DNA from: Branchinecta lynchi
Lineage: Eukaryota; Arthropoda; Branchiopoda; Anostraca; Branchinectidae
Assembly: GCA_023053575.1 (NCBI GenBank)
Contig: JAKZAP010000009.1
Coordinates: 15,543,869 to 15,607,868 of the forward strand
Length of the DNA stretch: 64,000 bases
Direction of reading: 5' to 3'
Each line of letters opens with the position of its first letter. Position 1 is the stretch's first letter. A program made the translations under genes and the position numbers. The notes under the pieces were generated by a model. That model was not told the DNA's origin. It saw nothing but the letters and a program-made list of their open reading frames with translations, and searched no databases. Below, one piece after another: positions 1 through 64,000 of this stretch.

Positions 1-879
1 CCCAAAATTGCAGACCTAAAGTTGCTAAATTCATGAGACCCACTTGAAATAACTAAGGTGTGACCTCCACTGGCAATCAGAAGTACGTTGTTACCGTGCT
101 CGTCCAGTCCTGGCCCGGCATGCTCTCATTGGCTGAACACCAAAACATGGCAGCTTACGACGCGCTAGGATCGCTTCCGCCAACTCGCGATCGCCCCTGG
201 AGTACCCACCTACCCAACATTACACTAACCATTGAATCGACTAGGTGAACCCGCACTACACAAAACTTATCCTACAGAGTTTCCTGACCATGGAACTGGA
301 CACAAATCTAAACACTGTAGCAAAATAACACAAGTGAGTAGCGCCAAGCCTTGACAAACTGACACACACTCGAATAACAGCCATACTAGCACCACTAGAA
401 CGTCCCTACTGAAACTCATTCAGTTGTTCACCAGCGGCGGCTCCGATAACTTCATATTCAAAACATAGCAATACAATGATACAGCCTGCACTGTTTCCTT
501 GATGCTTTGCACCTTTTGCTTTATTATAGGTATAGACATTTCTAAACTCGCAAGTTTGTCTCGCTTTAAATACCACAAGCTTAGTGTTCGGCGCTTTCTG
601 TGTGGCCTGTTTGCAAAACATGGAAATCATACATCTTGGTCTTACTCCCTAGTGTTATTCTTCTCTACTAAACCTGGACTTAGAACAGCTTTCAGTATTT
701 GTTTCACACCACTTTCGTAGCTCAATTCTTGAAATCTTTTGCCTTAGTTCTGGAAATCTCTAGCTGAAGTAGCCCAGAGCCTCGTTTTTGTTGCAATAGC
801 GCTGCTGCAGGACTTCTTTGCTTTTGCACAATATGCGTAATTGGATTCACTTTCTTCTTGGTTGAAGCGGACAAAAAAG
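1..879. other. No recognisable gene
   Basis: Moderately AT-rich sequence with only short random open frames. I see no conserved protein motif, RNA gene or clear repeat structure in it. Confidence 0.5.
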
Positions 880-985
880 TACAAAAAACATAGATCAGAG
901 GGAAAAGCCTATAAAAATGGTTATTTTTGTATGTTTCGGGGGGTGGGTCAACCCCCTACCCCCCCCCCCCTGGATATGGCATTGG
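880..985. repeat. Partial copy of GGATACGG-ended MITE
   Basis: From 'acatagatcagag' to a C-run followed by 'ctggatatgg' this matches the complete element at about 51,220-51,377. Both copies carry the same internal order: the 'aaaagcctata' segment, a G-run, 'caaccccctac' and a long C-run. The left terminal repeat is missing here, so this copy is 5'-truncated. Confidence 0.6.
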
Positions 986-1254
986 TGGTACTCCTGAACT
1001 ATTTTTCATTTTGCAAGCCCAAGAAGGAAACAAGACAGGAGGCAAGACTTGTGCTCTAGAACGAGCAATTTTCTTCAAAATAGTAATTCGTTTTCTCGGA
1101 CTGCGGTCCCGCTCAACTTGTCAGTTATCTAGCAACTTTCTTGTCCGACTTTCTGGAAGTTTTCGGAAGTTCCGTACATTTTTCTACTCGCACTCGACGT
1201 CTTTTCTTATCTCCGTCAATTGTATGCTAGAGCGCCTTGCAGAGTAGAGTAGCA

Positions 1255-1530
1255 ACACAAACTGACAACTCTTCCTTCCTCAGGAAGTTTCTCCAGATAT
1301 TTCCTTGGACTTTCTAGATGTCCAGATTCAAACCAATCCAAGACATTTGCGTTTCCAGCAGACTAACTTCGTACTGATTTGAAAGCAGAGTTTGACACAG
1401 CAAATCCCATCTCTCCCCTTCGCTTTCCAACAACTTTTCAATAACTTCCGAATCAGAGTAAATCAGGGGTGTCACTTTCAACGTAAGGTACAATAGTTGC
1501 ATTTTTGCAGATATTACGGTATCTGTAACC
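1255..1530. repeat. Degenerate unit of the ~255-bp tandem family
   Basis: Shares with the 2.3-4.1 kb array the order 'ttcgtactgatttgaaagcagagttt', a C-rich 'cccatctctcccctt' block, and 'aataacttccgaatcagagt'. A similar isolated copy lies at about 8,390-8,690. These look like dispersed monomers of the array. Confidence 0.5.
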
Positions 1531-1739
1531 ACGGTAGCCGGATCTGCAATTAGTCGTTATTGCAGTTAACTCGGTTTGATACTAAATTTGCTCTGCAAAA
1601 ACGACAATTACAGGGTTTGCGCTGACAGAAATCATCCAGGAAATATTGGTATCCACTGACATCTAGAGTGACATTAGTTCTTTCTCACCGACTTGACAAA
1701 AAACTAGACTCTTGGCGTTAGTGAGAATGAGATAATAAG

Positions 1740-1925
1740 ATGAATAAAAGTTAGATAAATTTGTCAGACACCACGATCAGTTACCACTGTCCGACCGTGG
1801 TATCTGAATATCAGATCTCGGAAACTGCAAAAACACCTTTTGACCGTAGTATCAGATACCACGACCGCGAAAATGACCTTAGACCACAGATACCATGGTA
1901 TCTGGTACTACGGTCTATATCTCTT
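1740..1925. repeat. Cluster of short palindromes
   Basis: Several overlapping dyads built on GGTATCTG/CAGATACC occur here, including the perfect 16-base palindrome AGATACCATGGTATCT near 1,880-1,905. A related copy ('attacggtatctgtaaccacggta') lies near 1,510. It is probably the remains of a small foldback element. No coding content is seen. Confidence 0.45.
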
Positions 1926-1931
1926 TCGTTT

Positions 1932-2160
1932 CGACCCATATCTCTTACCCCGATCCTCGCAAAAATGTTAGAACAGTACATAGTAGATGAAATACTACTA
2001 GATGTCCAAACTAAATTGTCAAGCCGCCAATTTGGTAACCAGAAACGCGTTTCGACATCTCATTACGTGATCGACTTGACCGACAACGTTCTGCGCTTGA
2101 CGGACAAGAAGGGGAGAGCTGCAGCGATTGTCGCAATTGACTTGGCTAAAGCTTTTGATC
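1932..2160 (+). pseudogene. Non-LTR retrotransposon reverse transcriptase fragment
   Basis: The open frame reads R-P-I-S-L-T-P-I-L-A-K, then a Q-F-G-N-Q-K-R-x-S-T-S block and a V-A-I-D-L-A-K-A-F-D block. These are the fingers and motif A region of RVT_1 reverse transcriptases of the jockey/CR1 kind (R-P-I-S-L, QFGFrkgrST, DlsKAFD). The similarity stops directly after the motif A aspartate, where the sequence runs into the tandem-repeat family. Palm motifs (YxDD), endonuclease and C-terminus are absent, so this is a dead fragment. A few hundred upstream bases are open in frame but lack recognisable motifs. Confidence 0.8.
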
Positions 2161-2319
2161 TTAAGATCCTTCTTAACTTTTGGCAGTTCCGGATTACTTT
2201 CTACTGTGACTCGGCGTCTTTTCTTGTATTCATCTGCTCTTATTCAAGACCGTCTGGTGGAACTGGTGTAGCAACACGAGCTGACAACTCTTCCTTTCTT
2301 CCGGAAGCTTTTTCTAGAT

Positions 2320-4110
2320 CTTTCTAAATATCCAGCTTCCAAGTCAATCCGGGAAAATTGCTTTTTCCAACAGACTTCATTCGTACTGATTTAAAAGCAG
2401 AGTTTTGCCAGGCGAATGCAGTCCTCACTTCCCCTTGTGCTTTTCCATAACTCTTTCTATAACTTCCAAGACACGTCAAGTACAGTAACTTCACAAATTT
2501 GTTGAATCAGTCAAAGCTATCCAAGACCATCTCGTGGAAGGGTTGTAGCAACACAAAGCTACAATCGTTTCCGTAGTTCCTCCAGCTTCAAGTCAATCCG
2601 GGAAAATTGCTTTTTCCAACCGACTTCATTCGTACTGATTTGAAAGCAGAGTTTTTACAGGCGAATGCACTCCTCCCTTCCCCTTGCCCTTTTCCATAAC
2701 TCTTTCTATAACTTCCAAGATAGAGTGATTCAGGCGTGACACCTTCAAACGTCAAGTATAATAACTTGCCTAATTTGCTGAATCTGTCAAAGCTATCCAA
2801 GATCATCTCGTGGAAGGGTTGTAGCAACACAAAGCTACAATTGTTTTGTAGTTCCTCCATCTTCAAGCCAATCCGGGAAAATTGCTTTTCCAACAGACTT
2901 CATTCGTACTGATTTGAAAGCTCCTCCCTTCCCCTTGCGCTTTTCCATAACTCTTTCTATAACTTCCAAGATAGAGTGATTCAGGCGTGACACCTTCAAA
3001 CGTCAAGTATAATAACTTGACTAATTTTTTGAATCCGTCAAAGCTATCCAAGACCATCTCGTGAAGGGTTGTAGCAACACAAAGCTACTATTGTTTCCGT
3101 AGTTCCTAATCTTCAGACAAATCCGGGAAAATTGCGTTTTTCAACAGACTTCATTCGTACTGATTTGAAAGCAGAGTTTTTACAGGAAAATGCACTCTTC
3201 CCTTCCCCTTGCGCTTTTCCATAACTCTTTCTATAACTTTCACGACAGAGTTATTCAGGCGCGACACCTTCAAGCGTCAATCACTAATTTGTTGAATCTA
3301 TCAAAGCTATCCAAGACCATCTCGTGGAAGGATTGTAGCAACACAAAGCTACAATTGTTTCCGTAGTTCCCACAGCTTTAGACCAATCCGGGAAAATTGC
3401 TTTTCCCAGCAGACTTCTTTCGTACTGATTTAAAAGCAGAGTTTCACCCACTGAATCCCACCCCCCTCCCCTTTCACTTGCCATGACTTTGTCCTTGGCT
3501 TCCGAAACAAAGTGAATCCTGCGTGTCGATTAAACGTAACGTGGAAGTTATTGAATCGAGGAAAGGTTGTAACAACCCAAAGCTACAATCATTTCTCCAG
3601 GATTTAGACAAACCGGAGAAATTACTTTTCCGAACAGACTTCTTTCGTCCTGTTTTGAAAGCTGAGTTTTATCTGTTGAATCCCATCACCCTCCCCTTTC
3701 TCTTTTCCATAACCTTCTCTATAACTTCCAAAGAGTGAATCAGGCGTCACACCTTCAAACGTACAATAACCTTACACATATGTTGGATCTGTCAAAGCTA
3801 TCCAAGTCCATCTCCTAGAATGGTTATAACAACACAAAGCTACAATTGTTTCATTAGTTCCTCAAGCTTCAGATCAATCACTGAAAATTGTTTTTTCCAT
3901 CAGACGTCTTTCGTACTGATTTGAAAGTAGACTTTTACCCGATGAATCCCATCCCCCTCCCTTTCCCTTTTCCACAACATCTTTATAAATATTCTTTGAG
4001 CCCAAGCTCCAAAAATAAAGATGTAAACATCTTTATAACTTAAAAAAAAAGGAATGAATGAGAATTCCCAAACAGAGCGAATCAGGCGTGTCACCGTCAA
4101 GGTAAGAAAG
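2320..4110. repeat. Tandem array, ~235-276 bp unit, about seven copies
   Basis: The anchor 'tcaaagctatccaag' or its variant recurs at about 2511, 2787, 3038, 3301, 3557 (degenerate) and 3792. Each unit carries a 'gttgtagcaacacaaagctac' block, an 'aatccgggaaaattgc' block, 'ttcgtactgatttgaaagc' and 'ttccataactctttctataacttcc'. Similarity decays toward both edges of the array, as expected for unequal exchange. Minus-strand open frames inside it are repeat artefacts. Confidence 0.9.
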
Positions 4111-4129
4111 ATTAACTTCAGACATCAAG

Positions 4130-4320
4130 GTTGATATCGGAAAATAACGACGAGACGGCCAGTGAAAATAACCTGTCCGAGCCGAAGGCGAGGCATGTTA
4201 TGAAAAATATCAGCCGAGCGCATCGAGCTTGATATTTTTAAAAGACCGTCGAGGTGGTTATACCGATATGAACCGAGATGGAGGTATGTTAACTATTATA
4301 ACTTTTCCGAACAGAATATA
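4130..4320. repeat. Foldback (MITE-like) repeat
   Basis: The 'gatatcggaaaataacgacgagacgg' side is partly complementary to 'ccgtcgaggtggttataccgatat' on the other side. Between them are imperfect dyads around 'gccgagcgcatcgagcttgatat' and 'ataacctgtccgagccgaag'. It has the size and layout of a small non-autonomous element, and no coding sequence. Confidence 0.5.
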
Positions 4321-5589
4321 CTTATAGGTAGGTCTTATCTTTCTTTTGTTGTAATTTTTCGCTAATGGAGGTAGTGAATTTTATTTTAGTAAAGTAGCAA
4401 CCCAAGCCTACTATAGACCTAATAAAATGACTACTGTTGGAACTCGAGCACTTCAGTTTCTACCAACATAGTCTTTTACTTTTTTGGCGATTAGAGTAAC
4501 ATCTAGCGGTCAAAACCTACTACAGATCTACTAAAATGACCGCTCTAGGGGTCCTGGAAGAAAAACGTAAAGAGCTTTTGAGAAAAAAGATGATTCCAGA
4601 ACAAAGACAGTGATTAATGCTGAATAATTAGCCTTTGGAAAGCAACGGATAGTAGGATTTGTCTTAGGCGACAAGCTGTATTTTGAGTGGTAATCTGAAT
4701 GTGACCAGCTATGACCTATGGCACATACTGGTTGTCTAAGAGAATAAAAAAATTCTTTCATTTTTCAACATTTAACTTATTCTATTTCTTACTTTATTTG
4801 TTGTGTAAATTTTCAAGTATTCTTTTTTTTTTTTTTACTGAAAGTTTTTTTCTAATTCTTCTTTTTTGAAAAGTCAGCTTCTATTTTTAATATTTGAGAA
4901 AACGTGGTCGATGAACTCAGTATTTGAGCAAAGTCTCGATGAACTTCTGGGGCGGATGTTATGGCTTCGTGTCAGCCTCTCCGAAGGATGATACGAGGTC
5001 GTAACATCCTCCACAAAAGTAATTATCATAAAATAACTTCCAGTGGGACATAGGAAGATGCGCATTGCATATCTGTTCGAGAAAAGTCATAGTACAATAA
5101 CGTCAGGAAATTGTTAATTCGCAAAAGCTATGCAAGACCAACTCGTGGAAAGGCAGTAGGAACACTAAATTCTCTTACTTCTGCTAGTTCTGCTCTAGAC
5201 TTCTTTCGTACTGTTATAAAATCACGAATTTTACGCACAAAAAACAATTCCCGCTTTCTCAGAACTGTTCTATAACTTCTGAACCAAGAGTGGATTTTCA
5301 CTTCAATCGCAAATTACCTTCCGACGCTCCTGAACACGGAACGCAGTAGCTGAGTAACTTTCGAAAGTTACACATCCATGTAAGTTCCATAGGAGTCCAT
5401 AGATGGCCTTCATGGTGCAGTGTGCGCACTTCATATTTTTATTGTACAACATCTTCTACCCTCTTTAAGAAAGTGGTAATGTGAGTGGTTAAAGTGGTAA
5501 GTTGTCAAGGTACATGTTCCCAACTTTTCCTTTTAAAGGCCTTTCTAACTTTCCAAGTTCCAAAGCATTCTACTGTGTGTATGTCTTTA
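4321..5589. other. No recognisable gene
   Basis: AT-rich, with homopolymer T tracts near 4,825. A weak monomer of the ~255-bp tandem family lies at about 5,100-5,340 ('aagctatgcaagaccaactcgtgg', 'cttctttcgtactgtta'). No protein motif is seen. Confidence 0.4.
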
Positions 5590-6045
5590 TATAACCCGTA
5601 CGGAAATAATTCAAGTCATTGTTATGGGACATTTTTTCAATCGTAAACAATTGAAAACAACTGGACAACTGACTGTTTGTTTCCGACAGTTGTTTCCAAT
5701 CGTTTCCGATTGTAAACAGTTGTTAATGATTGTATTTTTACGATTGAAACAGATTGTTTCCAGTCGTAACTTTACAGTCGTAAAAAAGATACAATCGTAA
5801 AAAATACAATCGATAATAACTGTTTACAAAAGCAAACGATGGGAAACAGCCGTTTCTAATCGTAAACAACAGTTTCCAGTCGTAAAAAACTGTTGTATGA
5901 TTGTATTTTTACAATTGAAACCGATTGTTTCCAGTCGTAATTTTACAATCATAAAAAAGATACAACCGTAAAAAATACAATCGTTAATAAATGTTTACAA
6001 CCGCAAACGATTGGAAACTACTGGAAACAACAGTTTCCAATCGTG
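5590..6045. repeat. Left arm of foldback element (ATCGTAAACAATTG repeats)
   Basis: Two imperfect tandem copies of a block rich in 'tcgtaaacaattg', 'gtttccagtcgtaa' and 'gattgtatttttacgattg' form dense small palindromes. The outer edge ('aattcaagtcattgttatgggacattttttcaatcgtaaacaattg') recurs in reverse complement at about 8,040-8,100. The two pieces therefore look like ends of one foldback element split by a later insertion. Confidence 0.75.
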
Positions 6046-7992
6046 TCAAGACCAAAGGTTTCGATGGGATCCCAAAAATTAAATATTTGTTCCAGACAAT
6101 TCGGTCTTGTCTTCGCCAGATCCATCTTCGCCAGACTCCCTTGAACATTTCTACTGTTCAAATTCAGAAACAGATTAAGGCCAAATAGCTAATCATCTGA
6201 GAAAACCAAGTTCATATATGGATTCAGCATGTGTATTTACCCATATAAGTCATATCTGTTTTGACGAAAACTTCCTGCCACTTCTGCCAATTTCCCGGTT
6301 TCGGCCGAATTCCGGAACTACTTGTCCGGCGAAAAAAGAAAGCTAAGAAAACGAACGCAGCGTATCTTCTTTCCCCAATACTGAACATCTAATCAACTTC
6401 AAATAAAAATTTATCCTTTAACAAATTTTCTGGCTCCAGCCGGATTCCGGTCGAACTATATGTCCGGGTAAAAAACGATTGTCAAACACGGATTCAGCAT
6501 ATCTTCTTACCCTAAATCGGATGACTAATCAACTACAAATAAAAGTTTAACTTTTAACAATTTTCCGGTTTTGGCCGGATTCCAAGCGAACTACTTGTCC
6601 GGGTAGAAAAATGTTTTCACATAAGTGTTCAGCATGTCCTCTTACCCCTAAATCGAACATCTAATCAACTCCAAATAAAACTTTTACTTTTAACGATTGT
6701 CAAACACGGATTCAGCATATCTTCTTACCCTAAATCGGATGACTAATCAACTACAAATAAAAGTTTAACTTTTAACAATTTTCCGGTTTTGGCCGGATTC
6801 CAAGCGAACTACTTGTCCGGGTAGAAAAATGTTTTCACATAAGTGTTCAGCATGTCCTCTTACCCCTAAATCGAACATCTAATCAACTCCAAATAAAACT
6901 TTTACTTTTAAGAAACTTTCCGGTTTTGGCCGGATTCCAGGCTAACTGCTTGTCCGGCGAGAAAAGAGTTTTCACCGTCCTTTTCAGCATGTCTTCTTAC
7001 CCTTGAATCGAACATCTAATCAACTTCAAATAAAACTTTTACTTTTGACAGACTTTCGGGTTTTGGTCGGATTCCGGGCAAACTACTTGTCCGGCGAAAA
7101 AATGATTTTCACCATCGTCTTCAACATGTCTTCTTACTTCGAAATAGAACATCTAATCAACTTCAAATAAAACTTTTACTTTTAACAAACTTTCCGGTTT
7201 TTGCCAGATTCCGGGCGAACTAATTGTCTGATGACAAAATGGTTTTCACCATTCTGTTCACCATGTCTCCTTACCCCATAATCGACTATCACATTATCTG
7301 TTTAAAAATATTTCATGTGCCCCTTAATTTAAACCCCCTCACCCACCCCTAAACGTTGGACTACAGAGCCCATCTACGAACTCGACCTTACTCTTGACCC
7401 AAAGAATCCTCACACCAAGTTTCATCAAAATATCTCTTTCCTTCGCGAGTTATAGTGCGCACAGACGGACGGACGGACAGACGGACAGCTTTTGCAATGT
7501 CATAGGTATCCCTCCACTTCAAGGTTCAAGGTTCAAGGTTATCTTTATTTGCAAAAAAAAGTCTATCATTATCACTTTCCGCTGCTGAGAGCAGAGCTCG
7601 AGCGCAAACAGAAAAAAATAAATAAAACCAAATTAACTTAAACATGAAGAATCATACCCAATACCATCCATCCGCTATATAATCATACAGCTAACCGAGA
7701 GCAAGGCCAAGGCACATTCACAATTAAACAAAAATAAATATATAAATAATAATTAAAATTGAACAATGATGGGAACGTCGATAGACTTTATATAAATAAC
7801 AAAAGAAGAGACAACCGGAAAGTGAGAATCACTTACCTAACTTCTGAAATTCTCAATCCGCATTCTTCTAAGCCGTGATTTTATAGCAGCTATTCCTACC
7901 GTTAAATCCATAATTAACTTCACACTCTCCCAGTGAAGAGGAATGAGATACCGAAGACAGAACCTTGACTTACGTTTTGGGATCCCAAAAAA
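6046..7992. repeat. Nested repeat with ~135-bp internal tandem units (copy 1)
   Basis: It starts with 'aagaccaaaggtttcgatgggatccc' and ends with 'gttttgggatcccaaaa'. The middle holds about seven tandem units, each with 'ttttccggttttggccggattcc', 'aactacttgtccgg', 'ttcagcatgtcttcttac' and 'aacatctaatcaactt'. A (GACG/GACA)n tract and 'gtcataggtatccctccactt' precede the right end. Further copies or pieces lie at 9,348-10,590, about 52,840-53,110, 60,945-60,975 and, reversed, from about 63,845 to the window end. A retrotransposon 3' end interrupts this copy at about 7,518-7,967. Confidence 0.85.
7518..7967 (-). mobile_element. Non-LTR retrotransposon 3' end, minus orientation
   Basis: Read on the minus strand this AT-rich piece ends in '...aataaagataacc' followed by three CTTGAAC-type repeats, the usual 3' end of CR1-like non-LTR elements. 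It interrupts the right end of the host repeat: 'ccctccactt' is on one side and 'cttacgttttgggatccc' on the other. The uninterrupted versions near 10,560 and 63,850 show the target. No coding remnant is seen. Confidence 0.6.
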
Positions 7993-8105
7993 CTGATTCC
8001 AATCGTAAACGCGATCGTAAAAAAATCGTTAAAAAAAACAATTGTTTACGATTGGAAAAATGTCCTGTAATACAATGACCTGAATTATCTCCATACTGGA
8101 ACCAC
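7975..8105. repeat. Right arm of foldback element
   Basis: The stretch from 'ccaatcgtaaacgcgatcg' to 'aatgtcctgtaatacaatgacctgaatta' is the approximate reverse complement of about 5,595-5,660. It closes the foldback element that holds the nested repeat. Confidence 0.7.
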
Positions 8106-8864
8106 CATAGCTACCGCAGTACTTCAGGTTTTTCTTCTAAACTGTTTAAGACTGCTACGCTCTTGTAGAATGTGATCACACGAAAAATCCCAGGGTCCAT
8201 GTTTCCAACCCTTCCCAAACCTACGTGACTTTCAAAGTTCTGATGATCTTTTCTATTGTCCTGACGTCTTGCTCCTACGTTTTCCTACGGAATAAAATGG
8301 ACCAATGCTGCGTCAACTTTTCCTACTACGCTCCTGTACAGCCTACTACAGCGCCGGGAAAACTACCAGGGTCCGAGAATCCAACCACACCCTTTGCAGG
8401 ATTCACTAGCTTCAAAAACTTCATTGGCCGACTTCTTGTTATCTCCATCAAAGTTTTGAGGCCATTTAAGAAAATTGAGTGACAAACCTGATAACTCTTC
8501 CCTCACTGACTTGAAGGAAGAACAAATTCTTTCGTAGGCCTGCTGACATGAAAGCAGAGTTACACCCGGAAAATCCCTTCCACCCTTTCGCTTTCGCACA
8601 ACTACTTTGTGTAATCTCTGAAAAAGTGTAAATCAAGCATGTGAAGCATGTCACTTTTCACCATACAATCTCTACCGACGCTCTTTGACAACAGGGTTCA
8701 CAACTGAAAAGGCGGGTATGTCGTTTCTGTTCTCTTCCAGCGTCGACCGGATCTTTCTCTTCTGCGATCCGCTCAGGGCAAAGGAAGTACGCCGTTCTCC
8801 GAGAGGTTTATAAGTACCTTCTTGCATCAGTAGACTATCCCAGTAAGCTGAAGAGGCTAGGTTA
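8106..8864. other. No gene; one monomer of ~255-bp family
   Basis: About 8,390-8,690 resembles a diverged monomer of the 2.3-4.1 kb array ('gacatgaaagcagagttacacccgg', 'aaaatcccttccaccctttcg'). Otherwise unremarkable. Confidence 0.4.
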
Positions 8865-9115
8865 GGTTAGGTTATTCTTTATTCTACACAAAATCACATT
8901 AAACAACTTATAACAAAAAAACATAAGAACTAAACGATACATCTCCAGATAAACCAGTCACCCGAGAACCTGGGCGTCCAGGTTGTCCTGGGAGCCCCCA
9001 AGAGTTGAAGAGTAAGCCCCCAAGAGTTGAAGAGTAAGGCCATCAGAGTCGTAACTCTGGTCTCGATCTCGGCTTAAGGTAAGATTTTGTTCGCTTAGAA
9101 GAAAAGAAACGGGAG
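8865..9115 (-). mobile_element. Non-LTR retrotransposon 3' end with (TTAGG)-like tail
   Basis: On the minus strand this reads '...gaataaagaataacctaacctaacctagcc'. That is a polyadenylation-like signal followed by a short tandem tail, as at the other retrotransposon 3' ends in this window. Only three pentamers are present, so a telomeric array is not supported. Confidence 0.45.
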
Positions 9116-9119
9116 ACGG

Positions 9120-9335
9120 AAACTAGAATGTCGCTCTTGACCTAAACATTAAAACAAACGGCGAGCAGTTGCTCATCCCCGGTCCTTTCTCGCAGTAAGT
9201 AGGCTATAACTCTAACAGCCGACAATTGGCTCAATCCAGCAATATCCTACTGTGACATCTGAGACAAGAATTTCCCGGCTCAAGCTTGTTGGCTTCGAAC
9301 AGACGGCCCGGAAGAGGAGAGGAGCTCAGAATTTC
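9120..9335. repeat. Low-copy repeat (copy 1 of 3)
   Basis: The block 'aaacaaacggcgagcagttgctcatcccc...' with 'taagtaggctata' and 'gagacaagaatttcccggct' recurs at about 10,590-10,745 and 11,130-11,325 with 'cgaggagt', 'aataggctacaacc' and 'aagacaaacattccccggc'. All three lie next to copy 2 of the ~135-bp-unit repeat or to the MITE beyond it. Confidence 0.55.
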
Positions 9336-9347
9336 GCTAATTCAACA

Positions 9348-10590
9348 AGACCAAAGGTTACGATGGGATCCCCAAAATTTACTATTTGATCCAGACAATT
9401 CAATCAATCAATCAATCATTCAATCTTTATTATTCGATAAACATTCCTTACGGTATTCACAAAAAACCGAATATTTGTTATCTCGTCAAACATAACTATA
9501 TACAATTGCGCGTTTACATAGTCAAATATTAAATAATTACACAATTTGGGTCTTATAGATATCCGGTCGTCGCCAGACTCCTTGAACCTGTTTACTATTA
9601 ATATTTAGAAACAGAATTTCAATCAATCAATCAATCAATCAATTTTATTTAGAACCCTAATAGCACTAGGCTACCAATGGCTAATCATCTTCGAAAACCA
9701 AGTTCTGAAATGACTCAGCATGTGTCTTTTTACCCCTAGGCCATAGGCGACGTCATATCTACTTAGACAAAACTGATCAAATCTTAATACCTTACTTCTA
9801 CCAAATCTCAGGTTTCGACCGGATTCCGGGCGAACTACTTGTCCGGCAAAATCTAAAGCCAAAAATGAATTCAGCATATCACCTTACACCTACCTATATC
9901 GAACATTTCATCAATTTCAGATAAACTTTTTAACAAATTTTTCGGTGTCAGCCGCATTCCGGGCGAACTATAAGCCCGGGTAGAAAATGACTGTCAAACG
10001 CGGATTTAGCATGTCTTCTTACACCTAAATCGAACAACTAATCAACTTCACATAAAACTTTTACTTTTAACAAATTTTCCTGTTTCGGACGGATTCCGGG
10101 CGAAATACTTGTCCGACAAGAAAATGATTTGCATATAAATGCTCAGCATGTCTTATTATCCATAAATCGAATAACTAATCAACTTTATAGAAGACTTTTA
10201 TTTTTAACAAGCTTTCACGTTATGGCCGGATTCTGGGCGAACTACGTGTCCGGCGAGAAAATGGTTTTCATATTCGTGTTCAGCATGTCTTTTTACCCCT
10301 AAATTTACTATCTCATTAGCTGTTAAAAATAAATATGTTCGCCCATTAATTTAAATCCCCTCCCCTTCCTCAACCCTAAATGTTGAGCTACAGAGCCCAT
10401 CTACGTTTTCTACCTCTCCCTGGACCTGAAGAGTCCTCACACCAAGTTTCATCAAATTATCTCATTCCCTTCGAGAGTTATCGTGCTTACAGACAGATGG
10501 ACGGACGGACATACCGACAGACGGACAGACGACAACTTTTACGAAGTCATAGGTATCCCTCCACTTGAGTTTTGGGACCCCAATAACGCA
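9348..10590. repeat. ~135-bp-unit repeat (copy 2)
   Basis: Starts with 'aagaccaaaggttacgatgggatccc' and ends with 'ggtatccctccacttgagttttggga', like copy 1. It contains four units around 9,815-10,230 and a (GACGGACA)n tract at about 10,495-10,535. The left part is interrupted at about 9,397-9,540 and 9,616-9,680 by two (ATCA)n-bounded AT-rich pieces with 'ctttattatt' and 'attttattta', probably minus-strand retrotransposon 3' ends. Confidence 0.8.
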
Positions 10591-10745
10591 GCTATAAAAC
10601 AAACAGCGAGGAGTAACTTTTCCCTCAATATTTTCTCCTAGCAAATAGGCTACAACCAGGTACTCAGCAGTTGAAAGGGCTCATCCATCAAGATCCTAGG
10701 GTAGCTGCTAAAACAAGAATCGCCCGGCTACAGAGATAACTCTAA
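10590..10745. repeat. Low-copy repeat (copy 2 of 3)
   Basis: See the copy at 9,120-9,335. This one lies directly left of a MITE whose other side carries copy 3. Confidence 0.5.
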
Positions 10746-11122
10746 CCCTAGGTTCACACAGACGTTGACACTGAGGCGATATCGGCCATCGCTGAGATTT
10801 TCGTCGCCAAAATCGGCGATTTATGTTGCTTTGTCAGGCGATTTCAATGTTGGGAAAATTCACCTTTAATCGGGCGACAGTGCGATCTTATGCACGCAGC
10901 AGCAACATGGACGACCCTTTAGATGATTCGCTTTTAGAAAAATTAATTATTTTTTTTTATTTTAAGGATTATTTTTAATCACTTTAATTATTTTTCGCGT
11001 TAAATTCTGTTGCCGACGAAAATTCAGTTTGAACATCCAGGCGATAAAAAAATCTTCTATCGCTGCGATTGAAAAATCTCGTTCATCACCGCGATTTGCT
11101 CTGTGTGAACCCAGGGTAACAG
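10746..11122. mobile_element. MITE with ~19-bp terminal inverted repeats
   Basis: The left end 'aaccctaggttcacacaga' and the reverse complement of the right end, 'taccctgggttcacacaga', differ at only two or three positions. Subterminal 'gcgat' and 'atcgcc' dyads occur on both sides. The interior is AT-rich with one short open stretch beginning M-D-D-P-L-D-D-S-L. The pattern (GTTCACAC next to GCGATTTTT) resembles Harbinger-type non-autonomous elements. That assignment is inference. Confidence 0.7.
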
Positions 11123-11129
11123 AAGAACC

Positions 11130-11325
11130 GAATAGGAGAGGAGCTCAGAGTTTCATTCACTCGATTACGGCTTGAACATACAACAATTAGCGAGGAGTTA
11201 CTTATCCCTCAATCTTTCCTCCTTGCAAGTAGACTATGACCCAGTACTCTGCACCTGAAGAAGCTAATATACAAAGGTCCTAGTGTAGCATCTAAGACAA
11301 ACATTCCCCGGCGGAAGGCCAGAGA
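11130..11325. repeat. Low-copy repeat (copy 3 of 3)
   Basis: Contains 'aattagcgaggagttacttatccctcaatctttcctcc', parallel to copies 1 and 2. Confidence 0.5.
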
Positions 11326-12005
11326 CAGTTCGAACTTTATTAATGTCCGTATCCAAACATTCCCTTTACCTTTTCTTAGTTATCGCAAGCCACAGGTTTA
11401 TTTTGAATTGAACGCGAGGGTTGCTGTTTCGGCTCGAGAAAAAAACCCACGCCGAAAGTCTTCTTTTCTAGATGACGAGATTTTCCAGGATTGATTAGCA
11501 AAGAATTATAAGACCTAATTGATAATTTGTTTATGTCTTCAAAGGTACCACATTGGCCTTGTTTTTTTTTGTTTTTTTTTGTATTTGTAATAAACAGTTG
11601 GAGCATTAGATGGAAATTATTATTTTGACCCTTGGCTCCCTACGTAACAGCTGTCCGGGATAATCGGCTGAGATTTAGTCCAGACAGAGCTATTTCAAAC
11701 CTAGGAAATCTGGTGGGTTTTTTTTTTAATTTGCTCATTGTTTTACGGTGTTTTTAGTGGTTCTGAACATTCATAGTGACAGTAGGGATGGTTAGCATTG
11801 TGTATGTGGTAGAAATACCATTTTTTTGTGGCCCGCTTTAATGTCCGTATCCAAACCAACTAATCCTTTCGCTCCACACAGCCTAAAATGGAAAGACAAA
11901 AGCCGGACAAAATGCAACTTTTGTTTATGAGATGTTTGTGAAAACAAAACTTCACACGCATCAGGAACGTTAAAGCACAAGCGGCACTAAATGCTTTAAT
12001 TTTTA
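11326..12005. other. No recognisable gene
   Basis: AT-rich with T homopolymers near 11,565-11,580 and 11,715. The phrase 'taatgtccgtatccaaac' appears twice (about 11,340 and 11,840), so the region may be a diverged local duplication. Confidence 0.35.
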
Positions 12006-12009
12006 GAAA

Positions 12010-12302
12010 TGCTTCTCAAATACAAGAGCCTGCGCCTGTGGTTTCAGCTACGAGCGAACTGCCTGCCAGTACGTGGTCGGAGTAATTGAGATTTTAAGAT
12101 CCCAAATAGTAAGCGACAATGCCCACTGTGCTTTAATACAGAGGAAGAGGGCCATTTTCTAGTTGAATGCGAGCAACTCTCAGACCTCAGGAGACACTTT
12201 CTTAATGGGTATACTATCAGGTTCCCCGATATTCTTGAAACAAAAAATAAAGCTAAGATACTTAAAATATGCCAATTCTTAAAGAGTGTATTAGTTAAAT
12301 AA
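12010..12302 (+). pseudogene. Non-LTR retrotransposon RT C-terminus (zinc finger), broken
   Basis: The frame starting at 12,120 reads C-P-L-C-F-N-T-E-E-E-G-H-F-L-V-E-C. This is a C-x2-C...H-x4-C zinc knuckle typical of the C-terminus of invertebrate non-LTR reverse transcriptases. It is followed by S-D-L-R-R and about 40 residues to a stop at 12,300-12,302. Upstream, from 12,010, a second frame reads L-R-L-W-F-Q-L-R and ends at a TGA near 12,087. The two frames differ, so the copy is frameshifted. Motifs upstream of this are missing. Confidence 0.75.
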
Positions 12303-13675
12303 AGATAAGTATTGAGTGATGTAAAGTGTATTGTAACTCATGTATTTTGTACGGCCAATTGGCTATTAAATATATTATATACAAAAATAAGCCGTTTTCA
12401 TTCATCTCGAACTTCCACTAGGTAGCGCTTCAAAAATAAGCCGTTTTCTTCTTATCGCTTGTCATTGACTCTTCGGCACATCGGCGGTTTATTGTTGTTT
12501 GTAGTCGAAGAAAAGTTTTGCTTCTGGGTGCAAAGTTACAACACTGCCAAAAATGTACAAATATAACCGACCTACTTGCAGCTGATTCCAAAGCTTACAA
12601 GGAATTCTCAGTTTAAACGGGTAGTATAAATATTTGTCAACAATATAAATAATCCGGAGTATAAAATAACAACGAATAGATAAGAAAAAAGAAACTTCGC
12701 TTATATTTGTCGAAGCTAGTAAATCGGAGTATGGCAGTCAGCAAAAAAAAGCTTAACGATTTACTAGCGAAAATAATTTGTCGGAATCTGCTGATTTCAG
12801 ACGTAACATTGTATACTAGGGGGTGGTATTGTGGTATCATGATTGCTTGGTCCTCCCGTTGAACTTTAAGATAGGTACCAGAAGAAATAACATATTTTTA
12901 GCCCGCCTTCGGAACTGAGGCACTGCTCGTAAAACCCGTTTTCCCACGTTGGGCTACGGAAATAAACGTGTAACGGGAGAAAATGATCCCAGGAAAAGAG
13001 GCCTTATGTCAATTTAGCGCTTCTGAGCGGATTAGTATCTGTTTTTCCCCTTTTTTCCCTCAAAATAACACACCAGATCCATACGTTAATGAATAGGAAA
13101 GAGAAGCTCGGTCGCTAGGGACGGATACGGTGTACGGAAAATAAATTCAAGTTCCTGGGAGAAGAAGAAATCGGGAAATTCGGAAGAGAAGTGAATTACT
13201 AAAAGTAGCCTATTCATTTCCCGTAACTACTATAAGGAGTAACGTGACAAAATAACAAACAACTTTCCTGCGGACGAGAAATACAAGGAAATATTAAGTC
13301 AGAAAATTGTTAGAAAATGATTAGGTGATTAATTTGAATACAGGATGTGTAATATCACGAAGTAAATAAATTGATTAATTAATTGACACACAAGCTGATC
13401 ATGCTCCGATGGGTTAAAATCAATTCTTAGAGCCTGGTTACAATCCACTGTCAGAAGTTTGATAACATATAATATCTATTGGCGCATTTCAATATTAAAC
13501 ATTAAAAAAAATATATACATTATGGTGTTATCTTTTTGAAAACTATCAACACATAAAGGGGTCATAACAGAGTTTGGTGTTGAAACATTAGCCTACAATT
13601 CAAAGGGTTATAAAGAATGTATTCTTACAGCGTTAAAAACAAGGCCTCAAACATGTCATCTGGGTTTTCAATTTA
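12303..13675. other. No recognisable gene
   Basis: AT-rich. The phrase 'aaaaataagccgttttc' occurs twice about 40 bp apart near 12,385-12,440. No protein or RNA motif is seen. Confidence 0.35.
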
Positions 13676-13679
13676 CCGG

Positions 13680-14108
13680 ATCGAAAATATGGAACTATCT
13701 GGAACTACCTCGAAAAATGCTAGTGCATACCAGAGTTCAAAAGTAATATTAAAAGTTTCTTATGAAATATCGAGTTAGAGCCTAACTTTTTCTACCGTTA
13801 GTTCTCTATGTTATGTCTGATTAATTTAGGTTTGTTTTCTTTTCCCTTCTTCTTTTTTTCTCTTTTCTTTTTCTTTTTCCTTGTATTTCTTTCTAATCGA
13901 AAATATGGAACTATATGCCAAATGCCTTGAAAAATGCTATTGGCATAGGCTACCAGAGTTCAAAAGTAAGATTAAAGTTTCTTATGAAATATCGAGTTAT
14001 TATCGAGCCAACCATTAGTTCTCTATGTTTTTTTTATTAATTTAGGTTTCTTTTCTTTTCCCTTCTTCGTTTTCTCTTTTCTTTTTCCTTGTATTTCTTT
14101 CTAAATAA
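13680..14108. repeat. Tandem duplication, ~215-bp unit
   Basis: Both units run from 'atcgaaaatatggaactat' through 'accagagttcaaaagtaa', 'gtttcttatgaaatatcgagtta' and 'gttctctatgtt' to a CT-rich 'ttttcccttctt...ttccttgtatttctttctaa'. The second starts at about 13,898. The high similarity suggests a fairly recent duplication. Confidence 0.85.
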
Positions 14109-14177
14109 TGAATGAATACTGTCACCCATTACAGGCAATCCTCACTTAATGTTATAGTTAGTTTACAGTGTATGATT

Positions 14178-14199
14178 TTTTTTTTTTTTTTTTTTTTTG
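14178..14199. repeat. Poly-T tract
   Basis: More than 20 consecutive T followed by 'gttaataaataaac'. It could be the tail of a minus-strand retroposed sequence. Confidence 0.8.
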
Positions 14200-14465
14200 T
14201 TAATAAATAAACTGAACAAGTGTTTTCTGCCATCAAACTGACTTTGTGCTCAAAAGGGCACACATTTGAGAAACACCAAAGATTCTGCGTAGATATTCTT
14301 CTCGAAAAGTCAACTTCTCCTGTGCCGTTTTGAGCCTAGTGCGACCAGGCACTAGGTCTAGTCATTGTAACCTGTTTGACTTACAGAGTTATTGCGTGTA
14401 TATTTTTGTTGGCCGATTTAAGAAGACGTTTTATTAGAAGCGTCAACTAATTGCGAACAAGAACA

Positions 14466-14895
14466 AATAAGCCAATAGAATCTCCGTCTTTGGTCATATG
14501 GAGCGACTATGGATACCCCGAACAGAACTGAGCTGAGCTAGAGATTTGCGGAGCTTTGAGTTGCTGCCCGTCTACTTCCCTCTTCGCCATTGCGCGTATC
14601 AGAGGAATTAGTGCAGGAGGCACGCTGACCCGCTGTAAAGCACGTCCAGACAACAAATCGACTTTTACTTTGGATTTCTTCTTCGGGGCTTTAAAGCGAT
14701 ATAGCTGTTTGTAGAGATAACGTAGAAACGTAGAAATAATGATTGATTGAAAAAAAAAAAAAAAAAAAAAAAAAAAAACGAATTGTGATGTTCCGCGTAG
14801 CTCATACCCTCCGCTCATTTGCATTCGACTCGGCATGGCTGTATTACAGAGATGGGGAAACGGAGGTTCAGGTGCTTATTTGTTCTTGCTGCAAA
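14466..14895. mobile_element. MITE-like element (copy A)
   Basis: The left edge 'caaataagccaatagaatctccgtc' mirrors the right edge 'aaacggaggttcaggtgcttatttg'. The interior, in reverse orientation, matches 19,590-19,995: 'gagctgagctagag', 'cttcgccattgcgcgtatc', 'ggaggaat/aatagtgcag', 'ctctacaaacagctat'. A 25-base poly-A sits inside near 14,750. The conserved interior encodes a basic stretch (K-A-P-K-K-K) but no identifiable transposase. Confidence 0.65.
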
Positions 14896-15325
14896 TCGTG
14901 GTCGATGGCGCTATCTCGACAACTCGGTTGAGATTTGCAGACTTGTCTTCTACCTACAGCCTGACAAAGACAATAGGGCAACTCCATGAGATGGTCTAAC
15001 GAGGGATAAATTTTCAAATAAAAGCTGGTGGAACATTTTTAGGTTTTTCTTATAGGCCATAACCCTGGGCTTCAAGAATATGTTCCAAGTATCGAAAGTG
15101 GAGCATCCTTTCTATTTGTTTCAGCTGTCCAAATCTCCAGCTGGTCAGTTTCAGGGATTACAACAATTTATGATCATTTTTGAGGCTATGAGAACCTACC
15201 TGGACATAAACCCTAATCCTCTTAATTTACCATACTTAAGGACCCGCCTGTCCTGAACAAAACTGAGTTCATTTCAAGATGCTATCCTTGACGGATTGGA
15301 TTTTATCAGTGCTGCATGGTAAGCC
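14896..15325. other. No recognisable gene
   Basis: Unremarkable sequence between two MITE-like elements. Confidence 0.35.
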
Positions 15326-15330
15326 ATCTT

Positions 15331-15511
15331 ATGTTACGTTTGTAACGAAAAAGTGGCATGTCGTTTGTCTACAACTGCGTCCAAGCAAGTTAAGAAAGTG
15401 TAAAAACGTGAGTAAATAGCATTCTTAGTGGCTACTCCAGTAAACAAATAATACAAAAATCAATTTCACATATGAAGCCAATAAAACACGTTACAAACGT
15501 AACAAAATTTG
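15331..15511. mobile_element. MITE-like element with GTTACGTTTGTAAC ends
   Basis: 'gttacgtttgtaacg' at the left is repeated as 'cgttacaaacgtaac' at the right, about 175 bp apart. The terminal unit is itself a near-perfect palindrome. Diverged copies of it occur near 16,207 ('gttacgttggtaacg') and 18,333. Confidence 0.55.
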
Positions 15512-15679
15512 CATTACGCAGTAATCAGTAACGCAGAAAATGTCAGCAAATCTGGCAAGGTGTAAATCGTAGTATCGATCACCCTGATTTCGGCTAGTTA
15601 CGCTCTGGGCATATCAGTATTTTTTTGGCATTGGAGACAAATGAGCTGAAAAATTTCTAGATTACGAGAAGGAATATGT

Positions 15680-15875
15680 AGACAGAACAGATATTCAAAC
15701 AATGTCTAAAACGGATACGTCACCTATGATGGTTTGGCAGCGATACTTTGGCCCTTCTTGGCAAGGGTCCTCGTCAGGCTGTAAAACTTCAGGACCGACG
15801 CTGGGGAAGGAACAAGCCTGCACTCATAACCTGCGTATCCGTTTATACATTGTTTGAATATATGTTTCCCAGTCA
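15680..15875. mobile_element. MITE-like foldback (copy A)
   Basis: 'atattcaaacaatgtctaaaacggatacgtca' on the left is mirrored by 'tgcgtatccgtttatacattgtttgaatat' on the right. The middle ('ggcccttcttggcaagggtcctcgtcaggctg') recurs in copy B at about 63,400-63,710. Confidence 0.7.
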
Positions 15876-16269
15876 GCTTGGGCTCAAGGAGTTATTATCT
15901 AAAGGGAATAGGTCAGTAGGCCAGAACTAACTTAATTGTACTTCCCTACTCAGTACGTTCCTGGGACGATCCAAAGCTCAGAGAAAGAAGGTGCATACGT
16001 TAAATCGGTGCGATGTGCGCCTTTTCGCCCGGAAAGAGTGACATTATTTTTTATCCGAGATAAAAACATAGTAAAAAGGCTACCCTTCCCCCCCCCCCAC
16101 TCCTGTCGGTGGTAATAGGACCTGTTCTTCAAACGATTTTTAAATCATCGTTAACTTTTCTTTTACAAAATAAAACCATTTTGCTCAAGATTCTGGAGAG
16201 AATTCGTACGAGTTACGTTGGTAACGAAAATCTGTTGCGTCAGTAACGGAGGAAAACAAGTGCGCAAGC
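15876..16269. other. No recognisable gene
   Basis: Contains a C homopolymer near 16,090 and one diverged GTTACGTTGGTAACG palindrome near 16,207. Confidence 0.35.
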
Positions 16270-17490
16270 GCTCAGACGTGGAGTGTAAAAGTAAAATGTT
16301 TATCAGATTTATATACAAACAGCTTTAGAACCAAGACATTTCTCTTCCCCAATAACCATTGAAATAACCTTGTAATCACCCCCCTTTAAAAGCTTTAAAT
16401 GTAAACAAACCGCATGTTGAAGATCTTGCACGAATAGCATTTGTTCGAACACTGTATGGTCTGCCTGCCAGTCCCACCCTTTAAACCTCTTGTTCAATAG
16501 CAAGGTAATAACAAGAGCAATAAACCAATTCGTAGCAGACAAATGCCCCCTTTGTCACAATTCATTAAGAATGGCATATCATCGATCATATGACAAAATA
16601 GTCCAGTTTCCAACTGTTCATTAAAGATTAAAGTACGTCGCGTCGTCTTAATTGTTGAAGTTATACCAAATCCTCAACCATAGATATATCTCCCAAAATA
16701 TACAAGAGTTGGACTTGAGACCTGTCATAGACGAACTTAACTCATGGGACATCTGGGCAGCTGCCATTGACCGGGAGGGGGGGGGGGGACCCATCAAAAT
16801 CCGTATTTACACCTTCTTTCCTCAAGTATAGCAGCTTAGAGTTTGATTCCAGTCACGGGTCAAACACTTTTTTCATGGGCAATGTTGGGCCCACTTGCCC
16901 GTGAACGGGGAGGGTAGGGCGGTTCAACTCTCCCCGATCCCTATGATCCAAAAGCACAAAGGAATTTCATCGCATTATTGTCGAATTAAAGCATGAGAAT
17001 CTCGGCCCAATTGCCCCTGAACCAAGTGGGGGTGGGGTTTGGGACCCGCAACAAGTAAAAAGAGACCCCAATGCTCACAATCCTACCAAGTTTCAACTTG
17101 ATACCTGCTGATTCCTGGCAAGGGTAACGAACTTAACTCCTATGCCGTCTGGGCCCAGTTGACCATTAACAGGGTGGGTGGGGGAGTTGCAACTTTAAAA
17201 GCAACTTCCGGAGCTACATGTCCAAGAAATTTAATCGCCCTATGTACAGTTCTGGTCAAGTTAGGAACATTATTCACTGGGCGATCTGGGCCCATTTGCC
17301 CCTGAACCGGTTGGGTGTGGGGGTTGGACCCCCAAAAGGCACAATTAATACCCACAAGTGTACCAAGTCTGAACTTGATACTTGCACTCGTTCACGAGTT
17401 ATAAGCTCCACAAAATATGGTGAAAACCGAAAGCTGAAAGCTGCTACAGCGCTCACAATAGTGGATTGTTCCAAGGAACACTCCACTAAA
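16270..17490 (-). repeat. Dispersed GGGCCCAGATTGCCC repeat (copy A, reverse)
   Basis: Copies B (50,160-50,890) and C (about 61,060-62,640) lie in the opposite orientation. Shared blocks are 'cactccacg', 'aaacagctttagaaccaagaca', 'accattgaaataacc', 'gatatatctccc' and repeated internal units around 'gggcaaatgggcccagattgccc'. The inner end ('agctccacaaaatatggtgaaaaccg', 'tggattgttccaaggaaca') reappears in copy C. The open frames in it are repeat-derived. Confidence 0.85.
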
Positions 17491-19589
17491 AAATCAAACG
17501 AAGCATAATGGTCAATCGTTCTGAATGTCTGCCTTAAAGTTCAATGGGCACATCAAACTACCCCAATCCCACTCTGTAACAACCTAGGAACAATGCTTAC
17601 CCCCCAGATCAGCAGCTTTTTCGACAGTTTCCTCTCTGTGATATTTCAAAGCGTAATTTTTTTGGCCTGTACTTGCTCACTTTACTAGCTTGGACAAAGA
17701 TAAAAGTGATGTTTCTTGAAATACTTAGTAGATCTTTATTTTATGCATAAATCAGCTAGTATAATTCAGATTTGAATAGGTTATTTCTTTTTGAATTATT
17801 TTTGTATCTACGTTATTTTTTATAAGCTTATTGCATATTCTGGTACATTTTATAACGCAAGCTAGTCAAGCTTCACAAAACTATTCCACAAAGAAAAACT
17901 TTTAATAGGCACTTTAAGCCATGGAACTTCTGATGAAACACTAGAATAATCAGGTAAACTGCATATGCGGCTTGACTTTGGTGACATCTCAAATATATCC
18001 TTTTCTACCAAGCATTGCTGGGAGTTTTCGAATTTCCTGCCACGATATCCCAGCTCCTAAGATTTGGATCGTCGAAATGCCAGAGAGGTAAAGACAAGTG
18101 ACAACAAGAAAACGGCCGATTTTCGTAGCGCCTTATAAAGAAAGTCGGAAATGTTTATTTGTGAAGCATTTAATACAAAGTAAAGTATTAGAACTAGAAG
18201 TGTCGATTGTGCTTTAACAGTCCTAAGATGTTGCTAATTGATGAAAAAAAAAAATCAGTTCGCCAGACCTTACAGATTCGCTAAAAACTGAGCTATGTAC
18301 ACACTACCAAAAAGTCACTTCCGTTTTTTGTTACGTTGGAAACGCGTGGTTTAGAAAGAAAGAAGGCTTGACCTTTGAGATAGAGTAAAAATGAGTCCTC
18401 CAAGTTGAGAATCGGTAATGCTGCAGTCTTTCTAAGCGTACAAAACGTTCCGTAGGTAACGATGGAGTTGCCCAATACTCTTGATGACTATCTCTACTTA
18501 CTGATGTAAAATTTCCAGCCTCTCCGGATAGCTAGCGGAAGAAAGGCAGAAATGGTGTCACAGCTGCACCCGAAGATCGCGGTGATTGATTGATACAGGA
18601 TGTGAGTCGTTAACTTTGAGTCGTACGGACACGCTTACACCTTCTTCCTGAGGATCACTGGCGTGTATTGGACTTAGTCATATAGAGTATTGCCAAGACG
18701 AGGGCCAAAATATCGCTGAGATCAGTCTCAGTAGGAACAATCCCTGCCGACTTATCCGTTTAGCGGTATCATCACTATGTGCTGATTAGCTTTTCTTCTA
18801 AATTAGTGACAATTAGTATTCTATCTAGTGTACTCTCCTCCTAGAAACCACCCATTTTCCTCTACGTGATTGCAAAAATTTCCGCCGGACAATTTCTCCA
18901 CGCGGAATACTAACTAGTTACTACATCTATGTCCGTAGGTGGTGGCTGTTGACAGCGCTAGCTCGTATAAGCAGAAAATCGGATAAACTAAAAGACCGGG
19001 AAATGAGTTTGCCTCGGGAAAGTGAGGAAATTGCCGGGGTGCCGAGCGCCAAGCTTCCAGCTGGAAGTATTGCAATAAGCCATCCCAGCTGGAAGGATCT
19101 GCAACCAACGAGTTTTGGACGGAACTGAAGCAAGTTGGGCGAACGCCTCTATTTGTGTTTGAGCGCCATGTCCTGAACTTTTAATGAACCCAATATCTGG
19201 CCTGTCTAACGCAGGCTTGCATAAACGAAACTAGATTTTTTGTTTCTAACCCACCAGCTTTCCAGCTTTCCTTTTCTTCGCATGTTACGTTCTCAGGCAA
19301 AGTTAGCCAAAACGAGGAAACTTTTGGGCTTTCCAATCGAACTCGGCCTAACTAGCGAGAGCTTATAATTTATCTCTAATTTTAAAGTGCCTCGACACTA
19401 ATTTGCCGCAATTTCCAGATCTTGAAAAATAACCAAATGTACATTTTTGTCTTGTTCTTAAACAAATGTAACCATATGGCGACCTTTTTTAAGATATCTA
19501 ATGTAACGCGACCTTGTACGGATGCGTCAAGCAAGCAATCGAATCAGCGAACAAGCAATCGAGAGCTTGCGTGACATCAACAACAATTA
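17491..19589. other. No recognisable gene
   Basis: Two kilobases of mixed sequence without a conserved protein motif or RNA gene. One diverged GTTACGTTGG palindrome lies near 18,333. Short minus-strand frames near 18.9-19.1 kb look like chance. Confidence 0.35.
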
Positions 19590-19995
19590 AGAAACCGAAC
19601 CTCCGTCTCCCTATATCTGTAATGCGACCATGCGGAGTCGAATTCCCTACACCCTTCACGATGCAAACGAGCGGAGGGTAGGAGCTACAGGGAACATCAC
19701 AATTCGTTACCTCTACAAACAGCTATGTCGCAGTAAAGCGCTGAAGAAGAAATTTCGAAAGTAAACGTCCATTGGTTGTCTACAATTGTGGCGTGAGACG
19801 TGACGCGTAGCAGAGCTGTTCAGCACCCCTGCTGCACTATTTCCTCCGATATGCACAGCGGCGAAGAGAGCAGTAGCAAGCATCAACCCAAAGCTCAGCA
19901 AAGTACCTCTAGCTCAGCTCGTTTTTGTCAGGGTTTCCATAGTCGCTGCGTGGGATCAAAGACGGAGGCCTACTGGCTTATTTGTACTTGGTCAC
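19590..19995. mobile_element. MITE-like element (copy B)
   Basis: Bounded by 'gaacctccgtctccc' and 'agacggaggcctactggcttatttg'. The interior is the approximate reverse complement of 14,480-14,890. Confidence 0.65.
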
Positions 19996-21130
19996 GTGTA
20001 TATGAAGGGACACATTTGACTAAGGAATTGGTCCGGAAAAAGACCACAAGCAGGAAACGATATCCCTTTCTTGGATTCTTTAACCGTTTAATAAACCTCT
20101 TACATAACCAACATTGAAGTAATCAGAGTGATCGCCAAGAGTAGCTTTCAAGTTCGTTATAGTGGCCAGAAGAGCAGGATTGTAGCGAACCTATTTGGCG
20201 ACCTTACCGACATTGTCTATTACAAGGTGATCGCAAGTTTGGATTTTTTGCTACAACCTGGAGACGATAACTTCGAAAACGGCAGCAAACTGACTTTCAG
20301 TTTTCAGCTGACTTTACTATAACATATTTTTTTTCAGTCGTTTTTTCTGAAGACAGCTTTCACCAAACGAACATCCCGCCCCTCAAGAAGTTCCATACCC
20401 TCCTTCCCCCTCTGCTTTCCAAAGTAAGATGTCAGAAAAGTTCCTTTCACATTTCAATCTTTGTCTGAGAGATGGGGGGATCTCATCATTACTCAAAAGC
20501 ATCAAACATTAGTCGAACATTCAATAGCATAAATCTCATCGAAAAGTAACTTTAGGCGTTTCGCGATTGACGTCAGAAATGCAGACTAAAAGTTAGAGCA
20601 AAACGAAGGATTTTACATGATGAAATTTGCAGCAACTTTTACGATTCAAACAAAACCAGAAACGATCCAGCTATACCTAGCTCTGCCTGACTCAAATGCG
20701 CATTCATCTACCATCGTCCCTACCTACGTATATTAATAAACAGTCTTAATACGTCGTCCAGAAAATTCCTTCCAGACTAGTCCTTTTGGCCGATAGATGC
20801 GCTAGCATAAAGTAAACTATGACACGTTACTTCTCGGTGTACGTTTATCCAAGTTTGTTTGGCTATTTTCAATTCCTCTTAGGCCTACCCATTTTTATGA
20901 CTGTTTAAAATGCCATAAGTGCTCCACCCAACCCTGTTCTGCAAACTTTATCAAGTTTATCAGTTCTGGCTTCCGACTTCGTGTTGACTGCTGTTTGACT
21001 TTTCCACAGGGCTAATGCGCGAGTCGGTTGAACCGAAAGCCTAATCGCTAATCGCTCCTGTTTGGTCCTAAGCCTGCTGACCCAATTAATAATATGTTTA
21101 GTATTAAGATGTATGATGTAGTCCTTAAGC
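19996..21130. other. No recognisable gene
   Basis: Open frames here are short and lack motifs. Nothing repeated elsewhere in the window was recognised. Confidence 0.3.
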
Positions 21131-21133
21131 CAC

Positions 21134-21716
21134 TTGAATCTTTTGGGAATTCCTTATGGGCCATCAGTTTCCCTTTGCCGAGCTCATATGATGAAGTCTG
21201 TTCGGTCGAGAGTTTCAGCGAGCTTCGGTAGTGTTATTTCTGTTCGAGATTATTTAACCAGGAGATCGTCTGCGAGCGTTTTCAATACGGTTGCTCTGCC
21301 TCAAGTCCTTTTATTTTCTAGTTGGCTTCCTTATTTTTCTAATTCTAATACTGCGCATATTAAAACTACTTTTTTTAATTTTGGTAAATTTTTGTGTAGA
21401 CTTTCAAAATGCCATTCTACTTCGTCTGCTAAAAATTTGTACCATTTGAAAGATCCACTTCAAATTATGCGAAAAAAGCAACAAAATTTTTTGTCGAAAA
21501 TGTCTTCTCTTACTCATAACCTATATTTAGCGGTTAAAGAGTTACTATAGTTTTACGCGTGTGTTTAATGTTATTTTCTTGTATTTTTAGTATGCTTTGG
21601 CCAGATTGTTTTTTAGTAGTGTTACATGTTGGGCCAATTTGTATGTATTTACTTCACTTTATACTCTCCGATCTTGGAGGTCAATAAAATATTTGAATTT
21701 GAATTTGAATTTATTC
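21134..21716 (+). pseudogene. Non-LTR retrotransposon 3' end with C-terminal ORF
   Basis: A 138-residue open frame shares a clear domain with the minus-strand frame at 55,192-55,638. Both have F-N-T-A/V-x-L-P-Q, an L-P-Y-F step, H-I/M-K-T, F-F-x-F-G-K-F-L-C-R and a later L-K-D-P-L block. The frame is followed about 130 bp downstream by 'aataaaatatttgaatttgaatttgaattt', a tandem 3' tail. The likely identity is the C-terminal part of a non-LTR ORF2. The RT core is absent, so it is 5'-truncated. Confidence 0.6.
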
Positions 21717-22675
21717 CCCCTTCAGATAACTTATACCAACATCTCAAGTGTGATGTGATTGTTTCTCGAGCGTATGCTGCTGCAATTCGTCATTGGATTT
21801 TATGAGGGTCATATACTAAAAAATACGCACTAAAAAACAAGACAAAGGGTTTCGTTCGGGTCCCTGACGGGAGGAAACGAGGACAAGCCTCCACTTATGA
21901 TTGTACTTTAGTTTCTTGCTGATTCGGTTTCTGACATCACTGACATTTTAAGTAATGACGAGACAAATTCATTAATCAAAAATGCACAAAATCAAGTATG
22001 CCTACTAGTTATCAATCAAGTTTACTAATAAGCCATAAATATCCACAAACGAATAGCACTGGCACGTCAAAGATAGAAAATGAGATCATAATTTAAGTCG
22101 AGTCACTGTTAAAATGTTTGCTAAAGTACGGTGCGAATGAATGGTCATACCAAACACTGCAATTTGCAGGAGGGAGCTTTAACTTTTGCTTCCCCGAATT
22201 TGATCTAGAGTGGGGCGTTGAATTTCAGCTGCTGGCTGGAAATCTGGCAGAATGTTGCGAAAGAGCTCCGACGACAGACATGACCTCCCAAAAGCCATGA
22301 GAAGTTCATGCCGTATGTTTGATAAGGTAGCCAGGCCTAGTGACGCACTAGCCAGGCTAGTCTCAGGCATCAAATAATAGATTTTTCGCCTACATCATAA
22401 TAATCAATTGAATGCTCCCTAGGAGACGGGGTCTACTATCCAAGCAAAGAAGCAAACTGTTTTGTTTACTCAATTTCACCTAGGTTGCTATGACAATTCC
22501 CAGCAGAACTGCCTAATCTATCGTTCGGGCCAATTTCCTTCACCTCAAACCCAGAGCATTCACCTGCTCCCAAACACCGCAAGAAGTAAAGTTTTCGGTT
22601 GGGTCCCAGATGGGAGGATTTAAGGACGTGTCTTCACGAACTGGTTATAATCCTGCCTGGGCAGTCCCCTGTCTG
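21717..22675. other. No recognisable gene
   Basis: Mixed sequence. The phrases 'gtttcgttcgggtccctgacgggagga' (about 21,850) and 'gttttcggttgggtcccagatgggagga' (about 22,590) show that it contains diverged copies of one repeat. Confidence 0.35.
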
Positions 22676-22679
22676 TTGT

Positions 22680-23560
22680 TTTTATTTTCCTCATTACTGA
22701 TATTTACCCCCCCCCCCTCCCGCCACCTGGGAACCGGTTCTCGTATCGGCTTGCAATCCTTACTGATATTTGGGAATAAACAAATTTGAGAATAAATACA
22801 ATTCTTCACGAAAAAAATCAACAAAATAACAATTTATAACTATTAACATTTGGATATTTTGTTCATTCATCTTCAAAAAATCTTTAAGACTTTTAAGACA
22901 AGCGAAACCGTAAATGCTATTTTATCTATATTGTCGGCCAATTACCTTCACATCCGACCCCCCTCCCCTCCCGCCACCTGGGAACCGGTTATCGTATAGG
23001 CTTGCGATCCTAACATGAGAAATTCCTAAAACCATCAAGATTGTTAAAGGGGACACTTGGTGAGTTGCCGTGGTCACAGCTAATCACTACTGTCATCTGG
23101 GATATCGGAAAGACACTCTGTTCATAAATGTTTCCACACATTTTCACCTGCGGTTCCTCTCGTAGTATTCTTTGTTGGGTAGAAGGGTGTATGTGGTGGG
23201 AAGTATTTGAATTTTTGGAAAAGGTAAATCTAAAAGATTGGCCGGTGACGCTGAGGTTTATTTTGTCTTTGGCAAAGTGGTTGTTGCTGCCGCGGAATAG
23301 CTCCCTCAGTTCTTACGAATGCCCTTTAACTTTTACTTACATTATATTTCTTGTCCATTGTTTCCATTGTTTTTAACCTCGTGTTTTAAGGTCATCCCCC
23401 TTACCACAAGCACTTCGAACCGCCCATGCCAGCGGAACTGTCCATGCTATTTTATCTACCTTTCCGGACAATTGCCTTCACCTCAGCCCCCCCCCCCCCT
23501 CCACCGCCACCTGGGAACCGGTTATCGGATCGGTTTCCGTCCTAGCATGGGAAATTCGGA
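22680..23560. repeat. Three copies of a C-run / ACCTGGGAACCGGTT repeat
   Basis: 'cgccacctgggaaccggtt' preceded by a C-run and followed by 'atcgg(c/t)tt' occurs at about 22,720, 22,970 and 23,510. Each is preceded at a distance by 'ggcaatt(g/a)ccttcac'. Spacing is irregular, so this is a broken tandem family. Confidence 0.7.
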
Positions 23561-23789
23561 AAACCATCAAGATTCCGAAACTGACTAGGTGTTCATAATT
23601 CAGAAATTGGGTTTTGATTCCAGTTGGAAAGTCATCAGCACGTTGCAGCGCCAGAAGGGGGAAAAAGAGGGGCGAGGTGAAGCTTTTCCCAAATAGGGAA
23701 CAGCGAAGGATCGATGGACTGACAGGGAGAGTTTCTGCAAGCTGAAGAACCCCTTTCGTTTCTTCTGCCTTTTATAATATATCTAGCTC

Positions 23790-24590
23790 CCTTATGGAAT
23801 AAACTCCTAAAATCCCCAGCTTTCTGTATTGATTCATTTTGTGCCTACAAATTTTTAGCACTTTTTCAACCGTGCAGAGTTTTGCGAGAATCTCCAACGT
23901 CCACTGACAACTCATTTAGACACAAGGATATGAGAATCTTCTGTTCTACAATCCCCAGCTTTCTCCATTGTTTCGTTTCGTGCCTATGAATTTTTAGCAC
24001 TTTTTCGGCCGTGTCGAGTTTTGTCGGAATCTTCAACGTCCACTGACACTCTTTTAAACATAAGCCGTTTTTCCGTGCTCCCACAAACAGATTGTGGGTC
24101 GATTGTGGCTCGGAAAGTGCGTTTCCGCGTCCTTTTGTGCGGCCCACAATTGTGTTTCCACGACCAACAGGTGTTTCTCGCTTTGTGGCTCAAATTCGAC
24201 AAACAACTGGCGAGGTGATTGTCGATTTTGTGACACGATTCTGGCGGGAAATTCAAATTAAGCAGCAAAACAGTGTCTAAACAATAAAGTTAACTACTTT
24301 TTCAAGCATATAGACTTAAAACTGAGGGTCCCTTTTGCACATAATTTTAAGTAAATAAGCCTTGAGTTCTATTTATTGAGGTTTTACACGAATTGTATTT
24401 TATTTTCGGATATTTGAAATTTCCGCCAAAAAAATAGACAAAACGGCGTTTCCGCGAGTTTCAACTCGTGGCTCGACTGTGTGGCACACAATCGTGTTTC
24501 CGCGACAAACACCCGGAAGTCTGTGGCCCACAATTGTGTCGCGGAAAAAGGCCTATAAGAATATGAGAATCTTTTTTTATTTGCTTAATT
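23790..24590. repeat. ~145-bp tandem duplication, second unit split by a MITE
   Basis: Unit 1 runs from 'aatccccagctttct' (about 23,812) to 'ggatatgagaatctt' (23,940). Unit 2 runs from 'caatccccagctttct' (about 23,950) to about 24,062 and resumes as 'aatatgagaatctt' at about 24,558, so the intervening ~495 bp is an insertion. Confidence 0.75.
24060..24556. mobile_element. MITE inserted in tandem unit
   Basis: Ends 'aagccgtttttccg' and 'cggaaaaaggcct' are inverted. Subterminal blocks with 'cacaattgtg', 'tttccgcg' and 'gtggc' are arranged symmetrically. The empty target is visible in the neighbouring unpaired tandem unit. No coding capacity is seen. Confidence 0.75.
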
Positions 24591-24973
24591 TTCCGTCTTT
24601 TTGCGCCCAGTCGCCGCGTCGGGGAGCAGGAGGCTGGGAGTCGACAACAGCCAACAAGAAACTCGATAAATTCGAGTGGAAAGTAATGGTATTTTTCACA
24701 AACTTTTTGTCTGGTCCATTTCATAGTGAAAAGATCATTCCTAGTAAGAGTTGTGTTTAAGAAGTCAATATCACCCCCATCCAAGTAGCTAGTTCACACT
24801 AACTTTGTACGACCCTGGGACCATCTAGTTTCACGACTAGGAAGCACCCGAGGGGTTACTCAATCGGAGGCATCAATGTACAGCACCCCTGCGGGCACAG
24901 GCTGGGAATTGCGATCACCGACTGGGAACCAACTGGCCACTGGGCACCTACTGTACAGAAATTTTGGAAGTGA

Positions 24974-25073
24974 NNNNNNNNNNNNNNNNNNNNNNNNNNN
25001 NNNNNNNNNNNNNNNNNNNNNNNNNNNNNNNNNNNNNNNNNNNNNNNNNNNNNNNNNNNNNNNNNNNNNNNNN
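24974..25073. other. Assembly gap (100 N)
   Basis: Exactly 100 N, the usual placeholder for a gap of unknown size. Features should not be joined across it. Confidence 0.98.
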
Positions 25074-25302
25074 TCACCTGACATTTTTACCTGACCAGGC
25101 TGACTCCTAAGTTTCAAAGACAGGAGACTTCAGCAACTCCTTTCACTTTTTCATAGAAGAAGCATATCAATATTTTATCACACATTCCTTACCTATTAAG
25201 AAAAACTTATTAAAAACTACAAAACAAAACTGGAATTTGTTTACATTTGTTTGCACTGATGATGGTGCTGAATAACAAAAGCTTAAAACGCATCCTCAAC
25301 CT

Positions 25303-26283
25303 CAATAGAGAGATTGCACCATAACCGACGAAAACGGACGGGATCGTAACGAAAAAATTTAACATTAGGAAGTATAGGACTTTCAACTTGAAATTAAATT
25401 ATCGACGTTTTATCATACTTCTGAGCCAGGAACTTGCTGGAAATATTAATTGGGCTTTTCCTTAACCGTATATTTCTATTTCTGCAAAAGAGTTTCCATG
25501 GAAGTAAGAGTCTGAAGGCGTCAAAGTTCGTAAACAAAGACGGAGTCTCGTCCTAATGGTCAATTGTGACACATTTTTTCAGATGCCCTTTATCGTTTAC
25601 CAATAGGATTCGAGACTCCGTTTTTGTTTTCAAAGTTGAAAGCCCTATACCTCCCAATGTTAAATTTTGTTGTTATGATCCCTTAATGATGATGCAGGAG
25701 TAGCAATCGGGTGAAAACGGTTTTCACCGATGAAAACGGATATTGCTACATCATCATTAGGGGATCATAACAACAAAATTTAACATTGGGAGGTATAGGA
25801 CTTTCAACTTTGAAATTAAATTATCAGCGTTTTATCATCATTCTGAGCCACGGACTTGCTGGAAATGTTAATTGGGCTATTCCTTAACCGTATAATTCTA
25901 TTTTTGCAAAAGAGTTTCCATGGAAGTAAGAGCTTGAAGGCTTCAAAGTTTGAACACAAAAACGGAGTCTCGAATCCTATTGGTCGGCGATGACGCGGAT
26001 TTGAAGAAATGTGTCATAATCGACCAATAGCACGAGACTTCGTCTTTGTTTTACAAACTTCGACGCCTTTAAACTCTTACTTCCATGGAACTCTTTTACA
26101 AAAATAGAATTATATGGTTACGGAATAGCCCAATTAACATTTCTAGCAAGTCCCTGGCTCAGAATGGTGATAAAACGCCGACAGTTTAATTTCAAAGTTG
26201 AAAGTCCTATACTTCCTAATGTTAAATTTTACGTTACAATCCCGTCCGTTTTCGTTGAGTATGGTGCAATCTCTCTATCTCGG
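25303..26283. mobile_element. Nested foldback/MITE complex left of the Polinton
   Basis: The left end 'agagagattgcaccataac' and the right end 'gtatggtgcaatctctct' are inverted repeats. The adjoining 'gaaaacggacgggatcgtaac' and 'gttacaatcccgtccgttttc' are also inverted. Four arms built from the same block (phrases 'aggactttcaactt', 'gagccaggaacttgctgg', 'agtttccatggaagtaagag', 'acggagtctcg') alternate in orientation at about 25,330-25,560, 25,575-25,690, 25,745-25,980 and 26,030-26,250. This suggests one foldback element inserted into another copy of itself. Confidence 0.75.
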
Positions 26284-26300
26284 CAAATAGACTATACTCT

Positions 26301-27012
26301 AGTTGGAAATTATTAGAAATAGTCGTACATATATACAAAATCTGAATTTCAAATCATGCATATACACCTCGCGGTCACTAGCCAACTAGTTGGCTACTGT
26401 AAAAAATTCCTATAGGAAAAGCTGGCGTTGCCGACTAGTTTGCTGCGAGTAGTATATAATCGCCGATCCTAGACCACCCTCCCCCCAATTTCAAAACCCC
26501 ATTTTAACATCAATTTCTTAAATTTTAACATCCTTTTTACCAAATTATCCCCCTTTTCAAGAACATTTTTATTTTCTTACTTCCAAAATAAAGGATACAA
26601 GAAATGAGAATATTACCCTTTACTACATATAAAATACTACAATATACACTACTTCTTTTTTATTCAAATATTACTGACTAAACAGTTCTAAATCCACATA
26701 TGTTTCTTTGTTCTTGTTTTCGCGTACAATCGGTTGCAAAATCAGATTTTTCTTTACAAGTAATTCGTTAGCAATGGCATTATATCTCTGTGGAATAAAC
26801 AAATCACAGGGTTTGTCATTATGATTAATAACTACAACCAACTTATCACCATATTTTGTCTTAGCAATTCTCATTTTAACGATAGTATATTTCAAACCTA
26901 GAACTAGTTCTTCTTTCCTGATTGTCTCATTGTATTTATTCATTCTGATTGTATTCAAGACTTCCTTTGTAGACTCCATTTATTAGGGGATGATTTTATT
27001 AAATAAAAATCC
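26301..27012. repeat. Polinton left terminal inverted repeat
   Basis: 712 bp whose reverse complement matches 39,410-39,980 and then 45,915-46,063. The inner limit is 'aaataaaaatcc' (27,001-27,012), matched by 'ggatttttattt' at 39,410. The terminal 145 bp carry one unit of the CCAACTAGTTGG-type repeat that is amplified at the right end. Confidence 0.9.
26671..26979 (-). CDS. Small TIR-borne Polinton protein, candidate OB-fold DNA-binding protein (left copy)
   Basis: 102 residues. Function is not established. The central segment alternates short hydrophobic beta-like stretches with charged turns (V-K-M-R-I-A-K-T-K-Y-G-D-K-L-V-V-V-I, then D-L-F-I-P-Q-R-Y). This resembles small OB-fold single-stranded-DNA-binding proteins, so a role in replicating the element ends is possible; that is inference. 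Lys and Glu are abundant and there is no signal or membrane segment. The start is preceded by CCTAATAAATG, the element's gene-start signal. It lies wholly inside the left TIR and has a near-identical twin at 39,443-39,751, differing at four residues (D/N, P/T, R/K, V/L). It is the last gene of the minus-strand series, 36 bp downstream of the capsid gene. Confidence 0.75.
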   Translation of the reverse strand: MESTKEVLNTIRMNKYNETIRKEELVLGLKYTIVKMRIAKTKYGDKLVVVINHNDKPCDLFIPQRYNAIANELLVKKNLILQPIVRENKNKETYVDLELFSQ

Positions 27013-27015
27013 AGA

Positions 27016-28389
27016 TCACAAACTCACATACATATTTTTGTTAATAATACCTAATGTAGCTTTTCTTTCATAATATATAACACAGTAAATATTATATGGT
27101 ACAGGCTGAGCGTGTTTTAATGTTAAATTTATTTCAATATCAGCAGTTGTTCCATTATATATACTTGATTCGTGTTTGGAAACATCGAAACAGAATAGTG
27201 GATATACTTCTTTAAATTCTTCTATACTAACAACACTACCAGTATCAAATGCTAATTGCTTATAGCCCAAATGTATGAACCTATTGTAAAGATTTGAGTA
27301 TTTACATTTCTCATCGCTAAAGTCGCATTTGAGTGGTTCTTCAGGATATTTATCTCCATTAATTCTAAGTTCTATGTCTGTTAAATTCATATGATCAAAC
27401 ACCATATTATTCATTAATTGATTGTTATGCTTTTCATTTTTCTGTAACATCACAACGATTTTTGTAGGACTATTTCTCTCAGACACAACTTTCCAGGTGT
27501 GCTCCTTATTCTGACTAACATCACTTTTATAACTATTACATGCTTCCCACATCAGATTATGCTTTTTATCCTTAGCAAGACCCTTTTCTAATTCACTCAT
27601 CATTTCGATACTAGGAGCTACAATAGGGATCTTCCAGGATAAATACTCGATTACTACTTTGAAATTAGTATTTCCATTTCTTATAATCATGTTGTTATCA
27701 TCATTTCTTCTTAGAAATAATTTATGCGATGCACCTCTGAAGAATCGTTTGTTTCCTTTCAGAAATCCAAACAATTCTGATAATGGTAAATACATATTTA
27801 CTAATTTACTGCTCTTTGTTCTGTTATATCTTTTTTCAAATCCTTTATTATAATTATTATTATTTCTCAAACTGACTGTTCCACCCCCTGCTGCAGCCCC
27901 TGCAGCCCCTGCTACTACTGGAGTTGCAGTAAACGAAGCAATAACAGGATTAATTTCTTTTCCTTGATTATAATCCTTATACCAGAAATGATTTCTTGCT
28001 GCACTTCTAGAATAATCATCAGAGTATTCAATCAACTTTGTAACGGTAGTTGTAATACCAACATGATTAATTTTTTCAACCGATTCATCGTTTATTACAT
28101 ATTCAGCGGTACTGAATAAATTAAATCCATTGTTCGTCAAAGTAGCAATATCGGTTGCAGCTATATTATCTCCATTTTCTTTCACTATTCTTACACTAAC
28201 ATCAAGATAACTTTCACTTGGATAAAACCAGGAATCTAATTTCTTCGTTACGAATTCAAACTCTGATTTATTAGATACATTCACATCTGTTTCTCGAATT
28301 TCTTTAAATTCATATTTAACCACTGTTTCATCCACAAGCGGTTCATCAAAAATGTTCCATTGCGGACTGATAACTTTATTTACTGCCAT
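27016..28389 (-). CDS. Polinton major capsid protein (double jelly-roll, hexon-like)
   Basis: 457 residues. By length, position next to penton and pVI-like genes, and sequence style I assign it as the double jelly-roll major capsid protein that forms the pseudo-hexameric capsomers. The N-terminus has the S-Y-L-D-V-S-V-R-I beta strand and N-L-F-S-T-A-E-Y block usual in the first jelly roll. Residues about 155-170 form a Gly/Ala-rich loop (G-A-A-G-A-A-A-G-G-G). The C-terminal half has further beta-rich stretches ending N-I-Y-C-V-I-Y-Y-E-R. No membrane segment. The start is preceded by TTATATAAATG, and the next gene upstream ends 30 bp away, so a compact virus-like transcription unit is likely. 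The frame is intact. A structure prediction would confirm the fold. Confidence 0.85.
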   Translation of the reverse strand: MAVNKVISPQWNIFDEPLVDETVVKYEFKEIRETDVNVSNKSEFEFVTKKLDSWFYPSESYLDVSVRIVKENGDNIAATDIATLTNNGFNLFSTAEYVINDESVEKINHVGITTTVTKLIEYSDDYSRSAARNHFWYKDYNQGKEINPVIASFTATPVVAGAAGAAAGGGTVSLRNNNNYNKGFEKRYNRTKSSKLVNMYLPLSELFGFLKGNKRFFRGASHKLFLRRNDDNNMIIRNGNTNFKVVIEYLSWKIPIVAPSIEMMSELEKGLAKDKKHNLMWEACNSYKSDVSQNKEHTWKVVSERNSPTKIVVMLQKNEKHNNQLMNNMVFDHMNLTDIELRINGDKYPEEPLKCDFSDEKCKYSNLYNRFIHLGYKQLAFDTGSVVSIEEFKEVYPLFCFDVSKHESSIYNGTTADIEINLTLKHAQPVPYNIYCVIYYERKATLGIINKNMYVSL

Positions 28390-28419
28390 TTATATAAGAA
28401 AGAAATTATTAAATAAAAC

Positions 28420-28776
28420 TTATTTCAGAATCTTTAATCCATTTCCAGTCATTAACGTTTTGATCAAGTCCTGACTTCTTTGATTTAAAATCCTTTTATT
28501 TGTACCGATAAGATCCTTCATCGATTTTTTGTTTCCAATTACATCAATGAGTTCCTTCTTGTTTACATTGATCAGATCTTTCCCATATTCTATTGCTCTG
28601 TTTTTCAGCAACTCAAATCTCGGTTTAATAATATTATTATACATTGACATAGCCCCATCTTTTATTTGTTTTGCTGACGTTTGAAATAACTGGGAATTAA
28701 CAATGTTTTTGAATACACTACCGATTCCACTTCCATACTGCTTTTTATAAAGTAATCGCTTATTATTAATCAACAT
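28420..28776 (-). CDS. pVI/pX-like minor virion protein
   Basis: 118 residues, strongly basic. An N-terminal basic tail leads into a Gly-Ser-Gly-Ile-Gly turn and an amphipathic stretch (V-F-K-N-I-V, then helices with K-x-x-K spacing). Adintovirus and Polinton genomes carry such a small protein next to the capsid genes. It is compared with adenovirus pVI or pX, which bind capsid or DNA and can disrupt membranes. A cleavage site of the adenain type (x-G-x-G) could lie at the Gly-rich turn near residue 16, but I did not verify it. The start lies in CCTATAAATG, and it sits between the penton-like and major capsid genes. Confidence 0.65.
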   Translation of the reverse strand: MLINNKRLLYKKQYGSGIGSVFKNIVNSQLFQTSAKQIKDGAMSMYNNIIKPRFELLKNRAIEYGKDLINVNKKELIDVIGNKKSMKDLIGTNKRILNQRSQDLIKTLMTGNGLKILK

Positions 28777-28804
28777 TTATAGGTAAATAATTTTATTTCA
28801 CTAA

Positions 28805-29530
28805 TCAATAAGCTTTTCTTAAATGCAGCACGTATCCAACGTTATCACCATTCAAATCCATAGGTCTTCCCAACTGATCAGTAATTGTCATTCTCAAGGA
28901 GTAAATAAAGTCTTTTGTGTTAATAGGAAGGTAGATTAATTGTCTAGGATTCTCAACAATTTGACAACCCGGTTCTGTATTAGGAACAAATGTCCAAATG
29001 ACATCTGATTTACTTTTGTTTACGATAGAACTGTTTACAAGAGAGCAGTGAATTTGTATTTTATCAACGCTTCTTGTTATATTCGGAAGCTTTGTACCTT
29101 CATTGATTTTCTTAGATATCTCACTATCCTTCTCAAATCCTAAAATCTGACACAAGTCACTATTAAATCTAAACACATATTTTTCTTGTAATAGTATGAC
29201 AAATCTCATAGATGCTGGATTGGATGAAATTACAATAGAACATTTATCTTTTGGGGTATCAAAATACTGACACAAAAAATAATTCAAACAATCATCGTTA
29301 TACATCCCATTAGGAATAGTAACATTCATCCATTCTGTTGCATTATTATCTTCATCTTTCCTGTATTGAAATGTATTATTTCCAAATTTATCACTTATAT
29401 TATGCCATGAATACCACAAAGTACACTGATTCAAACCTATTTCATAATCCCAATTACGATTCAATTCGATTGGTTGACTAAATGTTATATCAATGATACT
29501 TTCATTACCTTCAATGTTTAACAACACCAT
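28805..29530 (-). CDS. Polinton minor capsid protein (penton-like single jelly roll)
   Basis: 241 residues. It opens with a beta-rich D-I-T-F-S-Q-P-I-E-L, then W-D-Y-E-I-G-L, and ends with I-Y-L-P-I-N, L-R-M-T-I-T-D-Q-L-G-R-P-M-D-L-N-G and Y-V-L-H-L-R-K. The final block (D-Q-x-G-R-x-x-D-x-x-G-x-x) is characteristic of the Polinton/adintovirus penton family, which occupies the five-fold vertices. The start is within CTAATAAATG. The stop codon of the upstream coiled-coil gene lies inside that same signal (29,534-29,536), so the two genes are only 3 bp apart. The frame is intact and no membrane segment is seen. Confidence 0.85.
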   Translation of the reverse strand: MVLLNIEGNESIIDITFSQPIELNRNWDYEIGLNQCTLWYSWHNISDKFGNNTFQYRKDEDNNATEWMNVTIPNGMYNDDCLNYFLCQYFDTPKDKCSIVISSNPASMRFVILLQEKYVFRFNSDLCQILGFEKDSEISKKINEGTKLPNITRSVDKIQIHCSLVNSSIVNKSKSDVIWTFVPNTEPGCQIVENPRQLIYLPINTKDFIYSLRMTITDQLGRPMDLNGDNVGYVLHLRKAY

Positions 29531-29533
29531 TTA

Positions 29534-30358
29534 TTAGAAATAATTTTTATATATTGAATTGTAATTTCTCTTCGTAAGAAATTTATTTCGCATTAACGAA
29601 TCCAAAATATCAATAGCTTCATTTCTCACCTCATCAGATGTATTTCCGTTTACTCTGCTACCTATCAAAGTGTATAATTTTGAGATCATTTCATCACAGT
29701 TCATAAATATTCCAGTTCCTTTTTGTTGAACTAAAAATGGGGAATTAGTTCGAATGCTGGTTAACCTCTCCTTGTATTCTCTTATAAATTCAAGGATTTC
29801 ATCATAGCTAGAGTAACCTTTACCTTTTTTCCCGCCATAACTTTGACTTAGAGATGTCAAACGTTCTAGAGCTTCATCTATATCCGTATGATGCTTAATG
29901 TAATACGTAGGCATTTTAAAATAAGTATCAGTGCCACCCCGCGATTCTACATGTTTTAAATTAATCTGATTTAACAACTCTTGGGTAATATCTTTATTCA
30001 TATCAACGGATAGTGGTCCTAAATCGGGAGAAGGTTCTAAAGCGGGTGCTCGACTCACTTCCTCTGAATTTGGAATCTGTAAAGCTGTTTGAAATGTATC
30101 ACCTAATCTGAGAAACCGTCTTCTTGAATTATTATCACCTTCCTGTAGTTTATTAATTATCGTTTCAGCGTTCTCTTGTAATTTTTTGATGGTATCTTTA
30201 GTGTTTTCTTTTTGTGCTATAATAACTGGAGCGTTTAACTCTGAAGCATATTCCCGAAATCCTGCCTTCTCCATCTCATTTTGTTGAACCTTTCTTCTCT
30301 GAACTTCTCTGTTCTTCACTATATCCGATAACATATCACTCAAGCGTCTTGAATCCAT
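29534..30358 (-). CDS. Conserved-position Polinton virion protein with coiled coil
   Basis: 274 residues. I do not recognise a catalytic domain. Residues about 1-80 are highly charged and predicted helical (D-I-V-K-N-R-E-V-Q-R-R, K-K-L-Q-E-N-A-E-T-I-I-N-K-L-Q), suggesting a coiled coil. A Pro-rich linker follows (A-P-A-L-E-P-S-P-D-L-G-P-L), then a C-terminal helical domain. A Gly-Gly-Lys-Lys-Gly-Lys-Gly stretch near residue 175 could be a flexible or cleavable link. Genes of this layout sit between capsid genes and integrase in many Polintons and are assumed structural. The start is in GTATATAAATG, and the next gene upstream, integrase, ends 16 bp away. Confidence 0.6.
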   Translation of the reverse strand: MDSRRLSDMLSDIVKNREVQRRKVQQNEMEKAGFREYASELNAPVIIAQKENTKDTIKKLQENAETIINKLQEGDNNSRRRFLRLGDTFQTALQIPNSEEVSRAPALEPSPDLGPLSVDMNKDITQELLNQINLKHVESRGGTDTYFKMPTYYIKHHTDIDEALERLTSLSQSYGGKKGKGYSSYDEILEFIREYKERLTSIRTNSPFLVQQKGTGIFMNCDEMISKLYTLIGSRVNGNTSDEVRNEAIDILDSLMRNKFLTKRNYNSIYKNYF

Positions 30359-30374
30359 TTATATACAAGTAATT

Positions 30375-31346
30375 TTATTTCATAATAAATTTTGAAAGTT
30401 CTTTTTCATAAAACCCTCCTTGAATTAATTCCCCACTTTTGTCAGATATTTCATAAGTAATGGGAATGGTAGGTCTGATGGTTGCTATCTGAAATACCTC
30501 ATCCGTATAATTAGGTAAATATCCTTTATCGAAAATACTTTTTTCTTTTTTAATTCTGACTAAATCCCCTACTTTGACGTTTCCTGTGATTTTGTAGTCA
30601 TCTACTGGAGGAAACAGAGCACTAAAAACCTTTTTCTGATTAACCTTTTTACTAGCATCAACTGGTTTCATTTGTATTGAACGGTGGTACGAGTTATTAT
30701 AATTACTCACAAATAAAGGTAAAATATCAATCCAATTAGTAGTGTTATTGTGAGTGAAATATTTCCATAACTTTTCTTTTAGCGTTCTGTTGAATCGTTC
30801 TACAATTTGCGCTTTCAATTCGCTTTCAGATGCAAACCAGTGTATGCCGTTATTTTTCAAAAAAGTTTGAACATTTCTCATCACAAATTCTTTACCTTTA
30901 TCAGTTTGTAGTTTCTTAGGAATTCTTTCTTTAAATATAACACTGAATGCTTTTATTATTTCAGCACCCGTTTTGTCTTTCAGAGGGATACACCAAGCAT
31001 TTTTACTAAAGCAATCAATAACAGTTAAAATGTAATTTGTTTTATTATTTTCTTTTTTATATTTCTGCATGTCAACTAAATCAGCTTGCCATTGCTCATC
31101 AATATAGTGAACATACACTCGCCTCCTTTCAAAGTTATGATAGGAAGGTTTGTGTAACGTATACACATTCTCATTTTGCAACACATTTTTTATTTTATCC
31201 TTGGAAACCTTAACACCATTTTCTTTTAATTTTCTGTAAATATCATCCACACCTGAATAATTAGAATAATACGTCTTTAAAATATCTGTTTCTGCGTTGA
31301 GGTTTTTTTTAAAAAGCGATTTTTCCTTGATCCGCAAATAACACAA
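30375..31346 (-). CDS. Polinton retroviral-type integrase (rve), -1 frame partner
   Basis: 323 codons from the first position of this open frame, which starts with TTG rather than ATG. The first in-frame ATG falls inside the catalytic core. The DDE core is visible: W-Q-A-D (Asp 89), Q-T-D-K-G-K-E-F (Asp 149) and I-V-E-R-F-N-R-T (Glu 183), with 33 residues between the last two acids. A C-terminal SH3/chromo-like segment (V-G-D-L-V-R-I, then G-Y-L-P-N-Y-T-D-E-V-F) may bind DNA or chromatin. It would join the element ends to the host chromosome. The frame has no TAAATG start of its own and is preceded, in the 0 frame, by a zinc-ribbon ORF. Translation probably begins there and shifts at 31,307-31,313. 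An indel is the alternative. Confidence 0.9.
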   Translation of the reverse strand: MCYLRIKEKSLFKKNLNAETDILKTYYSNYSGVDDIYRKLKENGVKVSKDKIKNVLQNENVYTLHKPSYHNFERRRVYVHYIDEQWQADLVDMQKYKKENNKTNYILTVIDCFSKNAWCIPLKDKTGAEIIKAFSVIFKERIPKKLQTDKGKEFVMRNVQTFLKNNGIHWFASESELKAQIVERFNRTLKEKLWKYFTHNNTTNWIDILPLFVSNYNNSYHRSIQMKPVDASKKVNQKKVFSALFPPVDDYKITGNVKVGDLVRIKKEKSIFDKGYLPNYTDEVFQIATIRPTIPITYEISDKSGELIQGGFYEKELSKFIMK

Positions 31347-31444
31347 TTCCCTTTCAGCATTGGAACATTATTTTTTTGTGACACTGCCTTAAACATTGAT
31401 TCAGTGTCAGTGCTCTTTTTACATTTCATACAATAAATCTCCAT
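31303..31444 (-). CDS. Zinc-ribbon ORF upstream of and out of frame with integrase
   Basis: The ATG at 31,444-31,442 is preceded by CTAATAAATG, the signal used by all other AUG-started genes of the element. The frame reads M-E-I-Y-C-M-K-C, then after 25 residues C-V-I-C-G-S, a C-x2-C...C-x2-C zinc ribbon (Cys 5, 8, 34, 37) of the type found at the N-terminus of viral and Polinton proteins. It then enters the run TTTTTAAAAAAAA and meets a stop within about ten codons. The integrase frame is -1 relative to it and both frames overlap at this run. The most economical view is that this is the N-terminal domain of integrase. Too short for a simple ORF search. Confidence 0.75.
31307..31313 (-). promoter_or_regulatory. 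Candidate -1 frameshift site T TTA AAA (zinc ribbon to integrase)
   Basis: In the frame set by the ATG at 31,444 the codons are TTA AAA preceded by T, a canonical X-XXY-YYZ slippery heptamer. A -1 slip enters the integrase frame exactly. I see no strong hairpin directly downstream. The run of eight A also makes a sequencing or mutational indel possible. Confidence 0.55.
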
Positions 31445-31475
31445 TTATTAGAAAACAATTTTCTTAAACGAAAAG

Positions 31476-31808
31476 CTACCAACTCTTCATTTTCCGCTGG
31501 ATGTAGGAAATGCAGTGAAAACCACAGTTTAATTCATCTATATTTTGAACAGCAAGATTTTCATAAGCTATTTTTTTCTTTGAAGTTTTTAGATATTTAA
31601 CTATTTCTTTTCCTGGAGGAATACCGAAAGAATCGAAAAATTCGACATAGGGGTATTCAGATAGATTACAATAGGCAACCCAATGTGTTCCAGGCATTCC
31701 ACGTTTGTCATAGTTGATTACACCACATTCCGAATCGTTTATATGTTTGGGTAGCGTATCTAAAGAGAAAACACCTCGAAACTGTGGTATACTCCCTAAT
31801 GCATCCAT
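31476..31808 (-). CDS. Adenain-type cysteine protease (maturation protease)
   Basis: 110 residues from the only in-frame ATG. The catalytic set of the adenovirus protease/Ulp1 clan is visible: G-T-H-W-V-A-Y (His 42), Y-V-E-F-F-D-S-F-G (Asp 59) and N-C-G-F-H-C (Cys 95), in the order His-Asp-Cys. The R-G-V-F block near residue 11 is also typical. It would cleave virion precursors during maturation. The segment just upstream in the same frame (G-P-L-T-N-F-D-I) matches the usual start of this family but has no ATG. That frame stays open to 31,877, overlapping the AT-hook gene in its -1 frame. No TAAATG signal precedes ATG 31,808. I infer synthesis as a -1 frameshift fusion with the upstream protein. 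Confidence 0.88.
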   Translation of the reverse strand: MDALGSIPQFRGVFSLDTLPKHINDSECGVINYDKRGMPGTHWVAYCNLSEYPYVEFFDSFGIPPGKEIVKYLKTSKKKIAYENLAVQNIDELNCGFHCISYIQRKMKSW

Positions 31809-31831
31809 AATATCAAAATTAGTTAGAGGTC

Positions 31832-32401
31832 CTACTTTACTTTTGCTTCTTTTTTGATGTCCCCGTTTTTTGACTTCCTAGGTCTTCCACGTACCCCATG
31901 ACCGACAACTCTTTGTGTTCCAGGAAGTGTTAGCGCTCCACCTGTGTTGACATCATCGATTTTTTCCTTCTTAGGTCTACCAAGTACACCATTACCGTTA
32001 ACTTTTTGTGTTCCAGGAAGTTTTAGCGCACCACCTGTGTTGGTCATTTTATCCATAATTTTCTTACCAGCGAATGTACCCAAAGCAGCAGCACCACTTG
32101 TTAAAGCTGCCTTACCAAGGGTAATTGCTAGCGGTATTAAAAATGGAAGTAATCCACCTTTTTGAATCGCTTCTCTCATCTGCTTGTATGATACATCAAT
32201 ATCACAACCCTTATTATTCATTTTACAGGTTTCAATTTTATCAATTTGTCGTTTACTTAAAAGTAACTTAACTGGTTCTCGTTCATTTTGTCTACTATGA
32301 CTAACACGTATCTGACATTTTTGTTTAGCATCAAAGCATTTCTTCAGCTTTCCTTTCTGAAGCTTTGACAAATAAACTGTATACTCCATTGTTTCAACCA
32401 T
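31832..32401 (-). CDS. Basic AT-hook virion/core protein with hydrophobic helix
   Basis: 189 residues. The N-terminal 80 residues are Lys/Arg-rich and contain two diverged repeats around L-S-K (V-Y-L-S-K-L-Q-K-G, L-L-L-S-K-R-Q-I-D-K). Residues 83-115 form a long hydrophobic segment starting G-G-L-L-P-F-L-I-P-L-A. The C-terminus has two copies of a ~26-residue repeat, N-T-G-G-A-L-x-L-P-G-T-Q-x-V...G-R-P-K/R-K, at 121-146 and 152-177. The second ends R-G-R-P-R-K, a canonical AT-hook, and the first G-R-P-K-K is AT-hook-like. It may package or condense the genome, comparable in position to adenovirus core or pX-like proteins. The start is in CCCTAATAAATG. A slippery heptamer at codons 178-179 leads into the protease frame. 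Confidence 0.75.
   Translation of the reverse strand: MVETMEYTVYLSKLQKGKLKKCFDAKQKCQIRVSHSRQNEREPVKLLLSKRQIDKIETCKMNNKGCDIDVSYKQMREAIQKGGLLPFLIPLAITLGKAALTSGAAALGTFAGKKIMDKMTNTGGALKLPGTQKVNGNGVLGRPKKEKIDDVNTGGALTLPGTQRVVGHGVRGRPRKSKNGDIKKEAKVK
31865..31871 (-). promoter_or_regulatory. Candidate -1 frameshift site A AAA AAC (AT-hook protein to protease)
   Basis: In the AT-hook gene frame the codons are AAA AAC preceded by A, a canonical retroviral-type slippery heptamer, followed directly by GGGG. The -1 frame has a stop at 31,878-31,880, just before the site, and is open from the site through the whole protease. The geometry is therefore that of a gag-pro overlap. No clear downstream stem is visible by eye. 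Confidence 0.65.
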
Positions 32402-32431
32402 TTATTAGGGAATAAATTTATCTTATAAAAT

Positions 32432-33055
32432 TTATTTACCAGCCATCATTTTTTCTATTCTGGTAACGAATGGTTTGTCAACAGGTTTTAGCTCTAGCTC
32501 TAGAAGCCTTTTTAAAATATTTACTACTGCTCTTTCAATATTATCGATACGAGTTTTTTGACCAGCAATCTTTCCTTCAATTATACCGTTATGGGTGTGT
32601 TGCCCAAGAAGCTTTTTGTCATAATCTAAAAGATTCATAGTTAACGTTGCTAAATTAACAGCATCATTTTTGTTTCTAGGGTTTTGAACATTTGTTATCA
32701 ATTTGTTCTCAGCATCAATTTCTTTCTCATTAACTCGAATTATTTCTTTTACAAATAACCCTTTATCATTAATCCTTACCAATAAATTTTTAGGAGAATC
32801 ATGTACCGCAGTTAATCTGTTGATATCTTCGCTAAAATACTGATTTATCCCCACTTGTTGTGCGGTAATTTCTTCTTTAAATTGATTCAAAATAATAGTC
32901 ATCAACCTTAAGCTAATCGCATCCTGATCTGCTTTGGCATCACCTAAATTAACAATTCGCCTATCCTGTAGGTTAATGTTACCGTTTTCGTCAGTAACTA
33001 CCTTTGCATTCGATTCGTTACTAACCTTTTTTCCGACACTACCAAATTTATTCAT
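32432..33055 (-). CDS. Fibre-like trimeric protein
   Basis: 207 residues. It has repeats of the kind used in phage and viral fibres: I-N-L-Q-D-R-R-I-V-N-L-G-D-A-K-A-D-Q-D-A-I-S near residues 27-50, and N-K-L-I-T-N-V-Q-N-P-R-N-K-N-D-A-V-N-L near 117-135. The pattern n-x-I-x-N-x-x-x-P-x-x-x-x-D-A-V-x belongs to triple-stranded beta-helix stalks. A helical heptad-like C-terminal segment follows (I-D-N-I-E-R-A-V-V-N-I-L-K-R-L-L). It could be a vertex fibre or attachment protein; this is inference from the repeats and from position between core protein and ATPase. The start is in CTATAATAAATG. The frame is intact and shorter than adenovirus fibres. Confidence 0.6.
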   Translation of the reverse strand: MNKFGSVGKKVSNESNAKVVTDENGNINLQDRRIVNLGDAKADQDAISLRLMTIILNQFKEEITAQQVGINQYFSEDINRLTAVHDSPKNLLVRINDKGLFVKEIIRVNEKEIDAENKLITNVQNPRNKNDAVNLATLTMNLLDYDKKLLGQHTHNGIIEGKIAGQKTRIDNIERAVVNILKRLLELELKPVDKPFVTRIEKMMAGK

Positions 33056-33071
33056 TTATTATAGAAATAAA

Positions 33072-33749
33072 TTATCCGGTAAATTTTTCAAAGTTTTTCC
33101 TGTACTTAAGGGTTTTATCTTTTATTTTTAAATCTATGAAGAAAAAACCGTAGCCCTTGGTTGCAGTCTCGAATTGTTTGAGAAATTTTTCATTGTCTAT
33201 ACTGGATACATGGCTTTGTCTTATTAATTTTACTTCTTTTGGATTAGAACACTGAAAGAATGCAAAATAATTGCACTGGAGCCTTACCACCTTTGGCGTT
33301 TTATGATAGCTTTGAGACAAGTAAATAATTGAGGCATTTTTCTTTCTTCCTCTTATGAATAAATCTTCTATTTTCTTCTGGTCTTTTTCAGTGACAAAAT
33401 CGTCAAAGATAATCAAGTTTTGGTACTCAGGGTCTAAGTCGTCAACATCGACAATATCATCAAGATTGTTACTTACTCTTAAGACTTTCGATTTGCATTG
33501 TGACTCCAAAGTGGTTAAATTGGTTATAAGGTCTTGATATTTATCTTCTTCAAGATCTTTAGCATACAAGTATATTCGGTTGAAACAAAGATATTCATAA
33601 ATTAAATTCAAAAGAAGGTTAGTTTTCCCTGTTCCAGAACTACCACAAATTAAGAGTCTGAATGGCCACTGAGGTGCAAGGTCGTGCTTATTCTGATAAG
33701 TGTTCTTTTCACTAAAATCATAGACTTTGATTGGAGCCTTTTCATTCAT
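33072..33749 (-). CDS. FtsK/HerA-type genome-packaging ATPase
   Basis: 225 residues. Walker A is G-S-S-G-T-G-K-T at 36-43, and Walker B is N-L-I-I-F-D-D at 111-117, followed by F-V and, after a helix rich in charged residues, S-I-I-Y-L-S-Q-S-Y, a sensor strand. Arg 157 or 158 in the following K-V-V-R-L region could serve as arginine finger. The length and motif spacing match the A32/FtsK-HerA packaging ATPases of Polintons, virophages and adintoviruses, which pump the genome into preformed capsids. The start is in CCTAAATAAATG. The fibre-like gene begins 16 bp downstream. Upstream is a tandem repeat array, then the polymerase. Confidence 0.93.
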   Translation of the reverse strand: MNEKAPIKVYDFSEKNTYQNKHDLAPQWPFRLLICGSSGTGKTNLLLNLIYEYLCFNRIYLYAKDLEEDKYQDLITNLTTLESQCKSKVLRVSNNLDDIVDVDDLDPEYQNLIIFDDFVTEKDQKKIEDLFIRGRKKNASIIYLSQSYHKTPKVVRLQCNYFAFFQCSNPKEVKLIRQSHVSSIDNEKFLKQFETATKGYGFFFIDLKIKDKTLKYRKNFEKFTG

Positions 33750-33777
33750 TTATTTAGGAAGAATTTTTCATTATAAG

Positions 33778-34084
33778 ATTTACTTGAGTATTTTAAGTAT
33801 ATACTTGAAGTTTTGAAGTAGGTACTTGATTTTTTTAAGTAGGTTCTTGAATTTTTGAAGTAGGTACTTGATTTTTTTTAAGTAGGTACTTGATTTTTTG
33901 AAGTAGGTACTTGAATTTTTTAAGTAGGTACTTGAAGTTTTGAAGTAGGTACTTGAAGTTTTTAAGTAGGTACTTGAATTTTTTAAGTAGGTACTTGATT
34001 TTTTTAAGTAGGTACTTGAAGTTTTGAAGTAGGTACTTGAATTTTTTAAGTAGGTACTTGAATTTTTTAAGTAGGTACTTGAAT
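33778..34084. repeat. ~20-bp tandem array AAGTAGGTACTTGAATTTTT
   Basis: About fourteen copies of a 20-22 bp unit, each with the near-palindromic AAGTAGGTACTTG core and an A/T spacer, fill the space between the polymerase stop codon (34,085-34,087) and the ATPase gene. The array abuts the stop with no gap. It can form many small hairpins, so it could act as a terminator or spacer. Its core resembles the hAT-like MITE in the first NANS intron (47.6-47.8 kb). Confidence 0.9.
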
Positions 34085-37000
34085 TTAATGTTTATAACCT
34101 AAAGGTAAAGTGTGTATTTTATCGCTTGTTACTATCCTTTTATCATCCTTAGGATCTAACGCTTTTTTATTCTGTTCTTCTAGAAACATATTGTGCTTGT
34201 ATGATGTTAAGTTATACTGGGTTACAGAAAGGTTTTCAATATTTCCAAACAGTACATCCTTATAGTTTTGAAGTGTAATTTTATCTTTAACTATATTGGT
34301 TTTTATTCCTTTCAGTTTTTTGCTAGCTTTTGAAGGGTCTTGGTTGTCCTTTAAATAAGCATATACTTTTGATCGTAATCCAACAAACTCTGTCATAACC
34401 TGTCCACCTAATTCATCTTTCATCATTCCTATCACTTTCTTATTTACACTAGGAAACCCATATGGATTATCTTTCGCATACTCAGATGTATCGAACCTCT
34501 CATTCAAATCCTGTTTGATATCTTGATAAAAATCTTCAGTTCTAATATCATATATGAAAGAATCAGTGTCCATATAACACAAATCAATTTTATCTCCATA
34601 TTTAGGCTTCATATAATCATAATGGAATTCATACATCAATAACTTGGATAGTTCCAATACAGCAAAGCCGATATACATTGGTTTGTCTAATTTTATCTTT
34701 TCCTTCGACATTCTTGCTACTGAAAAGTTTTCACTAAAAATTATTTCAGATTTAAAGTTGGGTTTCTTTATTATTTTTTCTCTTGTTGCATCATCCGTTA
34801 TTATTTCCATATCCGCTCGCTTCCTTACGTTTTCCATAGTTTTTCCAAAGCAAGCATTATTCATAAGCTTAAAGAAATCCTTTTCAAAGTCATTTGTACC
34901 TTTAGTTCTAAGTGCTGTGTTGTGGTCTATGTATCCTTTTAAGTAAGCACTTTCAGTGAATCCTAGTATTCTGTGTACTCTTTTCAATATCAAACCTTTT
35001 TGTAAATAAAATTCTAGATTCCTGTGGTGAACTACATAGTTGGTTTTATCTAATACTGTGGTACATAGCTTACCGTTAAAGTGTTCCGGTGCTAATGGTA
35101 AATCCTTGTGTAATTCATGTAGTTCTTTTGGATATTCTAAATCTACCTCATATATAGCACCTACATTCTGTAATTTCATTATCGAATTGATATGAGTTTT
35201 TAGATGGTTGTAATACTCGATTGATTCGTATTCATTCCTTTCTTTCAAATCATCCGGTATGCAAATGAATTGGAAATCATTCGCTGGTAAATTCTGCGAC
35301 ATTGCCCACCCATATAAATTATTTTTATCTAAATACACTAAATAATTAGATGGCTTATTCTTATTATAATCACTTGTATATTTATTATTTGCTTTTGCGT
35401 ATCTTTTTATACATTGGGATACACCACCTCTTATTCCTTTTTCTATAAAGGTATACATGTCTTCCTTTGAGAATAACGGCAAGTCTACTTTCGAATGCTT
35501 TAGGAAAGCATCCCATGTTAGTCCTGGAGCTGAGAAGTAATGAAGTGGATCCAGATCATAATTATGTATACACACATTTCTGAAATTCTCTACAAAATCC
35601 GACAATATTAAAACATCACTTTTTAGGTACAACTTGGTATAATCAAGTAAAGTTTCACAGTTAAATTGTTTCCATATAGATACCGCTCTTTTATAATCAC
35701 TTTTGTCAATACCTTTCCCCGTCAACCTAGAATAAAAGCTTTCAATGGATGGTAACTTTGTACAATTCATTTTATCGAAACTATCTACGAATTCATAGGG
35801 ATACACCCCTTTTTTAATTATTTCTTTGAATTGATCGTCATTTTTGAAGCTGTTAGATGTGAATTTGAAATTCTGTCTTAGATGATTACAAGGTACTTTG
35901 CAATCACATGTTGCTAAATTTGCTGATAGTTTGTCTAAAGATGAAGCCATAAATCTAATTGAATCTATAAACCGCATCTCATATTTTATTTCCGTATCCG
36001 CTTTTGTAATAATTATTGATTTTGAGAATGAGATGAAACTTTCTGCACTTTCAAAAATTCCGTTATCAGGTATCAATTCTCTAACAAATAAATGAGAATC
36101 ATATTTTGATAAATTATGCATTACTACCGGGATATGCCTAGGAATCCTGTATTTCATATTACATTCAGCATGAGCAAATCCCCTATCTTCTCCTGTCATG
36201 TGGTCGTGATCAAAGTGAGGATTTTCAGTAATTTCAGTTGTACAGATGTGACAAGTCTTATTCATTAGATTTTTCCATTTTTCGGTAATTTCTGCATTGG
36301 TATAAGTATGGTTTCTTTGTCTGCTTTCATATTTCTTTGCAATTTCTGTGGATACTTTTGTAACGGTTTTAACAAAATGTTCTGCAGCGTCTTCACCGAA
36401 ATAGTCATAGTATTTGTTCTGGTTTGTATCAAAGGAACAGCATACCTGAAATCCGTAAGCAAATGGTTTCTGTTTGGCCACTTTTATTGTTTTCTTCCCG
36501 TTTACTTGATTGTACTCTTCGTTATAAGACTCAAAGTCGGCTATTATGCAATAAGGTACTTTCATTTGTTTTGCAATATTTTTATATTGTATACTTGAAC
36601 CTTCAGGAGGCATTATAATATCAGGATCTTCGCAATTATTTTTACTCTCATGTTTTTCATATTGTTCTTCTTTTGTAAAATGCCTTCCGCAAAAAGTGCA
36701 GAGGTATGTCTTTTTTTGTCTTGTAGATATTTGAGTGCCGACTAGTTTGCTCAGATCCTTTACCAGTACGTAATGATTATCGAAATACAATAAATTAATA
36801 ACATGTTTAGCTGTTTTGCCATTGATTGTACTTTTTAGTATATGACTTCTGATTATTTTCTCTTTATCAATTTGAAATAAGCAAATCTTAATGTTATATT
36901 TATTTTCAAATGTGTGTATATCTTGTGTATCCATCGGGAAGTTAGTAATCCCTTTGAAATCAAATTCGTTTTCATATTGTTTATAATTTGATAGTCTATC

Positions 37001-38149
37001 AACATGATCCTTAGCTGGATGTAGATTTGCTAAGATAGACCAAAGGAAACATTTCTGGTCGTTATTTTTTATATTTATACACGCTTTTTTATTTTTTACG
37101 AAATCTGGCAGTATTTTAAACGTTCCTCCCATGTAAGATTCTATTCGTGTCATCCTATAATCAATTCCTTCATACCGACTAAATTGTAGCCCAGATCGAG
37201 GGGTATTACTTAAAGAACTCAGTCTCTTGTTATTATCATCCAAATGACTATGAGTAAGTATGCTATTTTTATTTAAAATCCAAGAAGTACTGTTGTAAAA
37301 TACTACTACTTCTTCATCATTTTCCTGTCTATAGAATGTAACACGAGTTACAAACTGAACTCTATATTGATAAAGTTCATTCATTCGCCGCTGTAAATCT
37401 GCGAAAGTAAAAGCAATAAGAGTATCTTTTTCTCTTCCATTGCTTTCAATAGAAACATTGATGGTATAAAGGTTTTCCGTTTCCCTAGAAATAGTAGGCT
37501 GCTGTTCTTCTTCCGTTATAAATAAATGATCAGGAATTAATTTTTCTTCTTTGATTTTTTTCTTATTTATAAAGAGAGTTGATAAACCAATTGGTTTCTG
37601 TCTACTGTTATCACGTCTTTCTGTTTGATCTCTTATGATATCTCTATTTTTCTGTTCGGAATCTTTATGTTTGGTAATAATATTATTATAGTATTCTCCA
37701 ACTCTTTTTAGTACTTCTTCTCGGTTTCCGCGAGTTGATAGGTTCTTGTTTTTCAGAAATTTCTTTAATTCGCTTGTCTCTTTTTCTTTGTTATCATTGT
37801 ATTCTTGTTTTAGTTTTGTAATGGTGATATTATTTTCTTTTATCTCATCTTCCAGAATGGTTCGTAATCTCGGTTCTGGTTTGTAGTCGGATGGTCTGTT
37901 CTTATTATGAGTTCTTTCGTTTCTGCGTTCAATTTTAATTTTATCTTCAGCTATCAAAATATACTTATTAAGATGGTTTATTATATTATTTGTTATTTCA
38001 TGTTTCTTAGCTCCATTTGTTTTGATTTTATTAATTTTCGCATAAGTCCGCAGTTCATTATATGTGTATAGCGATAATCTTTGTATACCCGCTTTGTTGT
38101 TTGATATAACCTTTTTACAAAGCTGAATAACCTCTGCAGTATTCATCAT
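34085..38149 (-). CDS. Protein-primed family B DNA polymerase (Polinton pPolB)
   Basis: 1354 residues, within the range for animal Polintons. N-terminal region: two SAP-like helices (about 25-58 and 126-155), a domain with Cys 367 (C-F-L-W) and His 459 (N-H-Y-V-L) resembling a papain-like fold common at this place in Polinton polymerases, and a C2H2 finger (C484, C487, H500, C506). Exonuclease: D538-x-E540 (motif I), H-N-L-S-K-Y-D (II, about 678-684), Y841-x3-D845 (III). A Cys/His insert (C633, C636, H645-H650, H660, C663) looks like an endonuclease VII-type zinc site. Polymerase: motif A D941-x3-L-Y, motif B K1094-L-M-N-N-A-C-F-G, motif C Y1192-M-D-T-D-S, then K-V-Y near 1261. It replicates the element from protein-bound ends. 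The start is in CTATTAAATGATG. Intact. Confidence 0.97.
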   Translation of the reverse strand: MMNTAEVIQLCKKVISNNKAGIQRLSLYTYNELRTYAKINKIKTNGAKKHEITNNIINHLNKYILIAEDKIKIERRNERTHNKNRPSDYKPEPRLRTILEDEIKENNITITKLKQEYNDNKEKETSELKKFLKNKNLSTRGNREEVLKRVGEYYNNIITKHKDSEQKNRDIIRDQTERRDNSRQKPIGLSTLFINKKKIKEEKLIPDHLFITEEEQQPTISRETENLYTINVSIESNGREKDTLIAFTFADLQRRMNELYQYRVQFVTRVTFYRQENDEEVVVFYNSTSWILNKNSILTHSHLDDNNKRLSSLSNTPRSGLQFSRYEGIDYRMTRIESYMGGTFKILPDFVKNKKACINIKNNDQKCFLWSILANLHPAKDHVDRLSNYKQYENEFDFKGITNFPMDTQDIHTFENKYNIKICLFQIDKEKIIRSHILKSTINGKTAKHVINLLYFDNHYVLVKDLSKLVGTQISTRQKKTYLCTFCGRHFTKEEQYEKHESKNNCEDPDIIMPPEGSSIQYKNIAKQMKVPYCIIADFESYNEEYNQVNGKKTIKVAKQKPFAYGFQVCCSFDTNQNKYYDYFGEDAAEHFVKTVTKVSTEIAKKYESRQRNHTYTNAEITEKWKNLMNKTCHICTTEITENPHFDHDHMTGEDRGFAHAECNMKYRIPRHIPVVMHNLSKYDSHLFVRELIPDNGIFESAESFISFSKSIIITKADTEIKYEMRFIDSIRFMASSLDKLSANLATCDCKVPCNHLRQNFKFTSNSFKNDDQFKEIIKKGVYPYEFVDSFDKMNCTKLPSIESFYSRLTGKGIDKSDYKRAVSIWKQFNCETLLDYTKLYLKSDVLILSDFVENFRNVCIHNYDLDPLHYFSAPGLTWDAFLKHSKVDLPLFSKEDMYTFIEKGIRGGVSQCIKRYAKANNKYTSDYNKNKPSNYLVYLDKNNLYGWAMSQNLPANDFQFICIPDDLKERNEYESIEYYNHLKTHINSIMKLQNVGAIYEVDLEYPKELHELHKDLPLAPEHFNGKLCTTVLDKTNYVVHHRNLEFYLQKGLILKRVHRILGFTESAYLKGYIDHNTALRTKGTNDFEKDFFKLMNNACFGKTMENVRKRADMEIITDDATREKIIKKPNFKSEIIFSENFSVARMSKEKIKLDKPMYIGFAVLELSKLLMYEFHYDYMKPKYGDKIDLCYMDTDSFIYDIRTEDFYQDIKQDLNERFDTSEYAKDNPYGFPSVNKKVIGMMKDELGGQVMTEFVGLRSKVYAYLKDNQDPSKASKKLKGIKTNIVKDKITLQNYKDVLFGNIENLSVTQYNLTSYKHNMFLEEQNKKALDPKDDKRIVTSDKIHTLPLGYKH

Positions 38150-38450
38150 TTAATAGGGGAACATTTTTATTAATAAATTTCTCCCGTCTGAGTTTTGTCA
38201 GCCGTAAAGAAAAGCACTGGTTTTCCAAATCCTTTACTATGTATTTTCCGACGCCCTTATGGGTTTCGCACATGCTTTACTACTAGTCACGGGTTTCCTT
38301 TATTCTTTACTACTCTTGACGAAATCGGCATTTGGTTACTACTCTTAACGAAAATCCGCTTTTGGTTACTACTCTTGACGAAATCGGCATTTGGTTACTA
38401 CTCTTTATTTTGTTAGAAATATTTTTCGAAACAATTTTATTATATTATAA
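38150..38450. promoter_or_regulatory. Divergent intergenic region with ~32-36 bp repeats
   Basis: The space between the leftward polymerase and the rightward membrane-protein gene. About three tandem copies of 'ggttactactctt(g/a)acgaaa' plus 'tcggcatttt' type spacer occur at 38,315-38,405. TAAATG start signals lie on both outer edges (CTATTAAATG at 38,149 and TTATAAATG at 38,451). It is the only clear divergent promoter region of the element. The control role is inference. Confidence 0.55.
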
Positions 38451-38870
38451 ATGGAAGAATTAGAAAAGAAAATGTATGTTTACCGTCGCAGTTACAAGTA
38501 CTACAATCGTATAAGTAATAGCTTACTTGTATCCAAATTCCTCTTTTCAGCAGCAGGAATGTCTGCGTTTCTAGTGCTACCGCTAGCTTCTTTAAGTTTG
38601 GGTGCTGTTATCATCGAAATAATTGAAAAGCAATTAAGTATTGCTGATAGAAAAGCAGAATTTAGGACTATTTATGATTTTTATACTGAGTTGTTGTCAA
38701 TGCTAAAATGCGGACAGTTAACAATTGAGGAGGTAATTCAGAGAGAAACAGAGATGCGTAAAACCTTTCGATTTTTTCCTCGCGAAAAATACATGAAACA
38801 AGTCCGTCTGAATGGCTATAAATATTGTAATAAATCTATAAAAATTCAAGAGAAATTACCAAACATATAG
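38451..38870 (+). CDS. Polinton-encoded membrane protein, function unknown
   Basis: 139 residues. A basic, Tyr-rich N-terminus (M-Y-V-Y-R-R-S-Y-K-Y-Y) is followed by a hydrophobic stretch at about 24-57 (L-L-V-S-K-F-L-F-S-A-A-G then L-V-L-P-L-A-S-L-S-L-G-A-V-I-I), long enough for one or two membrane passes. A charged helical tail follows (I-E-E-V-I-Q-R-E-T-E). I do not recognise the family with certainty. Small membrane proteins at the polymerase-distal side are common in Polintons. The start is in TTATAAATGG, like the other genes. It is the only non-TIR gene on the plus strand. The intact frame in a compact genome argues that it is functional. Confidence 0.75.
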   Translation: MEELEKKMYVYRRSYKYYNRISNSLLVSKFLFSAAGMSAFLVLPLASLSLGAVIIEIIEKQLSIADRKAEFRTIYDFYTELLSMLKCGQLTIEEVIQRETEMRKTFRFFPREKYMKQVRLNGYKYCNKSIKIQEKLPNI

Positions 38871-39409
38871 TCTATTGCTATACTGAATATTGTTTCCTAA
38901 CTGTCAAACAGATCTTTATTTCATACGCGCATTAATGAGCTGCGTCATTCAAAGGTCTCGCCGCCAATTTGGGATGTAATTACAGTCTCCGGCGTGACTA
39001 ACACAATCTCATCTTAACTCGGAAACTTGTGCGAATTGAACAAGGACCCTTGGTGTAGTGGCTCAACGCTCGGCCGAACGTTGACTCATCACCATTCAGA
39101 CCTTCGAATCCCACTGACCGCAGTTTCTGTTTGTCGATAGTGGGATGGTAATAAAAACTTGCGGGTTCCCCGTTCAGGGCCCCCCAGACTAAGGCCACAT
39201 CACCACAAACACTACACCAATCGGGGTGTACCAACATCACACCTCTTAATTTTCAAAGTCTGGGGGTGTGGGGTTTTGCAAAAATATTTTATAAAGTTCA
39301 AAATCGGTAATCATCATATCATCATGCAAACTCAGTACTGCGTTTTTATCTATCGCATTTATGTGATAAACGTGGTTGGTTTCTATTACCAGATGTTTCA
39401 AAGCGATTG
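38871..39409. other. Non-coding gap inside the Polinton
   Basis: About 540 bp between the membrane-protein gene and the right TIR. It is the only sizeable spacer apart from the tandem arrays, and contains a SINE-like segment (39,047-39,260). GC content is higher than in the neighbouring genes, which fits a foreign insertion. Confidence 0.6.
39047..39260 (+). repeat. tRNA-derived SINE-like insertion
   Basis: 'ggtgtagtggctcaacgctcggc' resembles a tRNA A box and D arm, and 'gaccttcgaatcccactg' about 45 bp later resembles a B box and T arm. The anticodon arm does not pair well, so this is not a working tRNA gene. A GC-rich unrelated tail follows. A SINE head is the simplest reading. I could not identify target duplications. 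Confidence 0.4.
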
Positions 39410-39980
39410 GGATTTTTATTTAATAAAATCATCCCCTAATAAATGGAGTCCACAAAGGAAGTCTTGAATACAATCAGAATGAATAAATACAATGAGACAA
39501 TCAGGAAAGAAGAACTAGTGTTAGGTTTGAAATATACTATTGTTAAAATGAGAATTGCTAAGACAAAATATGGTGATAAGTTGGTTGTCGTTATTAATCA
39601 TAATAACAAACCATGTGATTTGTTTATAACTCAGAAATATAATGCCATTGCTAACGAATTACTTTTAAAGAAAAATCTGATTTTGCAACCGATTGTACGC
39701 GAAAACAAGAACAAAGAAACATATGTGGATTTAGAACTGTTTAGTCAGTAATATTTGAATAAAAAAGAAGTAGTGTATATTGTAGTATTTTATATGTAGT
39801 AAAGGGTAATATTCTCATTTCTTGTATCCTTTATTTTGGAAGTAAGAAAATAAAAATGTTCTTGAAAAGGGGGATAATTTGGTAAAAAGGATGTTAGAAT
39901 TTAAGAAATTGATGTTAAAATGGGGTTTTGAAATTGGGGGGAGGGTGGTCTAGGATCGGCGATTATATACTACTGCTGCG
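39410..39980. repeat. Polinton right terminal inverted repeat, inner part
   Basis: Near-exact reverse complement of 26,442-27,012, including the small gene and the 'ggtggtctaggatcggcgattatatact' outer edge. Beyond this point the right end departs from the left because of array expansion. Confidence 0.92.
39443..39751 (+). CDS. Small TIR-borne Polinton protein, candidate OB-fold (right copy)
   Basis: 102 residues, the twin of the gene at 26,671-26,979, with four substitutions (H-N-N-K here against H-N-D-K; F-I-T-Q-K against F-I-P-Q-R; L-L-L-K against L-L-V-K). Both copies keep the full frame and the same CCCTAATAAATG start. That implies selection, recent homogenisation, or both. Being in the TIR, it is transcribed inward from the left flank in one copy and outward in the other. 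The role is unknown; ssDNA binding is a guess from the beta-rich pattern. Confidence 0.75.
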   Translation: MESTKEVLNTIRMNKYNETIRKEELVLGLKYTIVKMRIAKTKYGDKLVVVINHNNKPCDLFITQKYNAIANELLLKKNLILQPIVRENKNKETYVDLELFSQ

Positions 39981-39984
39981 GAAA

Positions 39985-40800
39985 AAATTCCTATAGGATT
40001 CTTGTCTGTTTTCCAACTAGTTCGCCACTGTAAGAAATTTCGTATAGGAAATCCCGCGTTGCCGACTAGTTGGCTACGAGAAAAATTTGTATAGGGTTTT
40101 TGTTTCTGTTCCAACTAGTCCGCCACTGTAAGAAATTTCGTATAGGAAATCTCGCGTTGCTGACTATTTGGCTACGAGAAAAATCGTATAGGATTTTTGT
40201 TTGTGTTCCAACTAGTCCCCCACTGTAAGAAATTTCGTATAGGAAATCTCGCGTTGCCGACTAGTTGGCTACGAGAAAAATCGTATAGGATGTTTCTTTG
40301 TGTTCCAACTAGTCCGCCACTGTAAGAAATTTCGTATAGTAATTCCCGCGTTGCTGACTAGTTGGCTACAATCAGAAATCATAGAGAAGAAAAGTTTGTA
40401 GCCAACTAGTTCGCTACCGTAAGATATTTCGTATAGGAAATCCCACTTTGCCAACTAGTTGGCTACGACTAGAAATCGTATAGGAGAAAACTTTATAATA
40501 TCCAAAATTTCCAACTAGTCGGATTGTGTGAATTTGGATAGAGATTTCGGAAAATATCCAATTAGTCGAATTGTATGAACACGGATAAGAATTTCAGAAA
40601 ATATCCGACTAGCCGGAACAGCTTTCAGTCTCAACAAGGATTTCGATCCCATTAGTTGGCTATGCGCCACTTTGTCTAATGTCAATGAAATAACAGCCAT
40701 ATAATTCGATAATCAATATGTCTCTATACAAATTTTCTCATTTTAGAGAATTAGTTTGACAATTCTGTAGTTCTTGACGAGTTTTCTTATTTTAGCTAAC
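39985..40800. repeat. ~97-bp subterminal tandem array, forward
   Basis: Four to five units with the anchor GC(C/T)GACTAGTTGGCTAC at 40,061, 40,159, 40,256 and 40,353. Each also has 'ccaactagtccgccactgtaagaaatttcgtatagga'. After about 40,500 the units decay to isolated 'ccaactagtcgg' words. The core CCAACTAGTTGG is a palindrome whose half is the element's terminal AGTTGG. Confidence 0.9.
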
Positions 40801-40837
40801 TAGTTGGATATTCATCCTCGTACCTACAGGATTTTTT

Positions 40838-43800
40838 ATGGCACTTGCCTTCCGGCCAAGTGCCATATACCGATCACTTTTCCGTCGGTCTGTCTGTCGG
40901 TTTGTCTTTCGGTCGGTCGGTCGGTTAGTCCGGTGTTTGCGAGTTAGGGTACTTCCAGATATGCTAGGACGATGAAACTTGGCAGGCGTATTAGGGACCC
41001 GATCAAACTAAGTTGGAAATAGTCACTTGCCCGAGCCGACCATCGTGGGGGGAGGGAGGGGAGCCGGAATCCGGAATTGAGTGGCATGCATAACTTTCGA
41101 ACGGGTTATTGGATCTTAATGAAACTTGAATCTGGAAAGACTTCATGTCTCAGATGTCCCTTTTCTAGTCCGGACCGAATCCGATGAATGTTGGGGGGGG
41201 GAGGTGGAGGGGGAACCGGAAATCATGTGACACGCTCAGAGTGGAGGGATCGGGATGAAACTTGGTTAGAGGAACAAGCTGAAGCCCGAGGTACATCATT
41301 GACAGAACCGGACGGGATTCGTGCACTGTGAGGGGAGCTGGGGGGGGGGGGGGGGGTTCGGATTTCCGGTGATAAGGAGTAAAGTTACTTCCAGGTGGGT
41401 TAGGACAGTGAAGCTTGGCAAGCATACCAGGGACCTGACCAAACTAACTTGGAAATTGTCACTTCCCCGATCCGACCACCGTGGGGGGAGTGGAGGGAAG
41501 GGGAATCCGAAATCTAGAGGTATGTATAACTTTGGAACGGATGATCGGATCTTAACAAAACTTGATATTTGGAAAGACCTCGCGTCTCGGATGTCTCATG
41601 TGAAGTTCCGAACCGGATCCGATTATTATAGGGGGGGGTAGTCAGAGGGGGGAGCCGCACATTTTTTGACACGCTTAGAGTGGAGCGATTGGGATGAAAC
41701 TTGCTGGGAAGAACAAGAATAAGCCCTAGGTTCATCAGTGACAGAATTGGATTGGATTCGAGCACTGTGTGGGTGAGTCAGATAGGGGGAGGGGGGGTCC
41801 GGAATTCCGGTGATCACGAGTTAATAATAATAATAATAATATAATGCAAAAATAAGGCACATGGCCTCTACAAAGGTACTTCCAGATGTGCTAGGACCAT
41901 AAAACTTGGCTTGAACATTAGAGACTTGACAGATTAGATCGTTTTTGCCTCAAGGGTTTTGCTTACAACTGAGTTTCTTAAAGTACAAATGATACTTTTG
42001 AGTAAAATATACATTTCATTCTCCCGATGAGCTCATCGTCTTTTGCTTCAAGAGCTTTGATTACAGATGAATTTCTGGCGCCCCTAAAGTGCGCATCATT
42101 ACAGCCAAATGCATTACCAAACGATACGTTCTCGTGAATTCCAAGGACCCATTATCTCAAGGGTTTTGTTTACAAATAATCACAAAACAAGAGCTACGAG
42201 CTCATATGGCACTTGTACGAGTAGGCTGTACAAGAAAGTAGATGAAAACGTCACAAAATACACCCGCCATCCAAAAAGGCGGTTCGGAAATAGAAATAGG
42301 ATATTTAGTTTCACTCATTTCTGAGCAGTTCCGGCATCGTCTCGATTGTAAATGCACATGACTGTTCAAACTTTCATCCCAATAAATCCATTTGTTTGAT
42401 CCCTAGACGTGCTACACGATTTCCGGTACTCACTCTATTTCCACCTACCGTGGCCGAATCTGGTTCGGAATAAAAAAAAAATCGACCACCTAAAGCATCT
42501 TCGTTTATACCATCTACCAAGTTTCACTCGAATCTGAGCATTTTTGGAAAGTTCCGGTACCCCCCCCCCCTTCCTACCAACGTTGTCGGAGCCGGTTCGG
42601 GCCCAATCTCTTAATTCCCTCATCAAGTTTGACTGAAATTGGAGCATAGCCTATCTGCAAGTTTCCAGTACCCCCCCCCCCCTACCTTGGCCGAATCCGG
42701 CCCAGACGCCAAATAACAAATCTAGGCCGCATAAACTCGGCACTGTCGAATTGCATCTCATTCGGTCCATCCGTTTGGTTTTTGTGCATGTCAAAAGTCC
42801 CCCCACCCCCAATTCCCCTAATCGTGGTCGCATATGGTTCGAACGCATGTTTTACATGTCGAGGCCATCGATTCGTATCACCCATGAAGTTTCACTCGAA
42901 TCAGACCACTCGTTCGCAATTGATAGAAGTCAATTTCCATATTTCTCTTCTCTTGCTCCCCCAAAAATGCTCGGATCTAGGAACGGAAGTTTCCGGGGGT
43001 ATGTTGTGTCAGGTTTTTAAGTCAAGATAATTCGGGTCGCTAATATGCCTGCAAAGTTTCGTTGTCGTTTTACATCTGGAACTATTCTAACTCACGACTA
43101 CCGGAATTCCAGGAAATCCCCTCCAACTCCCCCCCACAGAGCCCCGAAACCATCTGGCTCCGTCAATTTCATCTAGGCCTAATGCTTATTCCATCCATTA
43201 AGTTTCGTCCCAATCCCTCTACTTTTAGAGTTTCTTGAGTTTTCCACACCCCCCCCCCCCCATCCCCACAGGTATCGGACCCGACTCGGACGTGACACTG
43301 AACGTCCGAGGCGATAGCTCACCAGACAAGTTTCATTCAAATCCGATCACCCGTTCAAAAGTTATGCACGCCACTAGATTCCGGACTCCCCATCCACCCA
43401 CTCCCCCCACGATGGTCGGGTCGGGGAAACGGCTGTTCTCAAGTCAATCTGTTCGGATCCCTGACATACCTGCCAAGTTTCATCGCCCTAGGACATCAGG
43501 AAGTATGCCGAACTCGCGGGATCGCTAGAAATCCGGACCCCCACCCCAACTCCCCTACAGTGCCCTGATCCGGTCCGGTTATGTCAATGACGTGTCGAGG
43601 ACCTGTGCTTGTTTTTCCCACCAAGTTTCATCCCGATCTCTCCACTTTAAGTGTTTCTCAAAATTTCCGGTTCCCTCCTCCAACTCCTCCCAGTGTCATC
43701 GGATCCGGTCCGGTTATGTCAATGACGTGTCTAGGACCTGTGCTTGTTTTTCCCACCAAGTTTCATCCCGATCCCTCCACTTTAAGCGTTTCTCAAAATT

Positions 43801-45218
43801 TCCGGTTACCTCCTCCAACTCCCCCCAGTGTCATCGGATCCCGCCCGGATTTAAAGTGAGGTGTCTGAGACACAAGGTCATCCTAAATATCAATTTTCAT
43901 CAAGATCCGATCACCCGTTCAAAAGTTATGCACGCCACTAGATTCCGGACTCCCCATCCACCCACTCCCCCCACGATGGTCGGGTCGGGGAAACGGCTGT
44001 TCTCAAGTCAATCTGTTCGGATCCTTGACATACCTGCCAAGTTTCATCGCCCTAGGACACCATGAAGTATGCCGAACTCGCGGGATCGCTAGAAATCCGG
44101 ACCCCATCCCAACTCCCCCACAGTGCCCTGATCCGGTCCGGTTATGTCAATGACGTGTCTAGGACCTGTGCTTGTTTTTCCCACCAAGTTTCATCCCGAT
44201 CCCTCCACGTTAAGCGTTTCTCAAAATTTCCGGTTCCCCACCCCAACTCCCCCACAGTGCCCTGATCCGGTCCGGTTATGTCAATGACGTTTCTAGGACC
44301 TGTGGTTGTTTTTCCCACCAAGTTTCATCCCGATCCCTCCACTTTAAGCGTTTCTCAAAATTTCCGGTTCCCTCCTCCAACTCCCCCCAGTGTCATCGGA
44401 TCCGGCCCGGATTTAAAGTGAGGTGTCTGAAACACGAGGTCATCCTAAATATCAATTTTCATCAAGATCCGATCACCCGTTCGCAAGCTAAAAATACCTC
44501 AAATTTTGGCTTCACCCTCCCTCCACTCCCCCCCCCCCCAGATGGTCGAATCGGGGAATTGATGATTTCCTATTTAAGCTGGTCGGGTCCCAGACATGCC
44601 TGTCAATTTCCATCGTCCCAGCACATCAGGAAGCACGGAACTCGCGAGATCACTACAAATTCGGACTTCTCCCCCCCCCCCAACTCCCCCAAAGTGAGCG
44701 GATCCGTTCCGGTTACATCAGTCACGTATCTAGGACTTTTGCTTGTACTTTCCACCAAGTTTCATTCGGATCCCTCCACTCTAAGTGTTTTCCAAGATTT
44801 CCGGTTTCCCCCTCTAACTCCCCCCAGTGTCACCGGATCCGGTCTGGATTTAAAATGGAGGGTCTGAGACACAAAGTCCTTCCATGTATTAAGTTTCATT
44901 AAGATCCGATCACCCGTTCGTAAGCTAAAAATATCTCATTTTTCCTATTTTTTCCGGATTCCCCCTCCCTCCACTCCCCTCCAGATGGTCGGATCGAGGA
45001 AGCGACAATTTCTAATTTATTCTGGTCCAGTTCCTGATATGCTTGCCAAGTTTCATCGTCCTAGCTTATCTGGAAGTGCCCGAACTAGCAAAACCGGGAC
45101 CGACAGACCGACAGACCGACAGACCGACAAACCGACAGACCGACAGACCGACTGACGGACAGAAATAACAATCGCTATATGGCACTTGAGTAAGCTCAAG
45201 TGCCATAAAAACCACGAA
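40838..45218. mobile_element. Hairpin-ended repeat 'S' nested in the Polinton end
   Basis: Both ends are small hairpins of the same word: TATGGCACTTG...CAAGTGCCATA at 40,838-40,875 and again at 45,178-45,215. They are bordered inside by (GGTC/GACC/CTGT)n tracts at about 40,890-40,925 and 45,095-45,160. The interior is a long series of diverged units with 'aagtttcatcccgatccctccact', 'aagcgtttctcaaaatttccggtt', C-runs and 'ccggatccggtccgg'. A second copy lies at about 58,890-60,290. It has no transposase frame, so it is non-autonomous or satellite-like. Confidence 0.8.
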
Positions 45219-45282
45219 CTGAAAATTCCTACTTTCATCCTCTGACCCAGCCTTGTAAGTGCCATAGGAGCTTCCAACTCTT

Positions 45283-46000
45283 GTTTTTTAGCCAACTAGT
45301 TAGATAATCACTCCCCGTTCTTGTAGGAATTTTCTTATTTTAGCCAACTAGTTGGATCGGCAGAAATTTCATATAGAAATCCCGCATGGCCAACTAGATG
45401 GCCACGGCGAGAATTCGTCTAAAACTTTTTACTCAGCTAGTTGGGTACGTCTCTCACTCGTACAGAGATCTCAGAAAATATCCAACTAGTCGGATCGTGT
45501 CAATTCACATAGAAATTTCGAAATATCCAACTAGTCGGTTTCAAGCTTTCAGTCTCAAGAAGGATTTTGAGGAAAAAAGGAAATCCCACGTTGCCGACTA
45601 GTTTCTCGTACTACGACCATTTCTCGTCGTAGCCAACTAGTTGGCAATGTGGGATTTCCTATACACAATTTCTTACGGTAGCGAACTAGTTGGCTTCAAA
45701 CTTTTCCCCTATATGACTTCTGATCATAGCTAACAAGTCGGCAACGCGGGATTTTCCATACGAAATTTCTTACAGTGGCGGACTAGAACACAAACAAAAA
45801 TCCTATACGAAATTTTCTCGTAGCCAACTAGTCGGCAACGCGGGACTTCCGATACGACATTTCTTACAGTGGCGGACTAGTTGGAACACAAACAAAATCC
45901 TATACCAATTTTTCTCGTAGCCAACTGGTCGGCAACGCCGGCTTTTCCTATAGGAAATTTCTTACAATTGCCAACTAGTTGGCTAGTGACCGCGAGGTGT
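45283..46000. repeat. ~97-bp subterminal array, inverted
   Basis: The same units as at 39,985-40,800 but in reverse complement, with anchors 'gtagccaacta(g)ttggcaa' near 45,630, 45,725, 45,818 and 45,918. Together with the forward array it makes a large inverted repeat around the nested S element. Confidence 0.88.
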
Positions 46001-46063
46001 ATATATATGATTGGATATTGAGATTTTGTATATTTATACGACAATTTCTTATATTTTCCAACT
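45915..46063. repeat. Polinton right terminal inverted repeat, outer part
   Basis: From 'ggtcggcaacgccggc' through 'ccaactagttggctagtgaccgcgaggtgtata' to the terminal TTTTCCAACT. It matches the reverse complement of 26,301-26,445 with scattered differences. This defines the outer end of the element. Confidence 0.88.
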
Positions 46064-46326
46064 AGAGGTGTCCCCCGGCAAATAGTTTCGATAGAGTTTC
46101 GAGTCAAACGTACAAGAAATTGAAAATAACCAAACAAAACTGGTTAAACATATACTAACAAATAGCATGTCATTATTGCTTTGCACTATCTATAGCATCT
46201 AAAGGCAAAGGAAATCTCAGGGAGAACTGAATGAGAAGGAACTTTAGGAAGGGCGTTTAGGCTTTGGTGCAGAAGGTATCACAAAACGCATTCTCAACCT
46301 CTGCGCAAATAGTTTAAAATTATAAA
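46064..46326. promoter_or_regulatory. NANS 5' flank left between Polinton end and start codon
   Basis: Only 263 bp separate the Polinton end from the NANS ATG. No TATA box or other clear element stands out. The phrase 'aaaacgcattctcaacctc' near 46,283 is nearly repeated left of the Polinton at about 25,280, and 'cggcaaatag' occurs at 46,076 and 26,281. Confidence 0.4.
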
Positions 46327-46419
46327 ATGCTTTCCGATAAATGCTATGTAATTGCCGAAATCGGTCAAAATCACCAGGGATGCTTAGAAAAAGCCAAAAA
46401 TTTAATGAGAAGCTGTGTC
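46327..46419 (+). CDS. NANS: NANS exon 1
   Basis: 31 codons from ATG to a GTAAGT donor, phase 0. It holds the first barrel strand with Glu 11 and the N-H-x-G loop. The start is chosen as the only ATG ahead of the conserved I-A-E-I-G motif. Confidence 0.85.
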
Positions 46420-49400
46420 GTAAGTAAATCTATCCAAAACACAAAAGTTGCGTTGAGTCAGATGGAGCTTCTGTTTAGGGGTGAAAAATATTTAGGTTCA
46501 AATCAAAAAGTGTTGTTTCAGCTTGAAGCTAAATCTTCCATCTTTTCCAGACCTGTGATATAGTAGAGTAGTACCAGTAGAGGTATGCTTATGTGAACAA
46601 TTACTTTAGTGTGAACAGTGCAGTTTTGGGTGGTTTTGGGCTAAATGAAAATGAAGATCAAAAATACATATTCAGGTGTTTTCAAACGCCCCTTAATTAT
46701 ATAGTTTGGCTAACTGGTAGGCTAGTTAGCTTTAGACACAGCAAATGCATGGAAATGTCAAAGTCTACTACTGTACAGGAGTGCTGCGTGAAGCCGCCAC
46801 CCTAAACTCCTATTTTTGGGAAATGACTTAGGGAAAAAGAGTAAAGGTTGAGATAAAATTCAGTGGAGTATCCTGAAAGGAAGCTTAGAACCTTCACTTT
46901 CTGCTGGTACCATAGTTTACTTGTAATTGTTCAAGGCTAAGCTAGAGAACACGAAAGAATGTAGGCACCCAAGTGATCATGAAGTCGCCCACTTTGCTAA
47001 AAATAGTATTTTGCTACATGGTGAAGTTAGAGGCCAGCTGTCGGGTCAGAGAGGTTCCTTGACCTTTTGCAAATAACAAAATTTGCTGTTTTCTTGGAAT
47101 TTGCATGATTTTTCTGGGGTGGCAGCTTCATGATCCAAGGTGGCAGGATCATGTACCATGGCCAACTGGGGGGTGGGTGGTGCCATAGTAAGGGCAGCTT
47201 CATGCAACACTCCTGTAGATAGGCCCAGCCATACACTAATCCTCAATTTCGGGCATGGGCATGGTACCCCTGTGAAATTTGGTTAAACTGTGACTGGTTA
47301 CATACCTAAATAGGGTCTTCTTCCTCTCCTAGATCAGAAGATACCTGATTTTACTTTCTATTCAACCTCATTTTCCAGTTTACAGAATGTTAGAGCCCTT
47401 CCAAGTGCTTCCAAGAGGTCAAGGAACATTCAAAGAATTATGCCTTGCTTAAGACTAATGATTTTTCTTCTGGTGGAGATGCTGGTATTGGTAATCTGCT
47501 TTTAGCATGTTTTGCCAGTCCTGAAATCAAACCAGTTTTGAGTCTTGAATTTCCCTTTTCTGAATAATCCTTTTCTGTTAAGAAAAATCATTTGATCGTA
47601 GCGGAATGTACTTGGGAGAGTACTTGAAAGTACTTCAGAATTTATCGGTATTTGAGAGCTTCAAGTACCTATCTATTTTACTTAAGTATTACGTATTAAG
47701 TACTCCAGAAAAAATGTACTTAAGTAAAATTCAAGTACCTTGATTTTGTACTTAAGTAGTACTTGAAGTACTTCCCAACACTGGCGGTGACTACCTGAGA
47801 AGGATAGAGTAACCTAGTGGCAACTACCTGGAAAAGGATAGACAAAACTCTCCAGTCTAGTACACTAGCCCTCTTTCAGTCACGTTTCTGAAACGTCTAG
47901 CACCATGCCTGAGTGCTAGACGTTTGAGCACTGTACCTTGAAATTCATGCATGGTGCATGGATTTCAGCATACAGTGCACACATAAAAAAGCACAATGTC
48001 TGGACACCTGGTGTAACAACAAATTGTGCTTTTTCATGTCTGCTCTGTATGCTGAAATCCATGCACCATGCATGAATTTCAATATAAAGTGCTGAAAAGC
48101 CAGGCATGGTGCTAGACGTCTGAGCACCGTGACTGAAAAAGGGCTAGTGCACTAGACTGAAAACTCTCTGTATCTTGGAAGTGCTCTAACATTTTAAAAA
48201 TTGGAAAATGAGGTTGGATAGAAAGTGAAATCAGGTATCTTTTGATATGGGACAGGAAGAAGACCATATTTAGGTATGTAGCCAGTCTCAGTTTAACCAA
48301 ATTTCGTAGGGGTACCATTCCTCCTAAAATGAATGTTTACCCGATATCTATGTATAGGCTTTCTCTAATCGACTTTAGAATAATCTTCTGCTTTGACAGA
48401 ATTCCCGGTTGAATTCCCTAAATTAAACCTCTCCCGCAAGAAAATAAAGTTCATAGAGCAGTCACCCGCAAGCCCCTAATTTTTGGATACCCTATGCCAA
48501 ACGCTGGGTACCCGAACTTGTTGCCTCTATACAAGTGGAGTAGGGAGAGGTCCAGCACCCAGGATTTCCTGACTTGTCACTCCAGATCAACCTCGTAGAA
48601 ACAGAAGTTTGGAATTTGGAAGATATTTGACCGTGCCATAAGGATATGTGAGCTCAAATTTTTTTAGAGAAAAAAGAAAAAACTTTTCCACAAGTTTGTT
48701 TTTCCAACTTCAATCTGCTTTTAGCCTGAAGAGGACCCTTGCCAAAAAGGGCCAAATATAGTTCTTATAAAATTTCAGCTGCTGTCTCAGGTTGAAGGAA
48801 TATTTTTTTTAATTTGGTTGGAAGGAAAATTTGGACAATTAAAGAGCAATTCTAGTAGTCTGGAAAGCTCAGCTGGATTATGTTCCATTTGTTCCTGCGA
48901 CTTGGTTAAAACCTGCTTTTCTTTCGGAAGCTGCTCTTGCAGTCCACTGGTTCTGTTAATGTCAACCTACTCTGTACAGAGATATTAGTGAAACAGTGAG
49001 AAGTTGTAAGGCTCAACAGAGGGACAACCACATGCCATTACTTTTGGCACTCAGTGGATTCTCGCTTTGCTTTGGAAGATGAATCTGTGAGATCACAGAA
49101 TCAACCTTGACCTCTTGTTTATTCTTACAGGAGGCTGGTGCTAGCTGTGTCAAGTTCCAGAAAAGTGATCTTAAAAGCAAATTCACAGCATCTGCCCTTG
49201 CCCGCCCATACATTTCTGAAAATGCTTTTGGCAGCACATATGGAGAACATAAAGAGTGTCTAGAGCTGACCAAGGAACAATATAAGGAACTCAAAGGCTA
49301 TGCAAAAGAAGAGCTAAAAGTCGATTTCACTGCTTCGGCTATGGACGAGGTAAGAATCTCTAGAACATAGCTGCCTAAAAGAGAAGAAGCTTAAGAAAGT

Positions 49401-52400
49401 AGCCTATCAGAGTCCTGAACCAGTTATTTGAAACAATCTCGTTGAGTTGCTGGGCCTTTGTCTCTAGGGGTTCCGGTGACCTTCCAGCCTCCCAATGAGC
49501 CCCACCCCCCAGTACCAAAACCCCTCCTGTGACCCCCCCCCCCCCCCCTCCAAAGACACACAGTGTGAATAAAATGCAATTTAGCCTATTTTACAGCGAT
49601 CCGCCATCACGCTTTCTAATTTCCTACATATTTTCATTCAGATGGGGGGGGGGGGGAACGGACCCGAAGGGTTTTGGTACCGGGTGTTTTTTGCCCAGGG
49701 GTTACCGAGGGAGTATGTCCCGGGGGGGGGGGCGCGAAATTTTGGAATCACTTTGCTGCGAGCGAAGCTCATCGCGAAAACTGTAGGAATCTGATTCTCG
49801 AATTGCTTTCCACTTTCCCGTTGGATTGTTCCCAAAAGCACTCGGAGAACTGAAATGGGCAGGAAATTATTGAATTCCAAATTGTTTAGAATAGATATGC
49901 TTCACTGGAAATTCCTTCAATTCTCATATGTTCCAATGAATTCACCCTTAACGACGCTTGCCGTGTTCTTTCCATTCGTTAGTGACGCTTTCCTCGTTTT
50001 TCCACACTTTTCGAAATTCCCGCCGCCGCATTCAACTTTTCAGGAAGCTTTCCACTAACTGCTTCGGTTTCCGAAGCGCCAAAACCGGGATGAAAATACG
50101 GCAACTTTCCGAAGCAGCGCAAAAACCACTGGAGCATGATTCCGAATTTGCTTTCCAGCTCCTCCCCCTCAAGCCCTCCCTTTTTAGTGGAGTGTCCCCA
50201 CCCCCACTTGGTTCAGGGGTGAGTGGGTCAGAATCCAGATTGCCCATTTTTTAAGGTTTTTAACTTGACAATAACAGGAGAAAATTCGTTTGTGCTTTTT
50301 GATCAGAGGGTTGGGGATTTGTATGTGGAGTTGAACCACCCCCCACCCTCCCCGATCATGGGCAAGTGTGCCCAATTTGCCCATTTGCCCGTGACTGGAA
50401 TCAAACACTAAGCTGGTATAGTCGAGGATATTTAAGTCCAACTCTTGTATATTTGGGGAGATATATCTATGGGTGAGGATTTTGCTGCAACAGCAACAGA
50501 TAAGACGACGCGTCCTACTTTAACTTTTAATGAACAGTTCGAAACTGGACTGTTTTGTCATATGATCTATGATATGCCGTTCTTAATGAATTGTGAGAAA
50601 GGGGGTATTAGGTTGCTACGATTTGGTTTATTGCACTTTTTATTACCTTGCTAATGGAAAAGAGGTTCAAAGGGTCGGACTGGCTCAAGCTGTTCGTGCA
50701 AGATTTCAACATTTCTTTGGATTTATACTTGCGGTTTGTTTACATTTAAAGCTTTTAGATTGGAATGATTACAAATTAGGTTATTTCAATACCTGTTTGG
50801 TTATTGGGGATGTGAAATGTCTTGGTTCTAAAGCTGTTTATATATAAAATGTGATAGACATCTTACTTTCACACTCCACGTCTGGGATAGGTGCTTATAG
50901 AAGGTATTATTTTTGCTTGTTTGTGGTTATTTTTCATGTATTTGCCATGGCCTTTGGCTCTTAGTGTAAATAAATCTTATCCTGTTTTATAAAATGTGAT
51001 AAACATTTTACTTTCACACTCCACGTCTGAGCGCTTGCGCAATTGTTAGCTTTCACGTCGACTGCTAGGTAGAGACGGCCATAACGGCTGTGCCTGTACA
51101 TAATACACATAGGAGGAGGAACCCATAGGCCGATGAACACTTTGCCCATTTGGTAATCAGTCCATCACTGGTCTTTTAGTCGAGTACGATGGAATTCCAT
51201 GGAGTAGGCTGTGTGCAGACCCGTATCCAGGAATTTTTTTCGGGGGGGGGGGGGGGGGGGGGTTGCCTGCGGGTCGGGCAAAAAAGACATAGATCAGAGG
51301 AAAAAGCCTATACAAATGACAATTTTTTAATGTTTTGGGGGGTTCAACCCCCTACCCCCCCCCCCTGGATACGGCCTTGGCTGTGTGTCCTCAATATCGC
51401 TGACTATTGCTATCAAGAATCGCTTGACCGCCTGTTAGGAAATGATGTTCTTTTTATCAAAATCTGTCTCGGAGACAAGTTTGTCCTAAATATCGCAACT
51501 GTTTCTTTCAGGTATCGCTCGATTTCCTCTTAGAACTTGACGTACCTTTCATCAAGATCGGTTCTGGAGATACAAACAACTTTCCCTTGCTAAGAAAAGC
51601 AGCGAAATGTGGAAAGCCTGTTGTTCTATCCACGGGTGAGTTATAAGTAGACTGTACTAAGCTGTTTATTATTGTTATTTGAAAGCATAAAAAAGAGCAA
51701 GCCAAATTATCAACACAATACTTTCCATTTCCAAAATCTTCAACCAGTACATTTTTGAGAGTCGACTGATACGAGGTGGGACGGAAGTTTGTTCCGAGCC
51801 TCCACGATGTGATTTCCAAACTTCCACCTGCCAACATCTTTCTTGAATCGCTGAGATCCAAGTTTGAACTGGTGGCCCCTGAGGTTGTTGTGATTGAGAG
51901 TCACAAGTTCGCCTGCGATCCGACCATTGTAAGCCTCACTGCAAATCTTGTATGCTTCGGTCACGTCTCCCCTGTGCAGACGGTAAGCCAGTGTCGGTAT
52001 CTTTAATGTCTTCAGCCTATCGTCGTATGTAGCATTTTTCAGTGCTGGACAAAATTTGGTCATCCGGCGTTAAAGGACCCCTCGCGATATTTACTATTCA
52101 ACTTATAGTCTTTTAAAATATTTGAATACTTTATAACTAGGCTGTGCTTTCAACAAATAATCCACGGTGTTTGGCTGTTTTAAGCCTTTTGCGAGACCGG
52201 TTGACTCACAGCGAAAACAGGGAAACAATTTACATAACCGGTTTTTCTGATGGAAAACTTCTCGCAGACAACTGGCGACAGTGTGATACACATCGAATGT
52301 AGCAAATCACGGCAAGTGAGAAAATGAGCGTGGTTTTGTTAGAGAGGTTAAAATGTACCGTACGAAATTAGGTCTCTGGATTTAGAAGTATATAGAGCGA

Positions 52401-55400
52401 TGATGGAAGAAGGTTGCGTTAGTGTTAAAGGTAAGACAGGTCCTTTAAGTGTCCTCGTGATTTCGACGCCACAATACACGTTAATCCGTATTCGAAGTTG
52501 CTGGATGACAATGTTCCAGCAGGGAGTCGGACTCGCCCACATCGCTGTCAGAAGTTTTATAAGAAAGCTGCTGGTTTCGGTGGGTTCCCAAAGGTGAGTG
52601 CTTATTGGGCCTCGTCGTCCAGAAAACTGGGTCGTGTAGGCCGTCGGTCTTTGACAGACCACGTAAGCATGTTAATAAAATAGAATTAATTAGAAATAAA
52701 AATAAACCGCCGGAAAATGCCTTTGTGTCGAAGCAGTGCCAAGTTACTAATCCGCTGAGAAGACCAAGACCACATTGTGATTCAGTATGTGCCACTAGCC
52801 CCATTTGAAAGGTCTAACCGACTTTTGAATTAACTTTCGTTTCTACCACATTTCCAGTTTTTGCCGAATTCCTGGAGAGTTACTTGTCGCGACGAGAGAG
52901 TTGAATTCATTGATTTTTTTTTTCAGCGTGCGTTTCACCTTCCTATCGAACTCTAATCTGCTTCGGTTCTGGTGATACAAACAACTTTCCCTTTTCCTTG
53001 TCAAACAAAATTTCATTTTCGCCAGGTTTCGGGCGAACTACTTATCCGGAAGAAAATTAAATTCAAAACATTTGTTCAGCATGTCTCCCTACCTTTCAAT
53101 CGACCACTTTTTGTTAGCTTTTTTAAAATATCTATTTCTAAAATAAAAAACTGGCTTTTATTTTATTTCCTTCTTTGCCCTATTTTTGTTGAATTTGCAT
53201 TCATTACTAGAATCGTTCGTATTTCTTTGGTATATTTATTATGTACCCGTTTCAGGCATGCAAGAAATGCCCACCATCCGAAAAGCAGTCCGGATTCTTA
53301 CTACCCACAACCCGAATGTGACCCTCCTTCACTGCCTTAGTTCCTACCCACAGCCCCCAAGCGAGACAAATTTAAGCCTAATGCGGAAGTATCAGGAAGA
53401 ATTTCCCAGCCTGACTATCGGCTATTCTGGACATGAGTTGGGGATCACTTTGAGCCTTGCTGCAGTCGCTTTGGGCGCGAAGGTGATAGAACGACATGTG
53501 ACATTAGACAAGAATCTGAAAGGGACGGATCATAAGTGTTCGCTTCTACCGTCCGAGTTGAAGGAAATGATTGAGCAAGTAAGAGATACTTGATTTATTT
53601 AATTTGTGTCTGGATTTTATGTCGCCACTTTCTCGGAAGTGTCATAACAGATACCAGAGGGATGCACAGTTTCAATAGATAACACTTTTGATGTAATCTG
53701 TTGTGATGAAAGTGTTATGCAGTAAATGATATTCATAAGAAGCATTGCCAGGAAGAGCTGAAAAACTCCAAAGAAGCATCTACTGACTTTTTGTTTGTGG
53801 TCATGAAATCGATCGAGAAAGTGAATAGATACTTTTTGGCGGTTTCTTTGCTCTACCTAGTTCGTGCTTGTTATGCATAAGATTAAATGCATAATGTTTT
53901 GAAAATAAGAACGGATTGCATCCTACATAGTGCTTGATGGAACTGCGCATCCTTGTGTTACCTGTTATGAAACTTCTGGCAGTGCATACTACGTGTACGT
54001 GTACCCCGGCGCGACTCAGTCCTTTAGGGTGAATGTACGTCCTCCGAGCATGTGTTTCTAGTGGGGAACGATTACACTGTACAAAAAAATCTTGCTACTG
54101 TGATTAATCTTGTCTTTATTAAGATTATCTTTAATTCGGATTAATCTAATCCCAGTAGAGATAAGATTAATCCCAATAGCAAATACTGCAGTTAACTTTA
54201 ATCCTTAGTCGGAGAAACTTTTTACAGTGTAGTTGAGCTCGCACAGTAGAAGGGACATTGGTTATTGCACCATAGCACCTTATGGAAAAATTGTACACGC
54301 CAACAAGTCCTTTCGTCAAGGATGGTGGTCAGTGTAGTTTCCCACAAGCTGAGGAGTAGGCGAGAAATATATCGGTTATCATCTTTGTGCAAGCAGTTGA
54401 TAACGGCCGACCGTTTTCGTTGTGTCTGCAGGTGCAACAGAACGAGGGTAAAAAAATTAAAGTATAGCTAATTTTTGGTGGTAGAGAATAATCTGCTCAA
54501 TCCAAAGTTGCGAGTCTTGCTTGAACTCGATACCTTGTTTCTGTGTTTAAAGCTCTTCAGTGTGGTTTGTATTTCTTTCTATAGGATCTATTTCAAATTT
54601 GCTGAATTTCCCCCAATGTACCAATAACTTGTTGTTGGCACCGCAGCCGTTACTGGCAAAAATGTTTGGGGGGTGGGGGAGGGTCAAGGTATTTACAGAC
54701 TGGCTGGTCAGGTTTACTGACTGTTTTTGCAGAAAAAACGACTTTGACGAAAAACCGACTGTTTCGAAGAAACGTGACTATTTTTATTCTTAAATAAAAT
54801 TGGCTGTTTCCAAAAAAAATCCCCCCCCCCCTCCAATACCCGTGGTTGGCACAGACATTCCAGCTGATAATGTTGCAAAGATTCGTGACGAAAGAGTGTA
54901 AGATTTCAAATCTTCCGCTGGTGAACTGACCCCCATCGGTCTTCCCTGTTCCTGCGATTTGACAGTATCCTTTTATCAATCAATCAATCAGTATTTTATT
55001 TCCGCCAAAGATAGCGAGTAAAAAATAAATTAATAGACACTGACAAATTTCGGCTAAACACTATAACTCAAAAACTGCCAAAAGATAGCCTAACTACACT
55101 GCCGAAAATACTTAAAACTTATCTACAATTTAATTACAGTTTAATAACTGACAAATTGAAAATAAAAAAAAAACAAAAAAGAATAAAAATATCATTCACG
55201 AAAAAACCTGCACAGGTTATGTTGGAGACCTGAAAAATTTGATACAACCCGTTGAAGTTTCTTATTCATTATAATAAGCGGATCTTTAAGATTATAGTAT
55301 TCCATCATTTGCGTGTTAGAAAAATAACGAGAAAATCGGCATAAAAACTTTCCAAATTTAAAAAATGACGTTTTCATATGCGTTAAATTGCTAAGGGTAA

Positions 55401-57304
55401 AATACGGTAAAAGGGGAGAAGCAATTACAATTTGAGGTAAAACAGCTGTATTAAAATTCGCGACAAAGATTTTCTTGTCAAAAGCTCTCGGAGAGAAACG
55501 AGAGCACCAAAAGAGCAAGAAATTCGTGCATCTACAGCCTTTACAATAAAAGCACGAGTTGAAGAAAGCGTCGTCCCGTATTTTCATTGTAAAAATTACA
55601 TTTCTTGCGTTGTCTTTTTTTCTTTTGTTGTACTCCATTATAGGCCTCCATTGTTTGTTCTTGTCGGGTAACGATAGAATTGAATTGGATTACTATTCTT
55701 TATTTTCTTGGTAGCTGTTTATTCTATACTTGAGTCACGAGCCTCGTTTTTATTGCACGCTGCAGAGGGTTGCCACATCAGAAATATTTAGAGAGTGACT
55801 TTTGGCCCCAAAACAGAGAGTGAATTGGGAGTCAAATTTAGAATAATGAAATTAGTTCACTTTTGGTCGGTATCGCATCTGTAAAAATGATACATCTCAA
55901 TTTTACTTTCATGAAAAAACTTGAAATAGTCAGTCCTGGTCTGAATCCCTGCTGCAAAAATTACAAATTTGGTCATTTTCTAAAGTAGAGTGATTTTTAT
56001 GTCCTACGTGGGACATGAGTGACAAAAACAAAATAGAGTGACAATTCACACTATCGTGCGACATGTGGCAACCCTGGCTGCACTTCCGCTTCTCGTCCGC
56101 TTCTGCTAAATGGCGCTTTTGCACAGCAGTGCTTCCGAGGAAGACGGCAGTGCTTCTTGAGAATCGCGGACTTGCTTACTGACCAAGTCCGTGCTTCCCT
56201 GCAAGCTGCTGCTTCATTTGAGAAGAAATCTTGCAGGCAGCAAATCCAAAAACGCATCTGGTACAGAAGCAAAGAAGTTGCAACAAAATATTGCAACAAA
56301 ACTATTGCAACAAAAACGAGGCTGTGAAGAGGAACACTGGGAGCTTGGACTGGCAATCAGGGCCAGGGTTACCCGGACTGGAATTCCTGCCAGGATGCTG
56401 TAATCCATATGAAAAAATTGGAGTTTGCTCCACGTTGTGATCGAAATTTAAAAAACCTAACCGCGAAAACCTGATCGTCTGGCCACCGTAGGCGGTAGCT
56501 CTATGTTCTGTATTATAGAGCCGAGTCACACTGGGCTCATTTCCTGGCTTTTTGGGTTGCAAAAGTAGAAAAAAGAAAAAGAACAAGATAATCTAATTCT
56601 GAATGTTGTCGTTTCAAATTCAGGAGATCAATTAGAGCAAAACTGCGTGTATAACAATGTTACAGGAACCCTAATTGACCCCTAAATGCAGTCTGCTCTT
56701 GTCCCGAAGCTGCCACAAAGCCCATCAAATCTCAAGTCCCCTAGGTATTTTCAGTCGTTTGTCAAATAGGCTGCGTTTTGGGCCCAGTGTGACTAGGCTC
56801 ATAGCTCGGGAGCAGAACACTGTTAGCTCGGACAGGAGATCAGGTTCAGGTGATCTCAAACTGCATCCCAGTCCCGGATTGAAATCCATACGAACAAATT
56901 TTTATTTCTTCAGTTGACTGACGAATATCTAAAAAACTTAGCCGGGGAAACCTGATCGTCTATTCGCCTCATGAGAAAAACGTACTTGCAACAGTCGTGT
57001 ATGCTGTCAGTTTCTTCGAATTAATCTGCCCCTTTCCTTTCAGATCCGGATTATCGAAGCTGCGCTGGGACAGCCCATCAAGAAAATTCAACCTTCCGAG
57101 CTCCCCTGCAAGCAAAAGCTAGGCAAGACTCTCGTAGCGGCGCGAAATTTGAATTCTGGACACGTGCTCGAAGACAGAGACATCTATGTAAAAGTTTCCG
57201 AACCAAGAGGGATTGAAGCTGAAGATTTTGATGAAGTAGTGGGGAGAGTTTGCAGTTTGGAAATTGCGGAGGATACGCCCATCTTATGGGAACATTTGGA
57301 GTAA
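46327..57304 (+). CDS. NANS: N-acetylneuraminate-9-phosphate synthase (sialic acid synthase), five exons
   Basis: Joining 46327-46419, 49131-49349, 51512-51635, 53256-53578 and 57044-57304 gives 1020 nt with all phases in agreement (0, 0, 1, 0) and GT/AG at every junction. The 339-residue product condenses phosphoenolpyruvate with N-acetylmannosamine (6-phosphate in animals) to make sialic acid in the cytosol. The NeuB barrel shows V-I-A-E-I-G-Q-N-H-Q-G (8-18), I-G-S-G-D-T-N-N-F-P (120-129), Y-S-G-H-E (His 205) and I-E-R-H-V-T-L-D (His 226). The two His, 21 residues apart, fit the metal ligands of bacterial NeuB. Exon 5 encodes the C-terminal SAF (antifreeze-like) domain. It is about 20 residues shorter than vertebrate NANS at the N-terminus, so an upstream exon is possible but not needed. 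Confidence 0.93.
47600..47784. mobile_element. hAT-like MITE
   Basis: A series of TACTTAAGTA/CTTGAAGTACTT dyads ending in 'gaagtacttcccaacactg'. The reverse complement of that end is CAGTGTTGGGAAGTACTT, a common hAT-type MITE terminus. The left end is less well preserved ('gtacttgggagagtacttg'). Confidence 0.6.
47853..48159. mobile_element. Complete 307-bp MITE with target duplication
   Basis: The ends CAGTCTAGTACACTAGCCCT and AGGGCTAGTGCACTAGACTG are inverted, and the complementarity extends through most of the element, making a long hairpin with a short loop near 47,990-48,020. AAAACTCTC at 47,844-47,852 and 48,160-48,168 is a 9-bp direct repeat (or 8 bp with a chance match). CA-start ends with an 8-9 bp duplication suggest hAT or Mutator-like mobilisation. 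Confidence 0.88.
49131..49349 (+). CDS. NANS: NANS exon 2
   Basis: 73 codons, phase 0 at both ends, TTACAG acceptor and GTAAGA donor. It encodes E-A-G-A-S-C-V-K-F-Q-K, Y-G-E-H-K-E-C-L-E-L and F-T-A-S-A-M-D-E, all typical NANS/NeuB blocks. Confidence 0.92.
50160..50890 (+). repeat. Dispersed GGGCCCAGATTGCCC repeat (copy B)
   Basis: Aligns with 61,800-62,640 and, reversed, with 16,270-16,900: 'caattgcccatttgcccgtgactgg', 'atataggggagatat', 'cagttcgaaactggactgttttgtcatatgat', 'ttgtttacatttaaagctttta', 'cactccacgtctg'. It is shorter at the 5' side than copy C. Confidence 0.85.
51219..51377. mobile_element. MITE with CCGTATCCAGG / CCTGGATACGG ends
   Basis: The 11-bp terminal repeats are perfectly inverted. 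They flank a G-run, 'acatagatcagaggaaaaagcctata' and a C-run. A truncated relative is at 880-985. Confidence 0.85.
51512..51635 (+). CDS. NANS: NANS exon 3
   Basis: 124 nt, entering in phase 0 and leaving in phase 1 after one base of a Gly codon. TTTCAG acceptor and GTGAGT donor. It encodes V-S-L-D-F-L-L-E-L-D-V-P-F-I-K and the I-G-S-G-D-T-N-N-F-P phosphate/substrate loop. Confidence 0.93.
51740..52063 (-). pseudogene. Non-LTR retrotransposon RT C-terminal fragment
   Basis: 107 residues open on the minus strand: R-L-K-T-L-K-I-P-T-L-A-Y-R-L-H-R-G-D-V-T-E-A-Y-K-I, then L-R-G-H-Q-F-K-L and W-N-like K-F-G-N-H-I-V-E-A-R-N-K-L-P-S-H-L-V. This is the segment after the RT thumb typical of jockey/CR1-like elements (L-P-T-L-x-Y-R-R-x-R-G-D, F-x-x-R-x-V-x-x-W-N-x-L-P). 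The palm is missing. Inserted antisense to NANS. Confidence 0.8.
52840..53110. repeat. Two diverged ~135-bp units in NANS intron 3
   Basis: 'catttccagtttttgccgaattcc', 'agttacttgtcgcgacgag' and then 'gccaggtttcgggcgaactacttatccgg', 'ttcagcatgtctccctacc', 'aatcgaccactt' match the units of the 6.0-8.0 and 9.3-10.6 kb repeats. Confidence 0.7.
52965..52995 (+). repeat. 31-bp near-copy of NANS exon 3
   Basis: 'tcggttctggtgatacaaac' plus the next 11 bases match exon 3 (about 51,560-51,590) at 30 of 31 positions, embedded between units of an unrelated repeat. It lacks splice sites, so it is not an alternative exon. Confidence 0.8.
53256..53578 (+). CDS. NANS: NANS exon 4
   Basis: 323 nt, completing the split Gly codon and ending in phase 0. 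TTTCAG acceptor and GTAAGA donor. It carries L-L-H-C-L-S-S-Y-P, I-G-Y-S-G-H-E-L-G, A-A-V-A-L-G-A-K-V-I-E-R-H and D-K-N-L-K-G-T-D-H-K-C-S-L, including the two putative metal-binding His. Confidence 0.95.
54070..54229. mobile_element. ~160-bp MITE with TACACTGTA ends
   Basis: 'ttacactgtacaaaaaaat' at the left and 'actttttacagtgtag' at the right are inverted. The interior has repeated 'gattaatc' and 'taatcccagtag' dyads. TA at the borders would fit Tc1/mariner-type mobilisation. Confidence 0.7.
54974..55640 (-). pseudogene. Non-LTR retrotransposon 3' end with C-terminal ORF
   Basis: A minus-strand open frame (55,638-55,192, 148 residues) is a diverged relative of the one at 21,134-21,550, sharing F-N-T-A-V-L-P-Q, L-P-Y-F, H-M-K-T-S-F-F-K-F-G-K-F-L-C-R and L-K-D-P-L. 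A Cys-rich N-terminal part is present (C-F-Y-C-K-G-C-R-C). Downstream the AT-rich 3' region ends in 'aaataaaatactgattgattgattgataa', a tandem tail, which fixes the orientation. Confidence 0.65.
57044..57304 (+). CDS. NANS: NANS exon 5 (terminal)
   Basis: 86 codons plus TAA at 57,302-57,304, with a TTTCAG acceptor. It encodes I-I-E-A-A-L-G, a linker with P-C-K-Q-K-L-G-K-T-L-V-A-A-R, and the SAF domain (D-R-D-I-Y-V-K-V-S-E-P-R-G-I, E-D-T-P-I-L-W-E-H-L-E). SAF contributes to the active site of the neighbouring subunit in NeuB dimers. Confidence 0.93.
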   Translation: MRIIEAALGQPIKKIQPSELPCKQKLGKTLVAARNLNSGHVLEDRDIYVKVSEPRGIEAEDFDEVVGRVCSLEIAEDTPILWEHLE

Positions 57305-58660
57305 GGAAACTTACCATGTTCCATGTCCATCCCTGTGAGAAAGTTCAGTTTGTGTAGCCTACTGAAACAGTCGATCTCAACAATGATCTCATGTTTTCTT
57401 TGTATTCATGTATACTGCCAACCTCGAATTTATATGACCTCCAACTTGGCCTGAAAACCTTGCAAGGATATTTCTGTGCAATCCAAATCAGGTCCTGGGT
57501 CACTCAGGATTTCCTTCTTGACAGTTAGGACCTTTTTAGGACTGGACTGAAATTTCCTTCAAACCTTTTTTAGCCCAGGTTCGAGGCTGTGTAAACTCGA
57601 GGTTGGATACCCCTCCTTTATTCGTAGGATATTTTTTCAGTTTTTACCCTAAATTGGCATTTTGTTGTGTAGTAGGCTAACTATGTACTTGCCCGCTGAA
57701 AAGTGAGATGGTAATTTTTTGTGGTTAAACCTTTTCCACCAGAGAGGTTAATTAATTTTGCTAAAATGAGAAAAGGAAGAAAACAGTAGTCATTTAAGAA
57801 AAGCTTGATGAGTATATAGTGACCCCAGATGTACTGTGACCCCCTCATCAGTTTTCGTTTAGTAATTTTATTCATCCTCAAATTTCCGGCTTGCTTCAGG
57901 CTGATCCAACAAGTCTAGCAATAATACCACCAAATTCAGATTTGGTTTAGAACACTGCTTAAAGTCTTTGATTCATGTGGCTGAGAAGGTGGGAGGCACC
58001 ATCATTTTTCGATGGGTCGGATTTTTACGAACACACTGTTACCTTTGTTTTCCCCAAAATCCTCACTGTAACCAACGTTATTCACAAATTACTTGAACAC
58101 AATTCACTCCTGAACTCCAATTAGCCATTACCAGTTAACTATTCATTGATCTCCTGGCGCTGGTCAAAAGATCACTAGAACCTTCGAGAAAATCGAGTGG
58201 CGTGTAAGAAGATTAAGACAGCTAAGTATATCACCATGTGGACGTTTAGTTATGTCGGAAGAAGAAATCGTCGGCCAGGTTTCTTAATATTATTTAGCTC
58301 AATTTCAGAATCTTGAAGAAATCACTATAACGAATTTAGTATAATTTACGGCGTTTGTTGACTGTGATCTAGTTTACATCCTTAATTCTTTGGACTTAGG
58401 GATATTAACAAGAAAAAACAGAAAACAAAATACTTCAAGAAATCGATAATGCAAATAATTAGTTTAATTTGTCTACACATTTTCCATATGCCTGCTACAA
58501 TACAAACATATTGTTACATCCAAAGTCAAAGTATGATTCCATCCTCCCCATGTCGGGCGCTTCCGATCCGCACCGCTAGATGACCCAGCGGTCGGATCGA
58601 GTCATGGGTTCGTCTTGGGTCTTGGGTGGGGCAGGGGGGGGGGGCACCTGAACTTCATGA
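57305..58660. other. NANS 3' flank, no further gene seen
   Basis: Probable 3' UTR followed by AT-rich sequence. I did not find a convincing AATAAA close to the stop. No repeat shared with the rest of the window was recognised. Confidence 0.4.
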
Positions 58661-58664
58661 TTTT

Positions 58665-58890
58665 CAGGGAATCTACCGGATTTTGCTCAAGGAATCTACG
58701 CTAAATCATTTACAATGAATCTACCGGAATTTGTCTCAGGGGTTGTACCGGAATTCACCCCACATAATCTACCAGAATTCGGCTCAGGGAATCTGCCGGA
58801 ATTTGTGCGATATCTTTTACAAGGAATCTACCGGAACTTGTATCAGGGAATCTATCCGAACTTACCCCACAGAATCTACCGGAATTCGGC
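58665..58890. repeat. ~24-30 bp tandem array GAATCTACCGGAATT
   Basis: About eight units with 'aatctaccggaattt' alternating with 'gctcaggg', 'accccaca' or 'caagg' spacers. Forward-strand translation gives an N-L-P-E-F repeat, but coding is unlikely because every frame is equally repetitive and the unit length varies. Confidence 0.85.
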
Positions 58891-60290
58891 TGAATCTGAA
58901 TCCAAAAAACGCCGGCAGCTTGACTCCTTTCCGGTGATACCGGTGAACCAAGAAGAGTTCAACAAGAGCTGTAAGATCATTGGGCATTTGCAACTGTATG
59001 CAGTAGGTAAGGGCTCTGTCAGATTGAACGGGTCCCTTATATGCCTCCCAAGTTTCGTCGCGAAAATTCCCAAAATTGACATCACCGGAATTTAGGGAAA
59101 CTCCCCTCCACACACCGGATCCAGTCCAACTGTGTAAATTATCTGGGACAGATGCTTGTCCTTCCCAGCAAGTTTCACTCCGATCCTTCCATTCTAACCG
59201 TTTCTCGAGATTTCCGGTCTCCCCCCCCCCCTAACTCCCCCATAGCTACCGAATCCGGTCCGGACCTCAAATAGGACATCAAAGATATGTCCTTAGTTAA
59301 GTTATGAAGTTTCATTCCAATTCGATCACCCGTTCGAAAGTTACACACTACTCAATTTTCCAGATTCCACGCCCTCCACCCCCCCCCCCCAAACGGTCGG
59401 ATCCCTGATATGCCTCCCAAGTTTCGTTGCTAAAATCCCCAAAACTGACATCACCAGAATTTCGGGAAACTCCCCTCCACCCCCCAAGGGTACGGATCCA
59501 GTTCAGTTGTGTAAACGATTTATCTTGGGCAGATGCTTGTTCTTCCCAGCAAGTTTCACTCCGATCCCTCCATTCTAACCGTTTCTCGAGATTTCCGGTC
59601 TCCCCCCTCCCCGACTCCCCATAGCTAGAGTTTCAGGTATCAGGTTCAGGTTTATATATTTACGTAAAAGTTTATAAAATAAACTTGTTTCACTTGTTTC
59701 CCGGCAGAGAGGCATCTCGAATGCTCGGGAACAACATACAATGAGAAAATCAGTTTAACTTAAATAAATAACTAGTTAGAATCCGGTCCGGTCTTCAAAT
59801 GGGACATGAGAGATATGTCCTTTATTTAGTTATCAAGTTTCATTCCAATCCGATCACCCGTTCAAAAGTTACACACTACTCAATTTTCCAGATTCTCCCG
59901 CCTTCACTCCCCCCCCCCCAGATAATCGGATCAGGAAACTGATTATTTTTAAGTTAGTTTGGTCGGGTTCCTGGTATGCCTGCCAAGTTTCATCGTCCTA
60001 GCACATCAGGAAGTACCCTAACTCGAAAAAGTGTGACAAACTGCACTAAATTTTCCAGATTCTCCCGCCGTCCACTCCCCCGTAGATGGTCGGATCGGGA
60101 AACTGATTAGTTCCAGGTTAGTTTGCTCTGGTCCCTGATACGCCTGCCAAGTTTCATCGTCCTAGCACATCTGGAAGTACCATAACTCGAAAAAGTGTGA
60201 CAAAACAAAAGGACCGACCGACAGACAGAACTGTGATCGGTATATGGCACTTGAGCCAGAGAGTCGAAGTGACATAAAAACGAATTAGCC
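58891..60290. repeat. Copy of repeat family 'S'
   Basis: Units with 'aagtttcactccgatcc', 'ctaaccgtttctcgagatttccgg', C-runs and 'gaatccggtccgg', ending in a 'gaccgaccgacagacag' tract and 'ggtatatggcacttgag...gtgacataaaa'. These match the right end of the element nested in the Polinton. The left hairpin end is missing. Confidence 0.8.
59627..59775 (-). mobile_element. Short non-LTR 3' end inserted in repeat S
   Basis: Read on the minus strand it ends '...tatataaacctgaacctgatacctg', a short tandem tail. It separates 'ccccatagct' from 'gaatccggtccgg', which are adjacent in the neighbouring unit at about 59,240, so the empty target is visible. Confidence 0.6.
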
Positions 60291-60434
60291 TTGTTTCGAC
60301 ATGATGTAGAAAGTTGCCGGGAGAGCCTCGAAACAAACAACAAGTTTGAAGATATATTCGAGGTTTCTCGTCAAGTGAAAGACGTGTGACAGAAGAGTAT
60401 TCTAGACTTTCAGCAGAGAGTGTCACTACGGAGA

Positions 60435-60500
60435 ATTTCCGGTAAAACCTCGAAAAATTCCGGTAAAACCTCGAAAATTCCGGTAAAACCTCGAAAGCTG
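60435..60500. repeat. Three tandem copies of ATTCCGGTAAAACCTCGAAA
   Basis: An 18-20 bp unit repeated three to four times without interruption. Confidence 0.9.
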
Positions 60501-61059
60501 AACGCCTAATCAGGAAGGTATCGGGACGCCTCTGGGGTGGGGGTGGGGGGGTTCTTGACGTTGCAAGTGCCAGAATGCTTATGATGTAACTCCTTTAATC
60601 ATCTAGGTAGTCATCATCTGGGTAGTTTTCCCGAAATTAGGCTGATTGAAAATACGGTTCGCTATTCCCGCTCTGCAATCTAAAGAAAAACATTTGAATC
60701 TGAGATGTAACCCGTGGCTCCTCGCTGATCAATTTGGTGATCTTTCTCGTGCCGGTGACCTTCACCTCGAGGAACGCTGGTGCACTCCTTTCCAGTGTTG
60801 CCACCGTAGCAGAATTCTACTTCTTGACGTATGTTTTGGACTTATTTGAGAAATTGGGCCAGGATTGTGCGACTGGGGAGGTAAAAAAAACGCAAAAGCA
60901 TGATGGTTGGTTAACAAAAGTTAAATTTCTTGTTAAAAATTGGAACAAGACCACAGGTTTCGATAGGATTTCAACATGAAATATTTATTGGATCTTTTGA
61001 TCCAGGCAATCGGGTCTAAGCATGGGCACTGTTCTGTTTCTGTTCGGTTTTTGCAGAGA
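60501..61059. other. Unassigned segment
   Basis: Contains a 60,734-60,979 open frame with a hydrophobic stretch (V-A-E-F-Y-F-L-T-Y-V-L-D-L-F). A GT follows 'actggggag' at about 60,880. It could be an isolated exon, but no acceptor is convincing and I recognise no family. The left terminus of the ~135-bp-unit repeat lies at about 60,945. Confidence 0.3.
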
Positions 61060-62640
61060 AACAGAAACAGAACAGAACAGTGTTCCTTGGAACAATCCAC
61101 TATTGAGAGCGCTGTAGCAGCTTTCGGTTTCCGGTTTTCACCGTATTTTGTGGAGCTCATAACTCGTGAACCAGTGCAAGTATCAAGTTCAAACTTGGTA
61201 TACTAGTGGGTGTTGGGGTCTAGTTGTGCCTTTTTGGGGTCCCAACCCCCACCCGGTTCAGGGGCAAATGGGACCAGATTGCCCTGTGAATAATGTTCAG
61301 AACTTGACTAGAACTGGCAAGGGACGAGGAAATTCCTTGTACATGTAGATCCTAGGGCTGGGAAATTGCTTTGAAAGTTGCACCTCCCCCACCCCCCACG
61401 TTCATGGGCAACTGGGCCCAGATTGCCCAGGAGTAAAGTTTGTTACCCGTGACAGGAATCAAGAGGTATCAAGTTCACACTTGGTATACTAGTGGGGTAT
61501 TGGGGTCTAGTTGTGCCTTTTGAGGGGTCCCAACCCCCATCTGGTTCAGGGGCAAATGGGCCCAGATTGCCCAGTGAATAAAGTTCATAACTTGACCAGA
61601 ACTGGACATAGGACGATGAAATTCCTTGGACGTGTAGATCCTAGGGCTGGAAAATCGCTTTTAAAGTTGCACCTCCCCCACCCACCCCGTTCATGGGCAA
61701 CTGGGCCCAGATTGCCCTGGAGTAAAGTTAGTTAATCTTGCCAGGAATCAACAGGTATCAAGTTGAAACTTGGTCGGATTGTGAGCATTGCGGTCTCTTT
61801 TTACTTTTTGAGGGTCCCAGACACCACCCCCACTTGATTCAGGGGCAATTGGGCCTAGATTGCCCATTTTTTAATGTTTTTAATTAGACAATAACTGAAG
61901 ATAAGGCGGTGAAATTCCTTTGTGCTTTTGGTTGTTAGGGACCGGGGAGAGTTGAACCACCCCCATCCTCCCCGTTCATCGGCAAGTGGGCCCAAAATTG
62001 CCCATGAAAAAAGTGTTTGACCGGTGACTGGAATCAAACTCTAAGCTGGTATACTTGAGGAAAAAAGGCGTAAACACGCATTTTGATGGTTCCCGACCCC
62101 CCCCCCCCCCCCTCCCGTTCATAGCCAGCTGGGCCCAGATTTCCCATGAGCTACGTTCGTCTATGACAGGTCTCAAGTCAAACTCTTGTATATCTGGGGA
62201 GATATGTCTATGGATGAGGATTTGCTGTAACATCAACAAATAAGACGACGCGACGTACTTTAATCTTTAATGAAGAGTTGGAAACCGGACTGTTTTGTCA
62301 TATGATCGATGATATGCCGTTCTTAATGAAGTCTGACAAAGGAGGCATTAGTCTGCTACGAATTGGTTTATTGCACTTGTTATTACCTTGCTAATGGAAA
62401 AGGTTTAAAGGGTAGGACTGGCAGGCACACCATTCAGTGTTCGAACAAATGCTCTTCGTGCAAGATATTCGACATTTCTTTGGATTTATACTGGCGGTTT
62501 GTTTACATTTAAAGCTTCTAAAGGGGGGATGATTACAACGTTATTTCAGTAATTGTTTGGTTATTGGGGAAGAGAAATGTCTTGGTTCTAAAGCTGTTTG
62601 TATATAAATGTGATAAACATTTTACTTTTACACTCCACGT
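61060..62640 (+). repeat. Dispersed GGGCCCAGATTGCCC repeat (copy C, longest)
   Basis: It contains four internal units of about 180-200 bp, each with 'ggtcccaaccccca', 'ggttcaggggcaaatgg', 'ccagattgccc' and 'gacgatgaaattccttgga'. The end matches the ends of copies A and B ('aaagctgtttgtatataaatgtgataaacattttactttt'). The left end matches the inner end of copy A ('ggaacaatccactattgagagcgctgtagcagctttcgg'). Confidence 0.85.
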
Positions 62641-63395
62641 CTGAGCGCTTGCTCACTTGTTTATTTACCTGTTTAGTTCTACTTTTGTTCTTCAAGGTGT
62701 CTGTTTTTGCCTGTTTCTGTTTTGTTTTTCGAGAATTCGCGAGTAAAGAGAATTGGGAGCGTAAGCCTACTCGGGATTTTTCAAACTCAACCCTTCAAGG
62801 ACGGGGAAGTCCCGCCTGATTATGCGTGTAACTCTGTAATAAAGGGGTGTCAGTTTTGGGAGCAACTCTCCAGTTATGCGGAGTTATGCAGAAACAAGAG
62901 TGAAAGTGTTTTGCAATAAAGGCTCAACGAACTCTCCCGAGTATGGGGAAACGGGGTCAGTTGGAAATCAGGAGTTGCGTTCAGTTCATGAAAAGATAAA
63001 TTTGTGCGAAGATAAGTAGGTAAGTGATAGTGAGACAGCTTTTCTATAAGTAAGTCCCAAGTTTTATTCTGGTGGGATTTAGTGTTCCTACTAGCCTTTG
63101 AGTTTTCCTCCGGATCACATGTCAGGATTTTCACCTCTGTCATGAATTCCGTAAGTAAAAGTTGAGATTTGTTCGACCATAGGACGAAAGTGTCGAAGAT
63201 CCGGCCGGGAAAATCCCGATCGTGTGTCCTAGGTAAGATAAACCTAAGATCGCGTTTACACTTTTGGAAGTTTTGTGTATCCAACTTACCGAACAAAAAT
63301 ACACCGAATCTGTGTATTACATTACCTTACGTGTACTACCTACATGACTAACGACAAGTATTCCTCAGCCCAAGCTGACTGCGAATCATGCCTGT
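62641..63395. other. No recognisable gene
   Basis: Minus-strand frame 62,874-63,296 is open for 140 codons but shows no recognisable motif. I do not call it a gene. Confidence 0.35.
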
Positions 63396-63399
63396 GTGT

Positions 63400-63710
63400 G
63401 TTAAACAGATATATTCAAACAATGCAGAAAATGGATACTTCTTCTACGATACTTTTTCAGCGATATTTTGGCCCTTCTTGGCAAGGGTCCTAGTCAGGCT
63501 GTCGAACGTCAGGGTTAACGTTTGGGAAGAAATGAACCTGCAAATACGAAGAAACAATCCTGCTTGATTGCAGGCGTTTCTTCAACTTTGTCCCTGATGT
63601 TCAACAGCCTGACGAGGACCTTTGCCAAGAAGGGCCGAACTATCGCTATCAAAGCATCGTCGCTGACGTATCCGTTTTATCCAATGTTTGAATATATGTT
63701 TCCCACTTTC
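63400..63710. mobile_element. MITE-like foldback (copy B)
   Basis: The same ends as 15,680-15,875 ('atattcaaacaatg' and 'caatgtttgaatatatgtttccc') with a longer middle in which 'cttggcaagggtcct' and 'tttgccaagaagggcc' form an additional dyad. Confidence 0.7.
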
Positions 63711-63844
63711 CCAGTCAGCGTGGGCTCGTGGAATGTTTAAACAGATACGGCAGCTAAGTTTACAGATCACAATATTTTGAGCATTCTTGGCAAGGGTTCT
63801 CGTCAAAGGGTCCTCTTGAAGAGAACCCTTTGAGCTTTGACCCT

Positions 63845-64000
63845 GTCCCGTTTTTGGGATCCCAAAACGTAAGTGGCAAAAGTTGTCTGTCCGTCCGTTT
63901 GTAAGCACGATAACCCTCGAAGGGAATGAGATATTTTGATGAATTGGGAATGAGATATTTTGATGAATTCTTTGGGTCAAGAGTAAGGTCGAGTTCGTAG
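63845..64000 (-). repeat. End of a reversed ~135-bp-unit repeat, running off the window
   Basis: 'tttttgggatcccaaaacgtaagtgg', 'tgtctgtccgtccg', 'aagcacgataaccctcgaagggaatgagatattttgatgaa' and 'ttgggtcaagagtaaggtcgagttcgtag' are the reverse complement of the right part of the 6.0-8.0 kb copy. A 'ggaatgagatattttgatgaatt' duplication is seen. Confidence 0.85.

Follow-up and report, generated by a model that had tools for sequence, protein, structure and literature searches.

Organisation of the protease and integrase genes of a Polinton-like element suggests two sites of -1 ribosomal frameshifting

How can a DNA element express a protease whose conserved first residues lie upstream of the first ATG of its frame? 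The question is raised by a 13.5-kb Polinton-like element at 26448-39974 of the window, which is the whole stretch of 64,000 nucleotides analysed here (G000:C22:15543869-15607868, from a genome of 575.7 Mb). The element has terminal inverted repeats and typical Polinton/Maverick genes. The rve integrase (PF00665), the packaging ATPase of the Pox_A32 type (PF04665) and the double-jelly-roll capsid protein (PF21738) were matched above the Pfam cut-offs on the minus strand, and the adenain-type protease was recognized by a profile search of the PDB and by Foldseek. The features that frame the element are as follows.

26448..27017, left arm of the terminal inverted repeat, 570 nt, 97% complementary to the right arm
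39405..39974, right arm of the terminal inverted repeat, partner of the left arm
34085-38149, minus strand, ORF of 1354 aa with SAP and endonuclease VII domains and PolB-like strings

The 1354-aa ORF contains the strings DFE, NNACFGKTMEN and YMDTDS, which we take to be PolB-like motifs; the Pfam search gave no PolB match for it and no polymerase was among its PDB sequence matches. A 207-aa protein encoded at 32432-33055 (minus strand) matched the phage T7 tail fibre N-terminal domain (PF03906) with 26.6 bits at a cut-off of 25.2, which is odd in an element of this kind. PADLOC gave no match and tblastn against phages none. A viral contig collection yielded no relative when scanned with the protease, alignment A1 and the ATPase, and a single locus of 29% identity when scanned with the integrase alignment A4. 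The copy number in the same genome is high: two protease queries gave 910 and 879 first-look candidates and the core protein query gave 860, and the best 150 of each were scored. Most of the scored copies have open frames, and judged from their sequences the family looks young or recently active.

The element has nine ORFs of at least 120 aa. Eight of them start with ATG, in every case within TAAATG, and the ninth is the integrase. Four shorter ORFs (one of 118 aa, the DUF5679 gene and one in each inverted repeat) also have a TAAATG start and were counted as genes partly for that start itself. The twelve TAAATG ORF starts are at the following positions.

26979, 28389, 28776, 29530, 30358, 31444, 32401, 33055, 33749 and 38149, minus strand
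38451 and 39443, plus strand

A AATAAAATT-like block was seen by eye approximately ten bases upstream of most of the twelve. TAAATG starts with such an upstream block are like poxvirus intermediate and late promoters, an analogy that points to a virus-type polymerase or a helper virus for their transcription. The protease and the integrase are the two recognizable genes without TAAATG, and both lie in the -1 frame behind a slippery stretch. The first of these junctions is made up of the following features.

32399..32404, minus strand, TAAATG start of the AT-hook gene
32401-31832, minus strand, AT-hook ORF, basic protein of 189 aa, two AT-hook-like cores, repeat of about 31 aa present twice, TAAATG start
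31880-31878, minus strand, TAG closing the -1 frame upstream of the heptamer, which follows six bases later
31877-31476, minus strand, protease of the adenain/ASFV S273R type, -1 frame, stop to stop, 133 codons plus stop
31871-31865, minus strand, slippery heptamer A AAA AAC in the phase of the AT-hook gene
31834-31832, minus strand, TAG, stop of the AT-hook gene
31808-31806, minus strand, first ATG of the protease frame, a rival start within predicted helix 1 and after P-L-T-N-F-D-I

A sequence-only reading of this DNA had placed the protease in the -1 frame relative to the AT-hook gene, with an overlap of about 45 nt, the -1 stop at 31878-31880 before the site, and A AAA AAC followed by GGGG in the AT-hook phase. 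All of this was read directly from the sequence (..AAG TCA AAA AAC GGG GAC..), and the overlap is 46 nt. The upstream protein has homologues of 87% (P0005) and 61% (P0006) identity. Its description as an AT-hook core protein is borne out in part: the protein contains the two cores GRPKK/GRPRK behind that name, which are presumably AT-hook motifs, and a Pfam search with it gave no match. The repeat of about 31 aa (GGAL.LPGTQ...GRPKK) occupies 31835-32050 on the minus strand, and its copy number seems variable among elements. The core open frames found with the core protein query (best 150 of 860) included lengths of 182, 185, 189 and 216 codons.

The protease likewise gave no match in Pfam. A profile built from five protease sequences found ASFV S273R and adenovirus protease in the PDB with E values of 2e-4 to 3e-4, and the predicted model (pLDDT 84) had adenovirus 2 proteinase (1avp) as its best Foldseek match with an E value of 7e-7. 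Residues H65, D82, Q111, C118 and C122 were invariant in an alignment of 11 sequences, and we take them to be the catalytic His, the acidic residue, the Gln and the Cys candidates (C118/C122) of an adenain-type protease. From the profile, the conserved residues and the model, the protein is predicted to be an adenain-type cysteine protease.

The N-terminus of this protein was examined in copies of the element. Searching the same genome with the protease yielded 910 candidates, the best 150 being scored, and 138 loci were read at the junction; 136 of these were located by script, which missed L029 and L034. These copies are the best protease matches, are closely related to each other and are biased to intact frames, so that the conservation is weaker than the counts suggest. 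Neither an ATG nor any of the nine near-cognate codons is present between the -1 stop and TNFDI in 130 of the 136 copies, and an upstream non-ATG start of the protease was rejected. The claim that the gene has no TAAATG start was confirmed, as none of the 136 copies has a TAAATG near the protease start, and no separate promoter-driven start of this type was found. The motif MK[PL]L[TS]N.DI stands at the N-terminus of relatives with a listed start (P0014, P0057, P0067 and P0069), while in some other relatives the same motif follows a longer N-terminus. The conserved G-P-L-T-N-F-D-I does lie upstream of the first ATG, as the sequence-only reading stated; that ATG is the first rather than the only one, a second in-frame Met being present inside the protein. 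Because the conserved motif precedes the first ATG, with no ATG or near-cognate codon before it, a -1 frameshift would be needed to reach the protease.

The protease might instead be a product of its own, translated after re-initiation or leaky scanning from ATG 31808, which lies 23 bases after the core stop. The start context of this ATG is strong (A at -3, G at +4), and in P0001, a relative of 85% identity, the listed start is the equivalent Met. The Met is also kept in the copies examined, a count that is circular in that the locating script required it. A start at this position, however, drops the PLTNFDI that is present in relatives. The protease model shows disorder over residues 1-13, with helix 1 spanning residues 20-27, so a start at Met24 would cut into this helix. 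ATG 31808 was rejected as the protease start.

Substitution patterns also bear on this point. In 135 copies, the 23 nt separating the core stop from the ATG have 4 distinct changes (0.17 per nt), 3 of them silent in the protease frame, versus 0.47 per nt after the ATG. With five indel copies excluded, 3 changes remain in this stretch, all silent. Non-silent changes in these 130 copies amount to 0 of 51 possible versus 66 of 737 (Fisher p 0.017), and the comparison for all changes gives p 0.051. In L120 and L124 there is a change within the core stop itself that is non-silent in the protease frame. Three of the four heptamer changes come from the five indel copies, while that of L117 is real. 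The linker after the heptamer showed no extra constraint relative to the protease body (0.70 versus 0.47 changes per nt; 0.43 versus 0.36 without the indel copies). The stretch upstream of ATG 31808 appears to behave like translated protein, with modest statistics. A separate start at this ATG is unlikely in our judgement, and for the integrase described below the idea fails, as the first ATG of that gene comes after the first catalytic Asp.

The heptamer was compared with chance expectation by codon shuffles. A review counts A_AAA_AAC with the heptamers on which mammalian ribosomes shift most readily (PMC5009743). The chance of any canonical heptamer in phase within the 15 overlap codons is 0.088, and that of one of four top-class heptamers, a class of four named after both sites were known, is 0.024. 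Taken alone, the heptamer of the core-protease junction is only moderately unlikely and not rare in such A-rich genes. The case for frameshifting thus draws its weight from the genomic copies, from the lack of a start and from the second junction rather than from the heptamer by itself.

The relation of the two frames is kept over the genomic copies. The core-to-protease offset is -1 in 129, 0 in 3 and +1 in 1 of the 133 determinable copies among the 136 located. The run is exactly A6 followed by C in 128 of the 136, which answers the concern of the sequence-only reading that a different number of A's might be found, here at the level of assembled copies. The eight without plain A6C comprise five with an A directly before the run, one with a changed heptamer (L117) and two with other run lengths; a core-frame stop is found just before the site in three of the five with the preceding A (L042, L113 and L115). 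In a set of 68 copies the heptamer was unchanged in all 68, and changes were biased to third positions in both genes. The protease open frame is of 133 codons in all but three of the best 150 of 910 candidates (two of 137 and one of 162), with an internal stop in two rows, so that the upstream -1 stop is nearly always at the same place. Eight further short stretches were selected for an odd open-frame length or a low rank. The exact heptamer was kept in six of them as judged by eye; L142 is interrupted by an insert, and L143 has a different run. In one of the six, L141, which has approximately 85% DNA identity, A AAA AAC and the -1 frame are kept with differing neighbouring codons, and the copy is broken further on. 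Beyond L141, P0006 and P0008 are consistent with the shifted layout at the protein level only.

The frame break could in principle be a mutation or a sequencing error in one decayed copy. Decay does occur: core and protease are both open in 67 of the 96 copies with enough upstream sequence, in 23 of the 96 the core stop comes early or late, and 5 have no core ORF. The possibility is nevertheless practically negligible, being contradicted by copies from many contigs, where the offset was -1 in 129 of the 133 that allowed a determination, and the third-position bias in both genes also speaks against it. A short intron joining both frames is very improbable. The genome is large and presumably eukaryotic, and the host can splice, but the frames overlap by 46 nt and an intron would need to sit at the overlap in all copies.

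Copies with one continuous core-protease frame were looked for and are few. With the distant core query, only two of the best 150 of 860 are continuous (308 and 339 codons), the others being of 168-247 codons. With the distant protease query, three of the best 150 of 879 have frames of more than 300 codons, a length that implies continuous core-protease frames, and two of the three were read at the sequence level. The continuous copies (L134, L137, G000:C12:14219359 and G000:C17:7932950) encode a natural fused product. The continuous frame of L137 has 308 codons, the same size as the predicted frameshift product.

A downstream pseudoknot, which the sequence-only reading had advised looking for, did not emerge. 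Folding of the downstream RNA gave a z value of +0.58, with 141 of 200 shuffles folding as well, and a second fold gave a z value of -0.35 (72 of 200); compared with shuffles, no stable downstream structure was found at either site. A crude pseudoknot scan gave a loose candidate of 7 bp plus 5 bp, which was matched by 19 of 100 shuffles, and no candidate at the integrase site. No stimulatory structure 5-9 nt downstream was thus seen at either site beyond what shuffles give. Some -1 frameshift sites need no such structure, so its absence lowers but does not void the assignment as frameshift sites.

A second junction, absent from the sequence-only reading, is located approximately 560 bases beyond the protease junction and is made up of the following features.

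31277..31444, minus strand, DUF5679 zinc-ribbon ORF of 55 aa, PF18930 with 42.6 bits (cut-off 27), TAAATG start, zero frame
31304..31313, minus strand, slippery stretch T TTA AAA AAA, which holds U UUA AAA (31313-31307) and A AAA AAA in phase
30375..31367, minus strand, integrase (rve, PF00665), -1 relative to DUF5679

Both junctions have a heptamer of the form X XXY YYZ in the zero-frame phase (A AAA AAC and U UUA AAA), followed by a gene in the -1 frame. The protease is without a usable start. The integrase has no ATG at its beginning, its first ATG being at 31070, after the WQADLVD motif with the first catalytic Asp, and eight near-cognate codons are present upstream in its frame, at which a non-ATG start may occur. 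A Met before QADLV is absent from the integrase frame in 100 of 107 copies. The DUF5679-to-integrase offset is -1 in 107 of the 117 determinable copies (of 136), and the exact run AATCGCTTTTTAAAAAAAAC was found in 103 of the 136 loci, other run lengths also occurring. By codon shuffles, the chance of some canonical heptamer in the integrase overlap is 0.33, and that of a heptamer of the top class, named with both sites already known, is 0.03.

The variable run raises the alternative of transcriptional slippage, in which the polymerase drops or adds A's. Homopolymers are present at both junctions (A6; T5A8), and the idea fits best at the integrase, where the run is A8 and its length varies among copies. 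The poxvirus polymerase is known to stutter at late starts, which the TAAATG starts resemble. At the protease site, however, there are no more than six A's, followed by the very C that completes the ribosomal heptamer, and this A6C is conserved in the great majority of copies as given above. We regard this alternative as quite unlikely.

The fused product at the second junction would have a known architecture, as in-frame DUF5679-integrase fusions (PF18930 and PF00665) were found in 7 of 120 listed homologues (P0053, P0079, P0087, P0108, P0119, P0123 and P0126). These Polinton integrases have the same two domains in one protein and in one frame, while here nothing but a -1 shift connects the domains. 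The listed N-terminus of P0008 (67-69% identical), MWLQEKSFFKK, may be the -1 reading of a DUF5679 end C-G-..-F-L-K-K, to judge from the protein letters.

Polinton-type integrases were also found at 29 loci in bacterial genome bins. The bins of L150-L164 bear titles such as Nomurabacteria, Ignavibacteria, Limnohabitans and others, and the contigs are probably eukaryotic contamination. Seventeen of the 29 were examined upstream, and 13 of these have a Met ahead of the YY..P-like N-terminal motif of the integrase. L162 starts within a different domain and has its own Met there, L156 is divided over two frames with no heptamer, and L163 and L166 were assigned to neither group. A heptamer in the overlap was seen among the distant loci only in L151 and L164, in both cases in ORFs of 31-43 aa. 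The integrase layout is lineage-specific, as most of the 17 distant integrase loci have their own Met. A protease was found in one of the 30 loci L149-L178, namely L162, where it has its own ATG.

The sequence-only reading had proposed that the slippery site joins the AT-hook protein to the adenain protease in a layout like that of retroviral gag-pro. The -1 relation over the copies and the missing start support this proposal, with ribosomal slippage as the presumed mechanism. We consider -1 ribosomal frameshifting to be the best explanation for the core-protease junction, and a likely one, with the integrase very probably expressed in the same way. The AT-hook gene would be transcribed from its own TAAATG-type start, and most ribosomes would stop at the TAG and release the 189-aa DNA-binding core protein. 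On A AAA AAC a minority would move back by one base and produce a 308-aa fusion in which 179 core residues are followed by 129 of the protease. By way of its core part the protease may reach the DNA or enter the capsid in a small, constant proportion, as in gag-pro, and it may later release itself. The integrase would very probably be made likewise from the DUF5679 gene at U UUA AAA AAA as a fusion of 46 and 310 residues (356 aa).

Retroviral gag-pro(-pol) delivers protease and integrase by -1 frameshifting. The element resembles it in having both genes in the -1 frame behind A-/U-rich heptamers, and the upstream genes look nucleic-acid-binding. It differs in having separate TAAATG-started genes instead of one gag-pro-pol RNA, a cysteine protease of the adenain type, and no pseudoknot found. 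Adenovirus protease has its own start, and its cofactor peptide comes from another precursor. It has 204 aa, and the protease of the element is much shorter (approximately 117 aa from PLTN), with the same fold as the adenovirus protease in complex with the 11-residue cofactor peptide (PDB 1avp, 1nln).

The idea of a frameshift leading into an adenain has a precedent in the literature. In a 2024 preprint, KnotInFrame hints of -1 frameshifts are given for adintovirus Penton genes, together with a "similar relationship" for potential Hexon-Adenain ("Hexain") fusions (PMC11071296). The statement that no frameshift of this kind had been described in Polintons was therefore too strong. Neither a core-adenain nor a DUF5679-integrase frameshift, nor support over many copies, was found in the literature titles and abstract openings searched. 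The adintovirus proposal also concerns DNA elements of the Polinton/adenovirus sphere and an adenain reached from a virion-protein gene by a possible -1 shift. The partner there is hexon or penton and the hypothesis comes from KnotInFrame, while here the partner is an AT-hook core protein, a second site would serve the integrase and approximately 130 copies were read. The core-protein partner, the integrase site and the many copies are what appears to be new.

The broader reading is that a Polinton-type integrated DNA virus uses two -1 frameshifts, appending the protease to a DNA-binding core protein and the integrase to a zinc ribbon, and that a gag-pro/pol-like logic was reached independently in a dsDNA virus under poxvirus-like TAAATG transcription; we favour this reading with some reserve. 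One genome offers many natural copies of both sites. If frameshifting does occur, it would explain why gene finding can lose the protease N-terminus and part of the integrase here (listed starts of P0001 and P0007), and it would yield a claim on how Polinton virions take up their protease. A dsDNA virus with a retrovirus-type integrase would then dose and target both its protease and its integrase by ribosomal frameshifting.
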